29,242 bases of DNA from the NCBI GenBank assembly GCA_003697105.1, contig RFFQ01000148.1, positions 1 through 29,242 of the forward strand. The letters run 5' to 3'. Below the pieces are notes generated by a model. The model saw nothing but the letters and a program-made list of their open reading frames with translations, ran no database searches and was not told the origin of the DNA. Made by a program: the position numbers and the translations under genes. Below, in pieces: positions 1 to 29,242 of this stretch; position 1 is the first letter of the stretch; every line of letters starts with the position of its first letter. The DNA comes from Gemmatimonadota bacterium (GTDB taxonomy: Bacteria; 4572-55; J002).

Positions 1-7
1 ATAGCGT

Positions 8-1681
8 TTAATTTCCTGCCCATTCTAATTCGTCTTTTGTCACCTTTAATTTTTCAATGGGGCCTTTCAGGTTTTCAATACTGGATTTCAATGTATTATA
101 CAACCAATGGTCTGGAGTCACTTTACTTAACCCTTTCTGGTATTCCTCAATTGCTCGTTCATAATATCCAATTTGAATTTCGCAATCCTTAGAGGTTTTA
201 ATTTCTGGGACTCGCATCCGTTGGTAATGTTGCCCGATAATAAAATAGGGACACGCTTCATCGGGATACTCTGCGGCCATCTTCCGGGCTTCGGCAAGTG
301 CTTGGTCCCGGAGAGCCGGGCTATCATCCATCGCAAAAATAATTTGGCAATAGAGATTGGTTTGATCCGGATTATTTTTTAGGAAGGTTCGGTACGCCAC
401 TAACGCTTCATCCATACGACCCATTCTGCGGTAAATATCGCCAATGACTTTGTAGTAATGGTCGCTTTGCGTAATATCGATCAACTTTTGGTAATAACTA
501 ATGGCTTTTTCATAGTAGGCGGTTGCGTCCTGCCGCTGTTGGGGGGTTACATTTGCGGCATTGTAACAGTCTCCTTCACCTTCAAAGGCACAGTAACTTT
601 TTGCCATTTCTTCATATTCCGCCGCAAACTTTGGATACCACGTCCCCGCTTTCATCGGGTCTGCTTTCAATGCTTTATTCATCTTGGCTTCCGCTTGCGC
701 ATATTGACCGTTCTCAAAATAAAGCCGGATCAGCCGATCAATCGCATAATCATACTCAGAATCGTGATCCAAAGCGGTTTCATACCAGATAATCGCATGC
801 TGAGCATCCTTCAACCGTTCTTGATACACCATCCCGATACGTGCCGATAAATCCGCATGTGATTTTATATCATCCGCCGGAATCATCTTCAGAACATCTT
901 CGTATGTTTGAATCGCCAACTGGGGTTGATTTTCATTTTCATAGATCACCGCCAGTTGCGCCAACGTTCGCCAATCTTTTGTAATTTCATAAGCCTTTTG
1001 ATAGTTTTCTTTCGCACATTGAACATCATGCCGTTGTTGGGCACAAATATTACCCATTTGGGTATAGGCATAGGCTTTTTGAGTGTCGGAATCACAAAAG
1101 GCAAACATTTTTTCGTAGTTGGCAAAGGCATCTTCCCATTGACCTGCTTGCTCATAATCCACCGCATATTTCAAGTATTTGTTGCACGCATCCCCCTGCA
1201 AAGACCCTATTTCCGCTAATAATTTTGAAGCGGCAGCTTTAATCGAATCATCTTTTTTGGTCACCTCCGTTAGGGTCGAGGTACGTTCTTCACCGGTATT
1301 CGCATCGATAATCCGCACGTCGATCTTAAATTGTTTTCCGTCGGGCACGACCTTTCCCATCACAAACAAATCCGCACCAACAATGGGACCCATCTGCTTT
1401 GCTTCAACCGCTAAAATGGTATGGCCTTCTAATGGTTCAATACCCCGGTCTTTCAATTCTTTTTTTAATTGTTTCTGATCGGCTAAAGCGTAACCGTCTG
1501 TCTTTTCAATCGTTTCCAGTATAATTTTGTTCCATTTTTTCGCCACATACTCGATCTCTCGGTCTTTACGCGGAAATTCCAGCACCGCAATACGCAAATC
1601 TTCGGCGGACCCAACCGGAGCAAAAATGGATAACATGAACAGTGATAGCATCAATTTTGACAACAGTCGAACAGACGTCAT
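8..1681 (-). CDS. Secreted CsgG-like N-terminal domain plus TPR repeat protein
   Basis: Predicted exported protein of 557 residues. The ATG at 1681 is chosen because a GGGAG ribosome site lies 8-9 nt upstream and it opens directly into a signal peptide (Arg and Lys near the N-terminus, a Leu/Met/Phe-rich core, GSA cleavage site at about residue 26). A longer TTG-start reading lacks both features. Mature residues about 28-150 (RIAVLEF, then VGADLFVMGKV and RIIDANTGEE) resemble the CsgG/FlgO-type periplasmic or outer-membrane domain in which a small-molecule or lipoprotein sensor fold is followed by a 'variable depends on T-G-E' strand. The remainder is tandem TPR repeats to near residue 520, suited to protein-protein contacts. 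The family match is by eye. Function is unknown; a role in the cell envelope or in assembling a complex is inference. It lies downstream of glyA on the same strand, 164 nt away, with a palindromic repeat between them. Confidence 0.75.
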   Translation of the reverse strand: MTSVRLLSKLMLSLFMLSIFAPVGSAEDLRIAVLEFPRKDREIEYVAKKWNKIILETIEKTDGYALADQKQLKKELKDRGIEPLEGHTILAVEAKQMGPIVGADLFVMGKVVPDGKQFKIDVRIIDANTGEERTSTLTEVTKKDDSIKAAASKLLAEIGSLQGDACNKYLKYAVDYEQAGQWEDAFANYEKMFAFCDSDTQKAYAYTQMGNICAQQRHDVQCAKENYQKAYEITKDWRTLAQLAVIYENENQPQLAIQTYEDVLKMIPADDIKSHADLSARIGMVYQERLKDAQHAIIWYETALDHDSEYDYAIDRLIRLYFENGQYAQAEAKMNKALKADPMKAGTWYPKFAAEYEEMAKSYCAFEGEGDCYNAANVTPQQRQDATAYYEKAISYYQKLIDITQSDHYYKVIGDIYRRMGRMDEALVAYRTFLKNNPDQTNLYCQIIFAMDDSPALRDQALAEARKMAAEYPDEACPYFIIGQHYQRMRVPEIKTSKDCEIQIGYYERAIEEYQKGLSKVTPDHWLYNTLKSSIENLKGPIEKLKVTKDELEWAGN

Positions 1682-1763
1682 GACAAAACTCCCTGAATGA
1701 GGTGAATGAGATAACATTGGAATTGTTGACTCCAAACCATACGGTAATTTAGGTTTCAGAATG

Positions 1764-1803
1764 TTTCGACTTCGCTCAGAAGATGTCCCAAGCGAAGTCG
1801 AAA
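1764..1803. repeat. REP-like inverted repeat
   Basis: Perfect 13-bp inverted repeat: TTTCGACTTCGCT at 1764-1776 and its complement at 1791-1803, separated by 14 nt. There is no T-run after the stem on either strand in the right place for an intrinsic terminator. The core TCGACTTCGCTC-type palindrome resembles short dispersed repeats found between genes in several bacterial groups. It could form a hairpin in the mRNA between glyA and the TPR gene. Confidence 0.6.
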
Positions 1804-1845
1804 AAAGTAGCGGTGAAATAGCGCAACCGGAATCAAACCGGCACC

Positions 1846-3117
1846 TTAGTTCAATCCCGGATAAAGCGGATATTTTTCACACAGTTGAATAACATCTTTA
1901 CGGATAGCCTCAGCCGTACGTTGGTGCAGATCATCATCTTTGGAACGCGCGACCGAAAGCATCCGGTCAATGAATTCCACCACTTGCCGGATATCATCTT
2001 CTTTCATACCCCGTGTCGTAATTGCCGGCGTACCAAGACGAATTCCACTGGTGACAAACGGGCTTTTGGTATCAAACGGCACGGTATTTTTATTAACCGT
2101 AATACCGGCTAATCCCAGCAACCGTTCACACTTTTTGCCACTGGCTTTCACATGCGGTGTTTTTAAGACATTCAACAACATCAGATGGGTATCTGTCCCA
2201 CCGGAAACCACATGATACCCTTTTTCAGCAAAGCTTTCCGCCATGAGCTTCGCATTTGCCACCACCTGTTGTTGGTAGGTCTTGAATTCCGGTTGAAGCG
2301 CTTCACCAAACGCCACGGCTTTTGCCGCAATAATATGCATCAAGGGACCGCCTTGTACCCCCGGAAAGACGCTTTTATCAATATCACTTGCATATTCTTC
2401 TTTGCAAAGGACTAACCCCCCGCGGGGACCCCGCAACGTTTTGTGCGTCGTAGTTGTCACAAAATCCGCATGGGGTACCGGACTGGGATGAACTCCTGCC
2501 GCCACTAATCCGGCGATATGCGCCATATCCACCAGCAATTTCGCCCCGACGCTATCGGCAATCTCCCGAAATTTAGCAAAATCGAGTGTGCGCGGATACG
2601 CACTTGCCCCGGCAATCAGGAGTTTGGGTTTGTGCTGTTGAACCTGATCGGCGAGCGTATCATAATTGAGTTGTTCGGTTTCGGGATCGACCTCATACTG
2701 CACCACATTAAAATACATCCCACTGAAATTGATGGGATGTCCATGCGTTAAATGCCCCCCATGTGATAAATTCAACCCCATAATGGTATCCCCCGGTTGC
2801 AAACATGCCAAATAAATCGCGGTGTTCGCCTGTGCCCCCGAGTGCGGCTGCACATTGGCATGATCTGCCCCAAATAAGGCTTTTGCCCGGTCAATCGCCA
2901 GTTGTTCTGCCACATCAACAAACTCACAGCCACCGTAATAACGCTTACCGGGATACCCTTCAGCGTATTTATTGGTCATCACGCTACTCATAGCTTCCAT
3001 GACCGCGCGGCTGGTAAAATTCTCGGATGCAATAAGTTCCAGACCCTCCTGTTGACGCTTGAGTTCGGCTTGAATCGCATCATAAATTTCCGGGTCAGTT
3101 GTTTTTAAGTATTCCAT
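1846..3117 (-). CDS. glyA: Serine hydroxymethyltransferase
   Basis: Cytosolic PLP enzyme that interconverts serine and glycine while moving a one-carbon unit to tetrahydrofolate. The 423-residue product has family-typical length and motifs throughout: an N-terminal LIASENFTS segment, [13 protein letters not shown], the PLP-binding lysine in [14 protein letters not shown] and the C-terminal [15 protein letters not shown] block. The ATG at 3117 is chosen because CAGGGG lies upstream at good spacing and the protein then begins [12 protein letters not shown], as expected for GlyA; a longer reading adds 24 unrelated residues. A strong promoter (3180-3208) sits about 60 nt upstream. It is divergent from fabI. 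No clear terminator follows; readthrough into the TPR gene is possible. Confidence 0.97.
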
Positions 3118-3179
3118 CGTAAACCCCTGATAAAAGAAGATGGTTAAGAAAATATGAAGGACGGGATCGGATTCGGGAA

Positions 3180-3208
3180 AGTGTAACACAATGCCAAAAC
3201 ACTGTCAA
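3180..3208 (-). promoter_or_regulatory. sigma70-like promoter of glyA
   Basis: On the minus strand TTGACA (3203-3208), a 17-nt spacer, then TACACT (3180-3185). The start site would fall near 3173, leaving a leader of about 55 nt before the glyA ATG. Confidence 0.75.
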
Positions 3209-3318
3209 GCTTAAAAAGCGGATGTAAAGCCAGTTCTCAAGCGGGTAAAAAGGTATAAAAAACCGGAAAAACCTTTCTCTTTCAGTGGTTCGCGCGGCGG
3301 GAGTCATCAGATTTTCTA

Positions 3319-3348
3319 TTGACAAAACAATACCCAGCCATCTACTAT
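3319..3348 (+). promoter_or_regulatory. sigma70-like promoter of fabI
   Basis: TTGACA at 3319-3324, an 18-nt spacer and TACTAT at 3343-3348. It lies about 92 nt upstream of the fabI start and is the only good hexamer pair in the region on this strand. Confidence 0.65.
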
Positions 3349-3440
3349 TAACCGGCAGATGGTTTTTGGTTTTCAACATAAATTCGGATAGTGTTTGCCA
3401 ACACGAGTAACCTTTAATCTACATCAAGGACAATGATTTT

Positions 3441-4226
3441 ATGGGAATGTTGTCAGGGAAGAAAATCGTAATCGCTGGAATTGCCAGTGAGCGGTCTATT
3501 GCCACTGGAATCGCGGATGCTATGTTTCGGGAAGGCGCAGAGTTAGCCTTCACCTATCTAAATGATCGCTTAAAAGATCGGGTCGCAACCGTTGCCAAGC
3601 GGTGTCATTCAGAACTTTTATTCCCTTGTGATGTCACGGATGATGCGCAAATCAAAGCCGCATTTGAAGCGTTAACTTCCACGTGGGAAACCTTCGATGG
3701 TATTGTTCACGCCATCGCGTTTGCCCCGAAAACGGCATTAAATGGTGACTTTTTGGAGTCGGTGGATCGGGAGGCATTCCGAATTTCGCATGAAGTCAGT
3801 TCGTATAGCTTTGCAGCGATGGCGAAAGAAGCCCGACCGTACTTGAATCCGGGAGCATCGCTGATTACGTTGAGCTATTTAGGTGCGGAACGCTATATCC
3901 CCAATTATAATGTCATGGGTTTGGCGAAAGCCTCTTTAGAGGCAAACGTCCGTTTTATGGCGGCGAGTTTGGGCAAACAGGGCGTCCGGGTAAATGCCAT
4001 TTCTGCCGGACCGGTTCGCACACTTTCTGCCGCCGGTATTACCAACTTTAAAAAAATGTTGTCCCAATTCGAAACATCTGCCCTCCTGAAACGGTTGGTC
4101 ACTATTGAAGAAATCGGCAACAGCGCCGCCTTTTTAGCCAGCGATCTGGCGTCTGCCATTACCGGGCAAATTATCCATGTGGATAACGGATTTAACGTGG
4201 TCGCCGCTACCAATATTCCAGACTAA
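3441..4226 (+). CDS. fabI: Enoyl-[acyl-carrier-protein] reductase (NADH), FabI type
   Basis: Catalyses the last reduction of each fatty acid elongation cycle, trans-2-enoyl-ACP to acyl-ACP, in the cytosol (type II FAS). The 261-residue protein matches FabI end to end: MGMLSGKKIVIAGIAS at the N-terminus with the Rossmann glycine motif, FTYLNDRLKDRV, FPCDVTDD, the Y-x6-K active site in NYNVMGLAKASLEANVR and the GVRVNAISAGPVRT block. The position corresponding to E. coli Gly93 is Ala (HAIAFAP), a natural variant also found in other FabI proteins; substitutions at this site can alter sensitivity to triclosan-type inhibitors, but no claim is made here. AAGGA lies about 10 nt upstream of the ATG. 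It stands alone, with its own promoter and a strong terminator, divergent from glyA. Confidence 0.97.
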   Translation: MGMLSGKKIVIAGIASERSIATGIADAMFREGAELAFTYLNDRLKDRVATVAKRCHSELLFPCDVTDDAQIKAAFEALTSTWETFDGIVHAIAFAPKTALNGDFLESVDREAFRISHEVSSYSFAAMAKEARPYLNPGASLITLSYLGAERYIPNYNVMGLAKASLEANVRFMAASLGKQGVRVNAISAGPVRTLSAAGITNFKKMLSQFETSALLKRLVTIEEIGNSAAFLASDLASAITGQIIHVDNGFNVVAATNIPD

Positions 4227-4270
4227 ATGGCATCCGGTGTAGCGGTTTACGTCACCGGCGTTGATAATAA

Positions 4271-4306
4271 AACCCTTCGGATATTGGAACATCCGAAGGG
4301 TTTTTT
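4271..4306. terminator. Bidirectional intrinsic terminator
   Basis: A perfect 12-bp stem, AACCCTTCGGAT at 4271-4282 with its complement at 4291-4302, has an 8-nt loop and is followed by TTTTTT on the plus strand. On the minus strand the same stem is followed by TTTTATTAT. It therefore can serve both fabI and the convergent CHASE2 cyclase gene. Confidence 0.9.
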
Positions 4307-4405
4307 CCGTTCTCGCCCCAACCACTCGCGAAATTCTGGCACCGTATGACTCACCGCCGTCAAATTCAAGCCAGCGTTTCAGATGCGACCAATCGCCACA
4401 GAATA

Positions 4406-6586
4406 TCATTTTGAGGTCAGCGTCACCGAACCGTCCCAATCTGCCGGTAGTTGCGCCGGGTCGAGGGTGTTGATTCGCTGAATCATCAGGGTTGCTGCCA
4501 CATCCTGCGGGCGGTGGTCTAGCGCACTCTGGAAATGGAGAAGCGCACTCGCAAAATCCCGCCGCAAATACGCCTCCAAGCCCTGCTGGTAGGCATGGTA
4601 GTATTGCCGGTCTGCTTCCGGGATGGGATCCGAGCGTTCACCGTACACCTCGTACACGCGTACCGCTTCAGACTTCCCTTTCACTTTGATGACGTCCAAT
4701 TGACGGATTAAAAATTGATTCGTTGTCAGCGCGGCGCGGGTAAATTCCGAGATCAAAATCAAGGAGCCATACTGTTTATTTGCCCCTTCTAAGCGCGATC
4801 CCAGATTAACCGCATCACCAATAACGGTATAGTCAAAGACTCGCTCCGAACCCATATTGCCGATCACCATTCGGCCAGTATTAATCCCAATGCGGCAGCG
4901 GATGGCGGGCAACCCCTGTGCTTCCCACACGGTGCGCAATTCGGCTAAACGTTGTTGCATCCGTAGTGCCGCCCGGAGGGCACGGTCCGCATGGTCTGGC
5001 ACAAATAACGGTGCTCCAAACTCTGCCATAATCGCATCCCCTTGATATTTATCGATAATGCCACCTTCATCCAGCACGATCTGGGTCATTTCCGTTAGAT
5101 AGGCATTGAGTAGCCGGACAAGTTCGGTCGGGGTCATTTGTTCGGAAAAAGAGGTAAAACCGGCCAGATCACTAAACAGAACGGTGAGTTCACGCTCTTC
5201 ACCCCCCAATTGCAACCTATCGGGTTGCTCGATAATCTGTTTGACCACGTTCTCCGGCACATAGTGGGCGAATGCCCCCCGAATAAATGCTTGTTCCCGG
5301 TACATCATAAATTTGATCGCCGTACTGATTCCGAAAAAGAGAATCGCAGTACTCGTCAATACACTCACCACCGGAAACAGCGCAAAATGAATCAGTTGGT
5401 GTACCGTCAAGCCAACAATACTCAAAACGATTGTCCCTCCCATCACATAGAGTATCCCGGCCGGTTTGGGCAGGGCAGAAAGGAGAAGTAACACCGCCAA
5501 CAGTACGATCACCCCCAACGTCGGCATGACACCCCACCGGTGATAAAATTGATTTTGAAGCAGACCATTCATCACGGCGGCATGTACCGCAATCAAGGGT
5601 ACATTTTGTTCTAAAGCGGTCTGTCCAAAATCAGAACCCGCTTGAGACGCATCCCCAATAAAAACAAATTTGCCACTGAAAAACGAGCGCAACCCCCCGC
5701 GCCATACCGGATCATTGTACGTTTTAAGCAGTCCATTGACCGTCATGTGGGGAAAATCCGCACCCCACACATTCGGGAAAGGAATATAGGTCCGACCCTG
5801 CTCATCAATGGGGATGATCACATCCTGCTCCAAATAACTTCCCGCCGCCGGAATCCGAATATATTTCCCCCACTCGATCTCCAATTGGTTGAACGCGATC
5901 CCTTCCGCATCCAAAAACATGGCTAAAGCGAGCGAAGGGAAAATGCAATCATCAATTTTGATCAGTAAGAGATAGTGCCGGAAGACACCATCCGCATCCG
6001 GCGGTAAATTGATGTGCCCGGAACCATACGCGGCAGTGGCAAAGGGAGTATATTGTAAGATCGCCCGGCGTGCCCAATAAGGTTGACCGGCATTTTTCTC
6101 GGTTAGACGGTGGCAATAGTCATCTTTCAAACGGCGATAAGCCGGACGGGGTTCCCACAAAAAGGATTGCGGGTGGGTGGAAAGATCAAAAGCGGCAGGT
6201 AAAAACAGAGACCCCAATTCCGTAATGGAAGCGGCAAACATCGAATCCGCCACCGGCTCGCTGGGGTGTGCAAAAATAATATCATAGGCAACAGATTCCG
6301 GTCCCAACGCGGCTAAAATGGAATTGACCCGGGCTAAATCTCGCCGGTCTAACACATTATGGTGATAGGTCTCATTGACAATATCCAGATAAACCACCCG
6401 TTCGGACGCCGGAACCCCATACCCGCGCGCCACCACCCAGCGGTAAAGCCGGTCTAAAGCGCGCATATCCAATGTCGTCCAGACCGAACCGTGCCAAACC
6501 CAGAAAAGCAACACCGGCAGAAGCAGCAGAATAAAAATAAGCGGTAACCGGCGCCGGATAAGCGGGCTATTGAACGCGAAATTCAT
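4406..6586 (-). CDS. CHASE2-domain class III adenylate/guanylate cyclase
   Basis: Membrane-bound cyclase of 726 residues. An N-terminal membrane segment (about 11-33) leads into an extracytoplasmic CHASE2 sensor (about 35-345; conserved VVYLDIVNET, GPESVAYDIIF and GKFVFIGDASQAGSDF segments), three further membrane helices (about 357-430), and a cytoplasmic class III catalytic domain (about 465-650). The two metal Asp residues are present in FSDLAGF (D473) and YQGDAIMAEFG (D517), with the lysine of DKYQGD and VIGDAVNLGSRLE, so it should be active, most likely making cAMP. A short TPR-like tail follows. The ATG at 6586 lies inside the upstream gene (20-nt overlap), so the two are translationally coupled. 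The signal sensed by CHASE2 is unknown. It ends towards the bidirectional terminator at 4271-4306. Confidence 0.93.
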   Translation of the reverse strand: MNFAFNSPLIRRRLPLIFILLLLPVLLFWVWHGSVWTTLDMRALDRLYRWVVARGYGVPASERVVYLDIVNETYHHNVLDRRDLARVNSILAALGPESVAYDIIFAHPSEPVADSMFAASITELGSLFLPAAFDLSTHPQSFLWEPRPAYRRLKDDYCHRLTEKNAGQPYWARRAILQYTPFATAAYGSGHINLPPDADGVFRHYLLLIKIDDCIFPSLALAMFLDAEGIAFNQLEIEWGKYIRIPAAGSYLEQDVIIPIDEQGRTYIPFPNVWGADFPHMTVNGLLKTYNDPVWRGGLRSFFSGKFVFIGDASQAGSDFGQTALEQNVPLIAVHAAVMNGLLQNQFYHRWGVMPTLGVIVLLAVLLLLSALPKPAGILYVMGGTIVLSIVGLTVHQLIHFALFPVVSVLTSTAILFFGISTAIKFMMYREQAFIRGAFAHYVPENVVKQIIEQPDRLQLGGEERELTVLFSDLAGFTSFSEQMTPTELVRLLNAYLTEMTQIVLDEGGIIDKYQGDAIMAEFGAPLFVPDHADRALRAALRMQQRLAELRTVWEAQGLPAIRCRIGINTGRMVIGNMGSERVFDYTVIGDAVNLGSRLEGANKQYGSLILISEFTRAALTTNQFLIRQLDVIKVKGKSEAVRVYEVYGERSDPIPEADRQYYHAYQQGLEAYLRRDFASALLHFQSALDHRPQDVAATLMIQRINTLDPAQLPADWDGSVTLTSK

Positions 6587-7163
6587 AACCAACAATCACC
6601 ATCGATTGACCCGTATAGACATCGAGTTCTTCCAAAAAGGTATCTTGGGGGTCTCGAATCACACCCCCAATAGACCACGGCTTTACGGCAGTTTCCGCCA
6701 AATTCAGCGAATTTTCTGCTTGAAGTTGGTGTTTTAAGGTTTGCCATTCTGCAGACGTACCATCAAGGGTCTCAATTTCGGGGAGAGAATCCGGACTGCA
6801 AATAACGGTTAGCCATTCGCGCTTATTTTTACCGTCAAAGGTCATATATTCAAAGCGATTCGGTAGGATTTTAAGCGGCGTTTTACAGCGGTTTAACCGG
6901 GGTTGGGGATTGACCTGCTGGGCACGTTGCGGGTCAGAATAAATCAAATAAATAAAAGCGATGTCCGCGCTCGAATCCGGTACAACATACACCTGCAAAC
7001 TATCCTGTGGGGTTAATCGATCAAATAATTTCGCTTTACGGGGGCTTTCCGGTTGGGTCGCATTTTGGATTTTAATCCCAATTTGTGCCTGATAGAAATT
7101 TTCAGCGTGAGAGAGACCGGCGAGGCTGAACACGAACACGACAACGAGTAAAAAAGGGTTCAT
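6567..7163 (-). CDS. Secreted DUF4384-like protein, CHASE2 cyclase operon
   Basis: Predicted exported protein of 198 residues; signal peptide to about residue 20 (FVFSLAGLSHA). The middle part (RLTPQDSLQVYVVPDSSADIAFIYLIYSDP) looks like the DUF4384 fold often seen in periplasmic or surface proteins of unknown role, but the match is by eye. A very good ribosome site (AGGAGG) lies 8-9 nt upstream of the ATG at 7163. Its last 20 nt overlap the start of the CHASE2 cyclase gene. An exported protein coupled to a cyclase with an extracytoplasmic sensor suggests that it could supply or modulate the CHASE2 signal. That is inference. Two cysteines (in NRCKTP and VICSPD) could form a disulfide. Confidence 0.7.
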   Translation of the reverse strand: MNPFLLVVVFVFSLAGLSHAENFYQAQIGIKIQNATQPESPRKAKLFDRLTPQDSLQVYVVPDSSADIAFIYLIYSDPQRAQQVNPQPRLNRCKTPLKILPNRFEYMTFDGKNKREWLTVICSPDSLPEIETLDGTSAEWQTLKHQLQAENSLNLAETAVKPWSIGGVIRDPQDTFLEELDVYTGQSMVIVGYEFRVQ

Positions 7164-7433
7164 GGCGGATAATCCTCCTGCCTAGCATTAAAGTAATGGG
7201 ACGGCGAATGAATCGATTCCGGCTACGTTGCGGGAGATGCCAACCGTTGACTTAACCAATGACAAACCCGGCATCCGGTATTATTTTACACATACGCAAA
7301 AATCGATCACATTTGTAAAGAGTGCACCGCACGAGTGACCTCCTCGTGGGTCAAGTCATTAAATCCCGAGGACATAACATCTGGCGGAGCCAGAAATCGG
7401 TTCATCCCCAAAGGTTATCTGGAAGGAGGCACA
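7164..7433. other. Divergent intergenic region, no gene seen
   Basis: This 270-nt region separates the DUF4384-like gene (minus) from the VOC gene (plus). It contains small hairpins, CACGAG/CTCGTG at 7330-7348 and CTGGC-GGA-GCCAG at 7381-7393, in what would be the VOC leader. Promoter hexamers here are weak on both strands and none is annotated. An open frame continues upstream of the VOC start but without a ribosome site or family similarity. Confidence 0.45.
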
Positions 7434-7859
7434 ATGCAGGTCAAACGTATCTTGGAAACGTCGCTTTATGTAGATGATCTTACCGCGGCAGAGTCATTTT
7501 ACCGGCAGGTGTTAGGTTTACAGCCCTTTACCAAACAGGATGGGCGGCATCTCTTTTTCCGGTGTGGGGATGCCGTATTTCTGCTGTTCAACGCTCAAGA
7601 AGCCCGGCAATCCGAGCACGTACCCGCCCACGGCGCCAGCGGTGCCGGGCATGTGGCATTTCGGATGGATGGGGATGAAATCGACCGGTGGCGAGACCAC
7701 CTGCGCCGGCACAACGTGAAAATTGAGCAGGAAATTGATTGGGGAAACGGCGGGTATTCCCTCTACTTCCGCGATCCAGCGGGCAATAGCTTGGAACTTG
7801 CCACACCTCAAACCTGGGGCATCCCGGCAGATGAAACAGGGAATTATTCCGAAGGCTGA
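7434..7859 (+). CDS. VOC (glyoxalase/dioxygenase superfamily) protein
   Basis: Small cytosolic protein of 141 residues with the paired beta-alpha-beta-beta-beta fold of the vicinal oxygen chelate superfamily. Typical motifs are seen: LYVDDLTAAESFYRQVLGL at the N-terminus, GHVAFRMDGDEIDRWRDHL in the centre and YSLYFRDPAGNSLELATP at the end. The metal-site His (GHVAF) and Glu (NSLEL) of the second half are present, but the usual first-strand His is replaced in ILETSLYV (Glu or Leu), so metal binding is uncertain. The start is the ATG preceded by GGAAGGAGG, not the longer frame that begins at 7335. Substrate unknown; it is most like uncharacterised glyoxalase-like proteins. Its stop overlaps the convergent coiled-coil gene by 16 nt. 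Confidence 0.85.
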   Translation: MQVKRILETSLYVDDLTAAESFYRQVLGLQPFTKQDGRHLFFRCGDAVFLLFNAQEARQSEHVPAHGASGAGHVAFRMDGDEIDRWRDHLRRHNVKIEQEIDWGNGGYSLYFRDPAGNSLELATPQTWGIPADETGNYSEG

Positions 7860-8110
7860 GTCCCATCCGGAGCCTCTAGCAGGCGTTCTAAAAAGTCGTA
7901 TTTGCTGAGGAGTCGCTGGTTTTCTGTTTCCAGTTCCAGAACACGTTGGGAAAGCTCACTCACATGCGCCTCTAATTGGGCAACCCGCGCCACATCCATC
8001 TCACCGCGTTCTGCCCGCAACGTGATTGCCTTTGCAATCGCTCTTGCCGGGGGAGAGTTCAAAATAATTGCCACAATGGGAATTGCCAAAAATAGCGCCA
8101 TTATATCCAT
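7844..8110 (-). CDS. Small membrane coiled-coil protein, PspB-like
   Basis: An 88-residue protein with one N-terminal membrane helix (DIMALFLAIPIVAIILN) followed by a basic segment and a long coiled coil (VAQLEAHVSELSQRVLEL and on). The layout and the ALFLAIP start are reminiscent of PspB, the small inner-membrane subunit of the phage-shock response, though the middle differs and I do not assert orthology. The start at 8110 is preceded by AGGAG at good spacing; an earlier ATG at 8137 is less suitable. It lies 27 nt after the second antiporter gene and is the last gene of the antiporter operon. Its 3' end overlaps the convergent VOC gene by 16 nt, with no terminator visible. A membrane-stress or antiporter-accessory role is inference. 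Confidence 0.75.
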   Translation of the reverse strand: MDIMALFLAIPIVAIILNSPPARAIAKAITLRAERGEMDVARVAQLEAHVSELSQRVLELETENQRLLSKYDFLERLLEAPDGTQPSE

Positions 8111-8137
8111 ATCTGTATCTCCTGTAATAGTAAACAC

Positions 8138-9430
8138 CTAACTTGAGCGGATTTCACCCGCTTTCCAGAGGGTCAGTTTCAGTAAAGCGGGACCATAAAA
8201 GTCTGTAAATGCCACCATCCCGAGGGCAACGGCTTTCACATGGCTGCCAAATTCAGGAAACGTCTTTCCGATGATCACGGCTAACGCGAGGGTCACCCCG
8301 GATTGGTTGAAAAACGCCATCCAGCCCCAATGGCGCAACGTTGAGTTGTCCTCTTTTGCCAATTGGGTACCGCTATAAACGGCGGCAAACAAGGATATCT
8401 TCCGGACAATCAACAACAACAAAATGATGTACCAACTGGTGCGAATGGCGTTCAAATCCAAAGATGCCGCCGTGATGGAAAAAAAGATAACATAAATCGG
8501 AATCGCGCTTTTGCTAATCGCCTCTAAGAATGCGTCACCTTGTTTGAACAGATTTTCAATCACAAAACCTGCCGAGAGACACAGCAGTAGGGCATCTAAG
8601 CCGAGTACATTGGCAATTTGGGTGCAAATAAACGCGGCGGCTAACACAAAAAAGACCGATTCCTCCCGCACATAATGCAAGTAAAATGAGATAATTGCCC
8701 CACACACAATCCCGATGCCAAAAGAACCGGCAAGTTTAATCACCAGTTGCCGAAAAACCACCACATCAATACCCACATCGCTCAAAATCGCCTGAGAGAG
8801 CGAGACGGAAATAGCGGCAAGCACGATGATCACCAGATCACCCAAAATCACCGACCCTAAAATGGTATCTGTCGTCCGTCCTTCGGCGTGTGTTTCCTCG
8901 ATAATAGCGATGGTCTGTACCGGAGAGGTTGCCAGCGCAAAAATCCCGAACAGGATGCCCACGACAATAATCACTAATTGAGATTGTCCCTGCAAAAATC
9001 CAAACAGAAACGGACCCGCCAGCACGGTGAATAAAAAAACGGCAAGAAAACAGATCACCGTCCGGGTTAAGGTGATCATCAGGATCGGTTTCAGACGCTT
9101 TTTCAGCATCTTGATTTTGAGCTTACGTCCCGCGGAAAAGGCAATTAAACTCAGGGCAATCTGGTCGATCAATCCTAAATTCCGCACTACCTCAACAGTC
9201 AAAAAATCAAGAACAAAGGGACCCGCCAGAACGCCCACCACCATGTATCCGGTGATTTTGGGCAGTTTGATGCGGTGCAAGATCATCCCAAAAATGTACG
9301 CCGCCAAAATAATAAACCCTAAGCCGAGGGTGGCTTGAATGGGTCCGCCCATCAGCGTACCGATCGGCAAAATCCCCAAGATAGACATCAGAATCAGGAC
9401 GATAATCAACGCCAAAATTTGGTAGGTCAT
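8138..9430 (-). CDS. CPA2-type cation:proton antiporter (second of a pair)
   Basis: Integral membrane protein of 430 residues, about 12 helices, of the Kef/NapA-type CPA2 superfamily. It contains the usual GYMVVGVLAGPF segment near residue 62, a SAGRKL motif, ATSPVQTIAII in the unwound-helix region and an acidic residue in the following helix (TILGSVILGDLVIIV) as expected for the ion-binding Asp. It lacks a C-terminal RCK/KTN domain, so regulation would have to come from other proteins, such as the EIIA and PII-like products encoded upstream. Cation (Na+ or K+) cannot be told. It follows the first antiporter by 44 nt on the same strand. The ribosome site is weak (GGAAAT). Sequence differs clearly from the first antiporter, so it is not a recent duplicate. 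Confidence 0.9.
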   Translation of the reverse strand: MTYQILALIIVLILMSILGILPIGTLMGGPIQATLGLGFIILAAYIFGMILHRIKLPKITGYMVVGVLAGPFVLDFLTVEVVRNLGLIDQIALSLIAFSAGRKLKIKMLKKRLKPILMITLTRTVICFLAVFLFTVLAGPFLFGFLQGQSQLVIIVVGILFGIFALATSPVQTIAIIEETHAEGRTTDTILGSVILGDLVIIVLAAISVSLSQAILSDVGIDVVVFRQLVIKLAGSFGIGIVCGAIISFYLHYVREESVFFVLAAAFICTQIANVLGLDALLLCLSAGFVIENLFKQGDAFLEAISKSAIPIYVIFFSITAASLDLNAIRTSWYIILLLLIVRKISLFAAVYSGTQLAKEDNSTLRHWGWMAFFNQSGVTLALAVIIGKTFPEFGSHVKAVALGMVAFTDFYGPALLKLTLWKAGEIRSS

Positions 9431-9474
9431 GGGTAGGTTATTTCCACTTCGGGGTGAACATCGAGGTCAAGGGA

Positions 9475-10740
9475 TTATCGTGCATCGCCGGCTTTGCGCA
9501 ACTCCGACCAAAGGAGCCAGGGACTGGTCAACTGAAACACAATCACCGCCAGCAAAACGGTTGGCAAAACCACGGCAGTGACATTATTCTCATACACCAT
9601 CGCATAACTAACCGCCATCGCAATCGATAAACCCCCTTGGGTCAGCAACCCTAATCCGGCAGTCGGGCGTAACACCTTCAGATTCAAGGCGTGGCGGGCA
9701 AGCGCAAATCCCCAAAACTTTCCGATAATGCGGGTCAGAACAAACATAGCGGTTAATGCGCCAATCCAAAAACCAAAATGGAATTGACACATCGCCCCGG
9801 CAACAATCAATAAGATCACATAGAGTACCTTTTCCGCATTCAAAAACATATCAAACAGGATTTTTCGGGTAGGCAAGCGGCGATTGGTTAAAATGATCCC
9901 CGAAACAAAGTTGATGACTAACGGAGACAGGTGTAAAAATGCCGCCAGACCCGAAGAAAAGATGATAAAACCGAGTAATAACACCACCATATCTTCCCGA
10001 TGCCGCGTTTTACGGATAAAAAGATACAACAAAAACCCCATGATTACCCCTAGCAGGATCGAGAGAAGCCCCCATTCCCACGGGTTCAAAATTTGGGATT
10101 CGCCACTGCCGTACACATGAAATGCGGCAAAAATAAACCCAAATGGGATAATTCCGAATAGACCATCTAAACTGGACATGCGCTGGTATAAGGATGTCGT
10201 GACACCTGTCCGCTTGATGCTCTTAAACCGGCTCAAAATCGCAAGACTAGAGGGTGAACTCACGACGGCTACCGACCCCAACATCAATGCCGCGGTTAAG
10301 TCCGCTTGGAATGTTTGCGGGAAAAGCCATTGCAAAAATAGGAACGTCCCCCCAGCAACGATACCAAACGTGACGACGGACACGATCAGCATCACCAGCA
10401 CGTGCCCTAACGGCGTTTTGGAGAGAATCTCCCGCTGGAATTGCAACCCGTAAATAATACCGATCCAGCCCAATTCCAGCACAATAATCGGTTGCAACGA
10501 ATTTAGAATAGTGGCACGGAGTAAATTGAACCCGATGGGTCCGATCAGCATTCCCAAAAAAATATATTCTACACCCGACAGGAAAAAAGGTACGCCGCCA
10601 ATAATGAGACGCGGCTTGAAGAGGGCAAAGCGGGAGACAACAAACCCGATTCCTAATAACCCGATAAATACGAGAATGGACTCCACCGGAACATCTGACG
10701 CAGCCGGGGCACCTGCGAGGAGTGCAAACTGTACCGTCAT
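9475..10740 (-). CDS. CPA2-type cation:proton antiporter (first of a pair)
   Basis: Integral membrane protein of 421 residues with about 12 helices, a member of the same broad CPA2 group as its neighbour but with distinct sequence. Seen are SGVEYIFLGMLIGPIGFNLL near the start, VAVVSSPSSLAIL in the ion-path region and MSSLDGLFGIIPFGF, where the Asp occupies the position of the conserved ion-binding residue. No RCK domain is attached. Start and stop are tightly coupled to the upstream gene through ATGA (the ATG overlaps the TGA of the PII-like gene). Together with the second antiporter it could form a heteromeric transporter or two transporters of different specificity; the sequence does not decide. 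Confidence 0.9.
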   Translation of the reverse strand: MTVQFALLAGAPAASDVPVESILVFIGLLGIGFVVSRFALFKPRLIIGGVPFFLSGVEYIFLGMLIGPIGFNLLRATILNSLQPIIVLELGWIGIIYGLQFQREILSKTPLGHVLVMLIVSVVTFGIVAGGTFLFLQWLFPQTFQADLTAALMLGSVAVVSSPSSLAILSRFKSIKRTGVTTSLYQRMSSLDGLFGIIPFGFIFAAFHVYGSGESQILNPWEWGLLSILLGVIMGFLLYLFIRKTRHREDMVVLLLGFIIFSSGLAAFLHLSPLVINFVSGIILTNRRLPTRKILFDMFLNAEKVLYVILLIVAGAMCQFHFGFWIGALTAMFVLTRIIGKFWGFALARHALNLKVLRPTAGLGLLTQGGLSIAMAVSYAMVYENNVTAVVLPTVLLAVIVFQLTSPWLLWSELRKAGDAR

Positions 10741-11081
10741 TCGCCCACCTCAAACGGATGAATTACATGGGTCACCGGAATGACAAACATATACCCCACA
10801 TCGGGGCGGGTAAAATCAATCTGTTCTGAGATCAACACGTCATTTAATTCGGTAGCAGTGGTGGCACTCTCCAACGGGGCGAGGATCACCTTGGTTACAA
10901 ACCGGGAACTTTTGGAGGAGAGGAGCAATCCGGCAAAGATAGGTACTTCTTTCACCAAAATTTCCTGCATCGAAATACCATCCAGAATCGAAGCATCGGG
11001 AATTTCGCATTCCACCATGGCAGAAAGCACATCGTCCAACAGATTTTCATCTGTTAATACAATCACCAAGAGATTATTCAT
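10737..11081 (-). CDS. PII/CutA1-like small regulatory protein
   Basis: A 114-residue soluble protein with a predicted beta-alpha-beta-beta-alpha-beta pattern: strand LLVIVLTD, helix ENLLDDVLSAMVE, strand ASILDG, later VTKVILAPL, helix TATELNDVL and final strand GYMFVIPVTHVI. This resembles PII-like and CutA1 proteins, ferredoxin-fold trimers that often regulate transporters after binding small ligands. No PII signature motif is clear, so assignment is by fold pattern only. The ATG follows immediately after the stop of the EIIA gene (TAGATG), with GAGGAGGGG as ribosome site, and its own stop overlaps the next start (ATGA). Such coupling implies fixed stoichiometry and suggests control of the antiporters. 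Confidence 0.65.
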   Translation of the reverse strand: MNNLLVIVLTDENLLDDVLSAMVECEIPDASILDGISMQEILVKEVPIFAGLLLSSKSSRFVTKVILAPLESATTATELNDVLISEQIDFTRPDVGYMFVIPVTHVIHPFEVGE

Positions 11082-11546
11082 CTACCCCTCCTCTGATTTC
11101 TGGATAATCTGATAGGCTTCGGCGGCAGATTGGGCGTTTTTCATGGCGACTCGCAGGTCTTGGTGATGAAACAAGCGGGAAATTCCCGCCAAGAGGCTCA
11201 GATATTTTACCCGTTTGGTGGGCGGTGCCGCAATTAAGAACAAAAAGTGCACCGGCTTTCCATCCATGGAGTCAAACGCAATTCCAGATTTGGAAAGCCC
11301 GAACACAATCACCACTTTACTCACCGTCGTCGTCTCCGCATGGGTAATGGCAATGCCGTTCCCAATACCGGTTGATTTGACCCGTTCACGTACGAGAATA
11401 TCTTCGGTCAATCCGGCGGGGTCGGTGATAATCTCGCCGTAACAGGTGGTGGCAAAATCAACCAATTCCTGAATGGCCGCTTGTTTTTCGGTCGATTTCA
11501 TCGGATACAAAATTTTGGCTTCAGTTAATGCTCGCGATAGCTTCAT
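11082..11546 (-). CDS. PTS EIIA-like protein (PtsN/fructose EIIA family)
   Basis: A cytosolic 154-residue EIIA domain protein of the mannitol/fructose/nitrogen family. It has the phospho-acceptor His at about residue 69 in GIGNGIAITHAE, where PtsN proteins have GIAIPHG, and the C-terminal FLFLIAAPP and YLSLLAGISRLF segments. No EIIB, EIIC, HPr or EI is seen nearby, so it is likely a regulator rather than part of a sugar permease. In enterobacteria the related PtsN controls K+ transport proteins, which fits the antiporters downstream. It is the first gene of the operon. The ATG at 11546 lies 10 nt after GGAG and a good promoter stands at 11603-11632. Confidence 0.9.
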   Translation of the reverse strand: MKLSRALTEAKILYPMKSTEKQAAIQELVDFATTCYGEIITDPAGLTEDILVRERVKSTGIGNGIAITHAETTTVSKVVIVFGLSKSGIAFDSMDGKPVHFLFLIAAPPTKRVKYLSLLAGISRLFHHQDLRVAMKNAQSAAEAYQIIQKSEEG

Positions 11547-11602
11547 AATGCATTGACTCCTGCTCAAATATCATCAAAATCATTGAGTTAAAAAGTAGTC
11601 GG

Positions 11603-11632
11603 AGTATAGCGGATTCAAGGGGGTACTGTCAA
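11603..11632 (-). promoter_or_regulatory. sigma70-like promoter of the EIIA/antiporter operon
   Basis: On the minus strand TTGACA (11627-11632), an 18-nt spacer and TATACT (11603-11608). It is the only strong promoter seen for the five genes from 11546 down to 7844, giving a leader of about 50 nt. Confidence 0.75.
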
Positions 11633-11667
11633 TATATTTCAAGTAGAAGGGCGGCGTCTCAATCCGC

Positions 11668-11696
11668 TTGCCATATCCCGTAAAAATATGTACATT
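11668..11696 (+). promoter_or_regulatory. Candidate promoter of the hybrid histidine kinase
   Basis: TTGCCA at 11668-11673, a 17-nt spacer and TACATT at 11691-11696. It lies back to back with the operon promoter, 36 nt apart. The predicted start site near 11703 makes the ATG at 11753 a better start for the kinase than the ATG at 11711. Confidence 0.5.
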
Positions 11697-11752
11697 GAGA
11701 ACTTGCCTAAATGGACCCCGTCTCCGTCTCCGATCATCAAAGAGTACCGTTC

Positions 11753-14700
11753 ATGGATCAACAGATTCAAACCCTTCAAGAACAATCCCAACAGGCTGTT
11801 GGACGCGAAAAAGTCGATCTGCTCAATCAACTGGCGTGGGAGATGCGCATGGCGCCCTCTCCGGCAGCATTGGAAACGGCAGAACAGGCAGAACAACTCG
11901 CCCGGGAATTGGATTACCCCGCCGGATTGTGCCTCAGTTTACGCCACCAAGCCCGTTATCATCTGCAATTTGCGCATTTGGAGCAAGCACAGGCATTAGC
12001 AGAACAAGCTCTTGAACTCGCCGAAATGTTGGGTGACCTGAATGAAATGGGTTACATCTATAATATTCTAGGACGCATCCAAGGACGGTACGGAAACTAT
12101 CCTCAAGCATTAGCCTACTATTTACAGAGTCTGCACTATTTTGAACAAACGGGCAATCAATTCGCTCAGGCAAATCTCCTCTCCAATTTGGGCATTCTTC
12201 ACCTCAATTTGGGAGAGTATGAAAAAGCATTCGATTATCACCTGCAAAGCTACCACATCAAAGAAACATTGAGTGATACCGAAGGCATGGCGAATTCCCT
12301 GTTAAACATGGGTTCTTTGCACCTAAAATGTAACCATTACACCGACGCCATTCAGTGCCACACGCAAGCGTTAGAACTAATGCGTCACCTGCAAGATCGA
12401 GAAGGTGAAGCACTGGTTCTCAGCAATTTGGGAGAAGCCTATCTTCAGTTGGGCGAACTGGAACAAGCCCGGAGCGTTTCCGAACAGGGGCTGGCGCTCA
12501 AGCGGGAGTTCGGCACTCCCGACGATTATACCAAACATCTATTGCAGCTCGCCCGGATATATCAGGCTCAAGGTGAGGTACACTCCGCAAAAGTGTATTT
12601 GCACAAAGCAGAAGAACAGATGCAACGCATCGATTCCAAACCGTTGAAGATGTACGTCCACCAGCGGATGTACGAGATGTACCGGAAATGGGGTGAGGTG
12701 GAACCGGCACTGCACCATCACGAACACTATCACCATCTCTATCAGGAATTATTTAATGAGAATACACAAAAGCGCCGGTATGAGGTTGAGTTGGAAAATT
12801 TACATCGCCAAATTGCCGAAGAAACGCACCTGCGGACACTGATCGAAAACGTTCCCGCCGCAGTTTGGCTGGTAGATACGGCTTTAAAGGTGGTTATCTT
12901 CAATGCCAATTTCAGAAACTTCTTTCAAGCCTTTTATGGCAAGGATGTTATCGCGGGCCAACCGGTACTTCAGGCGATTCCGGAAGATCGAGCCCAAGAA
13001 TGGCGACAATACTACCAACGGGCACTTACCGGAGAACACTTTTTTGTGGAAAAAGCCTTTGAACTGAATCAAGTACACTTGGAATTTGAGATCACGTTTT
13101 GCCCTCTTTTAGATGTTTCCGGTGACATAACAGGGATTAGCGTTTTCATGCAAGATATTTCCGAACGAAAACGCGCCGAACAGTCTCTGCGAGAACGCGA
13201 AGAATTATTAACCTCCATCAACCGGAATCTGTCCGAAGGTATCTACCGCAGTACACCGGATGCCCGGTTGCTCTATGCCAATCAATCCTTTATCAATATG
13301 TTTGGCTATTCCTCCTTTGAAGAGCTAAAAACGGAATCCAGCTTATTTTTATATGCCAATCCCCAACGCCGGCACGAATTAGCCCAACGGATCGCCCAAG
13401 AGGGTCGTTTTGAGAATGAGGAAGTTGAATTTATCCGCAAAGATGGCTCTCATTTTTGGGCGTTGGTCAGCAGTTACGGTGTTTTCGATAAGACCGGACA
13501 GGTGCGGTACTACGACGGCGCCATTAAAGACATTACCGACCGGAAATTGGCAGAAAAGGCACTAGCCGAAGAAAAGGAACGGCTCGCCGTGACGTTACAA
13601 TCCATTGGTGATGCGGTAATTACCACAGATACTCATGGTCACATTGTATCTTTGAACCCTGTGGCAGAAGAACTAACCGGCTGGCAACAGGAAGATGCTG
13701 TCGGCAGAGACCTCAACGAAGTGTTTTTGGTAATCAATGAACAGACGGGCTTACCCGCCGAAAATCCGGTCAAAAAAGTCCTTCAGGAGGGCTGGATAAT
13801 GCGCCTACCCCAACACACCTCGCTCATTACGCGGGAGGGGCAGGAGCTACCCATTGCCGATAGCGCCGCACCCATCCGCAACCAACAAGGTCAAATTATT
13901 GGGGCAGTGGTCGTCTTCCGAGATGTCACCGATGCCCAACGATTACGACGAGCAAAAGAAAACTTTTTGAATGCGATCAGTCATGAACTGCGAACCCCTC
14001 TCACCCCCATCATTGGCTATGTTCAGTTGTTGCAAGAGATGGATTTGCCCCCGAACGTCAAGCACATTCTGGAACGGATTCTAAAATCCGTAGAACGGGA
14101 AAAAAAGCTGGTGGATGATCTGCTGGCAGTCGCCCGGCTCGAAAGTGGAAATATCCAGTACCATTTTACCACCCAAAATGCGTACATGCTATTTTCCCAG
14201 TTGGCAGAAGAAGCCCACAAGTTGGTCACGTTTAGCGTGAAAGAACGCTACGGCCAAGATGAATCCGGGTTTACATACCGGATTCAAATTGCCGAAGAAC
14301 TCCGTACCGTGATGGTTCACGTGGATGTGGATTGCATTCGTCGCGTGATCGAAAATCTCGTCATCAACGCTGTGAAATATTCCCCACCACAGCGCCTGCT
14401 CATTGAATTTGAGGTGATCCTCCGGGAGGAACGGGTCGTCGTCGCCATTTCCGACCGGGGCTACGGCATCCCAGAGGACGAAATTGAGGCGATTTTCGAT
14501 CCATTTTACCAAATCCGAACCCGAGATTATGATGTCTCGGACGGGGTGGGACAAGGCTTGGCAATTGTCAAACAATATGTGGATGCCCATCAAGGCACCA
14601 TCTGGGCGGAAAGTGCCTTGGGTGTGGGGAGCCGCTTCCTATTTGAATTACCGGTGGCAGACTATGTTCAACCCCGCTCTTCCACCACACCGCTCATCTT

Positions 14701-15049
14701 GCTGATCGAAGATGACCCCGAAACCGCCGAATTTATACGCACCTTGCTAGAAGCTCAGGAATACACGATCCAAGTGGCAGAAACTGGAAATACGGCGCTG
14801 GAAAAGCTAAATACCCAAACGGTCGATATGGTTATTCTGGATTTACAACTCCCCGATATGGACGGGCAAACCATTATTTCCCACATGATCGAAACCGGCT
14901 GCAACATCCCCCTGATATTGTGCAGTGCCCAACCTCCAGAAGAACTCGCCCGAATCCAACAAAAGTTGCCCCTCGTCCAAGATTATATCTCGAAGCCTTT
15001 TCATATTAATGAATTTACCCAAAAAGTAACAAATATATTCCCCCATTAA
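11753..15049 (+). CDS. TPR-PAS-PAS-PAS hybrid histidine kinase with receiver domain
   Basis: A soluble signalling protein of about 1098 residues with no membrane segment. TPR repeats fill about residues 15-335, a short coiled coil follows, then three PAS domains (about 360-470, 480-600 and 608-728), each of the later ones ending in a DIT/DVT motif. The kinase core has the H box (ISHELRTPLTP, His about 744), N box (NLVINAVKYSP), G1 (DRGYGIP) and G2 (GVGQGLAIV). A C-terminal receiver carries IEDDPE, phospho-Asp near 1030 (VILDLQLPDMDG), Ser in LCSAQ and Lys in ISKPF. No output domain, so a phosphorelay partner must lie elsewhere. The start is uncertain: 11711 is in frame, but 11753 has AAAGAG 8 nt upstream and suits the promoter. 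It is divergent from the antiporter operon. Confidence 0.92.
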   Translation: MDQQIQTLQEQSQQAVGREKVDLLNQLAWEMRMAPSPAALETAEQAEQLARELDYPAGLCLSLRHQARYHLQFAHLEQAQALAEQALELAEMLGDLNEMGYIYNILGRIQGRYGNYPQALAYYLQSLHYFEQTGNQFAQANLLSNLGILHLNLGEYEKAFDYHLQSYHIKETLSDTEGMANSLLNMGSLHLKCNHYTDAIQCHTQALELMRHLQDREGEALVLSNLGEAYLQLGELEQARSVSEQGLALKREFGTPDDYTKHLLQLARIYQAQGEVHSAKVYLHKAEEQMQRIDSKPLKMYVHQRMYEMYRKWGEVEPALHHHEHYHHLYQELFNENTQKRRYEVELENLHRQIAEETHLRTLIENVPAAVWLVDTALKVVIFNANFRNFFQAFYGKDVIAGQPVLQAIPEDRAQEWRQYYQRALTGEHFFVEKAFELNQVHLEFEITFCPLLDVSGDITGISVFMQDISERKRAEQSLREREELLTSINRNLSEGIYRSTPDARLLYANQSFINMFGYSSFEELKTESSLFLYANPQRRHELAQRIAQEGRFENEEVEFIRKDGSHFWALVSSYGVFDKTGQVRYYDGAIKDITDRKLAEKALAEEKERLAVTLQSIGDAVITTDTHGHIVSLNPVAEELTGWQQEDAVGRDLNEVFLVINEQTGLPAENPVKKVLQEGWIMRLPQHTSLITREGQELPIADSAAPIRNQQGQIIGAVVVFRDVTDAQRLRRAKENFLNAISHELRTPLTPIIGYVQLLQEMDLPPNVKHILERILKSVEREKKLVDDLLAVARLESGNIQYHFTTQNAYMLFSQLAEEAHKLVTFSVKERYGQDESGFTYRIQIAEELRTVMVHVDVDCIRRVIENLVINAVKYSPPQRLLIEFEVILREERVVVAISDRGYGIPEDEIEAIFDPFYQIRTRDYDVSDGVGQGLAIVKQYVDAHQGTIWAESALGVGSRFLFELPVADYVQPRSSTTPLILLIEDDPETAEFIRTLLEAQEYTIQVAETGNTALEKLNTQTVDMVILDLQLPDMDGQTIISHMIETGCNIPLILCSAQPPEELARIQQKLPLVQDYISKPFHINEFTQKVTNIFPH

Positions 15050-15130
15050 ACCGGAAACCCTTTCCTCTTTTTGTAATCAAACAGAGCAACCCATTTTTAC
15101 CCCCACCCCACCCCCAAGGAGGAATACCCG

Positions 15131-16705
15131 ATGTCTGTTACGTATCTCCTCAAAATATGGTTGTTACTCACCCTGATATGTCCCCCTCTCGCCGCTCAGG
15201 ATGAGCCGGACGTATATACGGGCCTGTGTAGCACCCTTAGCCTCAAGCGCGACGCCACAACAAAAGTTCCGCGCATCAGTTCCATAGCATTAATTCGTCC
15301 CCTGAACACCCTCGGCGCGGGTGCGGTTGCCCGCCCGGTCAACTATTCGTTGCGGGTTGACTGTTTCCCCCATGCAGACGAATATCTCCAATCTTATCAA
15401 AGTGTGGTGGATGTTGCCCGGACACGCAACATGCCGATCCGGATTGCCGCCCAAACCGTATTCCGAATCCCAGAACACGCCATCTATGATACCCTTCGCT
15501 ACGGGGGGTATGATCGCACCTTTTTAACCCATTTACCCCCCAATTATGACGGTTCGGAGGAAACACCACTGGTGATAGCCCTGCATGGTGGATTTGGCAG
15601 TGCGTTCAATCTTCAGGCGCAATCGTTGCTAAGTGAAACCGCGGATTCTGCCGGATTTATCGTTGTTTATCCAGAGGGAATCGCAAGTCCATTAGGTATC
15701 CGCACGTGGAATGCGGGTGGATGCTGCGGATATGCCGTAGAGCAAGAGATCGATGATACCGGCTTTATTAACACCCTGATCGACACCTTATTGAACCGGT
15801 ATAATCTCGATCCCGACCGGATTTTTGCGACCGGGATGTCCAACGGGGGTATGATGGCTTACCGGTTGGCATGCGAATTGGGAGATCGCATTGCGGCAAT
15901 CGCACCTGTTGCCGCTACAATGGTGATGCCGGATTGTGACCCGGTGCGGCTGACTCCCATCATCCATTTTCACTCCATTTTGGATGAAAATGTGCCTATT
16001 GAAGGCGGCATTGGCAATGGAATCTCCCATCACTACAATCCACCGGTAGATTCCGTTTTAAACGCGTGGGCAGATGTCGGCAATTGTTTGGTGGATAATG
16101 ATACTCTGTACGCCGGTGACGATTATCTGCACATCCAGTGGCACTCCTGCGATGACGACGCCGAAATCCAACTTTTTGTCACCTCTGATGGGGGGCACTC
16201 GTGGCCCGGCGGGCGTCAAGGATACCCCGGCGCAGACCCTCCTTCCGAAGTGATCCATGCGAATGACCGGATGTGGGCTTTTTTCCAGCAACATCCCTTG
16301 AATAATCCGGTTTATGTCGATCCGGCAATTTTTCAGGCGTGGCGTCATCAAAATTTACAATATGATACCAATGGCGATGGCATCATCACCGCTGAGGATG
16401 TTCAGCGGCTGATCACACGCGGTCAATTCACATTTGGGGTGGAAATTTACCCTAATCCGTTCAACCCGCAAACGGAAATCCGCTTTTCCCTACTGGCCGA
16501 ACTCCCCGTGACGATCCACATTTATGACATCCACGGACGATTAATTTATAACCTGATCGAAAATAAGAGGTTCGCCGCGGGAACGCATCGTTTGGTTTGG
16601 AGCGGGAAAAATCAACACGATCAAGAGGCTCCCAGCGGGGTATATTTGTACCGAATCGAAACGATGCGTTTTCAGGAAACGGGATCGATGATCTTGCTCC
16701 GTTAA
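15131..16705 (+). CDS. Secreted PHB-depolymerase/feruloyl-type esterase with sorting domain
   Basis: Exported alpha/beta hydrolase of 524 residues. A signal peptide (to AAAQ-like site near residue 22) is followed by a spacer and an LpqC/CE1-type esterase domain (about 115-390) with LVIALHGG oxyanion motif, nucleophile Ser237 in GMSNGG, Asp285 in HSILDENVP and His356 in DGGHSWPGG: a complete catalytic triad. Residues 412-423 (DTNGDGIITAED) form a dockerin/EF-hand-like calcium loop. The C-terminus from about 439 (YPNPFNPQTEIRFSL, then GRLIY, GTHRLVWSG, PSGVYLYRI) is a type IX secretion/FlgD-like sorting domain, expected to send the enzyme to the cell surface. Substrate is probably an ester of a polymer, such as polyhydroxyalkanoate or plant feruloyl esters; not decided. 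AGGAGG precedes the ATG. Confidence 0.92.
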   Translation: MSVTYLLKIWLLLTLICPPLAAQDEPDVYTGLCSTLSLKRDATTKVPRISSIALIRPLNTLGAGAVARPVNYSLRVDCFPHADEYLQSYQSVVDVARTRNMPIRIAAQTVFRIPEHAIYDTLRYGGYDRTFLTHLPPNYDGSEETPLVIALHGGFGSAFNLQAQSLLSETADSAGFIVVYPEGIASPLGIRTWNAGGCCGYAVEQEIDDTGFINTLIDTLLNRYNLDPDRIFATGMSNGGMMAYRLACELGDRIAAIAPVAATMVMPDCDPVRLTPIIHFHSILDENVPIEGGIGNGISHHYNPPVDSVLNAWADVGNCLVDNDTLYAGDDYLHIQWHSCDDDAEIQLFVTSDGGHSWPGGRQGYPGADPPSEVIHANDRMWAFFQQHPLNNPVYVDPAIFQAWRHQNLQYDTNGDGIITAEDVQRLITRGQFTFGVEIYPNPFNPQTEIRFSLLAELPVTIHIYDIHGRLIYNLIENKRFAAGTHRLVWSGKNQHDQEAPSGVYLYRIETMRFQETGSMILLR

Positions 16706-16730
16706 ACAGCATCATCCTTTGATGCGATAA

Positions 16731-16780
16731 AAAGAATGAAACCCTCAGGGGGCTAAACACCCTAAGGGCTTCATTTTTAA
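16731..16780. terminator. Bidirectional intrinsic terminator
   Basis: A 15-bp stem (arms 16736-16750 and 16760-16774, 9-nt loop). As RNA from the minus strand all positions pair, two as G-U wobbles, and it is followed by TCTTTTTAT; as plus RNA it has two mismatches and is followed by TTTTAA. It best serves the minus-strand nucleotidyltransferase operon and probably also the esterase gene. Confidence 0.8.
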
Positions 16781-16833
16781 TGGCTTACCGCCGGACGAAT
16801 CGCTCAAATGGGCAAACAGGACAAAGGACGTCT

Positions 16834-17013
16834 TCAAAAGCGGGCTTTTAAATTTTCTAAAAAGCGGATGAGTTCGGCATGATGCGACTCATCCACCTCG
16901 CGCAACAACTTCAAAATAGGGTGTAATTCTGGATTGACCAGCACGACCCACGATTCGGGGCGCTCTTTTTTGTCCTTTTCATCCGGATTGATGATAATAT
17001 CGTACATACCCAT
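16834..17013 (-). CDS. Small protein of unknown function (59 aa)
   Basis: Charged 59-residue protein, not recognised. It begins MGMYDIIINPDEKDKK and ends in a helical, Glu/Leu-rich segment (HAELIRFLENLKARF). The ATG at 17013 has GGGGGA 8 nt upstream, whereas the longer frame from 17052 does not; that ribosome site overlaps the stop of the preceding gene (TAAGGGGGA). It is the last gene of a four-gene run starting with the REC-GAF-cyclase, and stands just before the terminator at 16731-16780. Its small size and position after a nucleotidyltransferase make a partner or antitoxin-like role conceivable, as inference only. Confidence 0.6.
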   Translation of the reverse strand: MGMYDIIINPDEKDKKERPESWVVLVNPELHPILKLLREVDESHHAELIRFLENLKARF

Positions 17014-17026
17014 GATGGTTTCCCCC

Positions 17027-17242
17027 TTAATCAAGCGTAAATGGTTCATCAAATATTTTCACATCAAGCAGTTCGTTAAGTGACGGTTTTACCTCACTCA
17101 ATAGGTCTAAATAGGCTTCAAATCGCTTCACAGAGTCAGGATATTCCAAGCGTTGGTCAAGGTTTTGGGGCGCGGTGTGATCCCAGCAAAAATGGAGGTC
17201 GGGTAAATCATCAAGTGGCGTTTTTCTCGGGGATGATGTCAT
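17027..17242 (-). CDS. Small protein of unknown function (71 aa)
   Basis: An acidic 71-residue protein, not recognised, with FCWDHTAPQNLDQRLEYP followed by a predicted helix (SVKRFEAYLDLLSEVKPSLNELL). It starts within the last 32 nt of the nucleotidyltransferase gene with an AGAGCGG ribosome site, so the pair is translationally coupled; its stop lies 13 nt before the next start. Helical small proteins often accompany nucleotidyltransferases of this kind as partners, but no antitoxin family can be named. It has one His and one Cys only. Confidence 0.6.
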   Translation of the reverse strand: MTSSPRKTPLDDLPDLHFCWDHTAPQNLDQRLEYPDSVKRFEAYLDLLSEVKPSLNELLDVKIFDEPFTLD

Positions 17243-17747
17243 GATAAAACCGCTCTAAGTCATATTTTTTCAGATAGTTACGAACCGTTTGAGGCGAAAT
17301 ATGCGTCAATTCTATTACTTTTTTGATGTCAGCCAGTTCCTTGAAAGTTCGTTCTGGGTCGTTGCGAATCGCAAATAATTTCAGTGCCATTAAATGTGTG
17401 GGAGAGACAACCCGCGCCGGGACATCGTCAAAAAAGGTCACGAGGCGCGTTTCGTTAAAAATATGGTCGCCGGTTGGTGAATCCACATAAATCAGGTCCA
17501 CCCGAATCCGGTCATTCCAGTGGAAATGATTGGAAAATCCCGCGGATTGGTGAAGCGTTTCAAATCCTTGTGCCTCTAAAAATGCCTGAATTGCTGGCTG
17601 GTAAGCCTCGCGGGTGATAAAATCAAGGTCACGCGTGGTTCGGGTATAGCCGTAGGCATGAAGCGCGAACGCCCCCACAATGGCGTAATCCATGTGGTGG
17701 TCCGCAAAAAACCGGAGCAGGGTCAAAAACCACGGTTTTAGGGTCAT
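17211..17747 (-). CDS. Nucleotidyltransferase-fold protein (DUF6036/AbiEii-like)
   Basis: Cytosolic 178-residue protein with the DNA polymerase beta-type nucleotidyltransferase core: VGAFALHAYGYTRTTRDLDF carries the G...DxD catalytic pattern (Asp40, Asp42), and VDLIYV gives the third carboxylate (Asp84). A later segment, LMALKLFAIRNDPERTFKELADI, is the helical part common to stand-alone nucleotidyltransferases of the DUF6036/AbiEii-like families, which include toxins of type IV systems. All three acidic residues are kept, so it may be active; the acceptor is unknown. The ATG overlaps the stop of the upstream cyclase gene (ATGA), and two small genes follow with overlap or 13 nt. The function could be tRNA or protein modification, small-molecule resistance or a toxin; not decided. 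Confidence 0.8.
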   Translation of the reverse strand: MTLKPWFLTLLRFFADHHMDYAIVGAFALHAYGYTRTTRDLDFITREAYQPAIQAFLEAQGFETLHQSAGFSNHFHWNDRIRVDLIYVDSPTGDHIFNETRLVTFFDDVPARVVSPTHLMALKLFAIRNDPERTFKELADIKKVIELTHISPQTVRNYLKKYDLERFYHDIIPEKNAT

Positions 17748-20149
17748 TCTTTGAAGTCAACCAACTGATAAATATTGAATTTTCCTTCTTTTCCTCGGAT
17801 AATTTGAGGCGGAAGCGGTTCAACAATGAGACGTTCTGCCAGAGGCAGGTAGGTGGATTCGCTAATCAAGATTTGGCGAGGTTTTGCCAATTCTTCTAAT
17901 CGCGCGGCAAAGTTGACCCCATCCCCGATGACGGTATAGTCCATTTTGCGAGCGGAGCCTACATTTCCGACAACCACCTCACCGGTATTGATACCAATGG
18001 CAATATCAACAAAACCGGGCAACCCTAGTTTTTCTTTCCAAGTGTTCCGCAAATTCTGAAAGCGTGTCCGCATTTCCAAAGCAGTTCGGAGTGCCCGTTC
18101 AATATCATCTTCATAACTGACCGGAGCACCAAAAATCGCCATAATACAATCCCCAATGAATTTATCAATGGTCCCCCGTTGTTCGATGATAATATGGGTC
18201 ATCTCGGTAAAAAAATCATTCAGTAGAGAGACCACCGTTTCCGCCGGAACGCGCTCGGAGAATGCCGTAAAACTTCGCAAATCGGCAAAGAGCGTGGTGA
18301 TCATCCGGCGAGCACCGCCGAGTGTCAATTTTTCAGGATTTTCTAAAATTTCCCGCGCCACCTCATGCGAGACATAACTCCGCAGAATTTCCGTCACCTT
18401 CTCTTTTTCCATTTTCTGCCGGCGGATTTCCTGCGACTTCTGCTGGTCCATAATCTTAAAATGCGTAATATCCTGCATCACCGCGACCCGTCCGATGGTT
18501 TCTTCCAACAACCCTTTCACCGGGGAAAGGCTGGCGTAATAGGTCACCTCATCACCATTTTCTTGAAGCGAAATTTCACCGGTAAGCGGGGCATCTCGCT
18601 CAATAGCCACCTCAAATAATTTTTTTAATTTTGGATTCGGGATGGCATCCCCGACGTACCGGTTGTGTACGTGCGCCGCCGAGACCCCAAACGCTTGTTC
18701 TGCGGCAGGATTGATAATGGTGATGTTGCCGCGATGGTCCGTGACCATGATGAGGTCACTGGTACTTTGCAGGATCGCTTCTACCTTGCCTTTTTCCGTC
18801 TGAATTTCTTCAAAAAGAATGGCATTTTCCAAAGCGATAGAAATTTGATTCGCCAGCAATTGAACATTCCCAAAATCCTCTTCATTAAACATACCGGGTT
18901 CATGGTCTTCTAATATAAACAATGCCAGTAACTTATCTTTGGACTCTAGTGGCATTGCCAGTAGGGAACGCGTGGGAGAATCTTTAAAAAAGGGGAATAA
19001 TTCCGCATCCGTGTGGGCATCCGCCACAAGGAAAGGACGCCGTTTTTTCACCAACCAGCGGGCAAAAACGGGGTCAAGTGGTATCTGGAGGGATTCCGGG
19101 TAGCCCCTTGCGGCATGAGCGCTGATCTCCCATGTTTCCGGCGAGCTAAACTTCAGGGCATAGATTCCACATGCGGTACATTCTACAATCCAGTTTATCT
19201 GGGCAATAATAGCTTGTAGAATTTGTTCGGGGTCAAACATGCCGTTGACCGATTTGCTGACGGCATTGATAATCGATAATTTACCCGCTTGGTCGAGGGC
19301 TTCTTTATACAGTTGGGCATTTTCCACCGCAATGGCGGCTTGATCGGCATGGGTTTGAATCATCACCAAGTCGTCGTTAGAAAACGTACACGTTTCTGCC
19401 GTACTGTGAAGGGTCAAAACGCCGATGGTTTTTTGCATAAATAGCAACGGTACGGCAACAAACGCCGTATAGGGCAACCTGACGGGTAGCGGTGAAGGAG
19501 TAGCGGCACAGATTTGGAGCAGTTGCTGGTTTTGCAACACATAGGGAAGAACCACATCACGAATTTGCGCTTCGGCATCCGCATGAGAATTGTAAGCCGC
19601 TTGAAGGGTAAATTTTTGTTGATTGCGGCGAGTCCGGAGGAAAAGCGCCGCCCCAGTTGCGGGCGTAATCTGGATCAATTTATCCAGAATTATGGTCAAG
19701 ATATGATCCAGATCGAGCGATGCCGTTAATTCTTTGCTGATTTCCCGCATCTGCCGGTTTTGCAAACTCAAAACACGGTGTTCCAAGGCGCGGCGGACAT
19801 GCTCTAAAAAATCATTCAAATTGGGGAGCGGTTTTTGTAGATAATCATAAGCTCCTTTTTTCAACGCCGTGACCGCGGTATCAATGGAGGCAAATGCCGT
19901 CATCACAATCACTTCCATGTCTGGGTAACGCGCTTTCACGTTCTCCAGCAAGGCAAGCCCATCCATGCCCGGCATTTTAATATCGGTAATCATCAAATCG
20001 AATGAAAGCGCTTGCAACACGTCCAGCGCCTCCTCCGCGCTATTCACGGATTGCGCTAGATAATTCGGTTGCATATTCAGAGCTTCTTCCAGTGCCAGAG
20101 CCAGCGTTACTTCATCATCAACCACTAAAATTCGGGCAGCTTTGCTCAC
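17744..20149 (-). CDS. Receiver-GAF-GAF-PAS class III adenylate/guanylate cyclase
   Basis: Soluble cyclase of 801 residues. Receiver domain about 6-120 with phospho-Asp56 (DLMITDIKMPGMDG), Thr in VMTAFAS and Lys in LQKPL; two GAF domains (about 140-280 and 305-445); PAS (about 455-565); a helical signalling segment; and the class III catalytic domain (about 605-785). The metal Asp residues are present (FADLRSF, D623; IGDCIMAIFG, D667), with DKFIGD and VIGDGVNFAARLE, so it should be active, most likely making cAMP. The GTG at 20149 is chosen: GGGG lies 8 nt upstream, and the alternative codon at 20209 lies inside the promoter at 20198-20226. A histidine kinase must phosphorylate the receiver; the hybrid kinase at 11753 is one candidate. 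Its stop overlaps the nucleotidyltransferase start. Confidence 0.92.
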   Translation of the reverse strand: MSKAARILVVDDEVTLALALEEALNMQPNYLAQSVNSAEEALDVLQALSFDLMITDIKMPGMDGLALLENVKARYPDMEVIVMTAFASIDTAVTALKKGAYDYLQKPLPNLNDFLEHVRRALEHRVLSLQNRQMREISKELTASLDLDHILTIILDKLIQITPATGAALFLRTRRNQQKFTLQAAYNSHADAEAQIRDVVLPYVLQNQQLLQICAATPSPLPVRLPYTAFVAVPLLFMQKTIGVLTLHSTAETCTFSNDDLVMIQTHADQAAIAVENAQLYKEALDQAGKLSIINAVSKSVNGMFDPEQILQAIIAQINWIVECTACGIYALKFSSPETWEISAHAARGYPESLQIPLDPVFARWLVKKRRPFLVADAHTDAELFPFFKDSPTRSLLAMPLESKDKLLALFILEDHEPGMFNEEDFGNVQLLANQISIALENAILFEEIQTEKGKVEAILQSTSDLIMVTDHRGNITIINPAAEQAFGVSAAHVHNRYVGDAIPNPKLKKLFEVAIERDAPLTGEISLQENGDEVTYYASLSPVKGLLEETIGRVAVMQDITHFKIMDQQKSQEIRRQKMEKEKVTEILRSYVSHEVAREILENPEKLTLGGARRMITTLFADLRSFTAFSERVPAETVVSLLNDFFTEMTHIIIEQRGTIDKFIGDCIMAIFGAPVSYEDDIERALRTALEMRTRFQNLRNTWKEKLGLPGFVDIAIGINTGEVVVGNVGSARKMDYTVIGDGVNFAARLEELAKPRQILISESTYLPLAERLIVEPLPPQIIRGKEGKFNIYQLVDFKE

Positions 20150-20197
20150 GCGATCATCCCCAATCAGTTTTATCAAAATCACATTGCGATGTCGGAT

Positions 20198-20226
20198 AGT
20201 GTAACACATCTGAAAATGAAAGTCAA
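20198..20226 (-). promoter_or_regulatory. sigma70-like promoter of the cyclase/nucleotidyltransferase operon
   Basis: On the minus strand TTGACT (20221-20226), a 17-nt spacer and TACACT (20198-20203). The start site near 20191 leaves about 42 nt before the GTG start at 20149 and rules out translation from 20209. Confidence 0.75.
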
Positions 20227-20290
20227 TTTATTTTCGGGTCAAATCTCCTTGCAGGCACGGGTGGCACCGGATCAGCCGTTGACAAAACGC

Positions 20291-20319
20291 TTGACTTTCC
20301 AAAATACGTTCGCTATACT
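20291..20319 (+). promoter_or_regulatory. sigma70-like promoter of the PP2C phosphatase
   Basis: TTGACT at 20291-20296, a 17-nt spacer and TATACT at 20314-20319, about 60 nt before the gene. A second TTGACA stands at 20279-20284 but at poorer spacing. It is divergent from the cyclase promoter, 65 nt apart. Confidence 0.75.
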
Positions 20320-20378
20320 GGTTTCCCCGTTCTAAATATAGCAATATACTTTGCTGACACTAATGCAAGTTTTTATTT

Positions 20379-21428
20379 ATGAATGAGTTACGCAATAAGC
20401 TACTACGCTACCTTCGCCCGCTGATACTCCCTCAAGCGTATCCGGATCGGATGACAACTTTGCAGCACAATTTGCACAATCTCGCCCAATGGAGCATCAC
20501 CTTGGGTCTGGTGATGGCGTGCCTTCTTTTTTTGACAAATCCCCATCCCTCCAAAATATATTTGAGCCTCGGCGGCGCATCATTTTTGCTAATTTTATGG
20601 GGATTGGTCACATCCAACACGGTTATCTCCCGGGTGCTTTCTGCAGTGGATCGCGTCGATCAGGAATTGGATGTCGCTCGCCAGATTCAGTTAAAACTCC
20701 TACCGGCACATATCCCCCAATCCCCATTTTTTGATATTGCGGCATTTTATTACCCCGCACAAGAAGTTGGCGGTGACTTTTTTGACTTTTTACCCCTTAA
20801 CGATCATCAACTTGCTGTGGTTATTGGCGATGTATCCGGCAAGGGAATCTCCGCTGCCCTGCATATGGCGCAAATCCGGGGGATGCTGGGAGTAACGGCT
20901 TCGGTGTACCCGGATCCGAAACATTTTCTGAATGTGATCCACAATGCACTGTGCGCTTCATTGGATAAAAACCGGTTTGTGACACTCTTGTATGGAATTC
21001 TGGATTTTCAAGCGGGAACGTTTTCGTTTATGCGGGCGGGACATGAAGGGTTGATTTACGTCTCCCAATCGGAAGGTACGGTGAAGACATCCGATGTGTT
21101 GCGCCCACCGGGCATGTGCCTCAGTGCCGTCAATCGCGATGTGTTTGATTCCGCGTTAGAGGAATGGTCATTTGAAATCCATGGGGGTGATATGCTGGTT
21201 TTTTATACCGATGGAGTGTCTGAAGCGATGAATCCCCTCAAAGAGGGTTTTGGAGAAGACCGCATTCTGGAAGTCGTGACTCAACATGCCCAACGCTCTG
21301 CCGCCGGAATAGCAAACGCCTTACTCGATGCACTACATGATTTTGTAGGCACAGCGGCTCAGCATGATGATACCACATTAATTGTGATCAAATTTAAAGA
21401 AATGAGTGAGTTAGCCGCCGATAAATAA
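20379..21428 (+). CDS. Membrane-anchored SpoIIE/RsbU-type PP2C phosphatase
   Basis: A 349-residue protein with two N-terminal membrane helices (about 36-53 and 59-78), a short helical linker (LDVARQIQLKLLP, the usual lead-in to RsbU-like domains) and a SpoIIE-type Ser/Thr phosphatase domain. The metal-binding acidic motifs are present: EVGGDFFDF, VIGDVSGKGISAAL, FYTDGVSEAM and HDDTTLIVIK. Family members dephosphorylate anti-sigma antagonist proteins (STAS) in partner-switching cascades. No STAS protein or anti-sigma kinase is seen nearby. The ribosome site is weak, but the start fits the promoter at 20291-20319. It converges with the BatC-like gene, with a 25-nt gap. Confidence 0.92.
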   Translation: MNELRNKLLRYLRPLILPQAYPDRMTTLQHNLHNLAQWSITLGLVMACLLFLTNPHPSKIYLSLGGASFLLILWGLVTSNTVISRVLSAVDRVDQELDVARQIQLKLLPAHIPQSPFFDIAAFYYPAQEVGGDFFDFLPLNDHQLAVVIGDVSGKGISAALHMAQIRGMLGVTASVYPDPKHFLNVIHNALCASLDKNRFVTLLYGILDFQAGTFSFMRAGHEGLIYVSQSEGTVKTSDVLRPPGMCLSAVNRDVFDSALEEWSFEIHGGDMLVFYTDGVSEAMNPLKEGFGEDRILEVVTQHAQRSAAGIANALLDALHDFVGTAAQHDDTTLIVIKFKEMSELAADK

Positions 21429-21453
21429 GGTATCAACCGGATTTTAGCTCATT

Positions 21454-22242
21454 CTACCAATCTTGCTCGGGGACGGGTCGCTCTTCGAGGGGCACGCGCC
21501 GTAATTTTTGCTGTGTCGCTTCTTCACTTTCTTGTAACGCCTGTAACAACCGCATTGCATCTTCCTTACTCATGCCTTCCTTTTCATCACCCGCTTGAGC
21601 TTGTTGTTGTTCCTCACCTGTTTCGGATGAGCCCGGTTGCGATTCATTTTGGTGTTGCTCTTGATTTTCACCCGTCTCGGGTTGGGATTGCGCCTGTTGC
21701 TGTTGCTGTTCCCCTTTTTCTTGATCCGTATTTGGCGATGGCTCTTGTTCAGGGTTTTGCTGCTGTTCATCCTGATTCTGCGGGTCTTGTTGATTCTGTG
21801 ATTGGGACTGCTGATTTTCTAGCATCTTTTTCACCACTTCATAATTATATTTGGCATCCATATCGGTCGGGTCATACCGGAGTGCCTGCTTGTACGCCCC
21901 TAATGCCTCAGGGAGCTTGCCCGCTTTGACCAACGCATTCCCCAAGTTATAAAAGCTTTTGGCTTTCAGCGTCGAGTCTGCCAGAGCCGTCGCCGCACTA
22001 TAATATTGCATCGCCGGCTCAAATTGATTCTGTTGGAAGAGAGCGTTCCCCAAATTAAAGTTGACCTCTGGAAGATTCGGGTCTTCTTCTAACATCCGTT
22101 CGTACTGTTCTTGAGCCGCGTCATAATTGCCCGCTTGGTAAGCCTTATTTGCCTGATTATTTCGATATGCCGGTGTGTGGGTAAAACTGGAACAGACCAG
22201 AACAAGCCAAACCGAAACCATAAAAAATGAAAGATACCGCAT
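21454..22242 (-). CDS. BatC-like TPR protein with Gln/Glu-rich tail
   Basis: Exported or membrane-anchored protein of 262 residues: hydrophobic N-terminus (to about 20), three to four TPR repeats (about 28-135, e.g. KAYQAGNYDAAQEQYERML and YNLGNALVKAGKLPEAL), a low-complexity Gln/Glu/Asn region (about 142-215) and a charged C-terminus. The combination matches BatC/BatE-type TPR proteins encoded beside MoxR and VWA proteins in the Bacteroides aerotolerance cluster. None of those partners is found here. Cys17 lies at the end of the hydrophobic stretch (LVLVC), but the lipobox is poor. GAGAGGG precedes the ATG. It has its own promoter with a 21-bp palindrome over its -10 region, so is probably regulated. 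Confidence 0.8.
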   Translation of the reverse strand: MRYLSFFMVSVWLVLVCSSFTHTPAYRNNQANKAYQAGNYDAAQEQYERMLEEDPNLPEVNFNLGNALFQQNQFEPAMQYYSAATALADSTLKAKSFYNLGNALVKAGKLPEALGAYKQALRYDPTDMDAKYNYEVVKKMLENQQSQSQNQQDPQNQDEQQQNPEQEPSPNTDQEKGEQQQQQAQSQPETGENQEQHQNESQPGSSETGEEQQQAQAGDEKEGMSKEDAMRLLQALQESEEATQQKLRRVPLEERPVPEQDW

Positions 22243-22272
22243 GAGAACCCTCTCATTGTGAAGAGAAAATCA

Positions 22273-22293
22273 ATCTTTTGGAATCCAAAAGAT
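22273..22293. promoter_or_regulatory. Perfect 21-bp palindrome, candidate operator
   Basis: ATCTTTTGG at 22273-22281, 3 nt (AAT), then the exact complement CCAAAAGAT at 22285-22293. It overlaps the predicted -10 box and start site of the BatC-like gene. There is no T-run after it on the minus strand, so it is more likely a repressor binding site than a terminator. No known regulator motif was recognised. Confidence 0.55.
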
Positions 22294-22318
22294 AAAAATC
22301 AGGTAGAATTTTTGTCAA
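22289..22318 (-). promoter_or_regulatory. Candidate promoter of the BatC-like gene
   Basis: On the minus strand TTGACA (22313-22318), an 18-nt spacer and TATCTT (22289-22294). The start site would lie within the palindrome at 22273-22293, about 40 nt before the ATG. Confidence 0.6.
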
Positions 22319-22461
22319 CCATTTTTTGCGGGGTCGCCGGGCGGTGTATCCAAGCGAAACATACCCAGATACATCATGTAGGGGATGGAAACATAAAAAT
22401 TCAACGCACGGAAAACCTATTTAGCGGGAATGTACAACATAACCCCTTATTTAATAGCACT

Positions 22462-22488
22462 TTAGCACTCTTAAATGCCGAGTGCTAA
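22462..22488 (+). promoter_or_regulatory. CIRCE operator (HrcA binding site) of groESL
   Basis: A perfect CIRCE inverted repeat, TTAGCACTC at 22462-22470, 9 nt, then GAGTGCTAA at 22480-22488, lying 123 nt upstream of groES. CIRCE is bound by the heat-shock repressor HrcA, so groESL here is expected to be under HrcA control. No hrcA gene is in the window. Confidence 0.95.
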
Positions 22489-22611
22489 CATCTGGCACAT
22501 GGCTTGCCTATAGCTGCGGGCGTAACATCATTTCGATATCGAATACGTGTTTTTTGTGAATCAAACCCTTTAATATGTTCCACTTTTTTAGATGATCGGA
22601 GGTACTACACA

Positions 22612-22899
22612 ATGGCAGTACGACCTTTAGGTGATCGCATCTTAGTTCAGCGAATCGAAGAAGCTGAAACCGTCAAAGGCGGGATCATCATTCCTGACAC
22701 AGCGAAAGAAAAACCACAACAAGGTAAAGTGGTTGCTGTCGGTAGCGGTAAGGTCAATGAAAAGGGCGAGCGCATGGCGCTGGAAGTCAAAGTTGATGAC
22801 CGCGTGTTGTTTGGTAAATACGCCGGCACAGAAGTCAAAATTGACGGCGAAGAATACCTGATTATGCGTGAAGATGATGTGTTAGGGATTATCGATTAA
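22612..22899 (+). CDS. groES: Co-chaperonin GroES
   Basis: Cytosolic 95-residue heptameric lid of the GroEL chaperonin. It begins [18 protein letters not shown], has the mobile-loop region [22 protein letters not shown] and ends [16 protein letters not shown], all standard for GroES. The ATG at 22612 has GGAGGT upstream and gives the usual length; a longer frame reaching 22504 adds unrelated residues. It is followed by groEL after 88 nt, and both are under the CIRCE element. Confidence 0.98.
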
Positions 22900-22969
22900 A
22901 CCTGCTTCACTTCATGCAACGATAGAAAACGAACCAGAGCATAAAAACATTCTCTATTAAAAACCATAA

Positions 22970-24631
<1,662 letters not shown>

Positions 24632-24662
24632 AAATCAAGCCGCTCATCGGCTATACCAATGG

Positions 24663-24699
24663 ACGGGAGATTCTCTGGAATTGAGAATCTCCCGTTTTT
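24663..24699 (+). terminator. Intrinsic terminator of groESL
   Basis: A perfect 13-bp stem (ACGGGAGATTCTC at 24663-24675 with its complement at 24683-24695, 7-nt loop) is followed by a run of five T. It lies 32 nt after the groEL stop codon. Confidence 0.93.
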
Positions 24700-24821
24700 C
24701 ATTGCAAAATACCACCCACCAATATCCAATCCGCAGATAATATACCCCACGAAAACAAACGATAAACTACTAATAATAAAAATATTATGCATATATAAAA
24801 CTGACCTTTATACATTGGTAA

Positions 24822-24849
24822 GTATTTTGCGCTATGATTCGCAAAATAC
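24822..24849. promoter_or_regulatory. 10-bp inverted repeat, candidate operator
   Basis: GTATTTTGCG at 24822-24831 and its exact complement CGCAAAATAC at 24840-24849 with an 8-nt centre (CTATGATT, containing a -10-like TATGAT). A further GCAAAATACC copy occurs at 24704-24713. It lies about 40 nt before the TPR-like gene at 24891, in an AT-rich stretch, and may be a regulator site. No matching -35 was found. Confidence 0.45.
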
Positions 24850-24890
24850 CCCATACGGGTAAAAGGTAGTTTTGGTAAAGGGGGAATGCA

Positions 24891-25973
24891 ATGAGCCACT
24901 CAATGGAACAACTTCGATTACACGCCCGTAACGTACTCATGGAAGTCGTACGGGTTTATTATGAAGACTTTGCCTATGGTGTCGTTACCAATCGTTGGAA
25001 CGCAGAAGTTCGGGAGGCCATTCGGCAAGGGCGATTACTCTTTTTGCAAGATGTCAAACCCGAACATCGTTCAGAAGCAGAAGCGGTGTACGATCATGTC
25101 CTCGAGCAGATCGTGGCAGAATATGTTGCGAACCCTGACCTGATCTACATTGATGCCGAATCCCGTTTGAGTGAATTGGAAAACCCCCCAGAATTTGATA
25201 ACGAAACCTTGCAGAAAGAAAAAGATGAAGCCCGCCGTCTGGCCGATCTGCTGGTTCAAGACCTAGAAATGTTTAAAGGTACTATCGAAAAAGGGATTCA
25301 GGAAGGGAACTTACAGCAACAGATGGGGAAACGCTTTGTGAGTTTGCACAGCTATTACCTCAGCCGGGTGAATGCCGCCCTTGTGAACAAAGAACACTAC
25401 TTTGAACAGGCACTTGCCCGGTTAGTGCGTAAAATTGCAGATCAAATCGGAGTAGACCCGCAATCCGATGACTATTTGCAAAGGATTATAGCGGGTGATT
25501 TAACAGGCTCCGAAGCCGCGAGTATCGCCCTCGAAGCAGATAAATTAAGCAGGGATATTTCTGACCCTTACCAGCAGGTGATCGAACAAATCGACCCCGA
25601 AGCCGATCCGCAAATGTTATATGATATTGCTCTGGCATACATGGACTTACGAGAGTATGATCTGGCATTACGAATTTTTGAACTTTACAACAAACGAGAT
25701 GCTTATCGAAAGCTCCGTAGTAGCGAACCCATAGCGTACTGTTATGCCCATCAAGGAGATATTTTGCGGGCAATTAATTACTTAACGGATGTGATGTCGC
25801 TGGGTTTCGGTGATGATGATTATCTAGGAGTATATTACTTACTAGGCTATTTTTACGAGCGAATTGGCAAAATTAATGATGCGATCGCTGCATATTACCA
25901 TGTGTACCGCTTAGTACCAGCTTTTCGGGATGTGCCGGTTCGGTTAGAACGGTTGGGTGAGTCGTTAACATAG
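24891..25973 (+). CDS. TPR-like protein of unknown function
   Basis: Soluble 360-residue protein, not recognised as a named family. The N-terminal two thirds are mainly helical with many charged residues (a coiled-coil-like part near 105-150: NETLQKEKDEARRLADLL). The C-terminal part from about 235 holds TPR-like repeats (LYDIALAYMDLREYDLALRIF, PIAYCYAHQGDILRAINYL, YYLLGYFYERIGKINDAIAAYY). No signal peptide or membrane segment is seen. GGGGGA precedes the ATG at 6 nt. It has its own region upstream with an inverted repeat, and a strong bidirectional terminator downstream, so is a single-gene unit. A scaffold or assembly role is possible, as for other TPR proteins, but nothing fixes it. Confidence 0.75.
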   Translation: MSHSMEQLRLHARNVLMEVVRVYYEDFAYGVVTNRWNAEVREAIRQGRLLFLQDVKPEHRSEAEAVYDHVLEQIVAEYVANPDLIYIDAESRLSELENPPEFDNETLQKEKDEARRLADLLVQDLEMFKGTIEKGIQEGNLQQQMGKRFVSLHSYYLSRVNAALVNKEHYFEQALARLVRKIADQIGVDPQSDDYLQRIIAGDLTGSEAASIALEADKLSRDISDPYQQVIEQIDPEADPQMLYDIALAYMDLREYDLALRIFELYNKRDAYRKLRSSEPIAYCYAHQGDILRAINYLTDVMSLGFGDDDYLGVYYLLGYFYERIGKINDAIAAYYHVYRLVPAFRDVPVRLERLGESLT

Positions 25974-26001
25974 CATATTGCCAGACCTCTACCAAATTAA
26001 A

Positions 26002-26041
26002 AACCCGTAGCCCAAAATCAAATGGCTACGGGTTATTTTTT
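26002..26041. terminator. Bidirectional intrinsic terminator
   Basis: A perfect 11-bp stem (AACCCGTAGCC at 26002-26012, complement at 26024-26034) is followed by ATTTTTT on the plus strand. On the minus strand the same stem ends in TTTTTAA. It serves the TPR-like gene on one side and the tRNA gene on the other. Confidence 0.9.
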
Positions 26042-26048
26042 GGCTTCA

Positions 26049-26124
26049 TGGAGCGAGCGACGGGATTCGAACCCGCGACCCTCAGCTTGGGAAGCTGATG
26101 CTCTACCAACTGAGCTACGCTCGC
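26049..26124 (-). tRNA. tRNA-Gly (anticodon CCC)
   Basis: On the minus strand the 76-nt sequence folds as a tRNA: acceptor GCGAGCG paired with CGCTCGC, D arm GCTC...GAGC with AGTTGGTA loop, anticodon arm TCAGC-TTCCCAA-GCTGA, variable GGGTC, T arm GCGGG-TTCGAAT-CCCGT, discriminator T and an encoded CCA end. Loop position 34-36 reads CCC, which decodes GGG (glycine). It has its own promoter at 26143-26171 and the terminator at 26002-26041. Confidence 0.96.
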
Positions 26125-26142
26125 TTATTTATCTGGAGGCGT

Positions 26143-26171
26143 ACGATAGCAAATTTCGGAAAATATGTCAA
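26143..26171 (-). promoter_or_regulatory. sigma70-like promoter of tRNA-Gly
   Basis: On the minus strand TTGACA (26166-26171), a 17-nt spacer and TATCGT (26143-26148). It lies just downstream of the stop of the Ig-like membrane protein gene and about 20 nt before the tRNA, so the tRNA can be made independently of the transporter operon. Confidence 0.75.
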
Positions 26172-26177
26172 GCCCAA

Positions 26178-26720
26178 TTAATACTGGCTGACCAACTTGA
26201 TGTACGAAAATGCAATCCCGCCATAGAGTAAAATACCGGCAAACAGAAAAATAAATAAACCACTGAGCGGAAATTTGGAAAACTTGATGGCAATATTCTG
26301 CGAGGTGGAAATCTCCCCATACGTTGCCTTGACCGTCGCAATACCGGCATCTATGGGTGTCCAGGTAAGGCGTCCTAAAGTGTCTGTGGTGCCGGCATCT
26401 TCTAACTTGGGGACACTGCTATTCGGTCGATACTCAACAGATACCACTGCCCCCGAAACCGGTTGACCATTGTTGTCCGTAATGATGAGAGTCACCGGCT
26501 GGTCTTGCTGAGGGTACGTGGCAGATAACTTCAATGAAAGCCCGATGACTTCGGACATTGATGCCTCTTCTGCGGGCGCGGACACTACCGCCATGACGGA
26601 ATCTACGCTAACAGAATCCATAATTGCCATGCTATCCGCTTCCATTTCAGCCTCTTGAGCAAAAATAGGGGCGAACGTCAGCCCACCCAAAAAGATCAAC
26701 AGCATCATCACTCGTGCCAT
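26178..26720 (-). CDS. Membrane-anchored protein with Ig-like domain, coupled to NSS transporter
   Basis: A 180-residue protein: signal peptide (MARVMMLLIFLGGLTFAPIFA), an acidic Asp/Ser/Glu-rich stretch to about 50, one Ig-like or carboxypeptidase-regulatory-like beta domain (about 55-140: LSLKLSATYPQQDQPVTLII, GQPVSGAVVSVEYRP, TDTLGRLTWTP, AGIATVKATYG) and a C-terminal membrane helix (about 150-172). The ATG shares one base with the TAA of the transporter gene (TAATG), with GGAGG upstream, so the two are made together. It is not the small MetS-type subunit seen with some NSS carriers, which is much shorter and lacks the Ig domain. It may sit in the membrane facing outward as a transporter partner; that is inference. 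Confidence 0.8.
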   Translation of the reverse strand: MARVMMLLIFLGGLTFAPIFAQEAEMEADSMAIMDSVSVDSVMAVVSAPAEEASMSEVIGLSLKLSATYPQQDQPVTLIITDNNGQPVSGAVVSVEYRPNSSVPKLEDAGTTDTLGRLTWTPIDAGIATVKATYGEISTSQNIAIKFSKFPLSGLFIFLFAGILLYGGIAFSYIKLVSQY

Positions 26721-28261
26721 TATGTTGCCTCCTTTCCAGCTTTCAGGGATGTGAGAACCGCTGCCCCCACAATTGGTATAATCAACCAACCCAAAAAGAC
26801 CAGCACATGCAGAATGTTCGCTACGGCAAGATTTTCCACCACAAAATCATGTCCATAAAGCCCGTTTTGATATTCACCCCAGATGCTAAAGCCCAACACA
26901 AACAAAATAATCCCCGGAATCACCAGTTTGATTAACCAATTGAACGTCCAATGAATTTGAATCGGAGAATTGGCGTTCAGGTGCTCTCGGATGTTTTCCG
27001 CCCCAAAGACCCAGCCAATTAGCACACATTCAATCAGACCCATAATCATTAACCCGTAAGAAAATGCCCAGTGATCCGTCAGGTCGAGCAGTGTTAAACC
27101 TAAGGTGCCATCGCTATTCAACCCACTATCAACCACCATTGGTAGCGCAAACAAAATACTGCCCAAGCTACCGAGAATCACTGCCGGAATCAACACCTGG
27201 CGCCGCGGGACATTAAATTTATCAATGACGGCGGAGATCAACGCTTCAACCAGTGAGATACTGGAAGTCAAACCGGCAATAAACAGCAAAAAGAAAAACA
27301 TTAAACCAAAAATGATCATGCTGATACCGGGAAATTCGGCAATACCTTGCGGCACCACAAAGAACATCATGCTCAGGGTACTGGCTTTGGGGACAATCGC
27401 AAAGGTGAAGAGTAACGAGAAAATTGCTAACCCTGCGATAAACTCAAATCCGCAATTCATGAAAGCGATCATCAAGCCGTTACCCGTCTGGTCAGATTTT
27501 TCGGGCAGATAACTGGCGTACGTCGCCATAATCCCAAACCCCAATGAGAGCGTAAAAAACATTTGGCTAAATGCCCCTTGCCAGACCTCAATATTTTTGA
27601 TGACATCAAAATGAGGTGTAAATAAAAGATAAATACCTTCAATACCGTTGGGCAAAGTGACGCCACGGATAATGAGAATGATCATGAAAAGCCACATCAA
27701 TGGTACGGAAACTTTTACGACACGCTCAATCGTACGTGTACCACCGGAAATGGAAATAATATTGGCAATCCAGACAATCACCACAAACAAAACGGTCTTC
27801 CAACTGGCGAGCATATTAAAGAAGTAGGCGTAAGGATTCGGTAAGTCGCCTTCACTAAATCCAAAGGCGGGTACCGCCACACTTGCCTTCCACAACTCGC
27901 CAAATGAGCCGATGAACATCCCCAACACCCATCCGAGAATCGTAATGTAATACATTGTAATAAATCCAGCATTGATCAACGCCCACCAGCCGGTAAACTC
28001 GCCTCTTTTACCGGCGATTCTGCCCAATGCTTCTGGGAACGCCGCTTTTTGGCTGTGACCTAAGCCGAGTTCAAGGATCATCACCGGAATACCAATGACC
28101 ATCAAAGCAATAAGATACGGCAGATAAAATGCTCCGGCGCCATATTTGTAGGCGTTTGCACTAAAAAAAACGATGTTTCCTAAGCCGATTGCCGACCCGG
28201 ATGCCGCGAGAATAAAACCTAACTTCGATTTCCATTGCCCGCGCTCCACTCCGTTTGCCAT
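26720..28261 (-). CDS. Sodium:neurotransmitter symporter (NSS/SNF) family transporter
   Basis: Integral membrane protein of 513 residues with about 12 helices, of the LeuT-fold NSS family that imports amino acids or related compounds with Na+. The TM1 signature is present (LGFILAASGSAIGLGN), followed by YGAGAFYLPYLIAL and GIPVMILELGLGH, as in bacterial members. After GLGN the family's usual (W/L)RFP is VFFS, so the outer-gate Arg (LeuT Arg30) is missing, while the partner Asp of TM10 (LTDHW) seems to be kept. Substrate unknown. The ATG at 28261 has AAGGAGG at 6 nt; an earlier frame has none. The downstream Ig-like gene overlaps by one base. A candidate promoter is at 28326-28355. Confidence 0.93.
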   Translation of the reverse strand: MANGVERGQWKSKLGFILAASGSAIGLGNIVFFSANAYKYGAGAFYLPYLIALMVIGIPVMILELGLGHSQKAAFPEALGRIAGKRGEFTGWWALINAGFITMYYITILGWVLGMFIGSFGELWKASVAVPAFGFSEGDLPNPYAYFFNMLASWKTVLFVVIVWIANIISISGGTRTIERVVKVSVPLMWLFMIILIIRGVTLPNGIEGIYLLFTPHFDVIKNIEVWQGAFSQMFFTLSLGFGIMATYASYLPEKSDQTGNGLMIAFMNCGFEFIAGLAIFSLLFTFAIVPKASTLSMMFFVVPQGIAEFPGISMIIFGLMFFFLLFIAGLTSSISLVEALISAVIDKFNVPRRQVLIPAVILGSLGSILFALPMVVDSGLNSDGTLGLTLLDLTDHWAFSYGLMIMGLIECVLIGWVFGAENIREHLNANSPIQIHWTFNWLIKLVIPGIILFVLGFSIWGEYQNGLYGHDFVVENLAVANILHVLVFLGWLIIPIVGAAVLTSLKAGKEAT

Positions 28262-28325
28262 ACATGACCTCCTTACTTCTGGCAGATTAAAGATGTGATA
28301 AATGAGCAATCAAACCATCTGGTGT

Positions 28326-28355
28326 AGGGTATCATAAAAGCAGGAAATTCGTCAA
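28326..28355 (-). promoter_or_regulatory. Candidate promoter of the NSS transporter operon
   Basis: On the minus strand TTGACG (28350-28355), an 18-nt spacer and TACCCT (28326-28331). The -10 is poor, but it is the best pair in the gap, and lies right after the terminator of the upstream gene. Confidence 0.4.
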
Positions 28356-28397
28356 CAAAAAAAGAAGGTGACCGGAAAAAAGATCGGGTCACCTTCT
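28356..28397 (-). terminator. Intrinsic terminator of the UPF0173 gene
   Basis: On the minus strand an 11-bp stem (AGAAGGTGACC paired with GGTCACCTTCT; plus coordinates 28363-28373 and 28387-28397, 13-nt loop) is followed by a run of seven T. It lies 30 nt after the stop of the hydrolase gene. Confidence 0.92.
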
Positions 28398-28426
28398 GCC
28401 TAACAACTAACAGCCAAAGCAACTAC

Positions 28427-29110
28427 TTAAAATTCATACACCTCGCCGGGTGCCATTACTTTACCCTTCATGCCTTTGGCTTCCAACTGGCGGACGAACA
28501 CCTGCGGGTCGCACTCAATCGGCGGAAATGTATTATAATGCATCGGAATATACAGCCCCGCACCGATCCATTCCGCTGCAATAACGGCATCATCAATCCC
28601 CATTGTAAAATTATCTCCAATCGGAATCAAGCACACATCAATCTTGTGGAACGCACCAATCACAAATTTCAGGTCGCTAAATAAACCCGTATCCCCCATG
28701 TGATAAACCGTTTTACCACCGGTGGTAACCAACATACCGGTGGGCAAACCACCACCAGAACCATCCGGTAGCTCCGAACCATGCAATGCCGGCGTCAACT
28801 TGACTTTACCAAACGGGAACTCACGTGCCCCACCAATGTGCATCTGCCAGACGTTTTTTGCCCCATTCCGAAGGCAGTAATTGCCAACTTCAAATTGTGT
28901 GATAATGGTCGCGTTATTGGCTTTCGCGATCTGCACCGCATCCCCCACATGGTCACCATGACCATGGGTTAACAACACGTAATCCGCCTGTACCTCTTCT
29001 GCAGTGATTTTCGCCAGTGGATTCCCTGTTAGAAACGGATCAAAAATCAAGGTGGTATCACCACTTTCCACTAAAAAGGCGGAATGTCCCTGATAGGTTA
29101 ATGTAGGCAT
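28427..29110 (-). CDS. UPF0173 metal-dependent hydrolase (UlaG-like MBL fold)
   Basis: Cytosolic 227-residue metallo-beta-lactamase-fold protein of the UPF0173 (YtkL/UlaG-like) family, with the usual length. It has the opening LTYQGHSAFLVE, IFDPFLTGNP, the metal motif H-x-H-x-D-H in THGHGDHVGD (His49, His51, Asp53, His54), a second-shell HG in ALHGSELPDG, YHMGDTGLF and IPMHYNTFP. Two metals are expected. Substrate unknown; family members hydrolyse phosphoester or lactone-type compounds. AAGGAGG precedes the ATG. It lies after another gene on the same strand (29166-29242) and is followed by a clear terminator, so is probably a single unit or the end of a short operon. Confidence 0.93.
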   Translation of the reverse strand: MPTLTYQGHSAFLVESGDTTLIFDPFLTGNPLAKITAEEVQADYVLLTHGHGDHVGDAVQIAKANNATIITQFEVGNYCLRNGAKNVWQMHIGGAREFPFGKVKLTPALHGSELPDGSGGGLPTGMLVTTGGKTVYHMGDTGLFSDLKFVIGAFHKIDVCLIPIGDNFTMGIDDAVIAAEWIGAGLYIPMHYNTFPPIECDPQVFVRQLEAKGMKGKVMAPGEVYEF

Positions 29111-29143
29111 AAGTCCCTCCTTACCATAAACGTAAAATGAAGT

Positions 29144-29170
29144 GCTGAAGTCTCCGCAGAAGTCTTCAGC
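29144..29170 (-). other. Hairpin at the end of the partial upstream gene
   Basis: GCTGAAG at 29144-29150 and CTTCAGC at 29164-29170 form a 7-bp stem, with part of the loop able to extend it. On the minus strand only ACTTCATTTT follows, so as a terminator it is weak. It overlaps the last codons of the partial gene at 29166. Confidence 0.4.
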
Positions 29171-29242
29171 CTAGCTTTATGTATTCCATAATATCAGCCC
29201 ATTCGTCTGGGCTGATGCCCTGTTCTTTGATAAATCGCTCGA
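29166..29242 (-). CDS. 3' end of a gene cut by the window edge
   Basis: On the minus strand a frame is open from the window edge and ends in TGA at 29166-29168, giving the last 24 residues ERFIKEQGISPDEWADIMEYIKLG (shown split: ERFIKEQGISPDEW then ADIMEYIKLG). It has ordinary amphipathic helix composition and lies in the right orientation just upstream of the hydrolase gene. Family not recognisable from so little. Confidence 0.5.
   Translation of the reverse strand, partial: ERFIKEQGISPDEWADIMEYIKLG

Follow-up and report, generated by a model that had tools for sequence, protein, structure and literature searches.

Gene arrangement in the window

The window analysed here is a 29,242-nt stretch from a Gemmatimonadota bacterium (contig RFFQ01000148.1). 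All five minus-strand ORFs that a sequence-only reading had placed in one operon are present. The first encodes an EIIA protein (11082..11546; 154 aa from the ATG, with active-site His69 at codon 11342-11340), for which the ATG at 11546 is a likelier start than the listed TTG at 11567. Its stop codon directly adjoins (GGGGTAGATG) the start of a gene for a 114-aa PII-like protein (10737..11081), which is joined in turn by an ATGA overlap to the first of two antiporter genes. This gene, AP1 (9475..10740; 421 aa), encodes a CPA-fold antiporter-like subunit with D192-G193 at codons 10167-10162. After a gap of 44 bp comes AP2 (8138..9430; 430 aa), a CPA2 antiporter with G197-D198 (Asp codon 8839-8837), followed 27 bp downstream, counting from its ATG, by a gene for a small PspB-like protein (7844..8110; 88 aa); this ATG, which follows an AGGAG, is preferred to a GTG start giving 97 aa. 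Upstream of the EIIA gene, on the same strand, is a sigma70-like promoter (11603..11632) of the form TTGACA-N18-TATACT (11632-11603), with 11 of 12 consensus bases. Both the TAG/ATG and ATGA junctions and this site were found again as originally described. The site is the best of 11 promoter-like sites in the region, a number not above chance (7.9 +/- 2.8 in shuffles), so the promoter scan by itself is no evidence.

The PspB-like gene is probably co-transcribed with the rest of the operon. From the ORF and its hydropathy, the protein has a hydrophobic N-terminus followed by a predicted coiled coil; it falls short of the PspB equivalog cut-off (NCBIfam TIGR02976; 19.5 bits vs 51.7, E 8.7e-4). 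It was considered as a member of the module and rejected, as none of 153 other loci has a homologue, and the idea of a conserved five-gene set is unsupported to that extent.

The EIIA and PII-like proteins

The EIIA belongs to the PTS Fru/Ntr type (PF00359; Pfam E 3e-26), and with 76.5 bits against a cut-off of 138.7 for the curated PtsN model TIGR01419 it is, by sequence score, PtsN-like and not PtsN proper. The phospho-accepting His, in the motif ITHAE in the window, is conserved in 101 of 103 module EIIAs. One (L093) has Asn in its place, and in that genome (G220) neither EI nor HPr was found. The proteins that would phosphorylate EIIA are present: EI and HPr were found in the window's genome and in 22 of 25 module genomes. 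An EIIC of the PF02378 family, the only one searched for, is absent from the window's genome and nine other module genomes. With EI and HPr present and PF02378 EIIC absent, the PTS of the window's genome fits the regulatory (non-sugar) kind.

Neither Pfam, which gave no match to the window's own PII-like protein, nor a direct PDB sequence search, which returned nothing useful, identified this protein, and the answer came from its predicted fold. The AF2 model (pLDDT 87.6) has a beta-alpha-beta-beta-alpha-beta core, and the closest PDB structures are PII, SbtB, and CPII (Foldseek E 1e-4; VIA-align Z 10.6, rmsd 2.2, 80 aligned). The earlier description of the 114-aa protein as PII-like is thus upheld at the level of predicted structure: as modeled, it has a PII (ferredoxin-like) fold, nearest to SbtB/CPII. 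Across its family alignment, 45 of 78 members match Pfam P-II (PF00543) at E <= 0.01 (best 5e-11). An invariant PIFAG (residues 47–51, about 10943-10929) occupies the T-loop position of classical PII. The classical GlnB/GlnK B-loop signature, searched for as a regular expression modelled on the PROSITE pattern, occurs in none of 154 family members.

The two antiporters

AP2 is a member of PF00999 (E 3.4e-26) and matches the CPA2 model TIGR00932 below that model's cut-off. AP1 has no Pfam match, and a direct PDB sequence search with it gave nothing useful; again the predicted fold was informative. Its AF2 model (pLDDT 89.9) aligns with NapA at Z 31.1 over 368 residues and with KefC at Z 23.5, and on this basis AP1 has a complete NhaA-type antiporter fold, broken helices included. 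AP1 thus has its fold in common with the CPA2 proteins NapA and KefC, and AP2 its Pfam family and essential Asp. An RCK or other soluble domain is absent from both, in agreement with the sequence-only reading: AP2 ends nine residues past the exchanger domain, and the AP1 model has no C-terminal extension past the membrane fold.

Position 7 of the CPA motif, the essential Asp of TM5, is conserved in 94% of CPAs (PMC6181914), and KefC D156N loses K+ density (PMC11150392). In loci with the window's gene order, this Asp is kept in 31 of 31 AP2 proteins (it is also invariant in alignment A6) and lost in 22 of 31 AP1 proteins, with seven different residues in its place (Fisher 1e-9, ignoring kinship). 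Parsimony puts the changes of state within the AP1 clade at about six, so that there are fewer events than counts. The window's AP1 has Gly193 at position 7, giving D192-G193 instead of an ion-binding DD/ND pair, and other lineages vary widely (DG, RS, RA, DL, DV, TS, AS, DP). The register of the motif in AP1 and AP2 was confirmed by profile-profile alignment. Other antiporters near the module keep the Asp in all aligned cases except four that are AP1-like. Loss of catalysis in AP1 is not universal, since six clear cases (L022, L092, L126, L129, L136, and L183) keep both Asp residues.

AP1 and AP2 of this gene order are separate paralogues, falling into two largely separate tree groups, with low support (0.44 and 0.61, respectively). 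AP1 does not look like a decaying pseudogene, an explanation rejected because frames are open in all pairs compared and dN/dS is 0.06–0.22, similar to AP2; by these sequence measures it is under purifying selection. Those low ratios, together with a predicted fold that is complete down to the broken helices, would also suit an AP1 that is active with altered chemistry, using its first Asp, another residue, or a different substrate, and not a silent partner. The first Asp is retained in 21 of 31 AP1 proteins and could remain a binding site for an ion or proton, and AP1 has conserved positions of its own (GLQ, N286, and E303). The residues at both motif positions, however, vary freely across lineages, unlike a new conserved site, and such an activity seems improbable.

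Whether AP1 occurs without AP2 bears on their partnership. In an independent AP1 search, AP2 was adjacent to AP1 in 11 of 15 AP1-type genomes and elsewhere in the other four, and a KD-type AP2 is likewise present in four further Gemmatimonadota where AP1 is unlinked. Gemmatimonadota clusters with AP1 only were considered as counter-examples and rejected, the KD-type AP2 being elsewhere in those genomes; no AP2-less genome was found among the AP1 genomes checked. Within window-type loci a 4-bp overlap between the two genes is usual. The PII-like protein accompanies AP1 in each of the 12 genomes whose AP1 matches were strongest (E < 1e-80), against a base rate of 61 in 386. Some 550–760 aa "AP" ORFs were at first sight AP1-AP2 fusions; this was rejected, as each has a single antiporter domain and the N-terminal part is out-of-frame read-through over an upstream AP1.

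The pair had been proposed to be either a heteromer or two exchangers of different ion specificity. The heteromer is the better reading, because AP1 usually lacks the ion-binding Asp and no checked AP1 genome lacks AP2. The CPA proteins whose structures have been solved are mostly homodimers, which favours two separate homodimeric antiporters, differing in ion specificity or stoichiometry, under common EIIA and PII-like control. The AP1 proteins that retain DD fit this arrangement as well, as does a second kind of tandem, AP-AP-EIIA-PII, seen in Coatesbacteria among others, in which both antiporters have full DD sites and each copy could work alone. Against it are the mostly Asp-less AP1 of window-type loci, the presence of AP2 in every AP1 genome checked, and the overlapping genes, and for the window it appears unlikely.

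Distribution of the module

In a survey with mostly one genome per family, 61 of 386 genomes have the PII-like protein, so the sequence-only reading was wrong in calling the module uncommon. The rates quoted come from genome surveys and not from the locus scan; that scan used a 12-sequence PII alignment favouring PIFAG-containing members, which biases its sample of loci. Of 70 surveyed PII-like loci, 45 lie within 2.5 kb of a CPA2 gene on the same strand, 47 have EIIA, and 36 have both; the 25 without a nearby antiporter include some at contig ends. At 13 of the 70 loci EIIA and the PII-like protein are fused, and fusions beside antiporters occur in both domain orders. The PII half of the fused proteins was assigned by a family HMM built in this analysis; the Pfam P-II model missed it in the seven fused proteins scanned. 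The EIIA-PII pair also adjoins Mrp and ClC genes, and in some genomes (as at locus L128) it lies within the Mrp operon.

Since the cluster recurs in many bacterial families and phyla, with varying gene orders, its clustering exceeds chance, and the proposed co-occurrence of EIIA, PII-like protein, and CPA2 antiporter is borne out. The main idea of the sequence-only reading thereby gains strong genomic support, with the interpretation as a whole partly supported. It could still be that the genes cluster through shared physiology only, EIIA and the PII-like protein serving other targets and merely sharing a transcript. Some PII-like genes do adjoin phosphoglycerate mutase and other genes, and in the single genome of the window's own class that was examined (G001), which has all parts but the PspB-like one, EIIA-PII, AP1, and AP2 are each on separate contigs. 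Against shared physiology alone are the recurrence in differing gene orders, the fusions beside antiporters, and the independent placement of the same EIIA-PII pair in Mrp operons and beside ClC, and the explanation is given very little weight.

Possible function and comparison with known systems

On balance, the operon probably encodes a heteromeric NhaA-fold cation/proton antiporter with two soluble regulators, EIIA and the PII-like protein. AP2, keeping the TM5 Asp, would be the catalytic protomer; its "xD" rather than "DD" form would suggest electroneutral exchange under a published CPA model. As one exchanger usually lacks the ion-carrying residue, it is probably a regulatory partner of the other: AP1 would be a paralogous protomer, mostly without the Asp, retained for structural and regulatory roles. 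Both the AP1-AP2 heterodimer and the docking of the regulators on it are putative. With no cytoplasmic domain on either antiporter, control would fall to separate proteins. EIIA, phosphorylated by EI and HPr, would report phosphoenolpyruvate status, and the PII-like protein would sense a small molecule, which, as with SbtB, might be an adenine nucleotide. These regulators may act jointly on the antiporter, and the fusions suggest that they function together as a unit. If control resembles that in PtsN-YcgO, the unphosphorylated EIIA would be the inhibitory form. PII-like proteins form trimers whereas these antiporters form dimers, and no simple symmetry for a complex of the two is evident.

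A broader proposal is more tentative and may be slightly on the doubtful side: that EIIA and the PII-like protein form a portable cassette with two sensors, one for the PEP phosphorelay and one for a nucleotide or other small ligand, serving unrelated antiporter superfamilies (CPA2, Mrp, and ClC), and that its divergent-pair CPA2 form governs an obligate heterodimer, one protomer of which is a regulatory pseudo-antiporter without ion binding.

To our knowledge, known antiporters have either their own sensor domain or one borrowed regulator; here there are two separate metabolic sensors, linked and often fused, next to ion/proton exchangers of several unrelated kinds. The open-licence literature searched held no report of the EIIA/PII/antiporter combination, nor was a CPA2 pair with an Asp-less protomer found in the literature searched. 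The nearest likeness is PtsN-YcgO (CvrA) of E. coli, where a cation/proton antiporter is controlled by phosphorylation-dependent binding of an EIIA-type protein from a regulatory PTS, the unphosphorylated PtsN binding and inhibiting YcgO (PMC11808508). YcgO, however, is a CPA1 protein with its own RCK/CorC cytoplasmic region, to which PtsN binds, whereas the window's antiporters have no soluble domain, and that system has neither a PII-like protein nor an antiporter pair. In SbtA-SbtB and AmtB-GlnK, a PII-like or PII trimer is encoded beside the transporter that it controls, as proposed here, and SbtB is among the best structural matches of the window's PII-like protein. There the controlled transporters carry bicarbonate or ammonium and are trimeric, with no EIIA involved, and the window's family, unlike classical PII, lacks the B-loop signature. 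Known CPA2 antiporters are homodimers of identical active protomers, KefC being controlled by its own RCK domain.

If the proposal is right, many uncultured phyla (Omnitrophota, Gemmatimonadota, Latescibacterota, Aminicenantes, Coatesbacteria, and others) would couple pH and cation balance directly to their energy and carbon status, and their orphan PTS proteins would gain a role. A CPA heteromer with an Asp-less protomer would also test whether both protomers must transport. Mrp (Mnh) proteins are heteromeric cation/proton antiporters too, of the unrelated complex I-like superfamily.

Operon genes

The first description, made from sequence, is confirmed for the five minus-strand ORFs of the operon (window 7844–11632), for their junctions and for the promoter-like site. 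Two starts need revision: the most likely EIIA start is the ATG at 11546 (154 aa), and that of the last gene an ATG at 8110 preceded by AGGAG (88 aa). Pfam identified EIIA (PF00359, E 3e-26) and the downstream antiporter, AP2 (8138–9430; PF00999, E 3.4e-26); in the same search of the window neither the upstream antiporter, AP1 (9475–10740), nor the 114-aa protein (10737–11081) was recognised. The PspB label of the last gene comes from a sub-threshold match. That gene was seen in the window alone and in none of the other loci compared, and the proposed five-gene set is reduced accordingly to the EIIA, PII-like and antiporter genes, which do recur together elsewhere.

Distribution of the module

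With a three-sequence PII-like profile, the PII-like protein was found in 61 of 386 genomes, mostly one per family. At 70 loci, counting same-strand genes within 2.5 kb of the PII-like gene, EIIA was nearby in 47, a CPA2 antiporter in 45, and both in 36. In 13 of these 70 loci EIIA and PII are fused, and 11 of the 13 adjoin an antiporter. Over all loci there are 17 fusions; most run EIIA-PII, whereas at loci L142 and L179 the order is PII-EIIA. In the seven fusions scanned, Pfam detected the EIIA half alone; the PII half was assigned with a family HMM built in this analysis. A second collection of 80 named loci falls mainly in Omnitrophota, Gemmatimonadota, Latescibacterota, Aminicenantes, Coatesbacteria, KSB1, WOR-3 and Zixibacteria, among others. 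The co-occurrence expected from the window thus holds in many phyla, and the genomic association of the module parts is near certain. Two Omnitrophota loci, L142 (with its PII-EIIA fusion) and L163, have several EIIA genes upstream of the antiporter and PII-like genes.

The EIIA-PII pair also lies with MnhE, G, B, C- and D-type Mrp subunit genes in bacterium UASB270 (L128:3821-10845) and inside or beside an Mrp (Mnh) multi-subunit antiporter operon at L077; at L080 a PII-like gene without EIIA is found at an Mrp operon. At L070, L074 and L196 a gene for a ClC chloride channel/exchanger that has CBS domains comes after the EIIA and PII-like genes. Because the pair accompanies Mrp operons and ClC-CBS genes as well, its link is to ion/proton exchangers in general. 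Some PII-like genes have no antiporter nearby, adjoining instead a phosphoglycerate mutase-like gene (L065, and L069 by Pfam) or a protein-kinase-like gene (L076 and L182, by eye).

The antiporter pair

The AlphaFold2 model of AP1 (mean pLDDT 89.9) is an NhaA-fold, antiporter-like structure; SOS1, NapA and NhaP are its closest matches, at Z about 31, and KefC scores Z 23.5. Near the module, 39 tandem pairs and 58 single antiporters were compared at the two-residue TM5 ion-binding site, whose second Asp is essential and conserved in 94% of CPAs (PMC6181914); in KefC, D156N abolishes bound K+ (PMC11150392). The canonical DD is seen in single antiporters and in pairs of the AP-AP-EIIA-PII type. 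Where the order is that of the window, EIIA-PII-AP1-AP2, AP2 has the essential Asp in 31 of 31 cases, its first position being Lys (17), Leu (5), or otherwise Arg, Gly, Ser, Val or Met, with Asp in one. AP1 lacks the essential Asp in 22 of 31, with Gly, Ser, Ala, Pro, Val, Leu or Asn in its place; the nine counted as keeping it include two doubtful alignments (L094, L095) and one that is DD type by sequence (L116). In the window the residues are D192-G193 in AP1 and G197-D198 in AP2, in the same register by profile-profile alignment. In a tree, AP1 and AP2 sequences mostly fall into two distinct groups, 30 of 31 in each, with low support. Parsimony gives about six changes of Asp state within the AP1 clade, so the AP1 counts are not independent events. 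Close AP1 pairs have dN/dS of 0.06–0.22, equal to AP2, Asp-less lineages included.

A separate search of the 386 genomes found true AP1 (E < 1e-80, with a gap before the rest) in 12, all with a PII-like match, versus 61 of 386 overall. Adding three genomes with weaker AP1-type hits (G029, G375, G194) gives 15; AP2 adjoins AP1 in 11 and is elsewhere in the genome in the others (G001, G216, G075, G375). Four Gemmatimonadota loci (L175, L180, L188, L191) have EIIA-PII-AP1 without a neighbouring AP2, but each genome carries an unlinked KD-type AP2. All of these carry AP2, so no AP1 lacking an AP2 partner, linked or unlinked, turned up among the genomes examined. In G001, which is of the same class as the window, three contigs carry EIIA-PII, AP1 and an AP2 tandem respectively; the tandem (L236, G001:C45) is of two KD-type AP2 with no AP1 alongside.

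The PII-like protein

The suggestion that the 114-aa protein is PII-like was borne out. Its AlphaFold2 model, built from 78 sequences with a mean pLDDT of 87.6, shows the beta-alpha-beta-beta-alpha-beta PII core, with two short helices replacing the T-loop of classical PII. Every top match in the PDB is a PII or PII-like protein: Foldseek gave classical PII at E 1e-4, and PII-like 3dfe, SbtB and CPII head the VIA-align list (Z 10.3–10.6). Among the 78 alignment members, 45 reach Pfam P-II. The most conserved stretch, PIFAG (residues 47–51), lies in the T-loop region, the transporter-docking part of PII in GlnK-AmtB and SbtB-SbtA. Unlike classical PII, none of 154 family members has the B-loop signature (scored with a pattern modelled on the PROSITE one), so the ligand cannot be taken for granted.

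PTS input

EI and HPr, which phosphorylate EIIA, are present in 22 of 25 module genomes, the window's included, and EIIC of the PF02378 family was found in none of ten tested; this gene content suggests a regulatory PTS. Of 103 EIIA sequences, 101 retain the histidine, and one further sequence has a gap there. The lone substitution, Asn in L093 (G220:C28), is in a genome (86% complete) where neither EI nor HPr was detected, as phosphorylation-dependent control would predict, in this single case. The window's genome has further EIIA proteins, one apparently with two UspA-like domains (L233:3176-4468) and one with an excisionase-type helix-turn-helix (L232:3128-3940), the domains other than EIIA being read by eye.

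A proposed mechanism

In the preferred reading, AP2 would be a cation-for-proton exchanger and AP1 its paralogous partner, no longer binding the ion in most lineages. EIIA and the PII-like protein, which the fusions suggest are a physically linked pair, would provide the cytoplasmic control missing from both antiporters. PtsN-YcgO is a precedent for the EIIA half and SbtB-SbtA for the PII-like half. Unphosphorylated PtsN binds and inhibits its antiporter (PMC11808508), and by analogy unphosphorylated EIIA may hold the antiporter shut; the sign of control, ligand, ion and contacts are all inferred. Symmetry is a problem for the model, PII-like proteins being trimers and antiporters dimers, and would be eased by docking via EIIA or via AP1 only. 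A regulatory link to the antiporters is highly probable, a heteromer with a silent AP1 fairly likely, and the full scheme, an AP1-AP2 heteromer under EIIA and PII-like control, slightly less so. Among the open-licence papers searched there was no report of the EIIA, PII-like and antiporter combination, of the spread of EIIA-PII over antiporter superfamilies, or of a CPA pair in which one protomer is without the essential Asp.

Divergent from the operon is a 1112-aa hybrid kinase (window 11711–15049, plus strand). Coatesbacteria-type modules (L018, L054, L055, L160) have an ORF of ~1200 aa downstream, which in L018 encodes a PAS hybrid histidine kinase; the shared proximity may be chance.
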